Positions 1 through 64,000 of a DNA stretch of 64,000 nt are shown piece by piece. A program made the translations under genes and the position numbers. Every line of letters begins with the position of its first letter. Within the stretch, counting starts at the first letter, position 1. The notes beneath the pieces were generated by a model. That model was not told the origin of the DNA and searched no databases. It saw only the letters and a list, made by a program, of their open reading frames with translations. Source of the stretch: a bacterium (GTDB lineage: Bacteria; Verrucomicrobiota; Verrucomicrobiia; Limisphaerales; UBA11358); assembly GCA_021813325.1 (NCBI GenBank), contig JAKALA010000014.1, forward strand, positions 1 to 64,000. Direction: 5' to 3'.

Positions 1-789
1 ATAGCCATACATGCGCAGCGTGGTTTCATTGACATCCAGGATTTTGCCGGTGGCCGGGTCATGCAGGAAAATGGCTTCGCCGGTGGCATTGAAAATTTCC
101 CGGTAGCTGCGTTCGCTGGCTTGGAGGGTTTCGGCGGCCAGCCGTTTTTCGGTGATGTCGATGGCCACGCCGTCCCAAATCACCGTTCGGCCATCGGTGT
201 GCCGGTGCGGATGGGAACGAAGCTGCACCCAACGGATTTGGCCGGATGGCGGGTGAATTTTGACCTCCGTCACGAAATCGGAAGTGTCGCGCAAACTGAT
301 GGCTTCCGCCGCCGCCAGCGCCGGGCGTTGTTCGGGATCGATTTGATCGAAGATCAGGGACGGATCGCATTGTCCAGCCTCGGCCGTGATGCCATGGAGT
401 TTTAGCACGCCGCTGCTGAGGTAGTTGAACCGCACCGTGCCGTCGCCTTCGCGGACGTATTGATAGACATAGCTGTCGGGAAGATGGTTGCCGAGGAGGC
501 GGAGTTGTTCTTCGCGGAGGCGCAATTCCGCCTCGGATTTGCGGATGCGGCTGAACCATCCTTGAATCAGGCCGAAGAGCATCAACCCGGTGATCGCCAC
601 GAAAACCCAGCCCTTGAAGATGCTGAGGTATTCCAACTTTTGGACATCCGCTGTAAGGCGATGCGCCCATGCGTCGCTGAATAAAATCCAAGCGCCGGCG
701 ACGATGAGATAGATGAGCGTGATTTTGTAGGCAGGCGACTGCCAATACTTGCTTTTACCCGTTGAAACTTTGGTGGGCGTTGATTTCAT
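1..789 (-). CDS. Membrane sensor protein with PAS domains (probable sensor histidine kinase), N-terminal part
   Basis: The frame opens at an ATG (complement of 787-789) and runs through base 1 without a stop, so only the first 263 residues are in the window. Two hydrophobic segments, at about residues 21-40 and 58-80, flank a short loop. A charged linker follows, then two PAS-like domains at roughly 95-215 and 225 onward; the second begins with the typical 'YREIFNATGEAIF'. The transmitter domain lies outside the window, so histidine kinase is the likeliest reading but a diguanylate cyclase is possible. It is transcribed away from pabA, and the 380 bases between them would hold both promoters. 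Confidence 0.8.
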   Translation of the reverse strand, partial: MKSTPTKVSTGKSKYWQSPAYKITLIYLIVAGAWILFSDAWAHRLTADVQKLEYLSIFKGWVFVAITGLMLFGLIQGWFSRIRKSEAELRLREEQLRLLGNHLPDSYVYQYVREGDGTVRFNYLSSGVLKLHGITAEAGQCDPSLIFDQIDPEQRPALAAAEAISLRDTSDFVTEVKIHPPSGQIRWVQLRSHPHRHTDGRTVIWDGVAIDITEKRLAAETLQASERSYREIFNATGEAIFLHDPATGKILDVNETTLRMYGY

Positions 790-1170
790 GTTTCTGCACT
801 ACAAAACTGGGCCGCATCGTGTTGGCTTGTTCGCTTCAGACGGTGGCCAAATGTATGATGGCCGCCTGAAATGGCTTCCAAGTTGCAAGGCTGTTCGGAG
901 CTTCTGAAGTTGGGAAAATATCCACCCGCAATGCGATATTCAAGCCCAACCGGCATTTCTTCGACCAACCGTTGTTTTCTTGAATTCAGCTTTCCGTGAA
1001 GGCCAAAGGGTTGAAATGCCCGGCCATTCGCAACGGCAACGCTCCTTGGCTTTCCGGTGGACGAGGCCGTTCAACGTCCGGCAGCCATTTGTGGAGCGCA
1101 TTGCCACGGCAAAGTTCCCTGTGCTAAAGACTTTCATTCTGTTGGCAATCCGTTAATCTGCCGGCCAGCG
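790..1170. other. Intergenic region between divergent genes
   Basis: About 380 bases between the sensor protein and pabA. Short open frames exist on both strands, but none has a recognisable product or a convincing ribosome binding site. I see no tandem repeat or strong hairpin here. It presumably holds the two divergent promoters, which I cannot place. Confidence 0.5.
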
Positions 1171-1740
1171 ATGATCTTGGTTTTAGACAACTACGATTCC
1201 TTCACCTATAACCTGGTTCAGTATTTGGGGGAACTGGGCGTGGCCATGCAGGTCCGGCGCAACGACGAGGTGACAATCGATCAAATCCGGTCGCTCAAGC
1301 CGGCGCGTATTCTGGTATCGCCCGGGCCGTGCTCGCCCCGCGAAGCCGGCTTGGCCAACGACGTCATCCGCGCTTTTGCCTCTGAAAACGTGCCGATCTT
1401 TGGCGTGTGCCTCGGCCATCAATGCATCGGGCATGCGTTCGGCGCCGAGGTGGTGGTGAATTACCGCATGATGCACGGCAAAGTGTCGCCCATCAAACAC
1501 AACGGCAAAGATTTGTTTGCCGGCCTGCCCAACCCCTTCCTGGCGACGCGCTATCATTCCCTCGTCATCAAACGCGATACGTTGCCCGCCGTGCTTGAAA
1601 TCACCGCCGAAACGGACGAGGGTGAAATCATGGGAGTGAAACACAAAACGCTGCCGATCTGGGGCGTGCAGTTTCATCCCGAAAGCATATTGACCGAGAG
1701 TGGAAGAACGATTTTAAAGAACTTTTTGAAATTGAAATGA
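1171..1740 (+). CDS. pabA: Glutamine amidotransferase component of anthranilate/aminodeoxychorismate synthase (TrpG/PabA)
   Basis: A cytoplasmic class I glutamine amidotransferase of 189 residues, the normal length. It releases ammonia from glutamine for TrpE or PabB in tryptophan or folate synthesis. It opens with '[20 protein letters not shown]'. The catalytic triad is visible: Cys80 in 'GVCLGHQC', His169 and Glu171 in 'FHPES', with the oxyanion loop 'SPGPCSP' near 50. The reading frame continues 38 codons upstream, but the family start is the ATG at 1171. No TrpE/PabB partner lies next to it, so sequence alone cannot separate TrpG from PabA; the enzyme may serve both. The stop overlaps the panD start by 4 bases, which implies translational coupling. 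Confidence 0.92.
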
Positions 1741-2105
1741 CCATGCAAGTATTTTTGCTCAAATCCAAAATTCATCGCGCCACGGTGACGGGCGGCGATG
1801 TGAACTATGAGGGCAGTTTGACCATTTCCAGCGATCTGATGGAGAAATGCGGCTTGCAGGAATACGAAAAAATCCTGTGCGGCAACATGGCCAACGGGAA
1901 TCGATGGGAAACCTATGTCATTCGCGGCAAGAAAGGCGCGGGCGAAATTATCATGAACGGCGCCGTGGCGCATCTGGGCAAAAAGGGCGATGTGCTGACC
2001 ATTATGAATTTTGCCGCCGTCCCGGTGAAGAAAGCCAAGAAATGGAAGCCGCAGGTAATCGTTCTGGGTAAAGGAAACAAGATCATCGGCACCCGCGGCA
2101 TTTGA
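1737..2105 (+). CDS. panD: Aspartate 1-decarboxylase (pyruvoyl enzyme)
   Basis: Makes beta-alanine from aspartate for pantothenate and coenzyme A. The 122-residue product has the family core '[12 protein letters not shown]' (residues 7-18) and the self-cleavage site Tyr24-Glu25-Gly26-Ser27, where cleavage between Gly and Ser turns the serine into the pyruvoyl cofactor. The catalytic Lys is in the N-terminal 'KSK' and the conserved Asn-Gly-Ala segment lies near residue 72. Two starts are possible: 1737, which overlaps the pabA stop as ATGA, and 1743, which matches the usual 'MQ' opening better. Neither has a clear Shine-Dalgarno, fitting reinitiation after pabA. The joint transcript pairs a folate/tryptophan step with coenzyme A supply. 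Confidence 0.93.
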
Positions 2106-2209
2106 TGGTGCCTCGCCGCAGGCGGTCAGCGGGAATGCTCGACGCCGCATTGTCAGGACTGCCTTCCAGCCGGGAAAATTCCACAGCCCGCAGGACGCGT
2201 TGGGAGGCA

Positions 2210-2419
2210 CAATCCCAAACCTCCCGTTTGCGCAACGGGTCGTTGTCTGGCTAATCCTAAACCTCATCTTCGCGCAACGACTTGTTCCGCTCGTAATGCT
2301 AAACAACTTGTTCCTGCAACTCATCGTTACAGGCGCAATACTAAATAAAATTTTCGCGCAACGACTCGTTTTGATTAAGATGCTAAACTTTGGTTTCTCG
2401 GAATTGGTTTGTCCAAGTA
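2210..2419. repeat. Degenerate 42-bp tandem repeat, five units
   Basis: Units start at 2210, 2252, 2294, 2336 and 2378. Each carries a variant of 'AATNCTAAAC' near its start and of 'CGCAACGACTCGTT' in its middle. The core 'AACGACTCGTT' is an odd palindrome (AACGA-C-TCGTT), so each unit offers a two-fold site. Since 42 is divisible by 3, frames through the array on both strands look like 14-residue protein repeats, but neither has a credible gene context. The last unit ends 25 bases before the winged-helix gene at 2445. Confidence 0.8.
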
Positions 2420-2434
2420 GTAAAGTCCTATAAT
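2404..2434 (+). promoter_or_regulatory. Possible promoter of the winged-helix regulator gene
   Basis: A perfect TATAAT lies at 2429-2434, with a weak -35-like TTGGTT at 2404-2409 (19-base spacer). Transcription would start within a few bases of the ATG at 2445, giving an almost leaderless message. The -35 falls inside the last 42-bp repeat unit, so proteins bound to the array could regulate it. The motif is seen; the activity is inferred. Confidence 0.4.
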
Positions 2435-2444
2435 TATCAAGCAA

Positions 2445-2798
2445 ATGAGCGCTTCCAGCCCGAATGTGCCTGCAAACCCGTCCACGTCACCTGCGTCCCG
2501 CCTGCCAAAGCTGGATCCGGTGAAGGTGATGTTTGCGTTAGGCAGTGCGTTTCGCTGGCCGGTTATCCAACTTCTTGCCGATGGCCGCGAAATGAGCATT
2601 ACCCAGGGGGCAACCCTGACCGGCTGCACGGTAGTGAATTTCAGCAAACATTTGGGCGTGATGTTGGCGGCCGGCGTGGTCAATTGCCGCCGGGGCGAAG
2701 ACCGGCGGCAGACGATTTTCTACATCCCCGCCGGGCGCCGGCCCGCGCCGGGTGTGATTGACTATGGCTTTTGCCAGATTGATGTGCGCGGCGGATGA
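2445..2798 (+). CDS. Winged-helix DNA-binding protein, ArsR-like
   Basis: A 117-residue protein with a Pro/Ser-rich N-terminus of about 22 residues and then a winged-helix fold. The segment 'LDPVKVMFALGSAFRWPVIQ' matches the first helices of ArsR-type repressors. Residues 50-85 give the helix-turn-helix ('ITQGATLTGCTVVNFSKHLG'), followed by a wing with 'RRQTIFYIP'. There is no obvious metal-binding Cys cluster, so the ligand is unknown. The target is also unknown; the palindromic 42-bp array directly upstream is a reasonable candidate for autoregulation. The gene stands alone, with repeat DNA downstream. Confidence 0.7.
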   Translation: MSASSPNVPANPSTSPASRLPKLDPVKVMFALGSAFRWPVIQLLADGREMSITQGATLTGCTVVNFSKHLGVMLAAGVVNCRRGEDRRQTIFYIPAGRRPAPGVIDYGFCQIDVRGG

Positions 2799-2839
2799 AC
2801 CGTGCCAGTTGTGCGGGAGCCAGCCAGGGCAAACGCCAC

Positions 2840-3075
2840 ACGCACCGCGAACCACGGGAAAATAACGCGGCTCACTTTGGTTTGTCCCATCACCGTGCCA
2901 GCTCCCAACCGGTAAATGACCGGCGTTTCCCAAACGTTGCTCTTTTTCGCGTTTTGGGCGTCTTTCGCGGTTTCGATTGCGGCATTTCAGTTCAAAAGAG
3001 AGAGACCGGCGCGCCGCCAGTCCCACGCTGCCTGGCCCGCTTCACCCCTCAATTCAACTGCCTGGTTCCGGTTTC
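2840..3075. repeat. Dispersed intergenic repeat, copy A
   Basis: Roughly 235 bases shared with copy C near 9.2-9.5 kb. The best-conserved part runs from 'ttcgcgttttgggcgtcttt' through 'ggcatttcagttcaaaagag' to 'cccctcaattcaa'. It contains no gene. The rest of this intergenic stretch (2799-3152) shows nothing else that I recognise. Confidence 0.7.
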
Positions 3076-3152
3076 AAAAAATTAATTTTTTCACCCATTG
3101 GATGGGAGAAGGTGGCCGCAGACCGGATGAGGGTCGTGGGGAAAAATAATAA

Positions 3153-3800
3153 TCAACCCGGATAGGCCCGGACAATTTTCATCGTTTCGACGCTGACGGT
3201 GCAGACGCTTTGAAGGAGATCAATTACCTTTTCCTTGTGTTCGGCGAAACGGTAGGTGTTGAATTTTTCGGCCACGGTGGGATCGCTGATTTTGTGTTCT
3301 TTCCACTGGTCGAGCACCCATTCCAGCGCGCTGCGGTTGCCGAGTTGATATGTCCACGCTTCCGGCGGGATGCCGCTCAAGGTTGTTTCCGCATCAATTT
3401 CAATGATGCCGTTGGCTTTGTCGGCTTTGAGCTTGGGTTTTAATTTTGGTTTGACGTCAAATAACGGTTCGGTAGGGCGGCATTGCTGCGCCGCCTCCCT
3501 TTCGCCTAGGTTGAGCGGCAGTTCAACCCTACCAACCGCAGTTTCCTTGCGGTCGTGGCGTTCGAGCGGGAAGGGTTTGGCTTTTTCATAATCCAGATGC
3601 ATGGCCATGAGTTCCTTGCCCCACTTGGCCCACTTGGCCCATTGCCGGAAATCCGCGTAGAACGGCAGGCGCGGAAATTCCCGCTTGAGATTGATTTCGT
3701 ATTTGGCGCGGTAGGCCGGATGATGCAGCACGGCGTAGGTGTAATGAAAAATGTCGCGCTTGGTGATTTTGGCCTCGCCGTAATGCTGCCGGAATTGTTT
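3153..3800 (-). pseudogene. Type ISP restriction-modification enzyme, C-terminal remnant
   Basis: The frame has no start of its own. Read upward it is open to about 3800, where the neighbouring methylase gene ends. It encodes the family's C-terminal region: 'KRDIFHYTYAVLHHPAYR', then 'FPRLPFYADFRQWAKWGKEL', ending in the alpha-helical target-recognition tail. The matching N-terminal part lies at 5868-7004 on the same strand. The central part that should hold the N6-methylase catalytic motif NPPY is absent from the window. The fragment also contains a 63-base palindromic insertion at 3471-3533 that keeps the frame open. With no start and no core domain, it is almost certainly inactive. Confidence 0.85.
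3471..3533. repeat. REP-like three-stem element inserted in coding sequence
   Basis: The outer stem GGTAGGG (3471-3477) pairs with CCCTACC (3527-3533). Inside are two perfect hairpins: GGCGGC (3476-3481) with GCCGCC (3490-3495), and GGTTGA (3509-3514) with TCAACC (3523-3528). Its length of 63 bases leaves the reading frame of the host gene intact and adds about 21 residues that disrupt an otherwise smooth family match. Confidence 0.7.
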
Positions 3801-4679
3801 TTAATAAGTCAGCAAAAGCCGGTCAGTGATTTCTTCAGCCTCCAAACTTTGACCTTCCATTTGAAAACGCTTTAGCATTGAACGCCCACAATGCACGTCT
3901 AATTCCCGTTCAAACAAGCCGTCTGGCAACTCAAATTTGCAAAACAAATCACCAGACTTTTTCGTCCCATCTATGCTCAACGCTACGGATACGCCACGCG
4001 ATTTACATGATTCAATTGCCGCGAACAAATCATTCAGTTGAAAATCCTGGGCACCGTAAAGGATCGTTTGGGTGTAGCTGTAAGGCGGATCACAATAAAC
4101 CAAGTCACCGGCTTGAGCATCCTCCATTACTTCACGATAATCAGCTAGTCGAACTTCCACATGGGCGACGCGTGCGTGCCAGTCGTCAACGCGGTCATTG
4201 AATTTGCGCGGCGGAATTGGGTCGTGGATTCCGCAAGGCGTTGACATGAACCCATCGCTTTTGCGAAACCGCACCACGCCGCCGTAGCAAGCCCGACAAA
4301 GAAAAAGCAGGTCAGCTCCATTCGGACTCGCATTGTAGGCGGCTTTTATCTTCTCGTAAGCGGCCACCTTGTCATCCTTGGCGGATTGCTGCCATCGTTC
4401 CGCATACCAGTATTTCAGTGTTTCTGGATCGCGGACCAAGGTTTCCCATATTTCAACCAGCGGAGGAAACACATCCGACGCAATGCCAATTTCAGGGGCG
4501 ATGGTAGCCATCACGGCACCACTGCCAATAAATGGTTCAAAATAGCGCTTAAAGTCACGAGGAAATTCAGCAGCGATTTGCGCGGCAAACCGCTGTTTGT
4601 TACCGATCCACTTCAACAGTTGGCCTTTTGGAGGCTGAATGGATGCCTGATCGTAGTTCTTAAAAATTGCCAACTGCAT
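3801..4679 (-). CDS. D12-class (Dam-like) adenine-N6 DNA methyltransferase
   Basis: Transfers methyl from S-adenosylmethionine to adenine in its recognition site, protecting host DNA. The start at 4679 gives 292 residues, beginning 'MQLAIFKNYD'. The typical D12 opening 'LLKWIGNKQRF' spans residues 21-31. Motif I 'FIGSGAV' (50-56) binds the cofactor, and the catalytic motif 'DPPY' is at 197-200. A longer frame to 4814 would overlap the controller gene and its operator and lacks family similarity, so I reject it. The gene is divergent from a controller-type regulator with about 90 bases between them. The sequence is intact, so it may work as an orphan methylase now that its nuclease partner seems frameshifted. 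Target sequence unknown. Confidence 0.88.
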   Translation of the reverse strand: MQLAIFKNYDQASIQPPKGQLLKWIGNKQRFAAQIAAEFPRDFKRYFEPFIGSGAVMATIAPEIGIASDVFPPLVEIWETLVRDPETLKYWYAERWQQSAKDDKVAAYEKIKAAYNASPNGADLLFLCRACYGGVVRFRKSDGFMSTPCGIHDPIPPRKFNDRVDDWHARVAHVEVRLADYREVMEDAQAGDLVYCDPPYSYTQTILYGAQDFQLNDLFAAIESCKSRGVSVALSIDGTKKSGDLFCKFELPDGLFERELDVHCGRSMLKRFQMEGQSLEAEEITDRLLLTY

Positions 4680-4724
4680 TTGTGTTTTGAGTGTGTTTAA
4701 TCTGCGGCATAAAAGCAAGCCCGA

Positions 4725-4763
4725 AGTATCCGAATTTGGGATAATATCCTCAGTTCGGATACT
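4725..4763. promoter_or_regulatory. Controller-protein operator (nested palindromes) in divergent promoter
   Basis: AGTATCCGAA (4725-4734) and TTCGGATACT (4754-4763) form a perfect 10-bp inverted repeat. Between them lies a second palindrome, GGATA-A-TATCC (4739-4749). The arrangement sits between the methylase (start 4679) and the controller gene (start 4772), as C-boxes do in controlled restriction-modification systems. The last arm ends 8 bases before the controller's GTG, so a bound protein would cover its own translation start. Confidence 0.7.
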
Positions 4764-4771
4764 CTGGGGCA

Positions 4772-5011
4772 GTGAAAAGCATCGCCAGCAAATATCAGGA
4801 GACACTTCAATCATTGCTCCGCCAAGTTCGCACCGACGCAGGACTCACGCAGGCTGAACTCGCACTCCGATTAAAGGTTCCCCAGTCAGTCGTAAGCAAA
4901 TATGAATCGGGTGAGCGCCGGCTGGATATTCTTGAACTCCGGCAAGTATGCAATGCTATTGGCTTGAATTTAGCCGACTTCACGCGGCGGTTGGAAAAGG
5001 AAATCACATGA
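4772..5011 (+). CDS. XRE-family controller (C) protein of a restriction-modification system
   Basis: A 79-residue helix-turn-helix protein of the size of known C proteins. The XRE fold covers residues 10-70, with 'TQAELALRLKVPQSVVSKYE' as turn and recognition helix, then 'SGERRLDILELRQVCNAIGL'. It starts at a GTG (4772); no ATG is available, and the region just upstream is the operator at 4725-4763 rather than a Shine-Dalgarno, suggesting a leaderless or weakly translated message. The stop overlaps the start of the putative nuclease (ATGA at 5008-5011), the usual C-R gene order. Expected role: delay nuclease and balance methylase expression after entry into a new host. Confidence 0.85.
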   Translation: MKSIASKYQETLQSLLRQVRTDAGLTQAELALRLKVPQSVVSKYESGERRLDILELRQVCNAIGLNLADFTRRLEKEIT

Positions 5012-5860
5012 AACCAGATCAAAGATTTACCAGCTTGGACAAAGCTTTCTGGGCACATGTGCGCTCGATCAGCGAAGAGCTTGGCTATACCGATAGAAAA
5101 ACCAAGGAGATCCGAATCCCAAATCACGCCGACTTGGCTCTCGCACTAAAGCAGCTTTCGCTTTCAGCAGATCATTTGACCAACAAGGATGGTTCTCCAA
5201 GCGCTTTCGCATTACGCCTGCATGCCTACTTTGCATATCGCGCAGAAATTTTGAATAAACAGGTGCGTCCATTGTTGATGAACGCCGGTGAAGCCGAAGC
5301 GCTGTTTCAAAAAGTCCGTCGAGAACTCCGCTCGACAACGACAATCACGATGAACAAGCAGAAAGGCAAAAAGAAGAAACCCGCTTTCCTGACAAGCATC
5401 GTCAATATGCTGATAGATGCTAAGCGGAATAACTTGCCGTGCAATTTAGACCCTCGACAACTCACCAGTGCCACTCGGAAAGGCTTGCCTGTCCGCACGC
5501 TGGCGCGACGCGTGGACGGGGCTTTCCCATCGGTCATCAATCCGGTCGCGTTGTGGGAAATCAAGGAGTAACCATACCACTACTTTTGGCAGCCGTGTGG
5601 CCGATGGAGTTTATGAAACGCTGCTCGACGGAATGGAATTGGAAGAGTTGAAAATAAACGAAGGAATCCATATCCGGCATTATTTGTTTCTGGACAGTGA
5701 ATACACTTGGTGGCAATGCGGACGATCTTATTTGTGCCGTGTCATTGACATGATGCACATGGGCTATGTGGATGAAGTGATGTTTGGGAAAGAAGTAGTC
5801 GAGAGGCTTCCTGCTCTGATTCAAGAATGGATTCAAGCCGTTCAATCAACCAAGCCTTGA
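5008..5860 (+). pseudogene. Putative type II restriction endonuclease, frameshifted
   Basis: Starts at the ATG at 5008, overlapping the controller gene. The first frame encodes 187 residues ('MKPDQRFTSLDKAFWAHVRS' onward) and stops at TAA 5569-5571 just after 'NPVALWEIKE'. The next frame continues at once with 'HTTTFGSRVADGVYETLLDG' and 'YTWWQCGRSYLCR', and runs to 5860. Joining them gives about 283 residues; 'WEIKE' followed by Tyr and 'TTTFGSR' looks like an uninterrupted PD-(D/E)XK-type core. Four bases (5569-5572) stand where six would be expected, so a 2-base deletion is the simplest explanation. The nuclease assignment rests on context and weak motif similarity; a sequencing error or programmed shift is possible. 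Confidence 0.6.
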
Positions 5861-5867
5861 CGAAAAT

Positions 5868-7004
5868 TCAAAACATGACTTCGTTGGCGTGCAGTTCGTT
5901 TTTGTATTTCCGCAGCAGGACTTCGCGCGGGAGATATTCAATCAAATCGCAAATGTAGGTGCCGGTGCCGGTGGCGGGGTCAAGAATCTCCACGTTCTTA
6001 TCCGCCAACCCGCGCCCGAAATGCCGGTGCAGCAGCGTGTCGGTGGAGCGCACCATGAAATCCACAATCTCGCCCGGCGTATAGACGATGCCGAGCCGGT
6101 CAGCACCCTTGGGATTGTAGGCTTTGTAAAAATTCTCGTAGATGACCTTGAGAAAGGTCTGCTTTTCCTTGGGGCTGACGATACTGGTGGCGTGTGCCTT
6201 GATGCACTCGTAGTAATGTTTGATCTGGCCGAGCGTGTCGCGCTTGGTCTGGCCGGTGAAGAAGGTTTTTTCCACCTCGCGCAGTTCGCGGGCGATGTTG
6301 TTTTCCTCCATCAACTGCGTGTCGCTGAAAATGGAGAGAAAAATTTCCTCGGTCAGAATGTGCTGGATGAGCATTTCATCCACGTCATCCGCGTTGACGG
6401 CGGGATTGATGGCCGAGCGGCACAGCGCGAGAAAGGTTTGGCGGCGCTGGCGGAAATCGCCGTTGAGCTGCCCCTGTTTGAGAATCATGCCGCGCAGCGT
6501 GGTGACAATGTTGGGGATGTCGCTCTTAAACCGCTCGACGGCCACCTTGAACTCGCGCACTTCGGGATGCTCAAAACTGACGTAAGCGGTGAGCAATTCG
6601 TCCAGCGCTTCGGTCTTGGCAAACGGCGTGGAAAAGAGCCGCGCACCGTCCTGATACAGAATGGCCGTCTGCGAATCTTCAAAAAGAATGTTGGAGTCAG
6701 GATAGCCCTTGTCGAATTTCTTTTTGATCTCGTCGTCAAGGTCATCGTCGCTGTCCTTGCTTTCCCAAAAGCCATAGTCGAGGCGAAGGATGTTTTTCAG
6801 CGTGCCGTCGGGCGTGACGCGCCGGTGTTTGCGGGGGTTGAAATAATCCAATTCCTCGACCAGCAACAAATCACGCGGGCGGGCGTAGGCGTTGATGAGA
6901 TTGGAAAAAGCGCGGCGAACCGTGGTTTCCTTGGTAGAACCCCCGAAGCGAATAATCTGATCCACCTCGGAACGGTAAGTTTGAATTGGCCCTAGATTTG
7001 GCAT
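5868..7004 (-). pseudogene. Type ISP restriction-modification enzyme, N-terminal remnant
   Basis: 378 residues from an ATG at 7004. The product follows the N-terminal half of large single-chain ISP enzymes: 'GPIQTYRSEVDQIIRFGGST' at the start, the nuclease/helicase-proximal region, then 'EKQTFLKVIYENFYKAYNPK', 'RLGIVYTPGEIVDFMV' and the cofactor-binding motif I 'LDPATGTGTYICDL' near residue 345. It breaks off after 'ELHANEVM', where intact proteins continue with the methylase core, and runs into a stop 2 codons later. The C-terminal end of the same gene is at 3153-3800. The central several hundred residues have been replaced by the methylase-controller-nuclease cassette, so neither piece should be active as an ISP enzyme. 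Confidence 0.85.
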
Positions 7005-7068
7005 CGCACTTGGGCGAAGCCGCGAACCACAGGAAATTCAAAAAGAAAGAGGCGCGGACTCGTCGCAC

Positions 7069-7187
7069 CCTGTCCCGAGGCACCTGGAAGCGCCTGTCAA
7101 ACGAGGTAACGCCAAGCCGCGCCCATTTGGGCGCGCTCGGTCGGTTCGTTTGACGGGCTTGAGAAAATTTCCAGGTTTTCGGGACAG
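7069..7187. repeat. Long imperfect palindrome (REP/MITE-like)
   Basis: Nested arms pair around the centre CGCGCCC-attt-GGGCGCG (7118-7135). GTCAAACGA (7096-7104) pairs with TCGTTTGAC (7146-7154), and the outer arm CTGTCCCGA...ACCTGG (7070-7087) pairs with CCAGG...TCGGGACAG (7171-7186). Unpaired bulges separate the blocks. No coding potential. Confidence 0.75.
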
Positions 7188-7344
7188 CCCGTAGCCGTAG
7201 CTACGCAAAGTTGTTGGTTAAATTATTTCGTCGTGTTTTTATTTTTCCGTCAGAGGCGAGTTTGCGATGGAAGTTTATCCGCGTCAATCCGCGTTCGGTG
7301 CGGGCATCTTTTAGGGGGGGCCAACTGGCCGTTCCGAACCGCCG

Positions 7345-7540
7345 GTTAGCCGGATGTGCCGCATCCAGGGCTGGAACTGAAATTGAGTTGGAAGTCCGTT
7401 TTGATGTCGGTTAAAACGAAACTCCGCAGTTGGAACGAACCGCGAACCCCGCGAAATACGCGAACAAAGCGGGGATTGCTTTGGCTGGTCCCGTAACCAT
7501 GCGATTACTCAGCAGGCAAATGTCCGGTTTACCGGGTTAC
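7345..7540. repeat. Dispersed intergenic repeat, copy B
   Basis: Shares 'ccgcatccagggct', 'aaactccgcagttgga' and 'accatgcgattactcagcag' with copy C at 9153-9477, at similar spacing. It lacks the 3' part that copies A and C share. No gene inside. Confidence 0.65.
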
Positions 7541-7718
7541 CGCCATGGCGCACAAATTGGCCCGCATCCTCTGGCATCTCCTGAAATTCAAGCAACCCTT
7601 CAACCCGGAAATTTCCGCCACGAAGAAGAAAAAATGCGCCGCAAAAAACTCACCAGATTACAAAATACAGCCGCTGCCCTCGGTTACCGCTTGTTTCTCA
7701 GGAGGCACAGGGTCTTGA

Positions 7719-8711
7719 TCAGTGACTAATCTTTTTGGGAGTGGGGTAAGCAGACTTCAAACCTGCTAGTTCGGCAGTCGTGATCGGCAGCACGGAGCCG
7801 TGGCGAAATGGATAGGGAAAGTGGAAGTCGGTTGCGGGCGTGAATTGCCCGCTGTTCAGATCATGGCTGACATACGGCACATAGAAGCGCGCCCCGTTGC
7901 TCTGGAGGTCGTCCAGCAGCAGACACCACACCGGCGGCTGGCCCTTCGTTGCCGTTGGAAGCTGATAGCAGATCGGGCCTTCAGATTGTTTTCCCTGCCC
8001 CGCCGTAAACTGCGGAATCGGCTGCCAGGGACCCATGAGTTTCTTGCTGCTTTCCATGGTGATGCATTTGTCCTTGTCGTCCTTGATAAAGCGATAGTAG
8101 GTGTTCCCGACATGCGCGATATGAATGTCAATGGTATGATGCGGCCTTTCAACATAGATAAACGGCTCGCCGAAGGTTTGAAAATCTTTGGTGTGCGCGG
8201 CCCAAATGCGCAATTTGGAGAAATTGTCGCGGCCCGTGGTCGAAGCCCAATAGACCAGATAGTCGCCTGAATCCTCATCGTAGATTGCCTCCGGTGCCCA
8301 GGCGCAACCGGCGTCGTCGGGTGCCACCTTCACCAGCCTGGCTGACGTCCAATGCACGAGATCGCCCGATTCCCAGACGACGAGAGACCGGCTGCCGGCG
8401 TGCGTGGCCCGGCCCCAGTCGCGATTCCGGTTGATGCACAGATCGGTCGCAATGAGCCACGCCTTCTTCCCGTCGTGCGACCACAGAAGAAATGAATCGC
8501 GCACGCCTTTTTCGCCCACGTCGCTCACCAGCACAGGATTTCCACCATTCAAGGCCTCCCAATGCCTGCCGTCTTCGCTGATCCCGAAATAAATCTGCTC
8601 TGCCACCGGCGTGGCTTCGTCTCTGAACGTGGAAAAAAGAAATCCGCCTTCAGCCGATGATTTGCAAACGCAAACAAAAGCCGCAACCAGGGTAACCAGG
8701 AATTTCATCAT
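7719..8711 (-). CDS. Exported glycoside hydrolase, family 43-like
   Basis: A 330-residue product from the ATG at 8711, preceded by AATAGG. Residues 1-20 form a signal peptide ('MMKFLVTLVAAFVCVCKSSA'), so the enzyme is exported. The mature part is a five-bladed beta-propeller of the GH43 type: 'RDSFLLWSHDGKKAWLIATD' near 85, the hallmark 'WAPEAIYDED' near 155, and an acidic 'SEGPICYQL' near 255 in the place of the general acid. GH43 enzymes trim arabinan, xylan or galactan side chains; the substrate here cannot be read. A longer frame to 8828 only adds non-secretory residues and is rejected. It stands alone between repeat regions. Confidence 0.82.
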   Translation of the reverse strand: MMKFLVTLVAAFVCVCKSSAEGGFLFSTFRDEATPVAEQIYFGISEDGRHWEALNGGNPVLVSDVGEKGVRDSFLLWSHDGKKAWLIATDLCINRNRDWGRATHAGSRSLVVWESGDLVHWTSARLVKVAPDDAGCAWAPEAIYDEDSGDYLVYWASTTGRDNFSKLRIWAAHTKDFQTFGEPFIYVERPHHTIDIHIAHVGNTYYRFIKDDKDKCITMESSKKLMGPWQPIPQFTAGQGKQSEGPICYQLPTATKGQPPVWCLLLDDLQSNGARFYVPYVSHDLNSGQFTPATDFHFPYPFRHGSVLPITTAELAGLKSAYPTPKKISH

Positions 8712-9152
8712 CCTATTATGTGGTTTTGCCCCTCGTGGCCTAGACAATATGGCTGGCGATGAAGCCAGCGAAGGTGTCGGCTCTCCGGGATAAACGTGGG
8801 TTGCGCCGCGTGAGCGGAGCCGGGCCACCAGTTGAGTGGTTCAGCCGGTGGGCGGACACCAATTCACACAACCGCCAACCAGCATCAACGCATGAAAGGA
8901 AAGCAGACACCATGAGCACCTATCTACGCCGCAACGTGAGCAAAGTCCAGCCTCAACCCCGCACTGCTCTAATTGCGGGCGCAACTTGGCACTCGCACCG
9001 GAGCGCCGGCCTCTGGCCGGCTTTGGACATGAAACTGTCGTTTGCCAATCCTCCATCAAGGTGATGTTATTGGGCGAATAATGCGTAAAGCCGACGGGCA
9101 CGTTGGCCCTCCGGCTCGGTGCGCGTGTCAAGTTGCGCCCACTGACCGTCGT
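8712..9152. other. Intergenic region upstream of GH43 gene
   Basis: About 440 bases with no convincing gene. Open frames on both strands around 8760-9130 are short, rich in Arg, Cys and Pro, and match nothing I recognise. The promoter of the GH43 gene should lie in the first 100 bases. Copy C of the dispersed repeat begins at its right edge. Confidence 0.5.
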
Positions 9153-9477
9153 ATAGCCGCATGCTCCGCATCCAGGGCTTTTTCTTAATTTATGTCGGGA
9201 ATCTCGTTTTGAGGTCCGTTAAAATTAAACTCCGCAGTTGGATAGCACCGCGCACCACGCGAACAAAACGGGGTTCATTTTGGTTTGCCCCGTCACCATG
9301 CGATCACTCAACAGGTAAATGACCGGCTTTTTCCGACCACTCTTCCTTTTCGCGTCTTTGGCGTCTTTCGCGGTTTCAATTGCGGCATTTCAGTTCAAAA
9401 GAGAGAGACCGGCGCGCCGCCGGTCCCCCGCTGCCTGGCCCGCTTCACCCCTCAATTCAATCGCTTGGTTCCGGTTC
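9153..9477. repeat. Dispersed intergenic repeat, copy C (longest)
   Basis: Combines the left part shared with copy B ('ccgcatccagggctt', 'aaactccgcagttgga', 'accatgcgatcactcaacag') and the right part shared with copy A ('ggcgtctttcgcggttt', 'ggcatttcagttcaaaagag', 'cccctcaattcaa'). It ends at the stop codon of the superoxide dismutase gene. Copies A and B look like truncations of this form. Confidence 0.7.
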
Positions 9478-10084
9478 AGTATTGCACGGCGTTCCAATTG
9501 ACCACATTCCAGAACGCTTTCAGGAAATCAGCACGTTTGTTCTGGTATTTCAGATAGTAAGCGTGTTCCCAAACGTCGCAACCGATGACGGGTTTGCCTT
9601 CGCAGCCGGCCACTGCTTTGCCCATCAGCGGATTGTCCTGGTTGGGCGTGGAAACGATTTCCAGTTTGCCGGCGTTGCTGACGAGCCAGACCCAGCCGCT
9701 GCCAAAGCGCCCGAGACCGGCGGCTTCAAATTTGGCTTTGAATTCATCAAAACTGCCAAAAGCGGCTTTGAGGTCATCCGCCAATTTGCCACTCGGTGCG
9801 CCGCCGGCGTTGGGTCCGAGGATTTTCCAGAAGAACGAATGGTTCCAGTGGCCGCCGCCGTTGTTGCGGATGGCGCCGCGCACGGCGTCCGGCACCACGC
9901 TTAAATCTTGGATGAGCTGTTCAAGTGACTTGGCTTCGAGCGCCGCGTTTCCGGCCATGGCTTTGTTCAGATTGTCCACGTAGGCCTTGTGGTGGCGACC
10001 GTGGTGGATTTCCATGGTCAGCGCATCAAAATGCGGTTCAAGCGCGGCTTTGTCATAGGGAAGGGCGGGTAGTTCGTGTGCCAT
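9476..10084 (-). CDS. sodB: Superoxide dismutase (Fe/Mn family)
   Basis: Converts superoxide to oxygen and hydrogen peroxide in the cytoplasm. The 202 residues match the family length. They begin '[20 protein letters not shown]'; metal ligands are His27 in 'MEIHHGRHH', the His in '[11 protein letters not shown]', and Asp and His in '[13 protein letters not shown]'. The ATG at 10084 has GGAAAA 8 bases upstream; a start 4 codons earlier would place that signal inside the gene. Metal preference (Fe or Mn) cannot be settled from these motifs. The gene is monocistronic, divergent from leuD. Confidence 0.95.
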
Positions 10085-10285
10085 AATGTTTTCCATTTGT
10101 GTTAATTGATCACCGTTAATTGGTTCGGCAAATTGCTTCAGCCGGCGGCGAAAATCAAGTGCGGATGCGCTTAAAATCTAATTTTAATTATTCGCAATTT
10201 TTTCGGGGGCGTTTAAACCGCTTTGCCGCAAGCCGGCCAGCGATATTTGATTGAAAAAACGGGCCGCAAACGGCAGATTCAAGCC

Positions 10286-10837
10286 ATGACGAAATCTGTT
10301 TTTACCGGTCCGGTTTACGTGGTGCGCGACAATATCGACACCGACCAGATCATTTCCGCCCAATTTCTGAATCTCGTCCCGACCATTCCCGAGGAATACG
10401 AAAAACTGGGCAGCTATGCGCTCGCCGGTTTGCCGGATTCGCTTTACCCGAACCGTTATGTGAAGGACGGCCAGCTCGACAGCGAATTTCCGATTGTCGT
10501 TGCCGGCAAAAATTTTGGCTGCGGCAGTTCCCGTGAACACGCGCCGATCGCCATGGGCTCCGCCAACTGTGAAATCGTGCTCGCGGAAAGTTTCGCGCGC
10601 ATCTTTTTCCGCAACTGCGTGGCCACCGGCGAGCTGTATCCGTGCGAATGCGCCGACCGGCTTTGTGACATTTTGAAAACCGGTGATGTCGTGACCGTGG
10701 ATCTTGATCAAGCCACCGTCACCGTTCAGGCCACGGGCAAGGTTTATCGTTTCAAGGCGCTGGGCGATGTGCGTCCGGTGGTGGATGCCGGCGGCCTGTT
10801 CAATTACGCCCGCCAAAGCGGCATGATCGCGAAGTAA
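10286..10837 (+). CDS. leuD: 3-isopropylmalate dehydratase small subunit
   Basis: The swivelling small subunit of the aconitase-like enzyme of leucine synthesis, working with LeuC, which is not in this window. The 183-residue product shows 'NIDTDQIISAQFL' near residue 13 and the substrate-recognition loop 'NFGCGSSREHAPIA' near 73, typical of LeuD. The frame extends 21 codons upstream, but 'MTKSVFTGPVYVVRDNIDTD' is the natural start. A close homologue is the homoaconitase/methylbutanylmalate family, so the substrate is inferred. A perfect 12-bp hairpin follows the stop and separates it from the convergent chemoreceptor gene. Confidence 0.9.
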   Translation: MTKSVFTGPVYVVRDNIDTDQIISAQFLNLVPTIPEEYEKLGSYALAGLPDSLYPNRYVKDGQLDSEFPIVVAGKNFGCGSSREHAPIAMGSANCEIVLAESFARIFFRNCVATGELYPCECADRLCDILKTGDVVTVDLDQATVTVQATGKVYRFKALGDVRPVVDAGGLFNYARQSGMIAK

Positions 10838-10845
10838 TTTCGGGA

Positions 10846-10872
10846 AGCGATCCAAACGCGGTTTGGATCGCT
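10846..10872. terminator. Hairpin between convergent leuD and chemoreceptor genes
   Basis: AGCGATCCAAAC (10846-10857), a GCG loop, and GTTTGGATCGCT (10861-10872) form a perfect 12-bp stem in the 42-base gap between two converging genes. No strong T-tract follows, so it could also be a REP-type palindrome acting as a transcription barrier. Confidence 0.6.
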
Positions 10873-10879
10873 ACGCCGC

Positions 10880-12823
10880 TTAAAAGTTTTCAAAACTCCC
10901 GTTGGCGGCGGCCATTTCGGCCCGATGTTCAGCCTTGGTTTTGGTAAACTTTTGCGGGGCGGGCGGATGGCAGCCGCGCAGCCCGGTGTCGATCTTGCAA
11001 ATGTGAGTTTTCAACCATTCGCCCAGCATTTTCTGGATTTTTTGGGCAAGCTCGGGCGTGGGGCCGTGTTGCCGGGCGGCTTGGACCAGGTCCTGGTAAT
11101 CCTGCAAAAACTTATTGTGGGCCACCTTGTTTTTACCCGCGGATGGACAGCGATGTTCCGCCATGATTTTCTCCTCATTCGCGAAATGATTTTGCGCGTA
11201 TTCGCCGAGAAAGTTCAACTGCCGCATCAAGGTTTCACCGCCTTTTTTCTTTTGGGCGGTTTCATGAACGGCATTGATGAGCCGGATCAATTCCTGATGT
11301 TGTTCATCGACCGAAGGCACGCGGGTGGTCATTTCGTCATGGTTCCATTGCACGACGCCGCGATCATGACGCGCCGCATGGGACTTGCTGGTTTCGCCGT
11401 GGTTTCCACCGACGAGCTGCATGAGTTCTTCGACGGCTTGTTTGAGCACCTCGGTCTGGACATTTAATTCGCGGGCGGCCTCGGCATTTTCCTGTGCGCC
11501 GGCGGCATTGTGCTGGGTCACCTGGTCCACCTGGTTGACGGCGGCATTGATCTGATTAATGCCCATGGCCTGCTCGCCGGAGGCGCGGGCCAGTTCCTGC
11601 GCCAGGCCGTCCATTTCCCGCGCCTTGGCCACGATGTCCGCCAGGGTCTCCTCCACTTTGCCGCTCAATTCGACCCCGCGCGCGGTGTTGGTCAGGGCGC
11701 CGGCAATTTTGGCTTCCGTTTCCTTCGCGGCTTGCGCGCTGCGTTGCGCCAGGTTGCGGACTTCATCGGCCACCACGGCAAAGCCCATGCCGGCTTCCCC
11801 GGCTCGGGCGGCTTCCACGGCTGCGTTCAAGGCCAGAATGTTGGTTTGAAAGGCAATTTCATCGATGGTCCTGATGATTTTGGAAATTTCGGCGCTGGAC
11901 ACCTTGATGGTTTCCATCGCCGCAGTCATCTCAGACATGTCTTTGACCCCGCGCTCGGCGGCGGAACGCGTCTGTTTTGCGAGATCATTGGTCTTATTGG
12001 CGCCTTCGGAATTGCGCTTGGTCATGCTGGAGATTTCTTCCAGCGACGCGCTGGTTTCTTCAATGGAGGCGGCCTGCGAGCCGGCGCCATCGGCCAGGTG
12101 CGCGCTGGATTCCCCGATGCGGCGGGCCACCGTGGAGGTCAACACCACGTTGGATTTCATCGAAATGACGGATTTCATGATGGAATCCGAAATGGAACGA
12201 TCCACCCACCAGTTGAACCCGATGATCAACACCAGAAAAACCAGGCCCCCGATGAGCAAGGAATGATTCATCCGGTTGCTGGCCAAGTGAACATAATTCA
12301 GGGATTCCTGGAACTGCGCTTCCTGCGCTTTGACAAAAGGCTCCAATTTGCCGTTCAGGTCAGTTGCCGCCTGGTCAAACTGAGGCATGAACCGGTTTCC
12401 AGCTGAGGTGCCGTCCTTGCCGTAAAGCGCCGCCATTTCCCGCCCGGAAGCCGCAAAAATTTTGAAATTATTTTCGATGCTCTGCAACGCTTGGACATCG
12501 GCAGCCTCGCCCGCCCCGGATGCCAGTTCCCTGAACTCGTTGACGCAGGCTTCAAAATTCGCCGCGCCCGCCGCCGCCGCCTTGAGGCCGTCACCCAAAC
12601 CATCCTGTCCGCGGGTGGCGGAATAATCCGAGATGAATTGCTGCACCTGCACCACATCATATTGCATTTGCCGGGCGAGCGATATTTCCTGGGCAAACCG
12701 GTTTTGGGCCAAATCAATTTCGCGGTTGGTTCGGCTGGCCATGTAATACGTCAGCGCAATCCCCAAAATGATGCCGAGAACCGGAACTGCGCTTAACAAT
12801 GTAAGCTTGGTTTTGAATGTCAT
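10880..12823 (-). CDS. Methyl-accepting chemotaxis protein with C-terminal hemerythrin domain
   Basis: 647 residues. Transmembrane segments at about 7-28 and 189-205 enclose a four-helix sensor. The signalling hairpin tip is at 318-360 ('[20 protein letters not shown]'), the part that contacts CheA/CheW. Residues about 490-615 form a hemerythrin domain, a di-iron oxygen-binding fold: His495, His509 (DEQH), His546 and Glu550 ('HFANEE'), His569, His607 and Asp612 ('[10 protein letters not shown]'). The position four residues before His569, usually a ligand His, is Asn565, while an extra His-Arg-Cys-Pro occurs at 557-560. The receptor probably links oxygen or redox state to motility or to a chemosensory pathway. 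Start at 12823 chosen because the first membrane segment follows directly. Confidence 0.9.
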
Positions 12824-12937
12824 ATAATGACACAAACGCATCGGAAGACGCGTTAAATACTTGAGGCTTTTATGTTGAAATCTTTGGGCACCCCACGTTT
12901 CATTGCCTTGGCCAGCCGCGCACGCTAACTTCATGCC

Positions 12938-14749
12938 ATGGTGCGACCGCATTTATTGCCGTATCCGCGTTCAATCCGAATGCTTCGCGGCACATTCACA
13001 GTCACAAATGGAAATGAACTGCCGGCGGTCCAAACCCTCATCTCCCGCCAAGCTCCCGGTTCCGCCGAAGGTTATTGCTTGAAAATAACTTCCAAAGGCA
13101 TTGAAATTCTTTGCCGGGAACCGGGCGGATTCCGCATGGCCCGCGCCACGCTGCGCCAGCTTCGGGCACAATATGGCTCCAAACTGCCGTGTCTCATCAT
13201 CCGCGACTGGCCGGACTTTCCGCGGCGGGGAGTGATGCTGGACATTTCGCGCGGACGCGTTCCTAAACTCCAAACCTTGCTCGACCTCGCGGAAAAACTG
13301 GCCGCTTTCAAAATCAACGAACTCCAGCTTTATACCGAACACACCTTTGCCTACCGCCGATACAAGTCCGTCTGGCAAAGCTGGGGCGCCTTGACTGCCC
13401 AGGAAATCCGCACGCTGGACCGCCACTGTCGCCGACTGGGCATTGATCTGGTGCCCAATCAAAATTCCTTTGGCCACCTGCGTTATTTTTTGACTGATCG
13501 CCGCCTGAAAAAGCTTGCTGAAATTTCCCGGCCCTACGAAGCCGACACGCGGGATTTCCTGCGCCGCCCCACTACGCTGGCTCCCAATCATCCCGGCGCC
13601 TTGCCGTTTCTGCGCGGTCTCTATGACGAATTATTGCCGAATTTTTCCAGCCGTTTCTTCAATGTCGGCTGCGATGAAACCTGGGATTTGGGCAAAGGCC
13701 GGAGCCAGAAGCTTTGCGCCCAAAAAGGTCAGGGACGCGTGTATGCGGACTTTTTGACGAAAATCCAACGCGAAGTTTCCACGCGCGGAAAAACCATGAT
13801 GTTTTGGGGCGACATCATCCTCAAATATCCCGGCCTCATCCGCGAACTGCCAAAGGGCATCATCGCCTTGAACTGGGGATATGAAGCGGATCATCCTTTT
13901 GCCAAGGAAACGGCTCAATTTGCGAATGCTAAAATTCCCTTTTATGTCTGCCCCGGAACCGCCACCTGGCAAACCTTGATCGGTAAACATGATAACGCTA
14001 TCGCCAATCTGAAATCCGCCGCCCAAGCCGGCAAAAAATCCGGAGCGATCGGGTATCTCATCACCGATTGGGGCGATGGCGGACATCCCCAGCCGTTGGC
14101 CGTCAGTTGGCCGATGTTTGCCGCTGGCGCGGCGCTGGCGTGGAATGCAAAAACTTTCAGCGCAAATAATCTCGCCCAAGTCATCAGTCGCGAGGTGTTT
14201 AAAGATGGCACCGGCAAGATGGCCAACGCTGCTTTAAAGCTTGGTTTGGCTCATTCAAAACTCGGCGTCAAAGCTGTAAACGAAACTCCGCTGGGCACCG
14301 TCATTGCCGCCCCAAAACCGGCGGATCGTGAATTATTTTGCCGGAACGGGCTTAAATGGTTTGCCAAAATTCCCGCAAGCAAGATCCGGGCTGCGATGGC
14401 GGAGATTGACAAACAGCGCGCGTTTTTGCGTGGCGGCGCTTCGGCAACAAGCCGTCATCGCTCAAAATCAAAATCTACGGTTCACGACCATCAGACCGCT
14501 GCTGCCGAGCTCGAACTCGCGGCGCGCATGGCCATGGAATCCTGTTATTTCATGTTATGGCAGCAGTCCGTGGCCGGCGGCAAAAAGGCCGAAGCAAAAC
14601 AACTTGCCCGGCGCGGCATTCGGGAATTGGCGAAACTGGAGCGCGATTTCAACCGCTTTTGGCCGCGGCGAAACCAGGCCACGCCCAAGCACTGCGCGCC
14701 GTTCCTGCGTTGGCGGATGGAAGATTACCGTCGAGGCTTTGTTGCCTGA
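12938..14749 (+). CDS. Glycoside hydrolase family 20-like protein (beta-N-acetylhexosaminidase fold)
   Basis: 603 residues. A short N-terminal alpha/beta domain (to about 90) leads into a TIM barrel beginning '[18 protein letters not shown]'. The catalytic Asp-Glu pair typical of GH20 is Asp246-Glu247 in '[13 protein letters not shown]'. In GH20 the substrate's acetamido group serves as nucleophile, held by the Asp. The C-terminal 150 residues are helical and basic. No signal peptide is visible, so a cytoplasmic role on imported amino-sugar oligosaccharides is likelier than secretion. Similar enzymes in this phylum are often isolated, as here. The exact substrate (chitobiose, glycan or glycosaminoglycan fragments) is unknown. 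Confidence 0.8.
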
Positions 14750-14785
14750 GCCCAAACCGTTGGGGCGATGGGCAAGCTCATCCCA

Positions 14786-15652
14786 TTATCTGGGCGGACG
14801 TTGAAAGGTCGGGCGTGGACGTAGCGGCGGCGGCACCGGCTTTTTCACGCCTGAAGTGGACTGATTCCCCTGTGGCGCTTGGGGCCAGTGTTTTTGGGCG
14901 TAATCGGCAACCGTCTGGGCCGTATTCTTCACCATTCGCACCACCGGCTCGGCGTCTTTGATTTCATTTTGCAATTTCGTGGCGACCTCGCCGATCTTGG
15001 TGTCGGGAAATTTCATTTCACCCAGCGCAAAATCGCCAAATGAGCCGAGGGCTTCCATTTTTGGAAAATCCATCTTTGGCATGGTTGCCGGTGTGTGCGT
15101 TTGCAGCGTCTCGTAGCCGTTGACGATCCAATCCAGCTTGCCATTTTCAATATCGATTAACAGTCCATGGACGGGAATTTTTGGTCCGATCAACGGACTG
15201 TTGCGCACGAAATCACAGGCTTTGATGACATTTTGCCGTTCGCTGCCAAACGTGCCGAAAAACTCGTTGATGTTATCCGGCAACCGGCTGCGATCCACGC
15301 CCAGTTGTCGCAATTTTTCCAGCAGGATCATCGTCGGCGTCTTCGCCACGTTGCAATCGGTATGACCAATGATGGCGATTTCCCGTCCGCCTTTCACCGC
15401 GCAAGCCAGCGCCAGCGAGCGCATGGTGCTGCTCAACGGGCCGGTGATGATGTTGCCGGCGTTGCGCAGCCAGATGAACTGCTCGCCTGGCAGCGCCAGC
15501 GCGTTGGGGAAAAAGGCGTTCAGGCGCGGGTCCACGCACGTCAGCGCGATGACCGGCAGCGAATCCGCAAACTCCGCCGGATGCAGTCCGGCTGTGGTGT
15601 CTCCAGCCACCGCGCGGTGGTTGGCGTCAATGATGGCTTCGAAGAGGCGCAT
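14786..15652 (-). CDS. Beta-class carbonic anhydrase with C-terminal extension
   Basis: Interconverts CO2 and bicarbonate. Zinc ligands and the catalytic dyad are visible: Cys39, Asp41 and Arg43 in 'TCVDPRLN', then His97 and Cys100 in 'IGHTDCN'. The core ends near residue 185. The remaining 100 residues form a helical segment and a Pro-rich basic tail ('KKPVPPPLRPRPTFQRPPR') not usual in the family, perhaps a localisation or partner-binding region. Begins 6 bases after the stop of the DinD-like chimera, so the two are probably co-transcribed, though I see no functional link. Confidence 0.88.
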   Translation of the reverse strand: MRLFEAIIDANHRAVAGDTTAGLHPAEFADSLPVIALTCVDPRLNAFFPNALALPGEQFIWLRNAGNIITGPLSSTMRSLALACAVKGGREIAIIGHTDCNVAKTPTMILLEKLRQLGVDRSRLPDNINEFFGTFGSERQNVIKACDFVRNSPLIGPKIPVHGLLIDIENGKLDWIVNGYETLQTHTPATMPKMDFPKMEALGSFGDFALGEMKFPDTKIGEVATKLQNEIKDAEPVVRMVKNTAQTVADYAQKHWPQAPQGNQSTSGVKKPVPPPLRPRPTFQRPPR

Positions 15653-15658
15653 GGAAAT

Positions 15659-16996
15659 TTATCTGATTTGTTTGGCGGTTTGAGATGGCGGCAAATAATT
15701 TTCGCCGGTGACGACCTTGCGTCCGGTTTTCGCCTCCAGTTCCAAGCGGGCTTTTCTGGCGATGCGTTCGCCGGTTTTCGCTGCGACTGAATTTTCCGCC
15801 ATGCCGGCGGCCTTCACGCTCTCGGCAATCGGCCGGGTGGATAGCTCGGCCAGCGCGGTAAAGATCAATTCCGCCTCGCTCATGTGATCCCGCAGGTTTT
15901 CCGCTTTCAACCCCTTGAGGTTTTTGTGCGACTGGACACCTACGCCGGCCCATTCCTGATGAATGATGTTGGTGAGGATGGCAAATTCGTCTCCCTGTTT
16001 GATGTCATGTCCGGCCCAATAATCGGTAAGTTTGTTGCGCGTTTCCTGCCCGGTCATGCGCTGCTCGATCCACTTGGCGCTGCGGCCCTGCTTTTGCCAG
16101 GTTTCGCGGGCGCGGGCGAGCGAGCGGGCGGGATCGGCCATTTCTTGCATCCGTTCGTAGCCAACCTTGGCAAGCCAAAGCTTGATGGGTTCGGCTTTGG
16201 GGCTGGGAACGCTCTGCACGAGGCGCAAAAGCGTTTCGGCAGTGGCTACGTCGGTGAGACGTTGTTTCCCATCGTCGGCTCGCATTTTTAACTGGTGACA
16301 ATTCGTCACCAGTTGACTGCCCTCTTTGTTCAGGCGTTCTTTAAGCTTGTTCCAATATTTTCTGGCGATTTGATAATCCGCCTGCTGCGTCAGCACACGG
16401 ATGATGTCCACGACTGAAAACCACCATGTCTCGGTTTGCTCGTCGTAAAGGCGGCGGATTTCGTGGCCCTCAAAATTGGCGAGGTCATGGTTCATATTGT
16501 AATCCTCATAAAGCACCACTCCCATCATCGCCATCTTGTAAAAGTTCTCCGAGTTGTAGAAGTAGGCCGGGTCTTCCGTGTAATGATGGAAATTTCTATC
16601 AATTTCAGATTTGATGTGCAGCGCCCAAGTATCAAGTGCGGCAAGGGCTTCATCTACGTTCAGGGTCTCCGCGCCAGACAAGCCTTCCGCGCACAGCAAA
16701 TTTATCCGGGCGATGTCACAATGTTCCAGTTCGGCCAAAGTGTGCGGCGTTTTGAAAGCCGGAATTTCCGCTCTGGTAGGTGTATTTGAAACTACCGATG
16801 GCTGTTGGTGGGAGGTTTGTTGTAGGATCAACCTGCCTGCGCCCGCGCCCGCCAGCAGCAACACAACGACAACCACCACCACCCGGTTTTGGGGAGAAGT
16901 TTTCCTTTCAACCCTGTCGGTTTTATTCGTGCGTCCTTTGATGTGCGCCCCACGCTTCACGGTTTTGACCTTTACTGTCTCATCCAGACAGAACAA
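15659..16996 (-). CDS. Chimeric protein: membrane-anchored N-terminal module fused to DinD/BRO-type domain
   Basis: 445 residues. A basic N-terminus and a very hydrophobic segment (residues 39-57, a run of valines) anchor it in the membrane. Residues about 85-167 ('LLCAEGLSGAETLNVDEALA', 'YFYNSENFYKM') resemble the start of a longer exported family that here stops abruptly. From Met168 ('NHDLANFEGHEIRRLYDEQT') on it is a complete DinD-like protein: BRO-N type fold ('WWFSVVDIIRVLTQQ', 'YWNKLKERL') and the C-terminal 'AELIFTALAELSTRPIAE'. DinD is DNA-damage induced and inhibits RecA filaments in E. coli; related BRO domains occur in phages. An ATG at 16495 with GAGGA about 8 bases upstream could start the DinD part alone. 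Confidence 0.72.
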   Translation of the reverse strand: MFCLDETVKVKTVKRGAHIKGRTNKTDRVERKTSPQNRVVVVVVVLLLAGAGAGRLILQQTSHQQPSVVSNTPTRAEIPAFKTPHTLAELEHCDIARINLLCAEGLSGAETLNVDEALAALDTWALHIKSEIDRNFHHYTEDPAYFYNSENFYKMAMMGVVLYEDYNMNHDLANFEGHEIRRLYDEQTETWWFSVVDIIRVLTQQADYQIARKYWNKLKERLNKEGSQLVTNCHQLKMRADDGKQRLTDVATAETLLRLVQSVPSPKAEPIKLWLAKVGYERMQEMADPARSLARARETWQKQGRSAKWIEQRMTGQETRNKLTDYWAGHDIKQGDEFAILTNIIHQEWAGVGVQSHKNLKGLKAENLRDHMSEAELIFTALAELSTRPIAESVKAAGMAENSVAAKTGERIARKARLELEAKTGRKVVTGENYLPPSQTAKQIR

Positions 16997-17003
16997 GAAA
17001 ATT

Positions 17004-17147
17004 TCACTCCGACTTCTTCCACGGCCGCATCGGCGACGGATCGAACGGCAGCGGCTTGGGCGGTTGTTTTGGCATCAGATACCAGAGCGCGTGGTAAATC
17101 AGCACGCCGGCAATCTGGCGGTGCGAGTTGGAGCGGGTCAGTTTCAT
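17004..17147 (-). CDS. Small basic Pro-rich protein, unknown
   Basis: 47 residues from the ATG at 17147, with one moderately hydrophobic stretch ('IAGVLIYHALWYLM') and the tail 'PKQPPKPLPFDPSPMRPWKK'. It ends 7 bases before the chimera gene and begins 5 bases from a 72-base hairpin element. The length and composition fit a small membrane-associated peptide, but no ribosome binding site is evident and I do not recognise it. Confidence 0.35.
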   Translation of the reverse strand: MKLTRSNSHRQIAGVLIYHALWYLMPKQPPKPLPFDPSPMRPWKKSE

Positions 17148-17151
17148 CTTT

Positions 17152-17223
17152 ATTTGTAGGAGACGACGTGAGGACTCTCTAACCCGTTTTAATTTGAGCC
17201 TCGCCACCTCGGCTCCTACAAAT
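17152..17223. repeat. 72-base hairpin element (REP-like)
   Basis: ATTTGTAGGAG (17152-17162) pairs perfectly with CTCCTACAAAT (17213-17223). Pairing continues inward, with mismatches, between CGACGTGAGGACTC and GAGCCTCGCCACCTCG. It fills the space between the flotillin stop (17228) and the small gene start (17147), where it may end flotillin transcription. Confidence 0.75.
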
Positions 17224-17227
17224 TGAT

Positions 17228-18751
17228 TTATTTGCTTTCGCCGGATTCCTTCTTGCCCATCGCGTTCTTCAGTGCGGGCACCTGTTCCAGCAATTTCTCG
17301 AACTTGATGCCGGTGAGGCTTTCAATGACGGGCGGCAATTGGCTGACAATTTGGGTTACGTCACCGGTCAGCTTGCTGGCGCCGCCGCCGGGACCATTGC
17401 CCGAATTGATGATGACCATCTTCTCGGTCTTGGACAGCGGTTCGCTGACTTTGCCCGCGACTTCGGGCAGGATGCGCACGATCATTTCGATGACGGCCGC
17501 CTCGTTGTATTGCTGGAACGATTCGGCTTTCACGCGCATGGCCTCGGCCGTTGCCTTGCCCTGCGCCTCAATGACGGTGGCTTCGGCCAGACCGCGCGCC
17601 TTGTTGGCTTCGGCTTCGGCAATACCGGTAGCCTTCGCGACATCGGCATTCGCAAAACCGGTGGCTTTGGTGGCGGAAGCTGCGCCAGCTGCCTCAGTTT
17701 CGAGCTGAAATTTCTTGGCGTTGGCCAGCGTCTCCACTTTGTAACGCTCGGCGTCAGCCGGTTTTTGCACCGTGGCTTCAAGCTCGCGTTGTTTGCGGAG
17801 AATTTCCTGCTGTTGCAGTTCGATCTGCTTCTGTTTTTCAACGATGTTGACCTGCACTTCTTCGGCCTTGACCAACTGGCCGGTTTTGAATTTCTGCAAA
17901 TCGTAGGCGAGGTCGGCTTCAGCCTTTTTCTGGTTCACGGCGGCCTGATATTGCGCGACGTTGGACTGGTAATCCCGTTGCGCTTCGGCCACTTTGGTGT
18001 CGGCCTGGAACTTGGCTTCCTGACCGGCTTGATTGGCTTGGGCTGAACGGATGGTGGCATCGCGGTCGGCTTCAGCCTGAGCGATGATCGCATCGCGTTT
18101 CACCTGGGCAATGCGCGGTTTGCCGAGCGCGTCGAGATAACCTTGCGAATCACGGATGTCGCGAATCGTGAAGCTGACAATGGTAAGGCCCATGTTGGCC
18201 ATGTCGCCGGCGGCGACTTCCTGAACCTTGGAAGCGAAGGCATCGCGGTTCTGATAAATTTCCTCCACCGTCATCGTGCCAAGAATCGCGCGCAAATGAC
18301 CTTCCAGCGTTTGCATGGCAATGTTTTTGATGTCGTCGCTGCCTTTGCTCAAGAACTGTTCCACTGCCGTGGCAATGGAAATATCGTCGCCCTTGACCTT
18401 GATTTGCGCGACGCCGTCCACCCGCACCGGCACGCCTTTGCTGGTGTAAACTTCCGGGGTTTGCACGTCGATGGTCAGCAATTCCAGCGAAAGCACATCG
18501 GCTTTTTCCTGGATGGGCCGGACAAAAGTGCCGCCGCCCTTGACAATGCGAAACCCGACTTCGCGTGCGTTGCCGTCGGGGTCCACCATTCTGCGCCGCC
18601 GCCCGGAGATGACAAGCACCTGGTTCGGGCCGACTTTGTTGTAAAAGCTCGCCCAGACGAGCATGAAGATGATGACTACGAGCAAAACTGCGCCAACGGC
18701 GATGACGACGTGGGACACAGCAACTTCGGCAAGCATGGGAATGATTTTCAT
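17228..18751 (-). CDS. Flotillin-like SPFH protein
   Basis: 507 residues. One N-terminal membrane segment (about 12-34), then the SPFH domain ('YNKVGPNQVLVISGRRRRM' onward to about 220). A long Ala/Glu-rich coiled coil (about 225-420) follows, with the AE-repeat signature of flotillins ('GIAEAEANKARGLAEATVIE'). The C-terminus carries 'SLPPV'-like and Gly-rich segments. Flotillins scaffold membrane microdomains. The NfeD-like gene lies 24 bases upstream in the same direction, reproducing the known NfeD-flotillin operon. A 72-base hairpin lies just after the stop. Confidence 0.92.
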   Translation of the reverse strand: MKIIPMLAEVAVSHVVIAVGAVLLVVIIFMLVWASFYNKVGPNQVLVISGRRRRMVDPDGNAREVGFRIVKGGGTFVRPIQEKADVLSLELLTIDVQTPEVYTSKGVPVRVDGVAQIKVKGDDISIATAVEQFLSKGSDDIKNIAMQTLEGHLRAILGTMTVEEIYQNRDAFASKVQEVAAGDMANMGLTIVSFTIRDIRDSQGYLDALGKPRIAQVKRDAIIAQAEADRDATIRSAQANQAGQEAKFQADTKVAEAQRDYQSNVAQYQAAVNQKKAEADLAYDLQKFKTGQLVKAEEVQVNIVEKQKQIELQQQEILRKQRELEATVQKPADAERYKVETLANAKKFQLETEAAGAASATKATGFANADVAKATGIAEAEANKARGLAEATVIEAQGKATAEAMRVKAESFQQYNEAAVIEMIVRILPEVAGKVSEPLSKTEKMVIINSGNGPGGGASKLTGDVTQIVSQLPPVIESLTGIKFEKLLEQVPALKNAMGKKESGESK

Positions 18752-18775
18752 AGTTTGTGGTGGCTAAGTTTAAAT

Positions 18776-19324
18776 TCAGTTGACTGTCTCGACATAAAAT
18801 TGTGTGCCAACGATGCGCGTGATTTTTACCGTCTGCCCGCTGGGAATGGCCCCGCCTTTTTCATCACGGGCGGGTGCGGTATAACGCGAACCAAACTGCA
18901 CATAGGAAATTTCGCCGACGCCATTGGCTGGAATTGGGGAAATGATGGCTGCGGTTTTACCAATCAATTCCGCCACGCAACCTTCACTGGAGCTTTGCCC
19001 TTTTTTGAAAATGAGGTTGAACAACCAGAGCACGCCTAGCGCAAGAAAAAATGCGTCAAAAAATGAAATTGGGGCGCTGACCCATACGCTGCTTGTCGCC
19101 CGAATTTCGGAAAGAATTATTCCGCTAGCACCGAATGCCGTGATGAAACTTGCCAAAATCGTCGGGCTGAAAAATGACATTCCCGGCATGCCGTCCGTAT
19201 CCAAGCCGGCTTCGGCATGGCCACCACCGCCGACGGAATCATGTCCGCCAAACAAATGGCCGGCCACGGCACTCAAAATCGTGAATACGAGACCCAACAC
19301 CAGACAGATTGTGTAAATAGTCAT
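18776..19324 (-). CDS. NfeD-like membrane protein (YuaF type)
   Basis: 182 residues. Three to four hydrophobic segments occur: about 4-24, 52-70, and 85-105, with a Gly/His-rich loop 'GGHDSVGGGGHAEAGLDTDG' between the first two. The C-terminal 70 residues form an OB-like beta barrel ('GCVAELIGKTAAIISPIPAN' to 'ITRIVGTQFYVETVN'), the domain of short NfeD proteins that partner flotillin. It has no serine-protease part. First gene of the pair with flotillin, divergent from a helix-turn-helix gene 200 bases away. Confidence 0.85.
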   Translation of the reverse strand: MTIYTICLVLGLVFTILSAVAGHLFGGHDSVGGGGHAEAGLDTDGMPGMSFFSPTILASFITAFGASGIILSEIRATSSVWVSAPISFFDAFFLALGVLWLFNLIFKKGQSSSEGCVAELIGKTAAIISPIPANGVGEISYVQFGSRYTAPARDEKGGAIPSGQTVKITRIVGTQFYVETVN

Positions 19325-19528
19325 AAGTCCGTTCCTGGTTGAATTTGCGTGCGCATTAGAACCCTAAACCTGCCGCAATGGCAAGACGGAAGCGTTGTGC
19401 TAATGTGTTTAAAGGATTTCATTTCTGTGCTTGCATCCAAGCACAGCGCCACCGCCAGCGCATTGATAATTCAACGCTATTTTTGGAATCGCCTTGCCAA
19501 GAGAAGCCGTCTTCTACATCGTGCGCCC

Positions 19529-19993
19529 ATGCAATCCCACGAGCTGTTGCGCGAGGTTTTTCAGAAGAAGACGGCGAAAGAGATTTCCGATGATTTGGGG
19601 CTCTCGACCTCGATGGTTTACAAATGGGCTCAACCGGCGGCCAACGAAGGCGGCATCGGCAATCCGCTGGATCGCATCGAAGCCTTGATCGGCAGCACCG
19701 GCGACCAACGGATTGTGCAGTGGATTTGCCAGCGCGCCGGCGGCTTTTTCATTTTGAATCCCAAGAATGCCCCGCATCCGCATTTTCTCATTCCGGCGAC
19801 CAATCAGATCGTTCAGGAATTTGCCGACCTGCTGGCGGTCGTGGCCACCGCCGCCGCCGACAGCCAAATCACACCAGCCGAGGCCGGGAAAATCCGTGAA
19901 CGCTGGGAAGAGTTGAAAACCGTCACCGAAGGCTTTGTGGCCTGCTGCGAAAGCGGCAATTTTGGTCCGCTGAAAACCGCTCGCGAATCATAA
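19529..19993 (+). CDS. CII-like helix-turn-helix regulatory protein
   Basis: 154 residues from the ATG at 19529. The N-terminal helix-turn-helix ('KTAKEISDDLGLSTSMVYKW', residues 14-33) resembles phage CII/YdaS-type regulators that act on plasmid or phage promoters. The middle contains 'GNPLDRIEAL' and the C-terminal 80 residues are helical. The frame extends 60 codons upstream without similarity, so the later start is used. The family is found on chromosomes in this phylum as a lone regulator; its target is unknown. A strong bidirectional terminator follows. Confidence 0.7.
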   Translation: MQSHELLREVFQKKTAKEISDDLGLSTSMVYKWAQPAANEGGIGNPLDRIEALIGSTGDQRIVQWICQRAGGFFILNPKNAPHPHFLIPATNQIVQEFADLLAVVATAAADSQITPAEAGKIRERWEELKTVTEGFVACCESGNFGPLKTARES

Positions 19994-20024
19994 AAAAGCC
20001 GATGGCGGTCAGCCATCGGCTTTG
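19992..20024. terminator. Bidirectional intrinsic terminator
   Basis: GCCGATGGC (19998-20006), loop ggtca, GCCATCGGC (20012-20020): a perfect 9-bp stem with an A-run before and TTT after. It serves both the helix-turn-helix gene and the convergent pgk-tpiA-secG operon. Confidence 0.85.
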
Positions 20025-20039
20025 AACGAAACTTTGATA

Positions 20040-20459
20040 TTACTTGCCGGCCGGGGCGTTGGAACCCGCCGGGACTGGCGGCAAAAGATTGTCCACGGGT
20101 TTGGCCGCCGGGGTTGCCGCCGCCGCTGGCTGAGTGGCGGATGCCGGTTGCGGCGCCCGGGTTTGGGACTGCTTCATCTCAACCATTTTTTCAAACGTAA
20201 CGCCGCTGGTGTTGTGATAAATGCGGTCCTGCATGTATCCCAATAAAATCGCCAGCACCAGCAAAATGCCGGTGGCATACTTGGTGATTTTGGTCAGCAC
20301 ATTGCCGGAACCGGCCCCGAACAGGGCGTCCGCCGTGCCGCCGCCGAAGGCCATGCCCGCGCCCGCATCCTTTTTCGGAAGCTGCACCAGCACCAGCAGG
20401 ATCAGCAACAGACAGTTGACAATCAGGACAAACGTCAAAATACCAGCAAGGAAATTCAT
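20040..20459 (-). CDS. secG: Preprotein translocase subunit SecG
   Basis: 139 residues. Two transmembrane helices (about 4-23 and 53-75) flank the conserved loop 'VQLPKKDAGAGMAFGGGTAD' with 'FGAGSGNVLTKITK', which is diagnostic of SecG. The C-terminal 55 residues are Ala/Pro-rich and soluble, longer than in E. coli. SecG joins SecYE and assists SecA-driven export. It is last in the operon pgk-tpiA-secG, 12 bases after tpiA. Confidence 0.92.
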   Translation of the reverse strand: MNFLAGILTFVLIVNCLLLILLVLVQLPKKDAGAGMAFGGGTADALFGAGSGNVLTKITKYATGILLVLAILLGYMQDRIYHNTSGVTFEKMVEMKQSQTRAPQPASATQPAAAATPAAKPVDNLLPPVPAGSNAPAGK

Positions 20460-20471
20460 ATTGCTCCAAGT

Positions 20472-21236
20472 TTAGATGGAATTTTTGATGATGTCAGCAA
20501 AACTTCTCGCTTCAAGTGAAGCCCCGCCGACCAAAGCGCCGTCCACATCCGGCTGCGCCATGAGTTCCTTGGCGTTGTTCGGCTTGACGCTCCCACCGTA
20601 TTGAATGCGGATTTTCTTCGCCGTGGCTTCATCAAATATTTTGGCCAACACACTGCGGATGAACGCGTGCGCATCCTGCGCCTGCTGGGTGGAGGCGGTT
20701 TTGCCGGTGCCGATGGCCCAGACAGGTTCGTAAGCCACCACAGTTTCAACGGCCTGGTCTTTGGTCAAACCGGCCAGGCTGCCGCGCACCTGGGTTTCCA
20801 AGACTTTTTCGGTCTTGTTACCTTCGCGTTCCGCCAAGGTTTCGCCCACGCAAACAATCGGCTTCAAATTGGCGGCATGAACCGCCGCCGCCTTTTTGGC
20901 AATCAATTCGTCGGTTTCCTTTTGATACTGGCGGCGTTCGCTGTGGCCGAGAATCACATAGCGCGTGGAGAATTCCTTGAGCATTCCGGCGCAAATTTCT
21001 CCGGTGTGGGCGCCGAAATTGTTTTCGCTCATGTTCTGGGCGGCGAGCTTGAGGTTGGAATCCAAAATGGACTTGGAGACTTCGTTCAGGGCCGTGAATG
21101 GCGGGGCCACCACGATGTCCACTTCCTTCACGCCCGCGAGTTCGCGCTTCAGGTCCGCGACGAGGGCCAGCGCCTCGGCGACGGTTTTGTTCATCTTCCA
21201 GTTGCCGGCAATGATCAATTTACGTTCTTTATTCAT
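20472..21236 (-). CDS. tpiA: Triosephosphate isomerase
   Basis: Interconverts dihydroxyacetone phosphate and glyceraldehyde 3-phosphate in glycolysis. 254 residues, normal length. Visible are 'AGNWKMNKT' with catalytic Lys near 14, catalytic His in 'VILGHSERRQ' near 98, catalytic Glu in 'VAYEPVWAIGTGKTA' near 170, and the phosphate loop 'YGGSVKPNN'. Sits between pgk (26-base gap) and secG, a layout shared by many bacteria. Confidence 0.97.
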   Translation of the reverse strand: MNKERKLIIAGNWKMNKTVAEALALVADLKRELAGVKEVDIVVAPPFTALNEVSKSILDSNLKLAAQNMSENNFGAHTGEICAGMLKEFSTRYVILGHSERRQYQKETDELIAKKAAAVHAANLKPIVCVGETLAEREGNKTEKVLETQVRGSLAGLTKDQAVETVVAYEPVWAIGTGKTASTQQAQDAHAFIRSVLAKIFDEATAKKIRIQYGGSVKPNNAKELMAQPDVDGALVGGASLEARSFADIIKNSI

Positions 21237-21262
21237 TTCAAAAAGTGCTTAGGAGTTTAAAC

Positions 21263-22528
21263 TTAGTGGCCGCAACTGCAACCGGCTTTTTCGCTCAGGG
21301 CGGCCACTCCGGGCAACACTTTGCCTTCGAGAAATTCCAAGGAAGCGCCACCGCCCGTTGAGGTGTGGGTAACTTTCTTGTCCGCGCCATATTTCTTGGC
21401 CGCAGTCGCCGTGTCGCCGCCGCCAATCACCGTGGTTGCGCCGGCTGCCGTGGCGGCCACAATGGCATCCGCCATGGCCTTGGTGGCTTTTTCGAACGCG
21501 GGGAATTCAAACACACCCGCTGGTCCGTTCCACACAATCGTCTTGGCCCCCTTGATGGCGGCCAGAAACAGCTCGGATGATTTGGGACCCACATCCAGAC
21601 CCATCCAGCCATCCGGAATCCCGGCAGCGTCGTCAGCGGCTTTCACTTGAGCGTCAGCGGCGAATTTGTCACCGCACACATAATCCACAGGCAGGATGAT
21701 CTTCTTGCCTTTTTCCCGGGCTTTCTTCATCAGGTCGGGCACGAGCTTGGCGCCTTCGGCGTCAAACAGGGAGCCGCCGATGGCCATGTTGTTTAAAACT
21801 TTCTTGAAGGTGAACGCCATGCCGCCGCCGATGATGATTTCATCAGCCTTGTCGAGCAGGTTGTTGATGAGTTGGATTTTGTCGGCGACTTTCGCGCCGC
21901 CGAGAATGGCGAGCAGCGGACGTTTCGGGTTGTCGAGCACGGCGCCGAAAGCGTCGAGTTCCTTCTTCATCAAATAACCGCAGGCGCGTTGGGGGAGTTG
22001 CACGCCGGTCATCGAGCTGTGATCGCGATGCGCCGTGCCGAAAGCGTCGTTCACATAAGCGTCGCCAAGCTTGGTCAGGCTGGCGCGAAAGGCTTTGACT
22101 TTTTCCGGATCGGCTTTGAGTTTGGAACCGTCTTCCAACTTCACCTTGCCTTCTTCCTCGATGTGGAAACGCAGATTTTCCAGCAGAATCACGTCGCCGG
22201 GCTGCGCCTTGGCGCAGGCGGCTTCGACTTCGGCGCCGACACAGTCATTGAGAAATTGCACCGGCTTGCCAAGCAGTTTGCCCAGCGCTTCAGCGACGGG
22301 CTTGAGTGAAAATTTTTCGATGCGCTTGCCATCGGGCCGGCCAAGGTGGCTCATCAGGATGACGGACGCGCCCTGATCGAGCGCGTAACGGATGGTTGGC
22401 AACGCGGCTTCAATGCGTTTGGTGTTGGTGATGGCACCGGTAACCTTGTCCTGCGGGACGTTGAAATCCACGCGGATGAGCACGCGTTTGCCCTTCAATG
22501 CGACATCTTCAATGAACAGTTTGGCCAT
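21263..22528 (-). CDS. pgk: Phosphoglycerate kinase
   Basis: Transfers phosphate from 1,3-bisphosphoglycerate to ADP. 421 residues from the ATG at 22528 ('[20 protein letters not shown]'). Substrate-binding 'RVDFNVP' lies near 19-25 and '[11 protein letters not shown]' near 60. 'GGAKVADK' and the nucleotide-binding '[13 protein letters not shown]' are at the expected positions. The tail ends with 'CSCGH'. The frame extends 17 codons upstream without family similarity. Head of the pgk-tpiA-secG operon. Confidence 0.97.
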
Positions 22529-22719
22529 AAATTTAAAATCGTTGTTAAATCCTTGCAGCAAGGCCGCCCAGCTTATCAAAGAACGCCTCCCAGTAAAGTG
22601 AATTAATTTGTTCGGATGGCGGCTTTTGCCTGCGGGTCTTGCAAATTTTTATGAACCCAGTTGACCCGGAACCAGGCCGATGAATTCAAGGTGGAACGGG
22701 CCACTGGCCCGGCAGACTG

Positions 22720-24930
22720 TCATCGTCGTCGGTGTTTTTGCGATTTCTGAGGCCGGGTTGAGACGGGAATTAAAAAGCGTTTTGGTGACGCGCGAAATGG
22801 ATCAGCTTTGGCAGGCTTGGCTTGGGCCGGCCCTTTGGCTTTTGGGCCGGCGAATTTGGGTTGGGTGGCCAGACGAAAATCGACCTGCTTTTTGAAGGCA
22901 TCGACGCGATGAACCTGCACTTCGACTTTGTCGCCCAAGCGAATGATCCGGCGGGTGCGGCGGCCGATGAGGTGATTCCGGTGTTCATCAAAGACGAAGA
23001 AGTCGTCTTCGATGGTGGACAAAGGCACCAACCCGCTCATGGCCAGTCCCGTCGCATCAACGAAGAATCCGAAATTACGCACGTCGGTGACCAGGGCGGG
23101 GTATCGTTTCGGTGCGCCAGAGGCCAGTTGGGCCTTGAGAAAGGAGAATAATTTAACATCTTTGCTGTCGCGCTCGGCGTCGGCGGAATTGCGCTCGGTA
23201 TCGGAGATGTGATCGGCAATTTCCTTGAGCGATTTTGATGGGTTGTGTTTCTGAGCAAATAAGGCGCGATGCACGACGAGATCCGCATAGCGGCGGATGG
23301 GCGAGGTAAAATGGGTGTATTTTTTCTTGGCCAGACCGTAATGACCGAGTGGTTCCACGTCGTAACGCGCGCGCATGAGCGATTTGAGAAAACCAATCTT
23401 CAGCGCCTGGCCAATGGGTAAAGTGCCTAGTTTAGCCAGGAGTTTCTGGACTTCCTGAGGCTTGTTCAGGTTGCCGCAGGGCACGCGATGACTGAGCACT
23501 TCCTCGCGATACTCGCGCAGCCGCCGCTCATCGGGCGATTCATGGACACGATAAATTGCCTTGGAATGCGTGGCCATGAGTTGGGCGGCCACGGCTTCAT
23601 TGGCCAGGAGCATGAACTCTTCGATCAACTGGTGCGAAATGTCGTTTTCGACCTTTTCGATGTGCGAGATTTGCCCGCGCTCGTCCAGACGAATTTTACT
23701 TTCAGGGAAATCCAAGTCCAAAGAGCCCGCTTTGAAGCGCAATCGCCGGATGCGTTGCGCGAGTTCATTGGCCTGGTGCAACATGCGTTCGATGGGATCG
23801 GCGGGAGGACGCTGAAGCACGCCTAGAACTTCGCGATACGTGAAGCGCCGCTGCGAGTGAATCACCGCCGGATAAAACTCAGCGTGCTGAACATGGCCGT
23901 CGTTTGAGATCAAAAATTCAACGCATTTGGTCAGACGATCCACATTTGGTTTTAGCGAGCAAAGTTCGTTGCTTAAAGCTTCCGGGAGCATGGGGATGAC
24001 CCGGTCCACGAGGTAGGTGGAGTTGCCGCGACGGCTGGCTTCCGCGTCCAGCACGGTGCCGGGTTTCACATAGTGAGACACGTCGGCGATGTGAACCCAG
24101 AGTTTCCAGTGCTGCGCGGAAACGCGTTGGAGACAGAAGGCGTCGTCAAAATCTTTGGCATCGTCAGGATCAATGGTAATGACCTGATGCTGGCGGCAGT
24201 CTTTGCGTCCGTGAAGTTCGTGCGGATTGACTTGGTTGCCGATGGCGCGGGCTTCGGCCAGAACGGCCTTGGGGAAATGGAGCGGCAAATCATATTGTCG
24301 CAAAACCGACAACATATCCACGCCTTCTTCGTCCGGCGCGCCAAGCGCTTCAATGATTTCGCCCTCAGGATTGGCGTTGCGGGATTCCCATTCCTTTAAT
24401 TCCACCACCACCTTGTCGCCGATGCGGGCCGGGCGGCCAACGTCGCGGGGTTCGGGCACGTAAACGTCGTGCGGCAGGCGCGGATCGTCGGGCACGACAT
24501 ACAGGAAACGCCGGCTCTGCTGGAGGGTGCCGACAATTTTCGTCCGATGACGTTTCAGAACGCGGATGACGGTGCCGGTGTTCCGGCTTTCGGGCCGATC
24601 ACGCCGCACGAGCACGTGATCTTCGTGCAAAGCGGTAAGGGTGGCGTTCTCGGGAATGGTGATTTCCTTGATGGCCGGATCGTCCGGCTGGAGAAAGCCT
24701 CGCCCGGCCCGGTTAATCCGAATGCGACCCGGAATCAAATCCGCCTCGCTGGGCAGGATGTAGCGGTTTCCTTTGATGCGGGCGATGCGTCCGGAAATTT
24801 CGAGTTGACGCAACGTGCGCTGCAATTCCTGACGGCGATGCCGCGACCAGCCCAGTTGTGGTAAAAGCTCGTGGACATTTGCCGGCGCATAGTCTGTTTG
24901 TCCGAGGAATTGTAAGATTTGGTTTTCCAT
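22720..24930 (-). CDS. rnr: Ribonuclease R
   Basis: A processive 3'-5' exoribonuclease that can degrade structured RNA. 736 residues from the ATG at 24930 ('MENQILQFLGQTDYAPANVH'). Order: N-terminal winged helix (to about 70), cold-shock-like OB domains (about 75-235), the RNB catalytic domain (about 255-585) with the metal-binding 'IDPDDAKDFDDAF', and a C-terminal S1 domain (about 625-710). A basic Lys/Pro-rich tail follows. Transcribed alone; a purine-poor leader of about 230 bases separates it from the divergent DUF6600 gene. Confidence 0.95.
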   Translation of the reverse strand: MENQILQFLGQTDYAPANVHELLPQLGWSRHRRQELQRTLRQLEISGRIARIKGNRYILPSEADLIPGRIRINRAGRGFLQPDDPAIKEITIPENATLTALHEDHVLVRRDRPESRNTGTVIRVLKRHRTKIVGTLQQSRRFLYVVPDDPRLPHDVYVPEPRDVGRPARIGDKVVVELKEWESRNANPEGEIIEALGAPDEEGVDMLSVLRQYDLPLHFPKAVLAEARAIGNQVNPHELHGRKDCRQHQVITIDPDDAKDFDDAFCLQRVSAQHWKLWVHIADVSHYVKPGTVLDAEASRRGNSTYLVDRVIPMLPEALSNELCSLKPNVDRLTKCVEFLISNDGHVQHAEFYPAVIHSQRRFTYREVLGVLQRPPADPIERMLHQANELAQRIRRLRFKAGSLDLDFPESKIRLDERGQISHIEKVENDISHQLIEEFMLLANEAVAAQLMATHSKAIYRVHESPDERRLREYREEVLSHRVPCGNLNKPQEVQKLLAKLGTLPIGQALKIGFLKSLMRARYDVEPLGHYGLAKKKYTHFTSPIRRYADLVVHRALFAQKHNPSKSLKEIADHISDTERNSADAERDSKDVKLFSFLKAQLASGAPKRYPALVTDVRNFGFFVDATGLAMSGLVPLSTIEDDFFVFDEHRNHLIGRRTRRIIRLGDKVEVQVHRVDAFKKQVDFRLATQPKFAGPKAKGPAQAKPAKADPFRASPKRFLIPVSTRPQKSQKHRRR

Positions 24931-25160
24931 GGCGTTTTGGTTGCTGAACGGAGCATAACAAGCTCCGGGAGTTTGCAAACTCCCGATTGCGTGGGATTTG
25001 TGAATTGGCCGTGAAAACCGCTAATATTGAAAAACGAAGGTTGGGTTGCATTTCTTATTGGCTTATTATCAAGTAATTACGTTTACACCGCAGAGGTTTT
25101 GGAAACTTTCCCGTCTGTTGAGTTGTTATATGGTGTATCTTTAACTCAACCATTGATTTT

Positions 25161-26921
25161 ATGAAAACAATACTTCCCTCCAACATTGTGGTCGCGTTGG
25201 TGTTGGCTGTCGTGGTCGTGGTGGGTAACCAGAGCCGTGCCGATGGTGAAACGGGGGCAACCGTGTTGAGCAAAGGCACTTTGCCAACAGGCATCCCCGC
25301 AGGCAGTCCGGTGGCTGAAGTCGTCAAACTGGTGCAGGCGGGCGTGGATGTCAGTGTCATTCAAACCTATATTTCCAATTGCCCCACAGCCTTTAACTTG
25401 GATGCCGACAAAATCATTGCCTTGACGGATGCCGGACTGTCCGATGAGTTGGTGCAGGCGATGTTCACGCATGACAAGACGTATTTGGCGGCGTTGGCCA
25501 CCGCTGTGCCAGCGGCTCAAGAACCGGCTCCGGTCACTGCTCCAGCCGTGGTGGCGGACAATGCAGCAACTGTGGTTTCGGAACCTGCAACCCCGGTCAC
25601 CCGGGAGTATTTTTATGGCGACCTGGCTCCCTATGGCACATGGGTTGACATCAATGGCTATGGCCGATGCTGGCGGCCGAATGTGGTTATTTATGATACC
25701 AACTGGCGGCCATACTGTGATCGTGGAAGCTGGGTTTACACGGATTGCGGCTGGTATTGGAATTCCGAATATGCTTGGGGTGCAACATTTCACTATGGTC
25801 GTTGGTTCAATGATCCGCGTCATGGATGGTGTTGGTGGCCGGATACCGTATGGGCTCCCTCTTGGGTGACGTGGCGTTCCAATCCGGAGTATTGCGGCTG
25901 GGCTCCGTTGCCGCCTTACACGGTTTACACTCCCGGCGTGGGTTTGGTGTATCGAGGTAGCCATATTGCCGTGGGTTTTGACTTTGGGCTGGCATCAAGC
26001 TGCTTCACCTTTGTATCGGCTGGCAGTCTGTGCGATTCGCATCCCCGTTATCATTGTCTGCCACCCCCTCAGGTGTCTCAATTTTATCACCAGACCACCA
26101 TCATCAATAATTTCAATCACGACGACCATCACGCTCTGATCAACAATGGTGTTTCGGTAACAATCATTGGCACGGCCGCGCATCATCCGATCCACGCGGT
26201 GCCGATTGGGCAGATTATTAATCCAGGCCATCACGGTCCGATTTTCGTGGCGCCAGGCCATCGTTGGGGAGGCGATGCGGGGGCGGGGAGATACCCTGGA
26301 CGTGAATATACGTCACCACGAAATGGCGGATTCCCGCGGCCTGATTCCAGCCGCAATAATGACAATCGCGTTCACGGATCGCCGGTCGGCAATCCGGCCC
26401 AACGATACGGCGGCTACAACAACCACGGTCGGCCCGGTGGCGCAGGCAACTCGCATTTCGATGGCAATTCACGCAATTCATCGGTTCCAGCACCGGCAAG
26501 TCCAGGCGCTCGACTGGGGCCGTTTCAGTCGCCGGTGACTAATCATAACCATGACCAGTTCTCCAATGCGTATTTGCCGCAAGTCAACAAAACCGTCTGG
26601 ACGCCTGGAAAGCCGAATGATTTCGGGGGTGTCCGCACAATCAAACCAATTCGCCCGCCGTCATCAGACCGGGTGGTAAACAACCGCGTGCAACCAACCA
26701 AGTCCTACATTGATTCCAGCGCGCAGCCGCGTCCAACCTATTCTCGCCCCCTGATCATCCCGCCGGCCATCTCGACACATCCGCCGCAGCGCGCCAGCCC
26801 GGCTCAAAACATCGTCCAATCGCCTTCGCGACCGGTGGCGCCAGCACCGAAGCCGAAAGTGCTTGGACCATCGGCCAACAATGGCAATTGGGTTGAGGGT
26901 TCAGGCGGTCGAAATCGCTAA
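25161..26921 (+). CDS. Exported DUF6600-type protein, aromatic and Pro/Asn-rich
   Basis: 586 residues. A signal peptide covers about 1-27 ('SNIVVALVLAVVVVVGNQSRA'). A helical region with 'EVVKLVQAGVDVSVIQTYIS' follows, resembling a short repeat found in exported proteins of this phylum. Residues about 145-260 are Trp/Tyr-rich ('YGTWVDINGYGRCWRPNV', 'DPRHGWCWWPDTVWAPSWV', 'YCGWAPLPP'), the DUF6600-type pattern. The remaining 300 residues are His, Asn, Pro and Gly rich with low complexity. Probably a surface or envelope protein of unknown function. A strong terminator follows. Confidence 0.75.
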   Translation: MKTILPSNIVVALVLAVVVVVGNQSRADGETGATVLSKGTLPTGIPAGSPVAEVVKLVQAGVDVSVIQTYISNCPTAFNLDADKIIALTDAGLSDELVQAMFTHDKTYLAALATAVPAAQEPAPVTAPAVVADNAATVVSEPATPVTREYFYGDLAPYGTWVDINGYGRCWRPNVVIYDTNWRPYCDRGSWVYTDCGWYWNSEYAWGATFHYGRWFNDPRHGWCWWPDTVWAPSWVTWRSNPEYCGWAPLPPYTVYTPGVGLVYRGSHIAVGFDFGLASSCFTFVSAGSLCDSHPRYHCLPPPQVSQFYHQTTIINNFNHDDHHALINNGVSVTIIGTAAHHPIHAVPIGQIINPGHHGPIFVAPGHRWGGDAGAGRYPGREYTSPRNGGFPRPDSSRNNDNRVHGSPVGNPAQRYGGYNNHGRPGGAGNSHFDGNSRNSSVPAPASPGARLGPFQSPVTNHNHDQFSNAYLPQVNKTVWTPGKPNDFGGVRTIKPIRPPSSDRVVNNRVQPTKSYIDSSAQPRPTYSRPLIIPPAISTHPPQRASPAQNIVQSPSRPVAPAPKPKVLGPSANNGNWVEGSGGRNR

Positions 26922-26935
26922 AGTGAACCGGCCTA

Positions 26936-26967
26936 AAATGCCGCGCAGAAAACTGCGCGGCATTTTT
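26936..26967 (+). terminator. Intrinsic terminator
   Basis: AAATGCCGCGCAG (26936-26948), loop aaaa, CTGCGCGGCATTT (26953-26965): a perfect 13-bp stem running into TTTTT. Ends the DUF6600 transcript. Confidence 0.9.
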
Positions 26968-27109
26968 GCTTTTGCCAGCGACGCGGCACTGGCAACCTCC
27001 CGGTGTGGGCATCTCCCGGCAACAATACGAGCAAATGCAGGAGCGTCTGGACGGCAAGTCCAAACGTTCTTCCAATTTGCCTGCCCTGTTTGTGGCTCGC
27101 CCGCCAACG

Positions 27110-27616
27110 ATGGCCGCTCAACTCATCCTCGGCGTTGATCCATCTTTGCGGGGCACGGGTTTTGGCGTGATTCGCGCCGATAAGACCGGCTTGTCGGTTT
27201 TGACACACGGAACCATTGCCTGTCCGAAAGACTGGGATCGCTCCCGCTGTCTGGCCAACATTTCCCAAACCCTGCGCGACGTTTTGCGGCAGCATCAGCC
27301 GACGGTCTGTGTGGTGGAAGGACTGTTCTTCGCCCAAAACCTGAAGACCGCCATCATCATGGGCGAGGCGCGCGGAGCCGCCATGGCTGCCATCGCTGAA
27401 GGCGGACTTGAAATTTTTGAAATCGCCACCCGCAAAGTCAAGCAGGCCATCGTGGGTTACGGCGCCGCTCAAAAGATCGCCGTGGCCAAAATGGTGCAAC
27501 GCCTGTTGAACCTGAAGGAATTGCCGGCGCCGGACGCGGCGGATGCCTTGGCGCTGGCGCTGACCTACGCGCAGGAAAAAGGCCGGTTTAGTTTAAGCGC
27601 GCCCAAAAGAATATGA
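27110..27616 (+). CDS. ruvC: Holliday junction resolvase RuvC
   Basis: An endonuclease that cleaves four-way junctions brought by RuvAB. 168 residues from the ATG at 27110. The four acidic active-site residues are present: Asp10 in 'LGVDPSLRGTG', Glu70 in 'VVEGLFF', Asp142 and Asp145 in 'APDAADALAL'. The same frame is open for 48 codons upstream and contains 'ISRQQYEQMQERLDG'; this could be an N-terminal extension, but the family start is preferred. The stop overlaps a 36-codon membrane peptide by 4 bases, followed directly by ruvA. Confidence 0.95.
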   Translation: MAAQLILGVDPSLRGTGFGVIRADKTGLSVLTHGTIACPKDWDRSRCLANISQTLRDVLRQHQPTVCVVEGLFFAQNLKTAIIMGEARGAAMAAIAEGGLEIFEIATRKVKQAIVGYGAAQKIAVAKMVQRLLNLKELPAPDAADALALALTYAQEKGRFSLSAPKRI

Positions 27617-27723
27617 CAAAATTCGGAGTCACAGCTTTCCCCCTTCACTGGCGATGGATTGCCGCCGGTCTGTTCATGTTGATGGTTCTGTTCTTCTGTT
27701 TCATCCATACGCCGAAAGACTAA
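27613..27723 (+). CDS. 36-residue single-pass membrane peptide between ruvC and ruvA
   Basis: ATG at 27613 overlaps the ruvC stop (ATGA), and the TAA at 27721-27723 is one base before the ruvA ATG at 27725. The peptide has a basic/aromatic head ('MTKFGVTAFPLHWRW'), one hydrophobic helix ('IAAGLFMLMVLFFCFIH') and a short polar tail. Tight coupling on both sides argues that it is translated, at least as a bridge passing ribosomes to ruvA. I recognise no family. Confidence 0.55.
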   Translation: MTKFGVTAFPLHWRWIAAGLFMLMVLFFCFIHTPKD

Positions 27724-27724
27724 A

Positions 27725-28327
27725 ATGATTACCTTCCTGCAAGGCAAACTGGCTGAATCGCTGCCGACCCAGGTGGTCGTGGAGGTGCAAGGCGTCGGCT
27801 ATGAAGTGCTGATTCCGCTCTCATCGTTTGACAAACTGCCTTTGCCGGGGCAGGACGTTAAATTGCTGACTCAACTGATCGTTCGCGAAGACGCCCACAC
27901 GCTTTATGGCTTCATTTCCGCTGCCGAGCGGGATTTGTTCCGCCTGTTGATTCACAGCGTCAGCGGCATTGGCCCCAAGACCGCGCTCAATATTTTAAGC
28001 GGCATGAACGCCACGGTTTTCCGGGGCGCCGTGGCCAACGGCGATGTGAAGGCGCTCTCGCAAATTTCGGGTGTTGGCAAAAAAACCGCCGAACGCATCG
28101 TGGTCGAATTGCGCGATAAAATCGGCCTCGCCGGTTCGCTGGAAGCCGCCAGTGCCAAGCACGCCCTGTCAGCGGACGACCAAAAAATCAGTGACGCCAC
28201 GCTGGCGCTGATGGCCTTGGGCTTCAAACAAAATGAGGCGCATGATGCGGTCCGGGCCGCGCAGGCCATGCTTGGCGCCACGGCCACTGTGGAGCAATTG
28301 GTGCGCGCGTGTTTGAAGAAAGGTTGA
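27725..28327 (+). CDS. ruvA: Holliday junction branch migration protein RuvA
   Basis: 200 residues. Domain I is an OB fold ('MITFLQGKLAESLPTQVVVE', 'GVGYEVLIPLS', 'YGFISAAERDLFRLL'). Domain II holds two helix-hairpin-helix motifs ('VSGIGPKTALNIL' and 'ISGVGKKTAERIVVEL') that grip the junction. The C-terminal domain III (about 153-200) contacts RuvB, which is not in this window. Follows the micro-peptide by one base and precedes the acyltransferase gene by 9. Confidence 0.96.
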   Translation: MITFLQGKLAESLPTQVVVEVQGVGYEVLIPLSSFDKLPLPGQDVKLLTQLIVREDAHTLYGFISAAERDLFRLLIHSVSGIGPKTALNILSGMNATVFRGAVANGDVKALSQISGVGKKTAERIVVELRDKIGLAGSLEAASAKHALSADDQKISDATLALMALGFKQNEAHDAVRAAQAMLGATATVEQLVRACLKKG

Positions 28328-28336
28328 AGACCCGCA

Positions 28337-29032
28337 ATGTCGAAAACTCATTCCCAGCGGAAAAGCGGCGTGGTTATCCCTCACTCGCCCAAGTGGCATC
28401 AGCGGTTGGCGGCGTTTGCCATCTATGTTTCATTGCGCGCACTATTATTGACGGTGCGTTGCCGGTTGCGCGGATTGCCTGAGGAACGGATGTTCAAGTC
28501 GCCAACGCCGGTGATTTTTTGCATCTGGCACAACCGGCTTGCCACCTGCGTCAAACCGTTGGAAAAGTTTCGGCGTCCAAACAATTCCGGCGCTGGTATG
28601 GCGGCGCTGGTCAGCGCCAGCAAAGATGGGGCGCTGCTTTCGCGGATTTTGGAATTATTTCGCATCCAGCCCGTGCGCGGTTCCAGCAGCCGGCGTGGCG
28701 CGCAGGCTTTGTTGGAACTGAGCACTTGGGCCGAGCGCGGATATGATATGACCATCACGCCGGACGGGCCGCGCGGGCCTTGCTATCAAGTGCAGGAAGG
28801 CATCGCGTCGCTCGCGCAGATCACGGGACTGCCGATCGTGCCCGTGTCCTTGAATTTGAATTGGAAAATCCGCGTCAAAAGTTGGGACCGTTTTCAAATC
28901 CCGCTGCCCTTCGCCCGCTGCGAAGTTTGTGTGGGCAAGGTCATCCATGTGCCGCCGGACGTGACCGACGATCGACGCCGCGAATTGCGTCAGCAACTGG
29001 AGACCGAACTGAAATCCATAACGCGTGATTGA
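28337..29032 (+). CDS. DUF374 lysophospholipid acyltransferase-like protein
   Basis: 231 residues. After a basic start and one hydrophobic helix (about 23-40) come the acyltransferase-type motifs of DUF374: 'VIFCIWHNRLATC' near 60 (the His of HX4D-like motif I lacks the usual spacing), 'LVSASKDGALLSRIL' near 92, 'RGSSSRRGAQALLEL' near 117, and 'ITPDGPRGPCYQVQEGI' near 140. Family members are thought to acylate lipid A or a related envelope lipid. It lies 9 bases after ruvA, so it is co-transcribed with the ruv genes. Confidence 0.8.
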   Translation: MSKTHSQRKSGVVIPHSPKWHQRLAAFAIYVSLRALLLTVRCRLRGLPEERMFKSPTPVIFCIWHNRLATCVKPLEKFRRPNNSGAGMAALVSASKDGALLSRILELFRIQPVRGSSSRRGAQALLELSTWAERGYDMTITPDGPRGPCYQVQEGIASLAQITGLPIVPVSLNLNWKIRVKSWDRFQIPLPFARCEVCVGKVIHVPPDVTDDRRRELRQQLETELKSITRD

Positions 29033-29077
29033 TGCGGACGTGTTCTTTGTTCGCAGCCGACCCCGCTTAACTCAACC

Positions 29078-31438
29078 ATGATTGCCAGAGTCAGTCTTGA
29101 AATCGCTTTGCGACGCGAGTTTGACTATGCCATCCCGGCGGAGATGACGGGCAAAGTGGATGTGGGCAGCCGGGTGCAGGTTTCGTTTGGTCCGCGCAAA
29201 GTTCTGGGCGTGGTCACGGCAGTGGCGGAAGCATCGGCCCAGACCAATCTCAAGCCCATTTTAAAAGTTATCGGCGGTCAAACCCTGGTAACACCCAAGG
29301 TGCTCAAGCTGGCCCGTTGGATTGCGGATTATTATTGTTGCGCTCCGGAAATCGCGTTGAAATCGGTTTTGCCCGAAGCCGTGCGCAAGGAGGATGCCGG
29401 CTGGCGCGAACGCCTGTCGGTTCGCATCCTGCCGTGCATCGGTGAATTTCCCAAGCTGCCCAAACGTCAGCAGGACGTGTGGAACCTCATTGAGGAACGC
29501 CGCGAAATTTTGCTGGCGGAATTGGTGGATTTGGCCGAAACCACCGCGGCCACCGTGCGTAAGTTGGAAGATCGCGGTTTGATTTCCATCACCAGTGAAA
29601 TTTCGGAACGCGATCCGTATGCGCATGAGCATATCCTGCCGAGTCAACCGCTCGTGCTGAATTCAACGCAGGCGCCGGCGCTTGCTAAAATCAAGCAGGC
29701 GATGGATCAAAAGCGTGAAGGCCCGAAGGCTCAGGAGTCAGTCTCTTCAACCGCCAGCCTTCAATCCTTAACCTTTCTGCTGCATGGCGTGACCGGTTCC
29801 GGCAAGACGGAGGTTTATTTGCAGGCGATTGCGCATGCGTTGGAACAGGGGACGGGAGCCATTGTTTTGGTTCCGGAAATTTCACTGACGCCGCAAACGG
29901 TTGAGCGATTCAAGGCGCGTTTTAGCGCCGGGCCGTGGCAGACGCTGGTGGCGGTGCTGCATTCCCATCTTTCCGCCGGCGAACGGCATGACGAATGGCA
30001 TAAGATTCGTCAGGGCCGCGCCCGCATTGTGATTGGCGCGCGTTCAGCGATTTTTGCGCCGGTGGAGCCGCTGGGCCTCATCATTGTGGACGAGGAGCAC
30101 GAGCACACTTACAAGCAGGAGGAATCGCCGCGTTATCACGCCCGCGATGTGGCCATCATGCGCGGGCAGATGGAGAATGCCGTGGTGGTGCTCGGTTCGG
30201 CCACGCCGTCCATGGAGAGTTTTTACAATTGCCGAAAGGGCAAATACGTTTTGCTGGAATTGCCCGAACGGGTGGACGACCAAAAAATGCCCGCGGTTCG
30301 CGTGGTGGACATGCGTCAGGCGGCTTACAAGGAAAAGGGACCGCCAATCTTTTCGCCGCAACTGAAGGAAGCCATTGCGCAACGCCTCGAACGCAGGGAA
30401 CAAACCATCCTGTTTCTGAATCGTCGCGGCTATTCAACTTCCTTGCAGTGTCCCAAGTGCGGTTATGTTGCCAACTGCCCGAATTGCAGCATCACGCTCA
30501 CCTATCATCGGCCGGAGCAAAAACTGTCCTGTCACATCTGCGGCCACCATGAAAAGGTCCCGGCTGTTTGTCCCGAACCCAAATGCAAAAATCCCGCCAT
30601 TCGTTACGCCGGCACCGGCACGCAAAAGGTTGAGGACGTGCTGGGCCGGTTGTTTCCGCAGGCCCGCATCCGGCGCATGGATGCCGATGTCATGAAACGC
30701 AAGGATGATTACCGGCGGATGCTGGGAGAATTTCGCCACGGGAAAATTGATATTCTCATCGGCACGCAGATGATCGCGAAAGGACTGCATTTTCCGAATG
30801 TGACTTTGGTGGGAATTATTTATGCGGACATGGCGTTGCACCAACCGGATTTTCGGGCGGGCGAACGCACGTTTCAGTTGCTGACGCAGGTGGCCGGTCG
30901 CGCCGGTCGCGGTGATGTGGAGGGCGAAGTGTTTGTGCAGGCTTTCACGCCGTTTCATCCCGCAATTCAATACGCGCGGCGGCACGATTTTGTCGGATTT
31001 TTCGAACAAGAACTGGAATTCCGCGAGCAACTGAAATATCCGCCGTTAAGCCGGGTAGCGTTGCTTACCTTAAAAGGCCGCAACGAAGAAAAGGTGAAGT
31101 TTTCCGCTGAACACCTGAGACGCGAGTTGGAGAAAATGCTGACTCCCTCGTCAGCGCCAGTTGTCAGCGCCGCACAGGAACTCTTCAAGCCCATGGAACT
31201 TGGGGTGATGTCTGATCCCGCTCGGGAGGAGTTCAAGGTTGCGTTTCGCGACCTGATCATCGCCGGGCCGGCGCCGGCGCCTTTGTTGCGGGCGGAGAAT
31301 TTTTACCGCTACCAAATCATGCTCCGCACCCGGCAGATGAGTGCCTTGAGCCGGGCGCTGGCCAGACAAATTGAGTCGCTGGCATTACCAGATGACGTGA
31401 CGCTGACGGTGGATATTGATCCGGTGAACCTGTCGTAG
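29078..31438 (+). CDS. priA: Primosomal protein N' (PriA helicase)
   Basis: Restarts stalled replication forks by unwinding and loading the replisome. 786 residues, slightly long. The N-terminal 3'-DNA-binding domain ('RREFDYAIPAEM', 'SRVQVSFGPRKVLGVV') and a winged helix precede the helicase. Walker A is 'GVTGSGKTEVYL', the DEAH-type box is 'IIVDEEHEHTYKQ'. The eight-Cys zinc module is present ('CPKCGYVANCPNC' and 'CHICGHHEKVPAVC'). Helicase motifs 'LIGTQMIAKG' and 'QVAGRAGRG' follow. Last gene of the plus-strand run ruvC to priA. Confidence 0.96.
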   Translation: MIARVSLEIALRREFDYAIPAEMTGKVDVGSRVQVSFGPRKVLGVVTAVAEASAQTNLKPILKVIGGQTLVTPKVLKLARWIADYYCCAPEIALKSVLPEAVRKEDAGWRERLSVRILPCIGEFPKLPKRQQDVWNLIEERREILLAELVDLAETTAATVRKLEDRGLISITSEISERDPYAHEHILPSQPLVLNSTQAPALAKIKQAMDQKREGPKAQESVSSTASLQSLTFLLHGVTGSGKTEVYLQAIAHALEQGTGAIVLVPEISLTPQTVERFKARFSAGPWQTLVAVLHSHLSAGERHDEWHKIRQGRARIVIGARSAIFAPVEPLGLIIVDEEHEHTYKQEESPRYHARDVAIMRGQMENAVVVLGSATPSMESFYNCRKGKYVLLELPERVDDQKMPAVRVVDMRQAAYKEKGPPIFSPQLKEAIAQRLERREQTILFLNRRGYSTSLQCPKCGYVANCPNCSITLTYHRPEQKLSCHICGHHEKVPAVCPEPKCKNPAIRYAGTGTQKVEDVLGRLFPQARIRRMDADVMKRKDDYRRMLGEFRHGKIDILIGTQMIAKGLHFPNVTLVGIIYADMALHQPDFRAGERTFQLLTQVAGRAGRGDVEGEVFVQAFTPFHPAIQYARRHDFVGFFEQELEFREQLKYPPLSRVALLTLKGRNEEKVKFSAEHLRRELEKMLTPSSAPVVSAAQELFKPMELGVMSDPAREEFKVAFRDLIIAGPAPAPLLRAENFYRYQIMLRTRQMSALSRALARQIESLALPDDVTLTVDIDPVNLS

Positions 31439-31452
31439 CACGCGGCCCAATA

Positions 31453-31839
31453 TTAATCAGCGGCACGGTCGTTGCCCTTGGCTTTGATCAACGCGATGCG
31501 CCGGTCGAATTCAATTTGGCTGACTTCACGCGGAATGGCGTGGCACACTTTTTCGAATCCCGGAAAATTCCAAAGATTGGGAAACTCCCGGCATTTCTGT
31601 GGTTTGACCGGCTGAACCGCACAATTTTCTCCCTCCAGAAAGATGCACGCGCCAGCCGGTTGTTCTTGCAGCGCCAGCCCGCGACGATCTGCCCGCAGCT
31701 TGGCAAATTTCTGAATGAAATCGTGTTCAGAGAGCCCTTTAAACGCCGCCAACCGGGTGATTTCCTCGTCGCTCAATAACACCTGTCCAGGCCAGCGACA
31801 ACAGGCCGTGCAGCGTTGGCATTCCAGAAAAATGGGCAC
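31453..31839 (-). CDS. YkgJ-type cysteine cluster protein
   Basis: 128 residues. The N-terminal 'CQRCTACCRWPGQV' and later 'CIFLEGENCAVQPVKPQKC' supply the Cys cluster of the zinc/iron-chelating YkgJ (CxxxCxxCC) family. 'CREFPNLWNFPGFEKVC' completes the typical end. Function is unproven; a metal-binding role is inferred. Convergent with priA (14-base gap) and 6 bases downstream of the hypothetical gene at 31846. Confidence 0.82.
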   Translation of the reverse strand: MPIFLECQRCTACCRWPGQVLLSDEEITRLAAFKGLSEHDFIQKFAKLRADRRGLALQEQPAGACIFLEGENCAVQPVKPQKCREFPNLWNFPGFEKVCHAIPREVSQIEFDRRIALIKAKGNDRAAD

Positions 31840-31845
31840 AAATGA

Positions 31846-32244
31846 TTATTTTGCGGCGGACAATATTTTATTCACTTTTCGATCAATGTCTGGCACAGAA
31901 TTCGTCCAAGGATATTTCTCCCGATATTCAGAGACATCACGAACAAAGTTTGGAACCGAATCCGTTTGATCCCTAAGGTCTGCACCGCAGGCGGCGGCTG
32001 TAATCAAGTTGTGGTCCAAGCTGTCTTCAAGCATTTCAACGCTTGTGGTTAAGTTGCTTTTCCGGAGCTCGCTCAAAACGGGAATAATTTGATTCAATTG
32101 TTGAACATGGAAAGCACGATTCCGATAAAGATAATCACGCTTCCAGTGCTCGCTCATGCTATATTTCGTCCGGCTACATCCCAGTAAATATCCGAAATAA
32201 AAAGCCACCGAAACCGCCAAAATAATCACCAATTTTGCCTTCAT
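31846..32244 (-). CDS. Hypothetical membrane-anchored protein
   Basis: 132 residues. The N-terminal hydrophobic segment ('LVIILAVSVAFYFGYLLGC', residues 5-23) ends in a Cys, suggesting either a signal anchor or a lipoprotein. The rest is helical and charged ('HWKRDYLYRNRAFHVQQLNQ'). Its sequence is clearly more AT-rich than the flanking genes, which may indicate recent acquisition. I do not recognise a family. It lies between the YkgJ and Nudix genes in the same direction. Confidence 0.6.
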   Translation of the reverse strand: MKAKLVIILAVSVAFYFGYLLGCSRTKYSMSEHWKRDYLYRNRAFHVQQLNQIIPVLSELRKSNLTTSVEMLEDSLDHNLITAAACGADLRDQTDSVPNFVRDVSEYREKYPWTNSVPDIDRKVNKILSAAK

Positions 32245-32275
32245 ATTTTCATGCAGTTATAATGGGGAACTATCT

Positions 32276-32839
32276 TCAAGTAGCTGGTTTTTTGATTCCC
32301 CGCAGCCACAAATCAAAGTGATACAAAGCCACGACGACGAGCGAATGACCAATTTTTCCATCGGCCACCAGTTTGGGAATCTCGCTGACCGGCATGAGTT
32401 GCGTGCTCAAATCTTCGCCGTGGTCAAATTCCACGCCGTGCTTCAAGCGGCAGTTCTCAATGAGCACGGTAAAAGTGGTGTTGCTCAGGATGGCTGGATT
32501 GGAGTGAATGCGGCCGAGGATTCGCGCGTTTTCACCCTCGTAACCGGTTTCTTCGCGCAGCTCACGCACGGCGGTGGCCACGGGGTCCGATTCATGCGGA
32601 TCCATCATGCCACCCGGAATTTCCAATTCCACAGTTTCAGATCCAAAGCGATATTGCTGGACCATCACCAGTTTCTGATCCGGCGTGACGGCGATGACGT
32701 TCACCCAATTGACGCTGTCGAGCACGTAGAAATCGTGTTCCTTGCCCGTGCGGGGATTGATGCAGGTGTCAGAACGAATTTTAAAAATGCGGAAATCGCC
32801 GATCGGTTTGGTTCCAGTCTTTTTCCAAGGCTTAATCAT
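32276..32839 (-). CDS. Nudix hydrolase, ADP-ribose pyrophosphatase-like
   Basis: 187 residues from the ATG at 32839; the frame continues 16 codons upstream without similarity. The Nudix box is complete: 'GGMMDPHESDPVATAVRELR' followed by 'EETGYEG', binding Mg2+ for hydrolysis of nucleoside diphosphate derivatives. Upstream 'VMVQQYRFGSETVELEIPGG' is typical of the ADP-ribose/ADP-sugar branch. The true substrate cannot be assigned. Part of a minus-strand gene run. Confidence 0.85.
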   Translation of the reverse strand: MIKPWKKTGTKPIGDFRIFKIRSDTCINPRTGKEHDFYVLDSVNWVNVIAVTPDQKLVMVQQYRFGSETVELEIPGGMMDPHESDPVATAVRELREETGYEGENARILGRIHSNPAILSNTTFTVLIENCRLKHGVEFDHGEDLSTQLMPVSEIPKLVADGKIGHSLVVVALYHFDLWLRGIKKPAT

Positions 32840-32908
32840 TTGATTTACTCGGGTCAATTGATGCATGCGCGGACAACTCCGGTCCATCGTAATGGGGAAG
32901 CCAGCAAT

Positions 32909-33103
32909 TCAAAATCCTTTTTGCTTGGCAGACCAGCCTTGCCGCATCAAGCCGACCAGGTGTTTCAAGGCATCTTCATAGGAACCGCCCTTTTCCACAG
33001 CGAGTTGTTGGGCGCGCTTGTCGAGTTGCGCAGCCATTTCGGTGGATTTCTCCGCCGGGCAGCCGAGTGCGACTAGGATTTGTGCGATTTGGGCAATTTC
33101 CAT
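32909..33103 (-). CDS. Small helical protein, unknown
   Basis: 64 residues from the ATG at 33103 (a TTG two codons upstream is less likely). Helical throughout: 'EIAQIAQILVALGCPAEKST', 'AAQLDKRAQQLAVEKGGSYE', 'ALKHLVGLMRQGW'. The first 25 residues have the length and pattern of a UBA-like three-helix bundle, but this is a weak impression. Located between the Nudix and cyclophilin genes, with a terminator upstream, so it has its own promoter or is read through. Confidence 0.55.
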   Translation of the reverse strand: MEIAQIAQILVALGCPAEKSTEMAAQLDKRAQQLAVEKGGSYEDALKHLVGLMRQGWSAKQKGF

Positions 33104-33170
33104 TTTCAAGTGAATTTAACCGATTCATCGCCCCCTTGGCACTCTTGTTATTTGGGCGGTTTGCATCAAC

Positions 33171-33201
33171 AAAAAAGCGCGGATGCGTTGGGCATCCGCG
33201 C
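33171..33201 (-). terminator. Intrinsic terminator after cyclophilin gene
   Basis: GCGCGGATGC (33177-33186), loop gttgg, GCATCCGCGC (33192-33201), with AAAAAA at 33171-33176 (a T-run on the minus strand). Ends the run that finishes with the cytoplasmic cyclophilin at 33218. Confidence 0.85.
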
Positions 33202-33217
33202 TCGTGAAAGCGATTCG

Positions 33218-33718
33218 CTATTTCACCGAATCCGCCGGGACGATTTTGATGCTGACAATCGTCATTTTTGAAACGGGCCGGTCGCCGGGTTGAGTGGGAG
33301 TAGTGGCGATTTTTTGGAGGACATCATCGCCCTTGATCAGCTTGCCAAACGCCGTGTATTGGCGGTCGAGAAAGCGCGGTTCGCCGTGGCAGATGAAGAA
33401 CTGGCTACCCGCGGAATTGGGATCCTGCGAACGCGCCATGGACAATACGCCGCGCACGTGCGGCTTGTCGTTGAACTCGGCTTTGATTTGGTAACCGGGG
33501 CCGCCGGTGCCCCACATGCGTTGCTTGGAATCGTCCTTGGTCAACGGATCGCCGCCCTGGATCATGAAATCCTTGATGACCCGGTGAAAACAGGTCCCGT
33601 CATAGAAACCTTTGTTGGCCAGCTCGATGAAATTCTTGACGTGGCCCGGCGCTACGTCCGGCCAGAATTCCAAAACCATTTCGCCGACACTGGTGGTTAG
33701 AATGGCAACTTCGCTCAT
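33218..33718 (-). CDS. Peptidyl-prolyl cis-trans isomerase, cyclophilin type (cytoplasmic)
   Basis: 166 residues, no signal peptide. Cyclophilin signatures: 'GTCFHRVIKDFMIQGGDP' with the catalytic Arg, 'LSMARSQDPNSAGSQFFIC' and 'FLDRQYTAFGKLIKG'. It accelerates proline isomerisation during folding. It follows the exported cyclophilin at 33738 by 19 bases in the same direction, giving a cytoplasmic/periplasmic pair. Confidence 0.94.
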   Translation of the reverse strand: MSEVAILTTSVGEMVLEFWPDVAPGHVKNFIELANKGFYDGTCFHRVIKDFMIQGGDPLTKDDSKQRMWGTGGPGYQIKAEFNDKPHVRGVLSMARSQDPNSAGSQFFICHGEPRFLDRQYTAFGKLIKGDDVLQKIATTPTQPGDRPVSKMTIVSIKIVPADSVK

Positions 33719-33737
33719 GAATTTGAATGGGGTTAGA

Positions 33738-34421
33738 TTATTTGCTGCTGTTGGTGAGAAGGGTCGCGGATTTGATGTAATCCAGATTGGGGAAATCCTT
33801 TTTCAGGTATTCGTTCCCTTGCATTTGAACGCGTTGTTGGTCCGGGCCGCGACCGTAAGGAGCTCCGTCGCCATATTCGCCGTTGATTTTGTCCACGACT
33901 TCCATGCCTTTAACGACTTTGCCGAAGGGAGAAAAGCCCATGCCGTCCAGCCGGCTGTTGTCGCCAAAATTGATGAACAACTGGGTGGTGCGGGTGTTCG
34001 GGCCGGCCGTGGCAAACGTAATGGTGCCGCGCGTGTTGCTGCCTTTCACGGGATCGTCGCCAATGTTGGCTTCGCGCCACTTGGCGGACACCGCCGGATC
34101 ACCATGGATGCCGAACTGGCACATAAACCCGGGAACGACGCGAAAAAATGCGACGTCCTTGAAATAACCGGAACGTGCCATGTTGTAAAAACGATCCGCG
34201 CCCTTGGGCGCAAGCGAACGGGTGACTTCAATGACAAATTTACCCTTGGTCGTGTCGAACTGGACTTTGAAGGTCTCGGGAGCCTGTTCTGTGAGTTTAG
34301 ACGGATCGGTGAAACTCGGCGTGGCCGGAGCTGTCTTGGCTTCGGGTTTCGCGTCGTCGGCTTGAGTGGCCGCGACAGCGGCGAAGACACCGAGGGCGCA
34401 AAGTAAATGGATTGCTTTCAT
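33738..34421 (-). CDS. Exported peptidyl-prolyl isomerase, cyclophilin type
   Basis: 227 residues from the ATG at 34421. A signal peptide spans about 1-21 ('MKAIHLLCALGVFAAVAATQ'). After a linker to about 55, the domain shows 'DRFYNMARSGYFKDVAFFRV', 'GFMCQFGIHGDP', 'RGTITFATAGPNTRTTQLFI' and 'LDGMGFSPFGKVVKGMEVV'. The canonical 'FHR' is replaced by 'FFRV' and the GSQFF Gln context by 'TTQLFI', an Arg/Gln-retaining variant. Likely acts on exported proteins. Confidence 0.9.
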   Translation of the reverse strand: MKAIHLLCALGVFAAVAATQADDAKPEAKTAPATPSFTDPSKLTEQAPETFKVQFDTTKGKFVIEVTRSLAPKGADRFYNMARSGYFKDVAFFRVVPGFMCQFGIHGDPAVSAKWREANIGDDPVKGSNTRGTITFATAGPNTRTTQLFINFGDNSRLDGMGFSPFGKVVKGMEVVDKINGEYGDGAPYGRGPDQQRVQMQGNEYLKKDFPNLDYIKSATLLTNSSK

Positions 34422-34467
34422 GGCCGCGAAATCTTTCACAGGTGCGGCCAAAAGTCACGCGGAAACC

Positions 34468-35724
34468 TCATGGCTTCCGGTCCGGATGGTCTCGCATTGA
34501 ACTGGTAATCAAACTCGCTTTGGGGCGGGAACTGGCCCGCACAATCAGGACAACGATCAAAGTCAGTGCCGCGCCCAACAGCGCCATGCCGATGTAAATC
34601 AACGCCTTTGAAGGTGGCTCGACCTCTGAATTCGTCGTGGCGGTAATTGAATTTGTAGCTTGCGGTGTTTGGGGGAAAACGGCGTTTTCGGGTGAATTGG
34701 ATGGTGCGGGTGTTGGTTCGGTGGCCGCCGTGTTTGATGGTTCCGACTCGCTGGCCGCCACGTTGGTTGACTCGTCTTTTGGGGTTGTAGAAGAAGTGAC
34801 GGGAACGGAATTGCTGGCTGGCGTGGCTTGCGCCGTGGGCGGATTTGTAACGGTGGCCGTAACATTGGTGACTGCGGGCGCGGGCGGAACCGGCGGTTCC
34901 ACTTTTTTTGCCTCCGGCTTGGTGATCGGGCTGGGCACAAGTTCGGGGGCTGGTTCCGGCAGCGTGATATTAACATTCGTCCCGACGTTCGTTCCCACAA
35001 TAACCAGGGCTGGAACCACCGGTGGCTGGGTGGCCACAACGGGTTTTGGCTGCGTCGCAACGATCGGCGCGGGCACGGGCACCGGTGGTGGCGGCACTGG
35101 CGGAAATGCCGGAAAATCGAAATTACCCGGCGGAAAATTCAGCGTGCAGCCAACGAATTGACCAAACTGGGTGCGCATCAAAATCGCATACGGTTGCCGG
35201 TTCTTTTTGCGCTCTTCCTGAGTTTGTCGGATGGTTTGATTAATGCCCTGATCGTAGGGCGTGCCGGTCATTTCACTTTGGCCGTCGGTGAAAATAATGA
35301 TGGTCAGTCGCCGTGAACCGGCCACGACATGTTTCAACGGGGTTTCCAAAATGGCCAAATGTGAAGTTCGGCGATAGCGCTGTTTTTTTAGGTAATTGAC
35401 CAGACTGGATTTGAACGCCGCCGCATGGGACGGATTCCAAGTGCTGACCGGAAATTGCGAATTGATTTCGTCGCCAAAAGTCCACACGGCCACGCTATCG
35501 CCACTTTCCATTTGGCCATTCGCGCTGTTGTATAACAATTGCTCCAACGCCGTCTCAGTCGCGGGCAGCCGCTTCTTCATGGTCGCTGACGTGTCGAAGA
35601 TCAACAGCCAACGTCCACCGCCCGTCGGCTCGGCGGCGCCGCATTTGACGACCATCAAAAGTGCCAGCGCAAATCCCAGACAGCGGGCCGGGAAGGCAAA
35701 AAATTTTGCAGAGGACGCATTCAT
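34468..35724 (-). CDS. Exported VWA-domain protein with proline-rich stalk and C-terminal membrane anchor
   Basis: 418 residues. Signal peptide to about 30. The von Willebrand A domain (about 38-185) opens with 'RWLLIFDTSATMKKRL'; the MIDAS is DTSAT in place of DxSxS, and 'IIIFTDGQSEM' supplies the later acidic motif, so metal-dependent adhesion is plausible. Residues 200-370 are Pro/Ala/Thr-rich and of low complexity. One transmembrane helix (about 374-395) and a short basic tail follow. Overall it resembles a surface-displayed binding protein held by a stalk. The NYN gene lies 3 bases upstream, so they are probably co-transcribed. Confidence 0.82.
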   Translation of the reverse strand: MNASSAKFFAFPARCLGFALALLMVVKCGAAEPTGGGRWLLIFDTSATMKKRLPATETALEQLLYNSANGQMESGDSVAVWTFGDEINSQFPVSTWNPSHAAAFKSSLVNYLKKQRYRRTSHLAILETPLKHVVAGSRRLTIIIFTDGQSEMTGTPYDQGINQTIRQTQEERKKNRQPYAILMRTQFGQFVGCTLNFPPGNFDFPAFPPVPPPPVPVPAPIVATQPKPVVATQPPVVPALVIVGTNVGTNVNITLPEPAPELVPSPITKPEAKKVEPPVPPAPAVTNVTATVTNPPTAQATPASNSVPVTSSTTPKDESTNVAASESEPSNTAATEPTPAPSNSPENAVFPQTPQATNSITATTNSEVEPPSKALIYIGMALLGAALTLIVVLIVRASSRPKASLITSSMRDHPDRKP

Positions 35725-35727
35725 GAT

Positions 35728-36252
35728 TTAACGGGATCGGAGAAAGCGATTTCGTTCGGCTCGATTGTGATTGTTCAAGTTTTCCTGCAAATCCGCCAGC
35801 GCATTTTGGATCATTCGGATGAAATTTTCGCAACTGGCAACCGATCCGCCAAAGGTCGTAACCGTATCACGTTCCGCCAGATCATCGGTCACCACCAGCA
35901 CTTCTCCATAAGGCTGAAACCGGGCGGCAGCACGTTCAATCAGGGAGTCGGCCGTCTGGCCGGCATTGGAAAAGAGCACCTCAACGGGTTTGCCGGCGGT
36001 GTTTTTGGGTTTGGTTTTGCGCGTGCCGCGTCCGTCAAAGAAAACGGTGACCGGCGTGCCACAGGCGTCCTGATATTGCGTCAGCATGTCCACCAACGCA
36101 TCGCGTGCGGTTTCAGAATGACGGACGGCACCCTCCGCCAGCTCCGGCCAGTTGTGGAGCAGGCTGTATGATTGATTTCCCTCAAATTTACGGTATCGTT
36201 CCAAAGCGTAAATCAGATTATAGCCGTCAACTAAAATACGAACCAGCGCCAT
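35728..36252 (-). CDS. YacP-like NYN-domain protein (putative RNase), integration target
   Basis: 174 residues of the NYN/PIN-like fold: 'RILVDGYNLIYAL' with the first acidic residue, 'PVTVFFDGRGTR', 'QTADSLIERAAARF' and 'VVTDDLAERDTV'. YacP/Rae1 cleaves mRNA on the ribosome in Bacillus, and a similar role is inferred. The first 30 or so codons use A/T-ending codons (TTA, GTT, ATT, AAT) unlike the rest of the gene. They abut the recombinase gene of the element, whose ATG overlaps this ATG on the other strand in CATG (36250-36253). A diverged copy of the first 15 codons sits at the far end of the element (42582-42626). Confidence 0.85.
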   Translation of the reverse strand: MALVRILVDGYNLIYALERYRKFEGNQSYSLLHNWPELAEGAVRHSETARDALVDMLTQYQDACGTPVTVFFDGRGTRKTKPKNTAGKPVEVLFSNAGQTADSLIERAAARFQPYGEVLVVTDDLAERDTVTTFGGSVASCENFIRMIQNALADLQENLNNHNRAERNRFLRSR

Positions 36253-37876
36253 GAGAAAAGCATATTCCTACCAAAGATTTTCGTCCATCAAACAAAAGGC
36301 CGGAGATTCAACGAAACGGCAGGCAGACGCAGCGGTGATTTTTTGCAAACAATTCGACTTAACACTTGTGGACACTTTCAGAGATGAAGGGATGAGCGGG
36401 TTCAAAGGGAAGAATTTTTCCAATGAATCAGCCTTGTCAGCATTTTTGAAATTGGTCGGAAACGGAACGGTGGAGCAAGGCTCCGTTCTGATAGTGGAAA
36501 ATATGGACAGGCTTTCGCGGCAATCAATTCTCCCCTGCCTTTCAAAATTTATTGAAATCATAAACAAAGGGGTTTCCGTCGGCGTGATTTCTCAAAATAA
36601 AATCTTGGACACCAAGAGCATCACAGAGAACCCGATGGAGTTAATGCTCGTGTTGGTGGAATTCGCGCGGGCAAACAATGAGTCCGAAACCAAATCCAAA
36701 CGGTCAAAATCCATTATCGCGGCAAAAATTGAAAGGGCAAACAAGGGTGAAAAAGTTTGGTTTGCCGCGCAAAAGCCAAGTTGGATTGTCGGACTCAAGG
36801 ATGGTGAATTTGTTTTGGATAATGACAGAGTAAAACTTGTAAAAAACATTTTTGCTCACTACTTGGCTGGCCACAGTTGCTCACGCATTGCCAACGACCT
36901 GAATAAATCCAAAATACCCACGTTACGGAAATTCAAAAACGGCATTTGGACAAATTCAACTGTCGCGTGTTTGCTCAAAAATAAAAACTGCATCGGCTGG
37001 ATAGGCATAAATGATTTTGAGCAGGACGATTTTTTTCCAGCAATCGTATCGGCGAAAGTTTTTCAACTGACGCAGCAGAAATTGGCGTTCAACGTCAAAA
37101 GCAGAGGCGGTAGCAAATACGGACTTGTCCGAAATTTGTTCAAGCATTTGCTGACCTGCTCGGAGTGCGGTCAAGTCATTGAAACTAAAATCGGCTCATA
37201 CGAAAATGTCAAAGGAACGACGAATCACTACGCGGATTATATCTGCCGAGGCGTGAAACACAAAAGCGGCTGCTCCAACAAAGGACGGATTTCTGTCCCT
37301 GAATTTGAAGCAAGAATTTTTCAATCCATTTTGAACTTGAATGATTTTAGCAAACAAACCCCGCCGCCGAATGATGTCTTGGAAGCATTGGAAAACAAAT
37401 TTGCAAAAATTCAGACCAGCATTGGCCGCTGCATGGAACTATTGGACGATGACGAATTGGCCGACATGAAAGAACTGTCCGTGAAACTTGCTCGGCTGAA
37501 CAAGGAAAAGGGGCAATTAGTAAAAAGTATTGAGGCGGAAAAAACCAAGATGACAGTCAGCAGCAATGCACCAAAGGCCATTGAAATGTTGCGCGACAAA
37601 TTCAGCAACGCGAACGCGCAGGTGGTCAATGGTGTTTTGCAACTGAAAGCCGTCAGCAAAAAAATGGTAGATGATGAGTTGGCGCGCATCAAAGAACATC
37701 TTAAATCTACGGAAGAACGGCAAAGGATTCGGAACATGATGCCAAGCATTTTTGAAGGTATTCAGATTAAATTCGGCAACGAACCGAAAGCCTGTTGTCG
37801 GTTTGTGGATGGAAAGACAATTTCTCTAACAATTAGAAAAGCCGGCGTGTTTTTTAATTCCATTTCGTTCAACTGA
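36251..37876 (+). CDS. Large serine recombinase (integrase/excisionase of the element)
   Basis: 541 residues. The N-terminal resolvase domain (to about 150) has the nucleophile Ser in 'SYQRFSSIKQ' and the Arg motif 'ENMDRLSRQ'. A recombinase domain follows (about 165-290, 'WIVGLKDGEFVLDNDRVKLV'). A zinc ribbon ('CSECGQ' near 304, 'CRGVKHKSGC' near 330) and a coiled-coil arm (about 375-490) complete the usual large serine integrase layout. It joins attP and attB without needing homology. The ATG overlaps the NYN start codon on the opposite strand, and no ribosome binding site is visible in the present junction, so its promoter probably forms only in the excised circle or lies inside the NYN gene. 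Confidence 0.9.
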   Translation: MRKAYSYQRFSSIKQKAGDSTKRQADAAVIFCKQFDLTLVDTFRDEGMSGFKGKNFSNESALSAFLKLVGNGTVEQGSVLIVENMDRLSRQSILPCLSKFIEIINKGVSVGVISQNKILDTKSITENPMELMLVLVEFARANNESETKSKRSKSIIAAKIERANKGEKVWFAAQKPSWIVGLKDGEFVLDNDRVKLVKNIFAHYLAGHSCSRIANDLNKSKIPTLRKFKNGIWTNSTVACLLKNKNCIGWIGINDFEQDDFFPAIVSAKVFQLTQQKLAFNVKSRGGSKYGLVRNLFKHLLTCSECGQVIETKIGSYENVKGTTNHYADYICRGVKHKSGCSNKGRISVPEFEARIFQSILNLNDFSKQTPPPNDVLEALENKFAKIQTSIGRCMELLDDDELADMKELSVKLARLNKEKGQLVKSIEAEKTKMTVSSNAPKAIEMLRDKFSNANAQVVNGVLQLKAVSKKMVDDELARIKEHLKSTEERQRIRNMMPSIFEGIQIKFGNEPKACCRFVDGKTISLTIRKAGVFFNSISFN

Positions 37877-37931
37877 AAAATTGCACATCCCGCTCGCCGT
37901 GGCGCGGCTCCTGTGTTCCAGTCCAGTTGTT

Positions 37932-38339
37932 ATGAAAAACAACATCATCAAAAACAAAACTGGAAACAAAAACGCGCAGTTGGCACTTGCTGACATCAAC
38001 GCCCAAATTGAGGCGCTAAACAACCAACGCACCGCGCTGGCCGAACCGCTCAAGGGTCGTTACGCGGAACTTCGCAAGGAGTTGACTGACGTGGAAATGG
38101 AAATTCGTGAACTTGATCCTGTGTGGAAGCCGGAGCCGATGAATGCCAAGGCCGAAACCAAGATTACGGAAATCCTAACGGCGCACGGCGCACCGATGGC
38201 CGCCGATGAAATTGTGGCCGCAGTGGGTGACGTGTTCACGCCATGGAAGGTCAAAAACACCCTGAAAAAGAAATCCACCGGCGCAAAGGCAGTGTTCACA
38301 GTCAACGACGGCAAATACGCCATGAAGGCAACGGCCTAA
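37932..38339 (+). CDS. Small coiled-coil plus winged-helix-like protein
   Basis: 135 residues from the ATG at 37932. Residues 10-60 form a coiled coil ('LALADINAQIEALNNQRTAL'). The C-terminal 75 residues ('ITEILTAHGAPMAADEIVAA', then 'TPWKVKNTLKKKSTGAKAVF') have the pattern of a winged helix ending in 'NDGKYAMKATA'. It may assist or regulate the recombinase, as a directionality factor for example; that is only inferred from position. A strong terminator follows at 38357. Confidence 0.6.
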   Translation: MKNNIIKNKTGNKNAQLALADINAQIEALNNQRTALAEPLKGRYAELRKELTDVEMEIRELDPVWKPEPMNAKAETKITEILTAHGAPMAADEIVAAVGDVFTPWKVKNTLKKKSTGAKAVFTVNDGKYAMKATA

Positions 38340-38356
38340 ACCACAGTCAAAATCAC

Positions 38357-38383
38357 AACCCCAGCAACCGCTGGGGTTTTTTT
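38357..38383 (+). terminator. Intrinsic terminator within the element
   Basis: AACCCCAGC (38357-38365), loop aacc, GCTGGGGTT (38370-38378) and seven T residues. Ends the recombinase-winged-helix transcript. Confidence 0.9.
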
Positions 38384-38519
38384 ATTGTGGCCATCCGCAA
38401 CGGTCGCGGGATTTTTCTAATCTTTTCGGAATTTAGCCAAAAAATAAAAACCTTCCGGCTGTTTTTTTTCACGCCAGCAAAATTCGCTCCTATTTATGAC
38501 TTGAACCAAGGTGGTCAAA

Positions 38520-38612
38520 ATGAGTGGTCAATCCATCATCCTCCAGCCGGACGATGTCATCTTGGGCAGGACATATTTTAATCCGACTTTGAAATCCGTC
38601 GTCGGAAGATAA
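38520..38612 (+). CDS. Possible 30-residue peptide
   Basis: ATG at 38520, TAA at 38610-38612, encoding 'MSGQSIILQPDDVILGRTYF' and ten more residues. It lies 24 bases before the HUH gene. No clear ribosome binding site and no recognised family; it could be a leader peptide. Confidence 0.25.
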   Translation: MSGQSIILQPDDVILGRTYFNPTLKSVVGR

Positions 38613-38636
38613 TTTATTTGTCAAATTCAGAACACG

Positions 38637-39152
38637 ATGAACACGCAACACGAAATAGACGATTACCTCACGACGCATCACCCAGAGTCAATCTTGCTCC
38701 ACCGGATTGAATGGTTGGTGTTCGGCCATGTGAGTTTTACAAAAAAGGTCAGCCACGCGAAGAAAGATGCACCGCGCATCCGTCGGTTTGTCGGTTTGCT
38801 GTTCGGCTTGGCTTCGGCCTGTGGAGTGAAGCCGCGCAGGTTGGTATATTTCCAAAATAACGAGGTCAAGCCAGAGACGGATTTTCACCACATCCATTTT
38901 TTGCTTGGGTCTCACGGCTTGGAAAAGTTCGCCGCGCCGGAAATCTGTGAGATGCTGGGCCAAAAGGCTGGTGAATTCGGCTTTGATGATTGCAAGTTTG
39001 CCCCATACGACCCGACAAAAGATGGAGTAGGCTACGTCACCAAGAGAGTTTTTCGGACGCTGGATAACGGTCAAAGGGTTGAAATCTTGCCTGACTTTTT
39101 CCTGTCCGATGCACTGATAAAAATAATTAAAGAAAAGGACAAACATGAATGA
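38637..39152 (+). CDS. Probable HUH endonuclease (rolling-circle Rep/relaxase-like)
   Basis: 171 residues. 'FGHVSFTKK' near residue 29 fits Rep motif 1. 'DFHHIHFLLGSHG' near 82 gives the metal-binding His-hydrophobic-His of motif 2. 'GVGYVTKRVF' near 136 supplies the catalytic Tyr with Lys three residues on (YxxK), as in motif 3. Such enzymes nick one strand to start rolling-circle replication or transfer. It heads a cluster of overlapping small genes. A helicase domain is absent, so the host helicase would be needed. The motifs are seen; the activity is inferred. Confidence 0.65.
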   Translation: MNTQHEIDDYLTTHHPESILLHRIEWLVFGHVSFTKKVSHAKKDAPRIRRFVGLLFGLASACGVKPRRLVYFQNNEVKPETDFHHIHFLLGSHGLEKFAAPEICEMLGQKAGEFGFDDCKFAPYDPTKDGVGYVTKRVFRTLDNGQRVEILPDFFLSDALIKIIKEKDKHE

Positions 39153-39327
39153 GAAAACACACGACGCAAGAGCCGCGAGAATTGACGCTCTTGCACATGA
39201 CATCATCGCCGACGCGAAGGCACGCGAGTTGGAACGAAGCCGACTTGCCGACGAAGGCATGGAAAAAATTCGACGCCACTTTGCCAGTGGTTCTAAATTG
39301 GAAGTGAGGTCAACATGGAAACACTAA
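39145..39327 (+). CDS. Small charged helical protein
   Basis: 60 residues, overlapping the HUH gene end by 8 bases and the next gene by 13. Almost entirely a charged helix ('ARIDALAHDIIADAKARELE', 'RSRLADEGMEKIRRHF'). Co-translated with the HUH protein, it may be an accessory factor. No family recognised. Confidence 0.5.
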   Translation: MNEKTHDARAARIDALAHDIIADAKARELERSRLADEGMEKIRRHFASGSKLEVRSTWKH

Positions 39328-39554
39328 CCGACCCAGCCAAAATCATTTCAATAATGAGGGTGATGTTGACCGAATTAGAACGCACGCTGTCCACCGCGCC
39401 AGAGCCGACGAATGAGAGTAATCACACCGGAGAATTGCAGACGCGGATTGACCGGCTGGATGCAGCCCTTAAAAAAAGTCAAGCCGCTGACCGTCGCCGT
39501 CGTGAGTTGGACAGAGAGAACCGCGCGAACTTTCCGCCCGCCAAAAAAAAGTGA
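39315..39554 (+). CDS. Small coiled-coil protein
   Basis: 79 residues. An N-terminal helix ('ISIMRVMLTELERTL') and a second charged helix ('LQTRIDRLDAALKKSQAADR') with a basic tail ending 'KKK'. It overlaps the preceding gene, so HUH and two helical peptides form one translationally coupled unit. No family recognised. Confidence 0.5.
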   Translation: METLTDPAKIISIMRVMLTELERTLSTAPEPTNESNHTGELQTRIDRLDAALKKSQAADRRRRELDRENRANFPPAKKK

Positions 39555-40051
39555 ACTTCTTAATTATAGAAAAACGTCCGCGCGGCTGACGCGTGTATGG
39601 TTGTCTGATTTGGACGGTCAATCCTGCACGTCAACCGCGATACGTTTTTACATACACCTCGCGCACCAAGCCGTGACGGAGTATAAAAAATTGTCAGTTC
39701 GTGATTTCGTGATAAACTGTCGTCCCCCGACGCGGAGGAGGGGTTTGGGGATTTTGAAACTTTCTATAATCCGCCCTATTCTGTCAGCCACGATACGGCT
39801 CCGCCAATGGTGTTGACCGTTCCACCCGCCCGCCGGACGTTGCCAGACGCAATCCACGCAAAAAGAACCCACGGCCAGAGAAATCCCAGACGTGGGTTGT
39901 GAACACGGTAACGATTACTCATAACTATCCGCACGCACCGACAAACTGCTGAAAAACGGCCAGTTCGCGCGGTTTTTACAAAGTTTTGTGTTGGCTATAT
40001 TTTGTAAATTTTCTTCGCCATCGCGCGGCTACCCGTGATACCTGGTTGTCT
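39555..40051. other. Non-coding stretch of the element with hairpin
   Basis: About 500 bases without a convincing gene; a 58-codon open frame near 39712-39902 has no start or family. AACCCACG (39866-39873) and CGTGGGTT (39891-39898) form a perfect 8-bp stem with a 17-base loop. The region lies just downstream of the HUH gene cluster and could hold its nicking origin, which I cannot demonstrate. Confidence 0.45.
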
Positions 40052-40714
40052 ATGAATAAAAAATACATTTCACTATTGAGAGTTTCGACAAGTCGCCAAG
40101 GCGAATCAAAATTAGGGCTTGAGGCGCAGAGGGCAGCCGTAGTCAATTTTGTGGAGTCGCTCAAGGGGCAGGCTGAAATCGTCCGTGAGTTCGTGGAAGT
40201 GGAATCCGGCAAGAAAACAGACCGGCCGGTTTTGGCCGAAGCCATCCGTGAATGCAAGGCCAACGGCTACACCCTTTTGGTGGCTAAACTTGACCGCCTT
40301 TCCCGTAATCTTCACTTCATCACCGCGCTCCAAAATTCCAAGGTGGATTTCGTTGCCGCCGACAATCCGCACGCTACGCCGTTCCTGATACATATTTTGG
40401 TCGCCGTGGCCGAACACGAACGGAATATGATTTCCAGTCGCACCAAGGCTGCCTTGGAAGCCGCTCGTAATCGTGGGGTTGTTTTTGGAAATCCACGTTA
40501 TGAGGAAGCAATCCCAAAGGCCAACGCGGCTTGGAAACAAATTGCCTCTGACCGCAACGCCAACCTCCGCCGCAAGGTGACAGAAATCATGGACGTGACC
40601 GGACTGACAAAATTAGTGGAAATTGCCAACGCCCTAAATTTGAGGGGTATCAAAACAAACCGTGGCTGTGAGTTCACCGCCACACAAGTTCACCGCCTCT
40701 TGAAAACTGTTTAA
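40052..40714 (+). CDS. Small serine recombinase (resolvase/invertase type)
   Basis: 220 residues from the ATG at 40052. The resolvase domain has the nucleophile Ser in 'SLLRVSTSRQG', 'VAKLDRLSRN' and the E-helix 'LIHILVAVAEHERNMISSRT'. The C-terminal 70 residues hold a helix-turn-helix ('LVEIANALNLRGIKTNRGCE'). Unlike the large integrase it has no zinc ribbon or coiled coil, so it more likely resolves dimers, inverts a segment or serves another element. 'GRYD'-type small protein downstream. Confidence 0.9.
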   Translation: MNKKYISLLRVSTSRQGESKLGLEAQRAAVVNFVESLKGQAEIVREFVEVESGKKTDRPVLAEAIRECKANGYTLLVAKLDRLSRNLHFITALQNSKVDFVAADNPHATPFLIHILVAVAEHERNMISSRTKAALEAARNRGVVFGNPRYEEAIPKANAAWKQIASDRNANLRRKVTEIMDVTGLTKLVEIANALNLRGIKTNRGCEFTATQVHRLLKTV

Positions 40715-40719
40715 CACTG

Positions 40720-40750
40720 ATCCCGTCCGCGCAGACGCGGACGGGATTTC
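40720..40750 (+). terminator. Intrinsic terminator
   Basis: ATCCCGTCCGCG (40720-40731), loop caga, CGCGGACGGGAT (40736-40747) followed by TTTC. Ends the resolvase gene. Confidence 0.85.
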
Positions 40751-40765
40751 AAACGACACTACGCT

Positions 40766-40948
40766 ATGAAAGACCAATTCATCCGAAACCGTGAGGGGAA
40801 AATCATCGGTCGCCAAGACGGAAATTGGCTCCGCGACGGAGCCGGAAAAATTCTTGGACGCTACGACGCATGGGACAATCGGACACGCGACCGCGCCGGA
40901 AAAATTGTCGGAAGTGGCAAGAATCAGATGTTCCGGTTACTGAAATAG
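40766..40948 (+). CDS. 60-residue repeat protein ('GKIxG' repeats)
   Basis: Three imperfect repeats of about 14-20 residues carry the pattern Arg/Asp-x-x-Gly-Lys-Ile-x-Gly ('NREGKIIGRQD', 'DGAGKILGRYD', 'DRAGKIVGSG'). This resembles a short beta-hairpin repeat, each turn ending in Gly-Arg. It has its own terminator upstream and downstream, so it is expressed separately. Function unknown. Confidence 0.55.
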   Translation: MKDQFIRNREGKIIGRQDGNWLRDGAGKILGRYDAWDNRTRDRAGKIVGSGKNQMFRLLK

Positions 40949-40951
40949 AAA

Positions 40952-40976
40952 ACCCCACCGGTTTTGCCGCTGGGGT
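40952..40976. terminator. Hairpin between convergent genes of the element
   Basis: ACCCCA-C-CGG (40952-40961), loop ttttg, CCG-C-TGGGGT (40967-40976): a 9-bp stem with one C-C mismatch, between the repeat-protein gene and the convergent LamG gene. Confidence 0.6.
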
Positions 40977-40999
40977 GAGGTGATTGCTTACAGAAATGA

Positions 41000-41956
41000 T
41001 TACGGAGCCAACTGTAATCGGAAGAAAAGTTGGTTCCAATCGCTTACATTCCAGTAATTGGTGGATTGCCAATTTGAATTGGTGGCAGTGAAAACGGAGC
41101 CTTGATTCGTCCAGTTTATCAAATCAGACGATGCTTGAACTTGATAATTTGACCCCGCCCATAGATTGTTTGACGTGAGATAAACTGCCTTTTGAATGTT
41201 GACGATTGGGGCAGATTCAAGGGCAAATAACTGCTGGACTTCGTTTGTTGACAAGGCGCGGTTGTAAATACGAATGTCATCTATGAAATTGTTTGAAGAA
41301 AACCCACTGTTGCCCGGTCCGCTTGGGCTGGTCAACACAGCATATTGCTGTGACGGATACACAAATCCAAATATGTCCCCGCCTTCTCGGATGCTGCGAT
41401 TGAATGGAACCCGTTGACCGTTGAAATATACTTGGGCATTGGTGATTGCGCCTGAATACACCACAACGATTTGAGACCAGTTAGTAGAAATTGGCATTTG
41501 AAAAAACGCCAATCCGCCAGAGCCATTGTCGAGCCAGAATTCTCCATCGGAAGCCAGATTATTGCCACCAATCGTGGAATTGAAAAAACTCACATAATTC
41601 GCACTTGGTTTTGGCCCCCAGCCCGAAGTTGTGTTCGCGGGATAGGCTCCAACTCGCACCCATTCGCTGATGGTTCGTGAATCATTTGAACCGGCATAAA
41701 TAAGGTTGGGCGCCGACATCGCTTGAGACAACACGGCAGCAGAACTTGCCCTTCCGAATCTGTCAACGGCTAGAGGAATGACTGAATTTGTAATGTTATA
41801 TCCATTTCCGCTGGCATCATTCGCGCTTCCGTTGAACGGATAATACGCGACGAGGCCATTGGTGAGGAATGTTTGGGCTTGAACCTGAACGGCCAAAGCC
41901 GCCGTGATTGTGAGAATTCCGAATAACGATTTGTTTGTTTTCATAATTGTTTTCAT
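41000..41956 (-). CDS. Exported LamG-domain protein (cargo)
   Basis: 318 residues. Signal peptide about 1-28 ('LFGILTITAALAVQVQAQ'). The concanavalin-like LamG-3 domain (about 32-250) starts with 'GLVAYYPFNGSANDASGNGY', the usual opening, and ends with 'NFIDDIRIYNRALSTNEVQQ'. The C-terminal 65 residues ('NYQVQASSDLINWTNQGSVF' to 'FFRLQLAP') are a module common at the ends of exported proteins of this phylum. Probably a carbohydrate-binding surface protein. It is the only obvious cargo in the element and points toward the resolvase. Confidence 0.82.
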   Translation of the reverse strand: MKTIMKTNKSLFGILTITAALAVQVQAQTFLTNGLVAYYPFNGSANDASGNGYNITNSVIPLAVDRFGRASSAAVLSQAMSAPNLIYAGSNDSRTISEWVRVGAYPANTTSGWGPKPSANYVSFFNSTIGGNNLASDGEFWLDNGSGGLAFFQMPISTNWSQIVVVYSGAITNAQVYFNGQRVPFNRSIREGGDIFGFVYPSQQYAVLTSPSGPGNSGFSSNNFIDDIRIYNRALSTNEVQQLFALESAPIVNIQKAVYLTSNNLWAGSNYQVQASSDLINWTNQGSVFTATNSNWQSTNYWNVSDWNQLFFRLQLAP

Positions 41957-42124
41957 TTCGTTGGGAAATTAAAACGCCCACGTCAGCCACGGCAAGCCTC
42001 ATGCTCGCCCTTTGTTGACGAACAAACATTTGAACCTTCCAGCCACAGAACGCAAGTAAAATCCCTAAAAACTAGGCGATAACGACATGGTCAGTTTCCG
42101 TAGTTCGTGTTTTCTAAAGGGTTG

Positions 42125-42346
42125 ATGTCGTCAATCCAAAAACACCGCCGTCTTTTGGGTGAGGCAGTTCGCGCCACACGCAAGAAGGCAGGAATCAGTC
42201 AAGAGAAGTTGGCAGAGAAAGCCGACCTGTCCACGGTATTTATCAGCAGAATTGAACGAGGGGTTGAATCGCCATCAGTAGATAATTTGGTGAAAATCGC
42301 CCGCGCCTTGGGCAGTCGTGTCCGCAGCCTCGTCAGTGGTTTTTAG
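42125..42346 (+). CDS. XRE-family regulator of the element
   Basis: 73 residues from the ATG at 42125, preceded by AAAGGG at 42116-42121. An earlier ATG at 42107 lacks such a site. Nearly all helix-turn-helix: 'RRLLGEAVRATRKKAGISQE', 'LAEKADLSTVFISRIERGVE', 'VDNLVKIARALG'. Likely controls element maintenance or excision genes. Followed by a terminator at 42467. Confidence 0.8.
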   Translation: MSSIQKHRRLLGEAVRATRKKAGISQEKLAEKADLSTVFISRIERGVESPSVDNLVKIARALGSRVRSLVSGF

Positions 42347-42466
42347 TTCTGAATCGGAATCGCCTACTGTAACCAATACAGCCAGCCGGTTCGTTCAAAA
42401 TTTGGTGTGGCTATGGCCTGTCATGTGGCTGGGAAGTATTCAAGGAATGAGGGCTGGCCTTGCGCC

Positions 42467-42488
42467 AACCGTTCACAGAACGGTTTTT
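42467..42488 (+). terminator. Intrinsic terminator
   Basis: AACCGTT (42467-42473), loop cacag, AACGGTT (42479-42485) running into TTTTT. Ends the XRE transcript near the right end of the element. Confidence 0.8.
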
Positions 42489-42575
42489 CTCTATCGGCGG
42501 AAGCGGTTCTGCCATCCAACGTCTAAAAACCCTCAAGAACAAAGGGGATTGCCTGAAACGAAAATTTAGGTATTA

Positions 42576-42626
42576 TCAATAATACAACAGCGAATATCCG
42601 TCGATCAAGATGCGCACCAACGCCAT
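42576..42626 (-). pseudogene. Displaced 5' end of a NYN-domain gene
   Basis: Reads 'MALVRILIDGYSLLYY' from an ATG at 42626 and then stops. It matches the first 13-15 residues of the NYN protein at 36252, with codons that differ mainly at third positions (about 31 of 45 bases identical) and are richer in G and C, like the chromosome. Best explained as the native gene start left behind when the element joined its own version to the gene body. Confidence 0.65.
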
Positions 42627-42713
42627 GGCCAAAGGGTAACGTTTCCTGGCGCCGGGAGAAAACGATTTTCCGGTTCGTGAATTGACTTTTTCTTTGAGTC
42701 GAAATGCCGTTTA

Positions 42714-43256
42714 ATGGTCAACACATTTTACATGGCCCAAGCCAGCTCCAATTCGCAAAAATCAAATTACCGCATCGCTAGCATCGCGGCGGTGGTGTTC
42801 GTCCTGGACCAGTTCACCAAATGGCTGGTGCTCAACCTGCTCGACAAGGGAGATGAACACGTGATCATCCGCGGTTTTTTCAAGTTTGTGCATTGGGGCA
42901 ACACCGGCGCGGCGTGGAGCATGTTTCGGAATAACAACGGCACGCTGGCGTTTGTGGCGTTGCTGGCGTTTGTGGCGTTGTTCCTGACGCGCCATCATTT
43001 TAATTCGCATACCTTGCCGGGACAAATTGCCTTCGGGCTGATCTTCGGCGGCATTGCGGGCAACCTAACGGATCGTTTGCTGCCCGGCCGCCACGAAGTG
43101 ATCGATTTCATTTATTTCTACATGCAACGCCGTGGTGGCGGCGAAATTGGCTTTCCTGCCTTTAACATTGCCGATACCGCCATTTGCACCGGCGTAGGCT
43201 TGATCTTCTTAATCACCTGGCGCACGGAACACGCGCCAAAACCGGCCTCTGAGTGA
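42714..43256 (+). CDS. lspA: Lipoprotein signal peptidase II
   Basis: Cleaves the signal peptide of lipid-modified prolipoproteins. 180 residues with four membrane helices (about 21-40, 72-92, 102-120, 150-170). The catalytic Asp pair is in 'GNLTDRLLPG' and 'FNIADTAIC'. 'NTGAAWSMFRNN' is also conserved. Starts at 42714 or at a second ATG (42732); neither has a clear ribosome binding site. The stop overlaps the GTG of the pseudouridine synthase gene, the classic lspA-rluD pairing. Confidence 0.94.
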   Translation: MVNTFYMAQASSNSQKSNYRIASIAAVVFVLDQFTKWLVLNLLDKGDEHVIIRGFFKFVHWGNTGAAWSMFRNNNGTLAFVALLAFVALFLTRHHFNSHTLPGQIAFGLIFGGIAGNLTDRLLPGRHEVIDFIYFYMQRRGGGEIGFPAFNIADTAICTGVGLIFLITWRTEHAPKPASE

Positions 43257-44209
43257 GCGCCATGGCTGATCGCGCGGAACAGTTTGTCATTGAAAAATCG
43301 CTGCCCGGCGGGCGGTTGGACGTGTATTTGCGGAAGCGTTTCCCGGACGTTTCACGCGGCGCCATGCAGCGCCTGTTGGAGCAAGGCTGCATCCGGGTGA
43401 ATGGCCAAACCGTCAAACCCACGCACGCGCCGCGCTTGGGCGAGGTGGTGAAAATCTGCTGGCCGGAGGCGCGTCCGGCCGAGGCCCAACCCGAGGAAAT
43501 TCCGCTGGATGTTTTGTTTGAGGATGAGTCTCTGCTGGTGGTCAACAAACCGGCGGGACTGGTGGTGCATCCGGCCGCCGGCCATGAGGAACACACGCTG
43601 GTCAACGCCCTGTTGCACCATTGCCAGGGCAGCTTGAGCGGCATTGGCGGCGTGGCGCGTCCTGGCATTGTGCATCGCTTGGACAAGGAAACCAGCGGTT
43701 GCTTGGTCGTCGCAAAAAATGATGAAACACATTTGGCGTTGTCCGCCCAATTTTCCGGACGCCTGGTAACGAAGATTTATCACACGATCGTCTGTGGCTC
43801 TGTGGCGCGCGAAGCCGGCGAAATCCACGCTGCCATTGCGCGTCATCCGGCACATCGAAAACGCATGGCGGTGCATGATGACGGTGCGGGCCGGGCGGCG
43901 CATACGAGCTATCGGGTTTTGGAAAGACTCAATCAGACAACGTATGTGGAAGCCCAGATTCACACGGGCCGCACCCACCAGATTCGCGTGCATTTTCAGT
44001 TTCTGGGTTATCCGCTGGCCGGTGATGCCACTTACGGCGCTTCCAAAAACAAACGCCTGAAAGAATTAACCCATTACGCAGCGCCGCGAGTTTTGTTGCA
44101 CGCAAAGGAACTGACCTTCAAGCATCCGCGCACGGGAATAACGATGAAATGCTCGGCCCCGTTACCGGAAGATTTCAAATCAGCATTGGCGACTCTGCGT
44201 TTGCCTTAA
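43253..44209 (+). CDS. rluD: RluD-family 23S rRNA pseudouridine synthase
   Basis: 318 residues. An N-terminal S4 RNA-binding domain (about 15-80, 'GRLDVYLRKRFPDVSRGAMQ') precedes the RluA-type catalytic domain with the nucleophile Asp in 'HRLDKETSG' near 145 and 'IHTGRTHQIRVHF' near 240. Starts at GTG 43253, overlapping the lspA stop; an ATG at 43262 is the alternative. Target uridines are inferred from family only. Confidence 0.92.
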   Translation: MSAMADRAEQFVIEKSLPGGRLDVYLRKRFPDVSRGAMQRLLEQGCIRVNGQTVKPTHAPRLGEVVKICWPEARPAEAQPEEIPLDVLFEDESLLVVNKPAGLVVHPAAGHEEHTLVNALLHHCQGSLSGIGGVARPGIVHRLDKETSGCLVVAKNDETHLALSAQFSGRLVTKIYHTIVCGSVAREAGEIHAAIARHPAHRKRMAVHDDGAGRAAHTSYRVLERLNQTTYVEAQIHTGRTHQIRVHFQFLGYPLAGDATYGASKNKRLKELTHYAAPRVLLHAKELTFKHPRTGITMKCSAPLPEDFKSALATLRLP

Positions 44210-44262
44210 GGGGTGATCTGCGTTCGCATAGCAGGATTGTCAATGAAGACGCCGCCAGGTCT

Positions 44263-45225
44263 TTAAACTGCGGCGGTCAACCGGATGATGTCGCGCAACG
44301 AGGTTTGCGGTTTGAAATTGATAAATTTGTTCAATTTCTCCACGCACGGTTTGCGCCGGCGCATGTCGTCAAATCCCGGCGCATAAGCTTGGTCGTAGGG
44401 GATCAACGTAATTTCGGATTTTGAATCCAGCGTTGCGACCACAAGCCGCGCGAGTTCCAGAATGGAGATTTCTTCCGTGCTGCCGATGTTGAAGATTTCG
44501 CTGCGGGCTTGGGGACAACCTTGCAAACGAATCAACGCTTCCACGACATCGTGAACCAGGCAGAAACAGCGGGATTGCGCGCCATCGCCATAAACTTTCA
44601 AAGGTTCGTCTGTCTTGGCTGCCGCAATAAATCTGGGCAACACCATGCCATACCGGCCGGTCTGGCGGGGGCCAACGGTATTGAAAAGGCGGGCGATCGT
44701 GACCGGCAGATGCTTCTCCCGGGCGCAGGCCAGGGCCAGAAATTCATCGGTCAACTTGGCGCAGGCGTAGCTCCACCGCGAGTGGCTGGGCGGTCCGATA
44801 AGCAAGTCGTCTTCTTCACTGAATTCAGCTTTGGCGCTTTTGCCATACACTTCGGAAGATGACGTCAGAATCAAGGGCGTGGAATGTTGAGCCGCCGTGT
44901 GGAGCACCATTTGCGTTTCCTTGAAGCTGGCTTCCAGCACGTGCAACGCCGATTGCACGACCAGCTCCACGCCAACCGTTGCCGCCAGGTGAAAGATGAA
45001 CTCCGCTTCCGCAACCAGTTTCGGAAATTCCTTACAATCGGAAATTTTTGAGTGGATGAAGCGAAGGCGCGGATGGCGTGCAACTGCGGCCAGATTGTCG
45101 AGGCTGCCGGTCGAAAGATCTTCAATCACGACGACTTGTTTGCCGTCTTGGAGCAAGCGTTCCACCAAATGCCCGCCGATGAATCCGGCGCCGCCGGTGA
45201 CGAGAATGGATTTATCTTTGCTCAT
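44263..45225 (-). CDS. NAD-dependent epimerase/dehydratase (extended SDR)
   Basis: 320 residues. Rossmann motif 'ILVTGGAGFIGGHL' (residues 7-20), acidic NAD-selecting position in 'VIEDLSTG', catalytic 'SSSEVYG' and Tyr-x3-Lys in 'WSYACAKLTDE'. 'RLFNTVGPRQTGRYGMV' fits the branch of UDP-glucose 4-epimerases and UDP-glucuronate decarboxylases. Sequence alone does not settle the reaction. The start overlaps the end of the amidase gene, so the pair is probably involved in envelope synthesis. Confidence 0.85.
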   Translation of the reverse strand: MSKDKSILVTGGAGFIGGHLVERLLQDGKQVVVIEDLSTGSLDNLAAVARHPRLRFIHSKISDCKEFPKLVAEAEFIFHLAATVGVELVVQSALHVLEASFKETQMVLHTAAQHSTPLILTSSSEVYGKSAKAEFSEEDDLLIGPPSHSRWSYACAKLTDEFLALACAREKHLPVTIARLFNTVGPRQTGRYGMVLPRFIAAAKTDEPLKVYGDGAQSRCFCLVHDVVEALIRLQGCPQARSEIFNIGSTEEISILELARLVVATLDSKSEITLIPYDQAYAPGFDDMRRRKPCVEKLNKFINFKPQTSLRDIIRLTAAV

Positions 45226-46316
45226 TGCAGTGCATCGGCGACGGCTTCGGCCAGTTTCTGGCGAAACTCGGCGCTTTCAATTTTGGCGGCCTCGTGAGGG
45301 TTGGACAGAAAACCGCCTTCGATGAGCACCGCCGGACATTGCTCGCCCTGCAGCACGGTCATAAATCGAGCGCGGCGCACGCCCCGGTCTTCCTCGCCGC
45401 TGGCGCGGACCAGCGCGGTGTGCAGCCGCACGGCCAGTTGAAGGTTTTCATTGTCAAAGCGGTTGTTGGGGTAGTGATCGGTCCACAAGTCGCTGTATCC
45501 GCGGGTCAGCGTCGAAGGCATGCCAGTTGGCGTCAGGCAAAAGGTCTCGATTCCGGATTGCTTTTTGTCGGGAGCCGACGAGTTGAAATGCAGGCTGATG
45601 AACAAATCCGCATGATGGGTTTCGGCAAAGCTGACCCGGTTGGACAGCGAAATATCAGCATCGTTGGTTCGGGTGAGCCACACCGTCCAGCCGTTGGTGG
45701 AAAGGAGGGTTTGTATGCGTCTGGCCCAATCAAGGGTGAAATCCTTTTCCGGCCGACCGTCGCGCACGCTGATGGTGCCGGTTTTGTTGCCGCCGTGGCC
45801 GGGATCAAGCACCAGAACGTGTTCGGGATTAAATCGGATGGGTTTGGTCAACAGCAGTGGCGCCAGATTTTTCTCCAAGTCGAGACCATGAACGAAAACC
45901 TGATCATCGACCAGTTCTGGCGGAAATCCCAAATGGACTGCCACGTTTCGCCACATGGCTTCACGGCTGCCGATTTCAACAATCATGGTTCCCTGCGATG
46001 AAGTGATGGCGTAACTGGCCACGGGAGAGCCCACGACGCGGGTGGGCTGGGCCAGTTTATGATCAGCCGCCCAGCGGTTGAGCGACGTCCATTTTAAGGC
46101 TGGAGTTGGCAAGTTGGTCTTGGCCGGCAAGATCGGCTTGACTATGGGCGAAGGCGTTGGTTTCTCCGGCACCGGCTGAACCGGTGCGAGATTGGGAGCC
46201 GAATTGGTCAACGTCCAGACAGTTGGCGGCGCGGCATTGGGGCGGGAACCCGTGGTGCAACCGGCAAGCAAGCCAAGCAAAACCAATGCGAAAATGAATG
46301 CGGCAGATTTGAACAC
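45222..46316 (-). CDS. N-acetylmuramoyl-L-alanine amidase, lipoprotein (Amidase_3)
   Basis: 364 residues. Lipoprotein signal 'ALVLLGLLAGC' with Cys20, then a Pro-rich linker to about 75, a small beta domain (about 95-150), and the zinc amidase from about 165. Zinc and catalytic residues appear in 'VLDPGHGG', 'GRPEKDF', 'DLFISLHFNSS' and 'VLIEGGFLSNP'. It cuts the amide bond between muramic acid and the peptide stem during cell separation. Overlaps the epimerase gene by 4 bases; divergent from ubiX. Confidence 0.92.
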   Translation of the reverse strand: MFKSAAFIFALVLLGLLAGCTTGSRPNAAPPTVWTLTNSAPNLAPVQPVPEKPTPSPIVKPILPAKTNLPTPALKWTSLNRWAADHKLAQPTRVVGSPVASYAITSSQGTMIVEIGSREAMWRNVAVHLGFPPELVDDQVFVHGLDLEKNLAPLLLTKPIRFNPEHVLVLDPGHGGNKTGTISVRDGRPEKDFTLDWARRIQTLLSTNGWTVWLTRTNDADISLSNRVSFAETHHADLFISLHFNSSAPDKKQSGIETFCLTPTGMPSTLTRGYSDLWTDHYPNNRFDNENLQLAVRLHTALVRASGEEDRGVRRARFMTVLQGEQCPAVLIEGGFLSNPHEAAKIESAEFRQKLAEAVADALQ

Positions 46317-46452
46317 CCGCCAATTTTGCGGAACCTAAAATGGGACTCAAGCTGTTTCGCCGTGGCCAACGCGTTTATTTCAGCGATTACGGGCGAAAAA
46401 GAGGCGAGGCCACGGATCCGCACCCGCTGCAACCGGCTGACTTGTTTGCACG

Positions 46453-47034
46453 ATGCAAATCCGGCATCATGCGGAGGTGAAAATTCTCGTTGCCATCACG
46501 GGAGCCAGCGGCGCGCTTTATGCGCAGCGGCTGCTTGATAATTTGAATCCGCGTGAACATGAGATTCATGTTGTCTTGAGCAATTACGCCCAGCAAGTCG
46601 TGGCCCAGGAACTGCCTGACGGGTTGAAATTGCCGGACGGCGTCAAGCCACATGGTCTGAAGAGCATGAATGCGCCGTTTGCCAGCGGCTCCAACCCGCC
46701 GGATGCAATGGTGGTGATTCCCTGCACCATGGGCACCATGGGCCGTATTGCCCACGGCTACAGCGAGGATGTTCTTTTGCGCGCAGCGGATGTGGTCTTG
46801 AAAGAGAAGAAAAAACTGATTCTCGTGCCGCGGGAAACGCCGTTCAGTTTGGTTCACGTCAAAAACATGGAACTGCTGTTGCTGGCGGGCGCCACGTTGA
46901 TTCCGGCGAATCCCAGTTTTTATTCCGGTGCAAAATCGGTGGTGCAACTGGTGGATACAGTGGTGGCCCGGGTCTTGGACCACATTGGCGTGTCCAATCA
47001 ACTGGCCCCGCGCTGGAGTGAAGAAAAGGAATAA
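46453..47034 (+). CDS. ubiX: Flavin prenyltransferase UbiX
   Basis: 193 residues. Makes the prenylated FMN cofactor used by UbiD-type decarboxylases. 'ILVAITGASGALYAQRLLD' near residue 11 binds FMN, 'VVIPCTMGTMGRIAHG' near 87 and 'VPRETPFSLVHVKNMELL' near 124 are diagnostic. The start is taken at 46453; a GTG at 46477 nearer the domain lacks properly spaced signals. No ubiD lies nearby. With ubiA 88 bases downstream it fits a menaquinone (futalosine-type) or ubiquinone set; the former is likelier in this phylum. Confidence 0.92.
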   Translation: MQIRHHAEVKILVAITGASGALYAQRLLDNLNPREHEIHVVLSNYAQQVVAQELPDGLKLPDGVKPHGLKSMNAPFASGSNPPDAMVVIPCTMGTMGRIAHGYSEDVLLRAADVVLKEKKKLILVPRETPFSLVHVKNMELLLLAGATLIPANPSFYSGAKSVVQLVDTVVARVLDHIGVSNQLAPRWSEEKE

Positions 47035-47122
47035 CCAGCCAATGTTCTCAGATCGTTCTCATTTTAGCTTTTTCAACCGAAGGTTCTTAAAGAATCGCGG
47101 CCGCAATCAAATCAATTTTTAA

Positions 47123-48019
47123 ATGCTTTCAATCTTACAAAAGTGGGGTTCGTTCGTGCGTTTCTCGCACACGGTGTTCGCGCTGCCGTTCGCGCTGGCG
47201 GCCATGCTGGTGGCTGCGCGTGACAGCCGTGGCTGGCCCGGCTGGCGTGTGTTTGGGCTGATCCTGGCGGCCATGGTTTGCGCCCGCACCTGCGCCATGG
47301 CGTTCAATCGGATTGCGGATCGCAAGTTCGATGCGCTCAATCCGCGCACCCAAAACCGCCATTTACCGTCCGGTCAAATTTCGCTGTTGAGCGCCGTAAC
47401 GCTCTGCATGCTTTCCGGCGCGGGGTTTATTGCGACCAGTTGGTTGTTGAACCGGGTTTGTTTTTATTTTTCGCCGGTGGCGTTGTTCATGGTCTGCTTT
47501 TACTCACTGACCAAGCGTTTTACCGATTACACCCACGTCTTTTTAGGAATAGCCCTGGCGCTCGCTCCGGTTGGCGCCTGGCTGGCGGTGAAAGGCGCCG
47601 ACGTGACCAGCGTGGAAATACTTCAAATGACCATTCTGTCCATTGCCGTGATTTTCTGGCTGGTGGGCTTTGACATCATTTACGCCCTGCAAGACTACGA
47701 ATTCGACAAATCATTCGGCCTGCGTTCCCTCGTGGTCGCATGGGGACCGCAAAACGCACTGGCTGCGGCGTTCCTGGCACACATGATCATGTGCGGCCTG
47801 CTGCTCGGGTTTGGGTTGCTTTGCCGGTTTCGCATCGCATATATGCTCGGCTGGATCATGATTGTAATTTGTTTGTTTCTGGAACATTGGATTGCCCGCC
47901 GTCGCAGCTTGAACTGGATCAATGTGGCTTTTTTCCGCCTGAACGCGTTGGTCGGCGTGATTTTCTTGGTGGTTGTGGCTGTTGAAGTCATTTTTCAAGG
48001 CGGCTTTCGGCTGGGCTGA
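47123..48019 (+). CDS. ubiA: UbiA-family polyprenyltransferase (menaquinone pathway, MqnP-like)
   Basis: 298 residues with eight to nine membrane helices. The two Asp-rich motifs binding Mg-prenyl diphosphate are 'AFNRIADRKFDALNPRT' near 60-76 and 'YALQDYEFDKSFGLRS' near 190. It attaches a polyprenyl tail to an aromatic ring. The 'NRIADRKFDA' form is seen both in UbiA and in MqnP; given UbiX next door and the anaerobic-type lineage, MqnP is favoured. Confidence 0.9.
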   Translation: MLSILQKWGSFVRFSHTVFALPFALAAMLVAARDSRGWPGWRVFGLILAAMVCARTCAMAFNRIADRKFDALNPRTQNRHLPSGQISLLSAVTLCMLSGAGFIATSWLLNRVCFYFSPVALFMVCFYSLTKRFTDYTHVFLGIALALAPVGAWLAVKGADVTSVEILQMTILSIAVIFWLVGFDIIYALQDYEFDKSFGLRSLVVAWGPQNALAAAFLAHMIMCGLLLGFGLLCRFRIAYMLGWIMIVICLFLEHWIARRRSLNWINVAFFRLNALVGVIFLVVVAVEVIFQGGFRLG

Positions 48020-48349
48020 TGGTGGAAACGAGGTTTTGATTTTAACGCCGCATGGCGGCGGCAATGATGCTTGCGGATGGGCCGCCTCGGGTCGGCCAGG
48101 TATGGCATGGGCCACGCCGGGATCGTTTGCATTTGGGCGGGGCGGCGATGAAGCATTGAGTTAAACGATGTCAGTGACGGTTTTTTCAATTCATGACTGC
48201 TTGAAAAAATTGGCATTCTCCCCCTGCGGATCACAATTGAAGCCCAATGCCAGGCCAGCGGAGGGAACCAGCCGAGCAAATTAACTGATTCGCCTTGCGT
48301 CTCCAAAGGGCGGCGTTTCGCATTGGCACAAAAGCGAAAGTTCGAATTT
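48020..48349. other. Intergenic region
   Basis: 330 bases after ubiA with no credible gene, repeat or strong hairpin. Short open frames on both strands are shadows or low in quality. The promoter of the exported protein at 48350 should lie toward the right end. Confidence 0.5.
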
Positions 48350-48910
48350 ATGAAATTAACCTCCAGAGTCCTCTTCGGTTTTGCCGGCGTCCTAATCGGT
48401 CTGAATTTCCATTCCGTGGCCGGTGAGACGAACGCGCCCAGCGTCAGCGCTGAACGCATTGGCACTTATGATTCGCGCGTGATTGCTTATGCAAATTTTG
48501 TGACCGAGGCGCATCTGCGCAAGCTTAACGCGGAAATCCAGGCGGCCAGGGCCGCCCAAGCCGCTGGCCAGACCAACCGTTGCGAGGCATTGCGTGCGGC
48601 TTTGAAAGAGGAACAGGACCAAGGCCATTTGCAAGTGTTCAGCACCGCTCCCGTGGATGACATTCTGGCCAGCATGCCGGCTCGCATTGAGGCCGTCAAA
48701 AAGGAGGCCGTGGTCACCCGGCTCGTTTCCAAGTGGGACGTCAAGACGCTCAAGGAACTCAAGTCTGCCGAGCAAGTGGAGGTTACCGAACTGCTGCTTC
48801 GCGAGTTTACCTTGGATGAAAAACAGCAGAAAATCGTGGCTGATTTGCGCGCCAAACCACCGGTGCCATTGGAAAAGGCCAAAGAGCTGATGCGGGGTGG
48901 CAAACTCTGA
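48350..48910 (+). CDS. Exported hypothetical helical protein
   Basis: 186 residues from the ATG at 48350 ('MKLTSRVLFGFAGVLIGLNF'). A signal peptide ends near residue 25. The rest is mostly charged helix, with Ala/Gln-rich 'AEIQAARAAQAAGQTNRCEA' near 55 and a C-terminal half resembling a bundle ('MPARIEAVKKEAVVTRLVSK', 'SAEQVEVTELLLREFTLDEK'). Probably periplasmic. No family recognised; monocistronic. Confidence 0.6.
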   Translation: MKLTSRVLFGFAGVLIGLNFHSVAGETNAPSVSAERIGTYDSRVIAYANFVTEAHLRKLNAEIQAARAAQAAGQTNRCEALRAALKEEQDQGHLQVFSTAPVDDILASMPARIEAVKKEAVVTRLVSKWDVKTLKELKSAEQVEVTELLLREFTLDEKQQKIVADLRAKPPVPLEKAKELMRGGKL

Positions 48911-49195
48911 AGCCGCGTTCTCACTAAACAACGCCCAAGGACGCCACCATTGTAACTGGGGGGAATTACGAAATTGCCGTCATCATTGTGCCGATTGCTC
49001 ATCCGCCGAATCGCCGAATCGCTTTCGGCGGCGCCGGGTTTTTCTCCCATGGGTTGGAATGATTTTTCCTGCCTATGCAGGTCAAGGCAGCATTCCGAAT
49101 CACGCCAGCATCCTTGCTGAAGTGCCGTTCTTTGCCTGATGCAGTATTTTCAATATTTCCGGTAACGTTCAGCAAGTTTTACTTCTGAAGTTGGC

Positions 49196-49579
49196 ATGGA
49201 CACGGTAAAAATGGATGCACCAATGCCCGACGGAAATAAATGTCCGCAATGTGGCACTCCGCTTCCCTCGGGAGCGTTGGCCGGTCTGTGTCCTGCCTGT
49301 CGGCTGAAGATTGGCGCTGCCGAAGACACCATTACTGATGGCCCACGCAAGGCGTTTACGCCGCCATCGCTGGCTGAACTGGCGTCGCTTTTTCCGCAGT
49401 TGGACATCTTCGGGAACGGCATCCCCTGGCTTATCATGGCGACGTCAACGCTGCTTGTTTTTGCTGGTGTGCTGGCATTGTTGCGACGTTGGCCCCAATG
49501 GCGCTGGTTATTATTTGGCGGCGTTTTCCTTGCCGCGTCGTTGGGAGCTTTTATGCTGTTGGCGTTAATTCGCGCATGA
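49196..49579 (+). CDS. Zinc-ribbon membrane protein derived from a Ser/Thr kinase N-terminus (kinase domain absent)
   Basis: 127 residues. 'CPQCGTPLPSGALAGLCPAC' (16-35) is a zinc ribbon, followed by 'FTPPSLAELASLFPQLDIFG'. This is the typical opening of this phylum's large Ser/Thr kinases, in which the next residues begin the glycine loop of the kinase. Here the kinase is missing and two membrane helices (about 77-97 and 103-125) follow directly. It overlaps the sigma-factor start by 4 bases. It could be a decayed kinase or a minimal membrane partner for the sigma factor, such as an anti-sigma-like anchor. Confidence 0.7.
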   Translation: MDTVKMDAPMPDGNKCPQCGTPLPSGALAGLCPACRLKIGAAEDTITDGPRKAFTPPSLAELASLFPQLDIFGNGIPWLIMATSTLLVFAGVLALLRRWPQWRWLLFGGVFLAASLGAFMLLALIRA

Positions 49580-50316
49580 CTACTCAAGGCACGGCAGCTT
49601 CCACACCGGTTGATATTTTTGCCACCACGCATTGGACGGTGGCGGTTACCGCCGGCCAGCGGCACAGTCCTGATTCGGACGCGGCCTTGGAAGAATTGTG
49701 CCGCACCTATTGGTTCCCGCTGTATGCCTATGTCCGGCGCTGCGGTCATACCAAAGAAGATGCCGAGGATCTGGTTCAGGCTTTTTTCGCGCGGTTTTTG
49801 GCCAAAAATTATTTGGCGGGATTAAATGCCGAGCATGGCCGTTTCCGCGCGTTTTTACTGGCGTCCCTAAAACATTTTCTCATCAACAAATGGCGGAAAT
49901 CTCAGAGCGGGAAGCGCGGCGGCGGCGAAGCAACCCTTTCGCTGGATTGGACGACCGCCGACACCAAATTCCAATTGGCTGCCACCAGCGAACCGAGTCC
50001 CGACAAGGCGTATGATCGCGAATGGGCGCTGGCTTTATTGGCCAAAGTGATTGAGCGGTTACAACGGGAGTGCGAGGCCGATGGCAAAGGAAAGCTGTTC
50101 GAGCAATTAAAGGTTTTTCTGACCGCGGGCAAAGGCGCCGCGGTGCAAGGTGAAGTTGCCAAAGCGTTGGGCATGGAGGCGGGGGCCGTGCGGGTGGCGA
50201 TTCATCGCCTGCGGAAACGTTATCGGGAATTATTGCGAAGCGAAGTGGCCCATACTTTGGCGGACTCGGCCCAAGTGGACGCGGAGATGCAGGCGCTGTT
50301 CGGAGCGTTCGACTAA
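49576..50316 (+). CDS. ECF-like RNA polymerase sigma factor
   Basis: 246 residues from the ATG at 49576. 'FATTHWTVAVTAG' near residue 14 is the N-terminal signature of the sigma factors encoded beside kinases in Planctomycetes and Verrucomicrobia. Region 2 contains 'YWFPLYAYVRRCGHTKEDAE' and 'LVQAFFARFL'; region 4 ends in the helix-turn-helix 'VAKALGMEAGAVRVAIHRLR'. It should redirect RNA polymerase to a small regulon. The usual partner kinase is absent; in its place is the zinc-ribbon membrane protein overlapping its start. Confidence 0.9.
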   Translation: MTTQGTAASTPVDIFATTHWTVAVTAGQRHSPDSDAALEELCRTYWFPLYAYVRRCGHTKEDAEDLVQAFFARFLAKNYLAGLNAEHGRFRAFLLASLKHFLINKWRKSQSGKRGGGEATLSLDWTTADTKFQLAATSEPSPDKAYDREWALALLAKVIERLQRECEADGKGKLFEQLKVFLTAGKGAAVQGEVAKALGMEAGAVRVAIHRLRKRYRELLRSEVAHTLADSAQVDAEMQALFGAFD

Positions 50317-50362
50317 ACCCGCCCAAGATTTCAGCCGGGCCGGTCGGGGAATTGTTTGGAGG

Positions 50363-50575
50363 TCAGATTTTCGTGCGGATGCCACAGGCGCGGGCGAGAC
50401 ACCAGCCGCGCACGGCCTCAAAGATGGCGAAGAGTCCGGCCACCACAAAAAACAATCCAAACCACAAATCATGGTCGCCGGCGATGATGATGCCCGCGAT
50501 CAAACAAAGCGTGCCGATGGCGCCCCGGGCGATCCGGCCCTGCCGCTTGAGGTTGGGTTGAAAGAATCGGCTCAT
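50363..50575 (-). CDS. Small two-helix membrane protein, DUF2892-like
   Basis: 70 residues. Two hydrophobic helices (about 17-33 and 38-55) separated by 'GDHDLW', preceded by the basic 'NLKRQGRIARGAIG', match the pattern of DUF2892 inner-membrane proteins. The C-terminal 'GWCLARACGIRTKI' carries two Cys. Function unknown. Convergent with the sigma-factor gene. Confidence 0.65.
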   Translation of the reverse strand: MSRFFQPNLKRQGRIARGAIGTLCLIAGIIIAGDHDLWFGLFFVVAGLFAIFEAVRGWCLARACGIRTKI

Positions 50576-50638
50576 GGGAAAAATTTAACACACAGAATTT
50601 CAGTGGCAAGCGGCAGTGTCTTGCGCCACATTAGGCGT

Positions 50639-50857
50639 ATGCATTTGCTGAATGAACGATTTCTGTGGGCCTCAATGCTTTGGGGGGCTGTCGCGAGCGG
50701 CTATTGGATTTACGGTTGGCGTCAAAAATCAGCGATTCCGCTGGCTGGCGGCGCCGTCATGATGATTGCTTCCTGTTGTCTGTCAGCCTTGGTCATGACG
50801 TTGGCCTGCCTGGCGGTGATGGGAATTGTTTATTGGCTGGTGCGGCAAGGTTATTAA
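50639..50857 (+). CDS. Small two-helix membrane protein
   Basis: 72 residues from the ATG at 50639: 'MHLLNERFLWASMLWGAVAS', 'GYWIYGWRQKSAIPLAGGAV' and a second helix with two Cys. The 'FLWAS' head and 'GYWIYGWRQK' segment resemble a small conserved bacterial membrane family. Divergent from the DUF2892-like gene. No function known. Confidence 0.6.
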   Translation: MHLLNERFLWASMLWGAVASGYWIYGWRQKSAIPLAGGAVMMIASCCLSALVMTLACLAVMGIVYWLVRQGY

Positions 50858-51362
50858 GCCTTCAGCTTCCCGAATTGCTGCAAGGCGGCTTGAGCCGATG
50901 CCGCTTCGTCAGCTTGCCGGGCCTTTGTTTAAAAGTGCTTTCAAATCATCAAAACGATTTTAAGCAATACAGGTTCGATTGGATGCCAGGTGCTTGGTGG
51001 ACTTATCCAAAGCCCCATAATCAACTGCCGGATTGCAAAATCTTTGTCGAATCGTTGCCACCAAAGGGAACCCATCACAACATGAATTGCCCTGATGCTC
51101 CTAATAAACCTAGATTCCGCCATGGAAACCGCGAAATACGCGGAATACGCGAACTGGCCAGGGTTTCGGAACCAATACCCCATTCCCCTGGTGGGTGAAG
51201 AGATTTTGTGATCTCACAGACTCGCTTTGGCCTTTGTTTTCGCGTGGTTGGCTCTTTCGCGGTTCCACCTGCGGCTTTTGGGATAATGGAAAACTCCAGT
51301 CCCCCTAAAGATAAAGCCGGAAACCCTTGATGGTTTCCGGCTTGGCGGGTGGTGAGATTTTT
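50858..51362. other. Intergenic region with degenerate repeat
   Basis: About 500 bases without a gene. Around 51125-51290 there are short matches to the dispersed-repeat family, such as 'accgcgaaatacgcggaata' and, further on, 'ctctttcgcggttcc', in a more degraded form than copies A-C. It ends with a terminator at 51316-51341. Confidence 0.5.
51316..51341 (-). terminator. Intrinsic terminator
   Basis: GCCGGAAACC (51316-51325), loop cttgat, GGTTTCCGGC (51332-51341): a perfect 10-bp stem just downstream (minus strand) of the surface-repeat gene at 51363. Confidence 0.85.
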
Positions 51363-51854
51363 TTAGAACGACCAGTTTACAATCGGGAATCCCGTGGCGA
51401 GTTTGTCCGGGAGTTCATTGAACCAGGGATTGTTCATGGCCACATTGATGAAACCCAGTTGAACGCCGCGGAGTTGTTCCGCATAGTTCACGAAGCCCCA
51501 TTGCAGGCCGTGAAACTCCTTGGCCACATTTACGGCGCCAGCCTGCCAGCCGACAAATTTTTCCTGGCTGACATTTAAAAATGCCCAGGCGACGCCCGTG
51601 TAGCGCTCATCGTAGTTGAACAGAAATGCCCAACTGAACCCCTGGCTGTCTCCCGTGCTGCCGTTGACAAAACCCAACGCGAGGGCAGACTGCGGATTTT
51701 CGCCCCAGATGCTCAAGCAGACGCCGCTGATGTCCGTGCTTTTGCTGTGAATGGCGATGTCCGGCGTGAGCGATGCCTGGAAAAACGGGGCATCGGCTGC
51801 TTTCACGCTGGCGCCGCTCGCCACCAGTGCCGAGAGAATGATTAATTTTTTCAT
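51363..51854 (-). CDS. Exported surface-repeat protein (LA_2272-like)
   Basis: 163 residues. Signal peptide about 1-19 ('MKKLIILSALVASGASVKA'). The rest is a run of short beta repeats of the type 'GFVNGSTGDSQG', 'AFLNVSQEKFVG', 'GAVNVAKEFHG', 'GFVNYAEQLRG', 'GFINVAMNN', each about 20 residues. This matches the LA_2272 surface-repeat pattern and ends 'PIVNWSF'. Probably an outer-membrane or surface protein. Own terminator downstream. Confidence 0.75.
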   Translation of the reverse strand: MKKLIILSALVASGASVKAADAPFFQASLTPDIAIHSKSTDISGVCLSIWGENPQSALALGFVNGSTGDSQGFSWAFLFNYDERYTGVAWAFLNVSQEKFVGWQAGAVNVAKEFHGLQWGFVNYAEQLRGVQLGFINVAMNNPWFNELPDKLATGFPIVNWSF

Positions 51855-51966
51855 AGTTGAGAATTACATATGGACCCTATCAGTCAAATATTCCGCTGGC
51901 AACAACGTTGTTCGGGCAAAAATCGGACTGTGGGTTGAACCGTTGCGAGTGGTTCGCGTTGCCCAA

Positions 51967-53670
51967 TTAGCCCGCCGGCTCGGCGATCAAGTCGTAATCC
52001 GTGTGCCCGATGATTTTGACCCTGGCAAATTTGCCGAGCGGCATTTTGCCTTTGGGCGCACGGATGTAAACACGTCCGTCAATGTCGGGGGCATCGGCCT
52101 CGCCGCGACCGACGAAATAGTGCCCTTTCATATGGCTGGCATCTTGGTCGGACTCACGGATCAATCCATGCTCCCAGGATCTGACGTTGGCATTTTGAAG
52201 CTGCCGGGCATTGGCCTCGCCTTCAACGAGCACCTTGAGTTGGCGGCCGACAAAACTTTCCGAAACGGCGACGGCCACCTGATGCTGGGCGTGCATCACC
52301 AGTTCGCGTCGCTTCTGCCTGATGCGATTTGAAATTTGGCCGGCCATGGCCCCCGCGCGCGTTCCGTCTTCCTTGGAATAGGCAAAAACCCCCAGCCGCT
52401 CGAATTTGGTGTCGCGAATAAAATCCAGCAAAGTCTTGAAACTGGCCTCGGTTTCGCCGGGGAAGCCGACGATGAAGGTGGTGCGCAGGGCGATGCCGGG
52501 AATGCCGGTCCGAATGCGTCTGATCAAATCCACGATGAATTGCTGCGAAGTCTCGCGTCGCATTCGTTCCAGCATGTTGTCGTGAATATGCTGCAGCGGC
52601 ATGTCCACGTAACGCGCGACCTTTTGACATGCCGCGATGGTCTGGATGAGTTCATCAGTCCAGTGCGCCGGATGGGTGTAGAGCAGGCGAATCCAAAAAT
52701 CGCCTTTCAATGAATTCAATTCGCGCAACAGCGTGCAAATGGTGGTGGCATCGGCCGCCAGCGATTGGGTGGCGGCGTTGAATTTCTCCGGCGAGGAAAT
52801 GGCGCGGCTGTGATTGGGGCGCAAATCCAGTCCGTAATAAGTGGAGTCTTGGGAAATGAGGTTGATTTCCTTCACCCCGTCGGCGATCAGCGCCTCCGCT
52901 TCTTTGAGAATGTCGGCCTGCGGCCGGCTGCGGTGCGAACCGCGCATGCGCGGAATGATGCAAAAACTGCACGGGTGGTTGCAGCCTTCGGCGATTTTGA
53001 CATAGGCGAAATGTTTCGGCGTCAGCCGGAAGCGTGGTGTGTCAAAATCAGGGATGAATATGGGGCGTGGCGTGACCTCCAAGAACGGCCCGGCGACAGG
53101 AACGGTTTGGCCCAGGATGGTTTTGGTCCGGCCAAATTTCGCCGTGCCGCGAACGGCATTGGCTTTCTCATGTCCGCCGGTCGCACCACCTTTTTCAAGT
53201 TCATTCAATCGCGAAACCACGGTGCCCTTTTTAATGGGCGTCCCGCTGCCTGCCGCTTTGCTGGCGCGGTTGGCGACGGCTTTACCAAGGATTTCGCTGA
53301 CATTGGCCACTTGATCAATGCCCATGAACGCGTCCACTTCGGGCATGAGTTTGGGCAGTTCCGCGCGGAACCGCTGCGGCAGACAGCCGGAAACGATGAC
53401 AGCTTGACCGCGCTGATGGGCGTCGCGCAGTTCGACGGATTCGAGAATGGTGTCCACACTTTCCTCCTGCGCGGAGTCAATGAAGGAACAGGTGTTGACG
53501 ATGACCGCGTCGGCCCGGGTGGCGTCATTGGTGATTTCCACCCCGCTCTTGAGCAGCGAGCCGAGCATGATCTCGGCATCCACCAGATTTTTCGCGCAGC
53601 CGAGGGAAATGAGGCCGACGCGCAATGGCGCGCGGCCGGCGTTTTTTTCACGGGAAATTTTTTTTGTCAC
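51967..53670 (-). CDS. rimO: Ribosomal protein S12 methylthiotransferase RimO, extended
   Basis: A radical SAM enzyme with two Fe-S clusters that methylthiolates an Asp of S12. 567 residues, about 100 more than usual. The N-terminal cluster Cys are in 'ISLGCAKNLVDAE', 'VNTCSFIDSA' and 'SGCLPQRF'; the radical SAM triad is 'CNHPCSFC'. A TRAM-like RNA-binding domain ends the protein. Extra length sits around residues 140-210 ('GTPIKKGTVVSRLNELEKGG') and 300-325. Last gene of the SPFH-ABC run, 66 bases after the preceding gene. Confidence 0.92.
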   Translation of the reverse strand: MTKKISREKNAGRAPLRVGLISLGCAKNLVDAEIMLGSLLKSGVEITNDATRADAVIVNTCSFIDSAQEESVDTILESVELRDAHQRGQAVIVSGCLPQRFRAELPKLMPEVDAFMGIDQVANVSEILGKAVANRASKAAGSGTPIKKGTVVSRLNELEKGGATGGHEKANAVRGTAKFGRTKTILGQTVPVAGPFLEVTPRPIFIPDFDTPRFRLTPKHFAYVKIAEGCNHPCSFCIIPRMRGSHRSRPQADILKEAEALIADGVKEINLISQDSTYYGLDLRPNHSRAISSPEKFNAATQSLAADATTICTLLRELNSLKGDFWIRLLYTHPAHWTDELIQTIAACQKVARYVDMPLQHIHDNMLERMRRETSQQFIVDLIRRIRTGIPGIALRTTFIVGFPGETEASFKTLLDFIRDTKFERLGVFAYSKEDGTRAGAMAGQISNRIRQKRRELVMHAQHQVAVAVSESFVGRQLKVLVEGEANARQLQNANVRSWEHGLIRESDQDASHMKGHYFVGRGEADAPDIDGRVYIRAPKGKMPLGKFARVKIIGHTDYDLIAEPAG

Positions 53671-53736
53671 AGCCGGCGAAGATTACCAGAGTTTTTCATG
53701 CTGGCAATCCCCGGTGACAATCCGCGAATCATCCCA

Positions 53737-55287
53737 TTATTTCGCGGGCGCATTGGTGGCGCCGGCGGGAATGGAATTGGTGGCGGTAGGACTCGCCGCA
53801 TTCGTCGAGGTCAAAGTGCTGGCGGCGGTTTCGGCCGGCAAGCCCAGTTGCGTGCGCAATACCGCCCGGGCGGCGTAGGGGATGCCGTTTTTGGGATCCA
53901 GCAATCCGTCGATGACCGTTTTGTTCATGGTGTCAAACGGCGGGAGTGGAATTCGCTTATTGCCGTTGTAGCTGGCGGTCTTCGCGACGTAGCGTTGATA
54001 AACTTTGATGACCAGCCGCTTTAAATTTTCATAACGATCATCCTCGCCGCACGCCAGGTTGTAATAGGCCCGGGTCAGCATGCCCATGAGGGCGGAGGTG
54101 ACGCGGTCCTGGGAGGTTTCGCCGATGTCAATCTGCGTAACCGCGACGGCGTATTCATCCAGCGTGAGGGTCTTCGGCAAGGAATCCGGCTGATTTTCAA
54201 TGATGGGTTTGTCCGGATATTTTTCGCCGAGATATTTGAACCATTTATTGGCCTCGGCGATGCGGTTGTCTTCGTAGAGATAGTAAACGGCGTCGCGGAG
54301 AAAATTGCGGTGCGCGCGGCGAATGCCTTCGCGCTGACCAATATCGGTTTCCTCCAGAATGTTGGTTTCGTAAGCCTGATTGACCTTGTCCACCAGATCG
54401 AGGTTGGGACCGAGCGAGTATTGCTTGGAAAACGGATCTGAAAGAATCCGGCCGTGATGAAACGCCTGCAACATGGACTGATAGATGATGCGACGTAATT
54501 TGATCAGGTCGTCGGATTTGACTTTATTCGGATTCTTCTCGGCCGCATCCATGCCTTTGGCGCCCCAGTAAATGGCGTGAGCTTCCGGCAGACGCCAGTC
54601 AAAGGGACCATACGTTTCATCGACCTTTTTGACGAACTGCGGGTCCATCTTGAATTTTTCCCGAAAGATCGCGACGTTGTTGCTCGCCTCCGGCGTGGTG
54701 GGCATCAACAGCTCGGAGAAATTGGTGCCGTTCGGCCCGAAGAAATTTTTCATTTCCCCCGCCCACTGGCTCTTGTAGTAAATGTTGGCGTCGTCCAGAT
54801 TGGCGCCCATCTTGTGCTGGAAAAACCAGGCAAGTTCGCGGTAAATATCGATGCTGTTGGGGTTGTAACGCAGGCCGTCGTCGCGCAGCAGTTCAATGCC
54901 GCGTTCCAGCCAGCGCCAGCGGTCGGGAAAATCCTTGAATTTGACGGAGATGTTGTAGGCCATGTTCCACGCTTGAAACAGCCAGACCTGCGGATACGTT
55001 GGCTCAAGCTCCGTGATCCAATCGGCCAACTGCGTGGCTTCAAAGAATTTGTCGTCCTGCTGGAGATCATTGGCGCGAATCCACAGGTAATTGGAAATCA
55101 AACCGCGAAATCCACCCAGCGCCACCGTGGTGAACGCGAGCATGGGCGGCGCGTTTTTCAGAACTTCCCCGCGGGTCAAGCCGAGGGTGTCGCGGTCATG
55201 GTTGATCGACCGTTGCACCCGTCCCGCGCTGAACAGGAGCGCCGCAGCCAGCAAACCCAGAATGACTTTTTTGACGCGTGAATTCAT
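53737..55287 (-). CDS. Membrane-anchored helical (TPR-like) protein of the ABC exporter locus
   Basis: 516 residues from the ATG at 55287. An N-terminal signal anchor (about 6-22) is followed by a large helical region with TPR-like pairs ('ATQLADWITELEPTYPQVWL', 'RWRWLERGIELLRDDGLRYN', 'DIYRELAWFFQHKMG'). The tail is Ala/Thr/Ser-rich and of low complexity. The start overlaps the ABC permease stop by 4 bases, so it is likely translated with it and may act as a periplasmic partner. No named family recognised. Confidence 0.7.
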   Translation of the reverse strand: MNSRVKKVILGLLAAALLFSAGRVQRSINHDRDTLGLTRGEVLKNAPPMLAFTTVALGGFRGLISNYLWIRANDLQQDDKFFEATQLADWITELEPTYPQVWLFQAWNMAYNISVKFKDFPDRWRWLERGIELLRDDGLRYNPNSIDIYRELAWFFQHKMGANLDDANIYYKSQWAGEMKNFFGPNGTNFSELLMPTTPEASNNVAIFREKFKMDPQFVKKVDETYGPFDWRLPEAHAIYWGAKGMDAAEKNPNKVKSDDLIKLRRIIYQSMLQAFHHGRILSDPFSKQYSLGPNLDLVDKVNQAYETNILEETDIGQREGIRRAHRNFLRDAVYYLYEDNRIAEANKWFKYLGEKYPDKPIIENQPDSLPKTLTLDEYAVAVTQIDIGETSQDRVTSALMGMLTRAYYNLACGEDDRYENLKRLVIKVYQRYVAKTASYNGNKRIPLPPFDTMNKTVIDGLLDPKNGIPYAARAVLRTQLGLPAETAASTLTSTNAASPTATNSIPAGATNAPAK

Positions 55288-56669
55288 TGCGTGCCTTGCG
55301 CCGTGGCCAGTTCGCGGCGACTGAAGAAAATGATGCCGGCGATACTCATCACGCCACTGATGATCAACACGATTTGGGCGAAGGCCTTGCCCAGCTCGCT
55401 CCACGTGATGCTTCGTCCGCTGCTCAAGGCTTCAATCGGCGAATAGCTGTTTACCAAGTCTGCGACGGATAAGACGCCTTTGAAGGCCGGAATTAAAACG
55501 TAGTCCATGACCGAATGACCGATCTCGCCGGACTCTTCATCGCCGGCTACCACCGAGCCGGAATCCACCGTTTCGGCCAGTGTGCCGCTGCTCAGGACCA
55601 CGAGCAGCATGGCCATCGCAAAAAAAGAGGCGACCGGAAATGACAGGAAGCTGGCCGCCATCAACCCCAATGCCGCCACCATGGCCATCCAGCAGAAGAT
55701 AATCATCAATCCGCGCGCAAAGTTGAGGCCAAAGGTGCCTTCGGGATAGAGCACTTCCATGCCGTCGTCCAGCGGGAAGAGCAGGGCGGTGTCGTTCATG
55801 TTCACAAAGGAGATGGTCAGCAGGCCGTCGGCATCAAACATGTCGGCGGGAATGGCAAATTCATGGAACGTGTCCGGCGACAGGCTCATCACGTCACTGC
55901 GCCAGAGCTTGGTTTTTTGGGGCACCCCCACCTGCCAGTAAGCGTCGAACGTGCCGGACGCGCTTTTCTGGGCGGAATTGAATTTCACGCGCAATTGCAG
56001 CGGTTTGCCGGCCAGATAATTCTTGGCAAAGCCCAGATTGATTTCCCACGTTTTGGCGTAACTGGGCGGCACCACTTGCAGGGCGGCTTTCACCTGTTCC
56101 CGAATTTGGCGTTTGACCTCCGGGACATCCACTTTGTCAACCGGGGTGGTTTTCAAGCGCTCCTGCAAGATTTGTTCGGCGCTGGCGTCAATTTCCTTTT
56201 GATCGACCAGTTCCTTGGCCGAACCCCGGGCCACCAGCACCTGTTCACGCAGGATTTTCTGTTCAGCGGACGGAAGTTTGGTGGCGCGCCATTCCAGCAA
56301 GCCGTAAATACATCCGCCGGAAATTGCCAGCAAGGTCGCGTTCAGCGTCATGATGCCGATCCATTTGCCCAGCCAGATTTGCCAGCGCCCGATGGGTTTG
56401 GTGGCCACCACCTGGATTTGGCATTCCTCAATGTCCCGCGCCAGGGTGCCGCACGAGAGCCACAGCGTGGAGATCCCCAGCAGCACGGTGATGGTGCTGA
56501 GCGTGTAGGTCAAAATAATTTGCGTAAATCCGCGGGCCGTGCCGTCGTCCTTGATGATCAAAGGCAGCCCGACCACGGCGCCGACCAACAGCACGGCAAT
56601 GACCAGAAACAGTTTGAAGCGCAATGCCGCTTTCCAAGTCAACCAGGCGATGGTGAGAATTCGTTGCAT
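55284..56669 (-). CDS. ABC-2 type transporter permease with large extracytoplasmic insert
   Basis: 461 residues. A first group of helices (about 17-36, 48-68, 93-115) is followed by a soluble insert of about 190 residues (125-315) with a helical part and a beta-rich part ('LRVKFNSAQKSASGTFDAYW'). Then come three to four helices (about 315-360, 360-385, 430-455). This is the layout of ABC-2 permeases of gliding or export systems (GldF-like). The insert faces outside. Partner of the ATPase at 56747; 78 bases separate them. Confidence 0.8.
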   Translation of the reverse strand: MQRILTIAWLTWKAALRFKLFLVIAVLLVGAVVGLPLIIKDDGTARGFTQIILTYTLSTITVLLGISTLWLSCGTLARDIEECQIQVVATKPIGRWQIWLGKWIGIMTLNATLLAISGGCIYGLLEWRATKLPSAEQKILREQVLVARGSAKELVDQKEIDASAEQILQERLKTTPVDKVDVPEVKRQIREQVKAALQVVPPSYAKTWEINLGFAKNYLAGKPLQLRVKFNSAQKSASGTFDAYWQVGVPQKTKLWRSDVMSLSPDTFHEFAIPADMFDADGLLTISFVNMNDTALLFPLDDGMEVLYPEGTFGLNFARGLMIIFCWMAMVAALGLMAASFLSFPVASFFAMAMLLVVLSSGTLAETVDSGSVVAGDEESGEIGHSVMDYVLIPAFKGVLSVADLVNSYSPIEALSSGRSITWSELGKAFAQIVLIISGVMSIAGIIFFSRRELATAQGTQ

Positions 56670-56746
56670 TAAAAGTTAGACACTGAATTCACTAATTTAC
56701 ACGAATGAAAATGTGGTTGAAAATTCGTGTAATGGCGTGGCGTGTG

Positions 56747-57949
56747 TCATTTCTTCCCTCCAAGCAGCGACGACAGTTTTTCATCCGCCTTGGACAAATC
56801 CACCGGTTTGGCTTCGGGTTTGGTTTCGGATGGCGGCGGCACGGCGGGTGTGGCCGGGGTGGCCTGGGTCAAGGCGTCGAGTTTAACTTCGTTAATGGCG
56901 GGTTTGGCCGGTGCTGGCGTGGTGGCCGGGGCAATCGCTGGCGCCTGCGGCAGCGAAAGTTTTTCCAAAACTTTGTCCGCGGATTTTGCCGGCTGCGCCG
57001 GCTGATCCCCGCGCAAATATTCCGCCACGCGGGCGCCCGACTGCGCGCCGCTGGTTTCCTTGGCGGACTGTTTGGCCTTGGCCACGACATCCAGAAAATA
57101 GCTTTCCAGATTTTGCGTGGGATTATCCACCCGCACTTCACCGGTTGAAATATCCTTGCGGATGGTTTCCAGAACCTTGGCCAGGGTTTCCTTGGGCAGC
57201 ACCGGCGTGGTGATGCGCACCGTGTTTGGCTCGACGAGCAATTCCTTCAACGTTCCCGCCGCCTGGATTTTTCCGCCGTAGTAAATCACGACCCGGTCGC
57301 AAACATCTTCCACGTCGGACAACAAATGACTGCTCAGGATTACCGTCTTGCCGCGTCGTGCCAGGGCGACGATCAGATCTTTGACCTCGCGACAGCCAAT
57401 GGGATCAAGACCCGCCGTCGGTTCGTCCAGAATGACCAGGTCAGGATCGTTGATGAGCGCCTGGGCCAGGCCGATGCGGCGTTGCATGCCTTTGGAAAAT
57501 TCCCCAATCGCCCGGTTCTGGGTCTTGCCCAGCCCGACCATTTCCAGCAACTGTTCCGTGCGGTTGTGCCGGTCTTCTTTGGACAAATGAAACAGGTTGC
57601 CGAAGAAATTCAGGGTCTCGCGCGAATTGAGGTAGCGATACAGATAAGATTCCTCCGGCAAATAGCCGATCCGCGCTTTCGTCTGCACGTGGCGCGGGGA
57701 ATGACCAAACACTTCCATGTGACCCTTGGTCGGATTCAGCAAGCCCAGCAATAGTTTGATCGTGGTGGATTTGCCGGAGCCGTTCGGGCCGAGCAGACCG
57801 AAAATTTCGCCTTTGCGGACTTCAAAATCCACGCCGTCCACCGCGCGCGCTTTCGGGCGGTTCCAAAAATCCTTGAAGACTTTCGTAAGCCCGCGAACGG
57901 AAACAACCACTTCGCTATTGGACGGCGGATTGGAATCGACGGCTGCCAT
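56747..57949 (-). CDS. ABC transporter ATP-binding protein with Ala/Pro-rich tail
   Basis: 400 residues. Walker A 'GLLGPNGSGKSTT' near 50, signature 'FSKGMQRRIGLAQAL' near 150 (SKGM in place of LSGGQ), Walker B 'LVILDEPTAGLDP' near 170, and a H-loop 'ILSSHLLSDVE'. These match the ATPases of ABC-2 exporters. Residues after 305 form a low-complexity Ala/Pro/Lys tail of about 95 residues unusual for the family. Lies 17 bases after the P-type ATPase gene. Confidence 0.92.
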   Translation of the reverse strand: MAAVDSNPPSNSEVVVSVRGLTKVFKDFWNRPKARAVDGVDFEVRKGEIFGLLGPNGSGKSTTIKLLLGLLNPTKGHMEVFGHSPRHVQTKARIGYLPEESYLYRYLNSRETLNFFGNLFHLSKEDRHNRTEQLLEMVGLGKTQNRAIGEFSKGMQRRIGLAQALINDPDLVILDEPTAGLDPIGCREVKDLIVALARRGKTVILSSHLLSDVEDVCDRVVIYYGGKIQAAGTLKELLVEPNTVRITTPVLPKETLAKVLETIRKDISTGEVRVDNPTQNLESYFLDVVAKAKQSAKETSGAQSGARVAEYLRGDQPAQPAKSADKVLEKLSLPQAPAIAPATTPAPAKPAINEVKLDALTQATPATPAVPPPSETKPEAKPVDLSKADEKLSSLLGGKK

Positions 57950-57966
57950 AAATCAATGAGTCAAGG

Positions 57967-59952
57967 TTACGCCGCCTTGGGCGTCAATTGGCCGGTCGGT
58001 TTCGCCGGGAACGTTTCCATTTCCGGATGGAAATGTTCCAGTTCCTCGCCCTTGCGCACGAGCCGCGCGCTGTTGAAGATCACGATCAGCGAGCCAACGT
58101 TGTGCAGGATGGCCGCCACAATCGGGCCGATCACGCCGAAGGAAGTGATGGTGAGGCCCACGATGATGAACAACGCGCCAAACAGGAAATTCTGGTTGAT
58201 GACCGTGCGGGTGCTGCGGGAAAGCTTCACCAGGAACGGCAGGCGGCGCAGATCATTGTTCATCAGGGCAATCGTGGCGCTGTGAATGGCCACTTCGCTG
58301 CCGGCCGCGCCCATGGCGATGCTGATGTCGCCCGCAGCCAGCGCCGGCGCGTCATTCACCCCGTCGCCAACCACGGCCACTTTGTAGCCCTTGGCTTTGA
58401 CCGTGCGCACAAATTCCACCTTGTCTTGCGGCAAGCAATCGCCCTTGGCCTCTTCACAGGCGATTTCGGCGGCCACGCGCGTGGCCACTGGCTGACGGTC
58501 GCCGGAAACCATTGACACGCGGCGAACCCCGGCTTCCTTCAATTCAGCCAATGCTTCCCTGGCTTCCTCGCGGGTCTTGTCCTGCATGCCCACCCAGCCG
58601 ACGCATTTGCCATTCTGCGCCACAAAAATCAGGCTCCAGCCCTCGGCATCATTGACGTCCACGGATTTTTCAAAGCCGCCGTCAATTCCGTTGTCCTTCA
58701 ACCATTGGGCGCGGCCCACCAAAACCGTCGTGTTATTGATTTGCGCTTTGACGCCGCGGCCGGCGGTTTCGGCAAAATCTTTTGGCTCGGCCAAAGGCAC
58801 GCCGGCTTCGCTGGCCAGGTTGGCCAACGCCTTGGCGGTCGGGTGATTGCTGTATTTTTCGGCGGAAGCCGCGAGCAACAAGAGTTCGGCGGGCTTGGCA
58901 TCGCCGATGGGGGCCAGCCGGCTGACCGCCAGTTGGCCCGTGGTCAGCGTGCCGGTTTTGTCAAAGATGAACGCATTGATTTTCGCGGCCAGCTCGATGT
59001 CCGCGACGTTCTTGATGAGAATGCCCAGACGCGCGGCAGCGGATAGTGCCGCCACCATCGCGGTGGGCGTGGCCAGAATGAAAGCGCACGGACAGGAAAC
59101 CACAAACACGGCGATCACGCGGCTCAGGTCGTGCGTAAAGGCCCAGACCAGCGCGCCGATGACCAGCACAAGCGGCGTGTAAAAACCCATGTATTGATCC
59201 ACGATCTTCTGGATCGGCAATTTGGTTTTTTCTGCGGCAATGATGAGTTCGCGCACGCGTCCGATGGTGGTGTCGGTGCCGGCGCGGCTGACTTTGATTT
59301 CCAGCACGCCCGTGAGGTTTTGCGTGCCGGCGAACACCTCGTCGCCCACGCTTTTTTCGGCGGGCAACGATTCGCCGGTGATGGTGGCCTGGTTGAATGA
59401 TCCCTGGCCGCTGGCAATGACACCGTCGGCGGCCACATTGTCGCCGGGACGAATCCGGATGACATCGCCCACGGCCAGCTCGCTGGCGGCGACTTCCTCT
59501 TCGCTGCCGTCTTTTTTGATGCGGCGCGCCTTGGTGGGCGTGAGTTTGATCAGAGATTCAATCGAATCGCGCGCGCCCTGGGCAGTGCGGGTTTCGATGA
59601 TTTCTCCGGTTAACATGAAAAACGCCACAATGCCGGCGGTTTTGTAGTCGCCCGAAGCAAAGGCCGCGAGCACGGCGATGGCGACGAGTTCGTTGATGCT
59701 CAGATTGCCCCGGCGCAAATCTTTGACGGCGGTGACAATGATGGGGTAGCCGAGAATGATTGATCCAATCATGGCGCTGGCGCTGGCCAAGGTATTGCCG
59801 GATTCAAACATCCAATCGACCAGAAAGGCGTTGAGCACAAAGACGACGCCCAGCACCGCCTGCCAGAGGTGAACGACGGAATGTTCGTGGTCGTGGCCAC
59901 AGCCGCAGTTCGGTCCGTGCTCGTGTTGGCTTAAAAGGGAAGTAACCTGCAT
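57967..59952 (-). CDS. Heavy-metal translocating P-type ATPase (P1B) with His/Cys-rich N-terminus
   Basis: 661 residues, 6-8 membrane helices. In place of an HMA domain the N-terminus has 'HEHGPNCGCGHDHEH' (residues 10-24), a compact metal-binding tail suited to zinc, cadmium or cobalt. The transport motif 'SCPCAF' is near 288, the phosphorylated Asp in 'DKTGTLT' near 330, 'SNHPTAKAL' near 373, and the hinge 'VGDGVNDAPAL' near 520. Exports divalent metals from the cytoplasm. It lies 27 bases after the third SPFH gene and 17 before the ABC ATPase gene, so it belongs to their transcript. Confidence 0.93.
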   Translation of the reverse strand: MQVTSLLSQHEHGPNCGCGHDHEHSVVHLWQAVLGVVFVLNAFLVDWMFESGNTLASASAMIGSIILGYPIIVTAVKDLRRGNLSINELVAIAVLAAFASGDYKTAGIVAFFMLTGEIIETRTAQGARDSIESLIKLTPTKARRIKKDGSEEEVAASELAVGDVIRIRPGDNVAADGVIASGQGSFNQATITGESLPAEKSVGDEVFAGTQNLTGVLEIKVSRAGTDTTIGRVRELIIAAEKTKLPIQKIVDQYMGFYTPLVLVIGALVWAFTHDLSRVIAVFVVSCPCAFILATPTAMVAALSAAARLGILIKNVADIELAAKINAFIFDKTGTLTTGQLAVSRLAPIGDAKPAELLLLAASAEKYSNHPTAKALANLASEAGVPLAEPKDFAETAGRGVKAQINNTTVLVGRAQWLKDNGIDGGFEKSVDVNDAEGWSLIFVAQNGKCVGWVGMQDKTREEAREALAELKEAGVRRVSMVSGDRQPVATRVAAEIACEEAKGDCLPQDKVEFVRTVKAKGYKVAVVGDGVNDAPALAAGDISIAMGAAGSEVAIHSATIALMNNDLRRLPFLVKLSRSTRTVINQNFLFGALFIIVGLTITSFGVIGPIVAAILHNVGSLIVIFNSARLVRKGEELEHFHPEMETFPAKPTGQLTPKAA

Positions 59953-59979
59953 AGCAATTTAATTTAACATGATTGCGGT

Positions 59980-61089
59980 TTACGGGGTTGCCGATCTGGG
60001 CTGGGGCGGTTCCCGGCTGATCAGCAACCGCATTTCGCGAGGCTGGCCATCCCCGCGCTGCGGCATGAAGATTTTATCCTGCACGTTCGTTAAAATTTGC
60101 GGCATGGCCTTGGCCAGTTCCATTTGGGCGAACAATTTGGGATCGGCCTGGTATTTCGGCAGCAATTCGCTGAACGCCTTGGCGTCGGATTTCACTCCGG
60201 AAACAAAACGGGTGCGGGCGGATTCCGCGGCGTTGGTGATGGAGGCGGCTTCGGCGCTGGCCTGGCTTAAAATGCGGTTTTCCTCGCTGTGCGCGTCGCT
60301 CAACAGTTTGTCATAATTCAACTGGGCGGTGGTCACCTGGGCAAACACATCCTTCAACTGCCGCGGCGGAATGCTTTCCACCTGCACATCGCCGTCGCCG
60401 ATGGCCACGCCGAGATGTTCCTGTTCCGCCAGTTCCACGATCCGCTGTTTGACGGCGTCCTGAAAGCCGGCCCGGTTGCGGGTGAGAATGTCATCCACGT
60501 TAAAGCGCGAGGCCGCGTAGATGATCGCATTGTTGGCGGCGTTTTGCACGGCGTTGGAAATGCCGGCCAGGCTGAAATTGTGGTTTGTGCCGCTGGTGAA
60601 ATTGAAAATGGCCGTAAGCGGATTTTCGATTCGGTAGAGCACCGTGGCGCGGGTATGAACGATGTTGCGATCGGCGCTCAAAACGTAGCCGTCCACCGCC
60701 GGATTCAACGACGGACCGGGCGGCGGTTCGGTGCCGGCCACTTCCTGCTCGGGCGTGGTGTAATACCAGCCAACCGTGGTTTTAACCTGCTGGACTTCGG
60801 TGATGGGAATGTGAATGACTTCGTCGATCGGGTAGGGGAACGACCAGTAAAGTTTGCCGGAACTGAGCAGCATTTTCTGGCCTTCGCCAAGGGGTTTGCC
60901 AAAGCGGAGAATGACGGCTTTTTCCTGCGGTCCAACGGTGAAAAATCCCGCCGCAAAAATAATGACTACCAGCGCCACCATCGCAATTTTGACGATGACA
61001 AAACTGCTGCGCAACGCCTCCGAGAGCGCCTGGGAACCGGCGTCGCGCGTTTCGGGCAGCGGCGAATGAGAATGATCGTGATTACTCAT
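59980..61089 (-). CDS. SPFH-domain membrane protein, third of three (HflK/C-like)
   Basis: 369 residues. His-rich start 'MSNHDHSHSPLPETRDA', one membrane helix (about 31-51), then the SPFH domain ('VGPQEKAVILRFGKPLGEGQ' onward to about 250) and a coiled coil. Ends in a Pro-rich tail. HflK/HflC complexes modulate the FtsH protease and form membrane cages. It overlaps the preceding SPFH gene by one base. The His-rich head may bind metal, notable beside the metal ATPase. Confidence 0.85.
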   Translation of the reverse strand: MSNHDHSHSPLPETRDAGSQALSEALRSSFVIVKIAMVALVVIIFAAGFFTVGPQEKAVILRFGKPLGEGQKMLLSSGKLYWSFPYPIDEVIHIPITEVQQVKTTVGWYYTTPEQEVAGTEPPPGPSLNPAVDGYVLSADRNIVHTRATVLYRIENPLTAIFNFTSGTNHNFSLAGISNAVQNAANNAIIYAASRFNVDDILTRNRAGFQDAVKQRIVELAEQEHLGVAIGDGDVQVESIPPRQLKDVFAQVTTAQLNYDKLLSDAHSEENRILSQASAEAASITNAAESARTRFVSGVKSDAKAFSELLPKYQADPKLFAQMELAKAMPQILTNVQDKIFMPQRGDGQPREMRLLISREPPQPRSATP

Positions 61090-61997
61090 TATTTGGTTTT
61101 GGGTTCGCCCGGCAGATTCTGGAACAAGGTGAACGGCGGGGTGCGCTCGTCCAAAATCAACGTGGCTTTATGATTCAACGAGCTTTGCAGGGCTTTCAAT
61201 TGCAGTTGATAAACGGCCAGCTCCGGATTTTGCTGGAACACGGTCAGAGTCTTGGCGGCTTCCGCCACTCCTTCGCCTTCAATGCGTGTGGCGGCCGCCT
61301 GCGCGTTGGCGATCATATCCGCCGCCTCCCGTTTGGCGGCTGACTTGATTTTGTCCGCTTCGGCTTCGCCGCTGTATTGGGCTTTGCTGATGTCTTTTTG
61401 CCGTTCGGATTTCATGCGGTTGAAAACTGATTGGGTGACTTGCTCCGGCAGGCCCAGTTTTTTGAAGCCCAGAAAATCAATGCTCATGCCGTAATTATTG
61501 GCGGCCAGTTCCGACTCAACTTTCTGCTGAATTTCTTGTTCGATCGCATCGAATTTCAGCTGCGACGGGTCGGGGTTGATCAAATCAGACAGATCGTGTT
61601 TGCCAATCACAGCCAACGTGGCGCTGCGGAGCATGGTTTCCAATTGTTGCTGGGCGGCAACCACTGAGCCGTCGCGCCAGGCCTGGAAGAAACGGCTGGC
61701 GTCCGAAATGCGCCAGCCCACATAGACGCTGGCTACGATGATGTTATGATCGCGGGTAAAATTTTCGCTGTATTTGTCCTCGAAGTTTTGCACCCGCTGG
61801 TCGAAGCGGTAAACCTGCTGGATGGGCCAGGGCCATTTGAAGTAGAGATTGGGCTGGTCGATGTTTTTATCGGCCGGCTTGCCAAACGTGGTGAGCACGG
61901 CCACTTCCGACTGGCGCACCTGGAAGGTGAACAGCAGCAAGGCAAATATAACCACCAGAACGGCGGCAATGATGATGGTAATCAGATTTTTTTTCAT
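61089..61997 (-). CDS. SPFH-domain membrane protein, second of three (HflC-like)
   Basis: 302 residues. One N-terminal helix (about 4-25), then the SPFH domain ('VRQSEVAVLTTFGKPADKNI', 'FKWPWPIQQVYRFDQRVQNF') and the helical tail 'AKREAADMIANAQAAATRIE' typical of HflC-like proteins. It overlaps the first SPFH gene by 4 bases and the third by 1, so the three products should be made in fixed ratio, as expected for a hetero-oligomeric ring. Confidence 0.88.
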   Translation of the reverse strand: MKKNLITIIIAAVLVVIFALLLFTFQVRQSEVAVLTTFGKPADKNIDQPNLYFKWPWPIQQVYRFDQRVQNFEDKYSENFTRDHNIIVASVYVGWRISDASRFFQAWRDGSVVAAQQQLETMLRSATLAVIGKHDLSDLINPDPSQLKFDAIEQEIQQKVESELAANNYGMSIDFLGFKKLGLPEQVTQSVFNRMKSERQKDISKAQYSGEAEADKIKSAAKREAADMIANAQAAATRIEGEGVAEAAKTLTVFQQNPELAVYQLQLKALQSSLNHKATLILDERTPPFTLFQNLPGEPKTK

Positions 61998-63859
61998 GGA
62001 GAATTCGTCAGGGAAAGATTCATCAGGTCGTCGCGGATTTTATCTTGCAGATCAAACACCACCACGTCGTGCGTGTTGGTCACGAGCAAAACATATTTCC
62101 GCGCATTTTTGGTGGCTTCCGCAAAGGTTTGTAAATACAGACGCTGCCGGTAAACGTCGGGAGCGGCCTGGAAAGCGGGGATCTGGTTGGTGAACAAATC
62201 CGCTTCCGCATAACGGGAAGTGACCAGTTGCACCCGGTGCGCATCGGCTTCGTTGGTCACGGTGAATGAGAAAGCATCGGCCAGGGCGTTGGTGCGGATG
62301 GCGTCGGCTTGGGCATCCAGAATGGTGGCCAGCTTGGTTTCCTGCGCGCCCACCACTTTTTCATAGGTTTCGGCGACCTTTTCCGCGGTGGGCGGGTGAA
62401 TGTCTTGCAGGCCCACGAAATTGATTTTGGCGCCGAGCTGGCGCGCGTTGACCGAAGCCTGAATACGATCACGCAGTTCATCGGACGCCTTCAAGCGGCC
62501 TTCGGAGAGAATGTCGTTCAAATCTTCACCCGCGAGATAACGAATGACTTCGCGCGTGGCCAGAGTCTTCAACAACTCTTCCGGCTGGCTGTTTTTGTAA
62601 ACCCAGTCCATCACGTTGGTGATCTGAAATTGAACCGGAATGCTGACGGTGACGAGTCCGACAGCTTGCGCTTTGGAGGTCTCGTTGGTGTCTTCGGCGG
62701 TCGTGGCGCTGGCGTGATTGGCGACCAGGAAGTTTTCCTCCTTGTTGTGGCTCACCGTCCACAGGATGACATTGGCGGCTTCGGTTTTGGGATCAATCGT
62801 GTAACCCACGGCGAACGACTGGACCTGTTCCGTGCGGAAACGGTAAATTTTGTCAATCGGCCAGGGCCACTTGAAATGCGGCCCGGGTTCCAAGGTGGCC
62901 AGCGGCCGGCCAAAGTGCTCCAACACGGCTTTTTCGCCCACGCCGATGAAGACCACGGTGGTGGACAAAATCAACACCCCAAATTGGATGAGAATCAGCG
63001 CGGCGAGATTCCGTTGCGCGGCCTGGAAAAACCACGTTTCCGAAACCTTGAACCCGAACTGGTAGTCCAAGGTCTGCGCCGCTGTGGTGAACAAGCTTTC
63101 CGGCTGCGCGAAGATGCCCACCACGCGGCTTTCATACAGCGGCCGGGCGATTTTGCCCTTCACGCGCGGACGGTAAATTTCCAGCAGCAAGGTCAGCAGA
63201 TTTTCCAGCGCCATCAATCCGAGCAAAAGGCACAAGCCGCGCGCCACCCAGAAATCGGCCCCGGGAAATTTGAGTTCCACCCCCGCCATGCCCAGCGCCG
63301 TGATGGCGCAGACATACGCTCCGGCCAGCAGGAAACTCGATCCGGGGCGCAGCAGCCGGTGGTTTTCCAGCCGCGCGATGGTTACGGAAAAGCGCCCGAT
63401 CAGGAACAGCACCAGCGCAAAGATGCCAAACAGCGAGAGCGAAGCCGTGGCCCGCGTCAGATTGAGTCCGGTGGTGGTTTTTCCGCTCCATTGCCACAAC
63501 AGCCACGCGCCGCCACCCTCGATCAGCAGCAGCAGCAAGGTCAGTCCGGGCACAAAATATTTTTCGAACTGCTCCCGGGCATTGCGCGCGGGAAAACTGC
63601 CCGCATCCTTGGCTTCAAACAGCGAGGCGCCGCGGCTCCGGGCCAGTTCGTCCAATTCCAGTTTTTCGGCGTGTTCGTTTTCCTCCAGCCGCATTTGAAA
63701 CCAACTGATGACATTGACCAGCATGCCCAGGCCAAGGAAGACGCCGGCCACTTTGCCGGCCAGCGACCCGGCAAATAGCGCCACGCCCAGGCCCGCGAGG
63801 AAAATCACCAGCGCAATTGCGAGGTTTACCAGTCCGTTTTTTTGAGTGTTACGTTCCAC
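61994..63859 (-). CDS. SPFH-domain protein with seven-helix membrane domain (first of three)
   Basis: 621 residues, about 300 more than HflK. The first 290 residues contain seven hydrophobic segments (from 'LVNLAIALVIFLAGLGVALF' to 'LIQFGVLILSTTVVFIGVG'). The SPFH domain ('GEKAVLEHFGRPLATLEPGP', 'FKWPWPIDKIYRFRTEQVQS') and its coiled-coil tail follow. The extended membrane domain is uncommon for prohibitin-fold proteins and could embed a transport or sensing part into the ring. First gene of the 12-kb run; 88 bases of leader separate it from the partial gene upstream. Confidence 0.85.
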   Translation of the reverse strand: MERNTQKNGLVNLAIALVIFLAGLGVALFAGSLAGKVAGVFLGLGMLVNVISWFQMRLEENEHAEKLELDELARSRGASLFEAKDAGSFPARNAREQFEKYFVPGLTLLLLLIEGGGAWLLWQWSGKTTTGLNLTRATASLSLFGIFALVLFLIGRFSVTIARLENHRLLRPGSSFLLAGAYVCAITALGMAGVELKFPGADFWVARGLCLLLGLMALENLLTLLLEIYRPRVKGKIARPLYESRVVGIFAQPESLFTTAAQTLDYQFGFKVSETWFFQAAQRNLAALILIQFGVLILSTTVVFIGVGEKAVLEHFGRPLATLEPGPHFKWPWPIDKIYRFRTEQVQSFAVGYTIDPKTEAANVILWTVSHNKEENFLVANHASATTAEDTNETSKAQAVGLVTVSIPVQFQITNVMDWVYKNSQPEELLKTLATREVIRYLAGEDLNDILSEGRLKASDELRDRIQASVNARQLGAKINFVGLQDIHPPTAEKVAETYEKVVGAQETKLATILDAQADAIRTNALADAFSFTVTNEADAHRVQLVTSRYAEADLFTNQIPAFQAAPDVYRQRLYLQTFAEATKNARKYVLLVTNTHDVVVFDLQDKIRDDLMNLSLTNSP

Positions 63860-63947
63860 AGGATTTAAAAATTAAAATGAACCGTTGATAAGGGTGTCCC
63901 GCGCCGGACCCCATGACATTCGGATTTGGCGGTTATCAACTGCATGA

Positions 63948-64000
63948 TTAACTGAGTTCTCGGTCATCAAACAACGCCACGGCAATGGCCAGCGTGGCTC
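63948..64000 (-). CDS. C-terminal end of an unidentified gene (runs off window)
   Basis: A minus-strand frame entering from the right edge reads 'ATLAIAVALFDDRELS' and stops at 63948-63950. The hydrophobic start and acidic end would fit the tail of a membrane protein. Too short to identify; listed because it has the direction and spacing (88 bases) of a neighbour of the SPFH operon. Confidence 0.3.
   Translation of the reverse strand, partial: ATLAIAVALFDDRELS

Follow-up and report, generated by a model that had tools for sequence, protein, structure and literature searches.

Replacement of gene 5′ ends by integrating elements is already known, from SXT/R391 at prfC and from the dusA islands. 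SXT/R391 are large conjugative elements with a tyrosine integrase, and the integrases of the dusA islands are likewise of the tyrosine type, a family other than that of the large serine recombinases (LSRs). SCC elements, whose Ccr proteins are LSRs, enter rlmH at its 3′ end, and this target gene is kept working. The dusA islands and prophages, for example IMEVchUSA3, enter a protein gene at its 5′ end and replace the promoter and the N-terminus (PMC8409611, PMC4482086), and a weaker promoter has been measured at dusA after insertion of an element (PMC8409611). For the SXT/R391 ICE in prfC, the work of Hochhut and Waldor (1999), as summarized in PMC8409611, describes a 5′-end target that receives a new promoter and N-terminus. 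According to PMC4701971, streptococcal ICEs with serine-integrase triplets disrupt mutT when they insert there, and ICEs with tyrosine integrases that enter a gene at its 5′ end do not alter its N-terminus. A literature search of limited breadth returned no description of a serine integrase with a translated attP arm.

The locus reported here lies in a window of 64,000 nucleotides, the whole stretch of DNA analysed, on contig C91 of the 4.28-Mb draft genome of a Limisphaerales (Verrucomicrobiota) MAG, coded G000. Named relatives of its NYN protein come mostly from MAGs of Limisphaerales or Verrucomicrobia subdivision 3. It is highly probable, judging from the sequence, that a small LSR element cut this NYN gene near its start and put its own version in place. 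At the level of DNA the mechanism is clear and comparison supports it well; its functional consequences are predicted. The gene and the ends of the element comprise the following features.

35728–36252, minus strand: chimeric NYN_YacP (Rae1-like) gene, 174 aa; Pfam PF05991, E=1e-31; PDB 5mq8/5mq9 by profile and by fold
36214–36252, minus strand: element-borne mimic of codons 1–13, MALVRILVDGYNL, with the invariant Asp9; same protein in 5 elements
36163–36213, minus strand: linker codons 14–30, overlapping the attP left arm; constant length and no stop in 5 elements
~36163–36192, minus strand: attP left arm, overlapping linker codons
36161–36162, minus strand: attL crossover dinucleotide CT, with which codon 31 begins (Leu; codon 13 in the native gene)
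36161–42590, unstranded: integrated element, ~6.43 kb between two CT crossover sites
42559–42588, minus strand: attP right arm, forming a dyad with the left arm
42588–42626, minus strand: displaced native NYN start, codons 1–13 and then a stop (MALVRILIDGYSLLYY before the stop); codon 13 is shared with the crossover CT

A YacP-like NYN domain with the conserved first-strand Asp is present in the window's gene, which is intact (36252–35728, minus strand), as an earlier note on this DNA had stated. That note had also described about 30 AT-ending first codons, a second copy of the start that stops at the far end, and differences between the two copies mainly at silent positions, and all three descriptions hold: the first 31 codons of the left copy, which reads MALVRILVDGYNLIYALERYRKFEGNQSYSLLHNWPEL, are AT-rich, the second copy occupies 42626–42579 (minus strand), and comparison of the copies recovers the silent bias. 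Its proposal that the element swaps in its own coding start stands as regards the separate coding version, and fails as regards equal length, for 18 residues are gained and the attP arm is itself translated. The element contributes 31 codons, namely the mimic of residues 1–13 and ~18 codons that are largely the attP arm read in frame, and the chimeric protein is 18 residues longer than the native one, the extra residues sitting between Asp-Gly and Tyr-Ser-Leu-Leu. Asp9, invariant in 58 sequences, is presumably catalytic, as in NYN/PIN enzymes generally.

When attP was rebuilt by joining the element ends, the best dyad centre over the whole stretch was the CT of the Leu codon, both in G000 and in G042, a second occupied genome. 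The dyad matches at 13/20, 17/25 and 21/30 positions in G000, a value reached by 0/2000 shuffles for the 25- and 30-base arms, and at 12/20 in G042. The two ends have only CTG in common at the junction in G000, and CAGCCTG in G042; the attR-side crossover CT is at 42589–42590. Dyad arms round a 2-bp core CT, with likeness only near the core, constitute an attP/attB layout typical of large serine recombinases. The excised circle is expected to contain the attP junction ...CATACAGC-CT-GTTGTAT..., and the deduced attB is GACGGATATTCG-CT-GCTCCACAACTGG. The left arm of the dyad lies in NYN codons, and most of the linker is accordingly integrase site translated in frame. A first guess, which placed the crossover at a shared TA/ATA in the Tyr codon, was dropped, since G042 and the attP dyad put it at CT. 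The left boundary of 36224 given in the earlier note has to be moved to codon 31 (36161–36162), ~60 bp beyond the left repeat described there. A tRNA scan of the window was empty, so this is not a tRNA-type integration site.

The element carries the following genes.

36251–37876, plus strand: large serine recombinase, 541 aa; Pfam Resolvase, Recombinase and Zn_ribbon_recom; PHROG 95 integrase, E=4e-64
37881–38339, plus strand: small ORF beside the LSR, 54–78% identity in L045, L046 and L047
39986–40714, plus strand: second, small serine recombinase (resolvase/invertase-like), with a 40% homologue within the G042 element
41000–41956, minus strand: Laminin_G_3-domain protein, cargo, by domain match
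42107–42346, plus strand: Cro/C1-type HTH regulator, by domain match

We assigned proteins to the LSR class by a Resolvase domain followed by Recombinase and zinc-ribbon domains in about 450–650 aa. The window's enzyme has this integrase-type order, with all three domains above cut-off, and its matches to CcrA/CcrB are weak. Its ATG and that of NYN overlap head-to-head (CATG, 36250–36253). In G014 the recombinase frame has ATA (L044:6903) where other elements have ATG (window 36251), so the recombinase start codon must differ there. Homologues of the small ORF adjoin LSRs at L045:12606–13148, L046:9032–9412 and L047:2830–3306; the C-terminal part of the small protein is conserved in four elements (ADEIV.AVG.VFTPWKVKNTLKKKSTGAKAVFTVNDGK), and it is a candidate directionality or accessory factor. 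The LSR beside the L046 copy (L002/L046), of 27% identity, lies on contig C99 of G000 itself; this LSR is the sole other match in the G000 genome, in which a second copy of the element was not found. A small serine recombinase is present in both fully bounded elements (window 39986–40714; L045:7285–7968). No conjugation genes were recognised in the 6.4-kb element, which the attachment sites and the integrase suggest to be mobile. Recombinase relatives were not found in viral contigs with the few patterns searched, and among 388 genomes of the phylum only the window's own recombinase reached E 1e-60.

Empty relatives read MALVRILVDGYSLLHNWPEL, without the 18-residue insert, and homologues from the genus and the order read MALVRILVDGYSLLHNWPELAEG at the insertion place, again with no insert. 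Joining the right copy at the Leu codon to the NYN body yields the usual native protein. In G042, where both ends lie on one contig (L045), the attR start agrees at 39/39 bases with the nearest empty relative, L121, which is its sister at SH-aLRT 98, and the attL head agrees at 30/39. This settles the far-end copy as the native one, which is how the earlier note had read the GC-richer copy; the contrary outcome that it had named, empty sites matching the left copy, failed on the same figures. Other elements at the same target, for which the note had called for a search, occur in four more genomes. These genomes (G012, G014, G042 and G048) are of the same genus and have the same layout, n=5 with the window, and the distance from head to crossover is exactly 31 codons in 5/5. 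The identical layout in five genomes and the 39/39 agreement in G042 exclude a chance origin.

Occupied sites are scattered on the host (NYN-body) tree, many inner branches of which are weak, and are paired with empty sisters; relic sites are scattered too, which points to several insertions. The five heads probably derive from one ancestral element, so their conserved features are not independent. Two occupied sites are decayed with their heads intact: in G012 the NYN–lspA gap is ~460 bp and holds only 51 recombinase codons, and in G048 the recombinase is a frameshifted piece. In five further genomes (G003, G011, G016, G018 and G061) remnants of the recombinase N-terminus lie antisense, with exactly the same overlap with the NYN start. 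Relic scores were 21 to 92, against ≤11 in other empty genes and 16 for the native attR copy in L140, G011 (29) and G018 (21) being the weakest and least certain. NYN has its native length without the linker in 5/5 relics, and an intact recombinase was found there in 0/5. G011 also retains, 2 kb away, a native start that runs into a stop (L140:8002), and behind it comes an arm similar to the right arm of attP. We infer that insertion was followed by decay and, later, by removal of the linker; had native DNA of a relative replaced this stretch instead, the result would be indistinguishable. That NYN has its native length in five relic lineages suggests that, without mobility, the insert may be slightly deleterious. 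Relatives show that the supplied start can persist on the host gene once its element has decayed.

The 17 linker codons contain 16, 12 and 13 variable columns by codon position. The linker adjoins the active-site strand and is of constant length in the five elements, as would be expected of a useful regulatory or targeting segment that alters the NYN enzyme to the element's benefit. Such a use is unlikely, given that the amino acids drift freely, that the three codon positions vary alike and that the relic lineages are without a linker; what has been retained is an open frame of equal length. AlphaFold2 models gave a pLDDT of 84 for the native protein (L087) and 75 for the chimera, with the same strand and helix order in both. 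The extra residues form a helix (13–20) and then a low-confidence loop (20–27) after strand 1, and the best PDB matches of the chimera by fold are Rae1/YacP 5mq9 and 5mq8. With moderate model confidence, the chimera is predicted to keep the NYN fold, and it may be catalytically active.

Serine integrases commonly disrupt their targets, for example streptococcal mutT and hsdM (PMC4701971), and the element might merely have disrupted NYN, leaving a dead gene behind an upstream ORF that is a chance or decaying captured fragment. However, the 31-codon head is open and in frame in 5/5 elements, and across these elements codons 1–13 of the mimic have undergone at least 12 substitutions, all of them silent, with the protein identical (p about 4e-8, taking about 24% of substitutions as silent by chance). 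NYN bodies at occupied sites retain their invariant residues and change mainly at silent positions, like those of empty sisters, and the head is retained after loss of the recombinase. We therefore regard a dead gene as very improbable.

The head might alternatively be conserved for the recombinase, as a promoter or leader on the opposite strand, and not for the NYN protein. Because the recombinase start lies head-to-head at CATG, its promoter must lie in NYN codons, and in some heads boxes resembling TAAAAT occur within the AT-rich codons. Against this, variation tracks the NYN codons, with 0 changes at second codon positions of the mimic across the five elements and silent changes only, and both the head and its reading frame are retained at sites with only a fossil recombinase; we give this explanation very little credence. 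A double role of the head, as recombinase promoter and NYN coding sequence, is possible and would leave the coding role in place. The two copies of the first codons flanking the element could also stem from a target duplication, made by a DDE-type insertion or another duplication that copied the native start, with later divergence of the copies. This can practically be dismissed: the G042 copies differ at 9/39 bases, although the empty sister has exactly the sequence of the far copy; the extra codons in the left copy pair as a dyad with the opposite end; and an integrase-type LSR is present.

Signals for expression were found upstream of both starts.

36259–36264, minus strand: −10-like box TATGCT, opposite recombinase codons 3–5 and exactly 6 nt upstream of the NYN ATG
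42633–42638, minus strand: native leaderless-type −10 box TACCCT, upstream of the displaced native start
near 42659–42661, minus strand: native −35-like T-run

TANNNT stands exactly 6 nt before the start in 42/57 NYN genes without a head (the five relics counted in), versus about one per other position, and native upstream regions have a T-run at −35. In most Limisphaerales (loci L087–L163) this combination looks like a conserved leaderless promoter, and from its sequence we assign the native pattern to the leaderless promoter type. TANNNT occurs at the equal 6-nt spacing in 5/5 heads, within recombinase codons on the opposite strand, and the box brought by the head is a probable promoter box. 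A profile of the native −35 found no native-type −35 in the upstream region supplied by the element. As regards the earlier note's suggestion that the element would gain control over expression of the gene, the −10 box arrives with the head, the native-type −35 does not. Transcription from the supplied box and translation from the supplied ATG would maintain NYN expression, which may be kept but changed after insertion and could come under the control of the element.

The nearest other recombinases, at 31–36% identity in G018, G003 and G060 and at 44–45% in G168, of another family, are encoded in divergent orientation next to a Nudix gene's 5′ end. Most native starts of this gene have M-[ASP]-LPYKIATLLY, and occupied ones read MKSKVCLDFQIATLLY, VKDKVCLDFQ, VNPKLCQHFQ or VLNHHITTLLY. 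The other end in G003 carries the native Nudix start MPLPYKIATLFWRY, followed by a stop (L164:10316); the two ends have 14 bp in common, and the joined attP has a dyad of 18/25 around AC. In the recombinase tree the NYN group is sister to the Nudix group (SH-aLRT 98); the long-branch rows (comM, dprA) of this tree are not reliably placed. The sister clade does the same at its target, supplying a new start and ~nine codons. Nine native Nudix starts tested had no leaderless −10 box, which means that the box before NYN is no feature of upstream regions in general. At other targets, an LSR diverges from a comM-like gene in L038 (G016), whose start looks truncated (MRVGCWICKFVGIDHSTINLAPAD...), as it would be if the supplied head failed to give the lost N-terminus back. 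In L041 (G002) and L042 (G015) LSRs lie within apparent dprA genes, of which a truncated N-terminal part is left; the target here would be a competence gene.

We propose that the LSR element enters at the CT dinucleotide in Leu codon 13 of the conserved NYN_YacP (Rae1-like) gene, where insertion would part the native promoter, start codon and invariant-Asp strand from the gene body. Because the attP and attB arms of serine integrases are unlike, sequence identity cannot provide a seamless repair. The element would keep its attP arm open in the NYN frame and place before it a second coding version of residues 1–13 with a −10 box at leaderless spacing, and the fused gene would encode a complete NYN protein carrying 18 extra residues after its first strand. 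More broadly, we think it likely that in this serine-integrase clade attP doubles as translated coding DNA: its elements would enter core genes near the start, give back a promoter box, an ATG and, where it was cut away, the strand with the invariant Asp, and tolerate the inserted peptide that their own attP arm encodes. The start could outlive the element, and repeated past invasions would have remodelled the beginning of a core gene in several lineages of Limisphaerales. A translated attP arm with a second gene start before it is a plausible way for serine integrases to restore a gene that they cut. It predicts that the codons carried depend on what the cut removes; 31 codons are carried by the NYN elements, whose cut falls behind the invariant Asp, and ~nine by the Nudix elements, whose cut takes off nothing evidently essential. 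The fossils suggest that such elements can change the promoter and N-terminus of a core gene lastingly, and that comparison of gene starts can uncover past insertions.

With its entry into a 5′ coding end and its new in-frame start, the NYN element is of the 5′-end-replacing type. It resembles the dusA islands in entering the 5′ end, in putting element sequence in the place of the promoter and N-terminus, and in giving back the first beta strand. The new N-terminus of IMEVchUSA3 has the native length (61% identity over 35 aa), whereas the NYN element adds 18 residues and does not restore the length; unlike in the dusA islands, an attP arm that bears no relation to the target is translated as part of the extra residues, and the replaced strand carries an invariant Asp. 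As far as SXT/R391 is summarized in the source cited above, it shares the 5′-end target, the new N-terminus and, putatively, the new promoter, and differs from the NYN element, which has 6.4 kb, an LSR and no recognised conjugation genes. The streptococcal mutT ICEs, like the Nudix relatives here, have serine integrases and a Nudix-type target; they are described as disrupting it, whereas the Nudix relatives supply a new start and ~nine codons. The SCC/Ccr recombinases and the window's LSR are related in domain make-up, and rlmH is cut at its 3′ end, whereas NYN has its 5′ end replaced.
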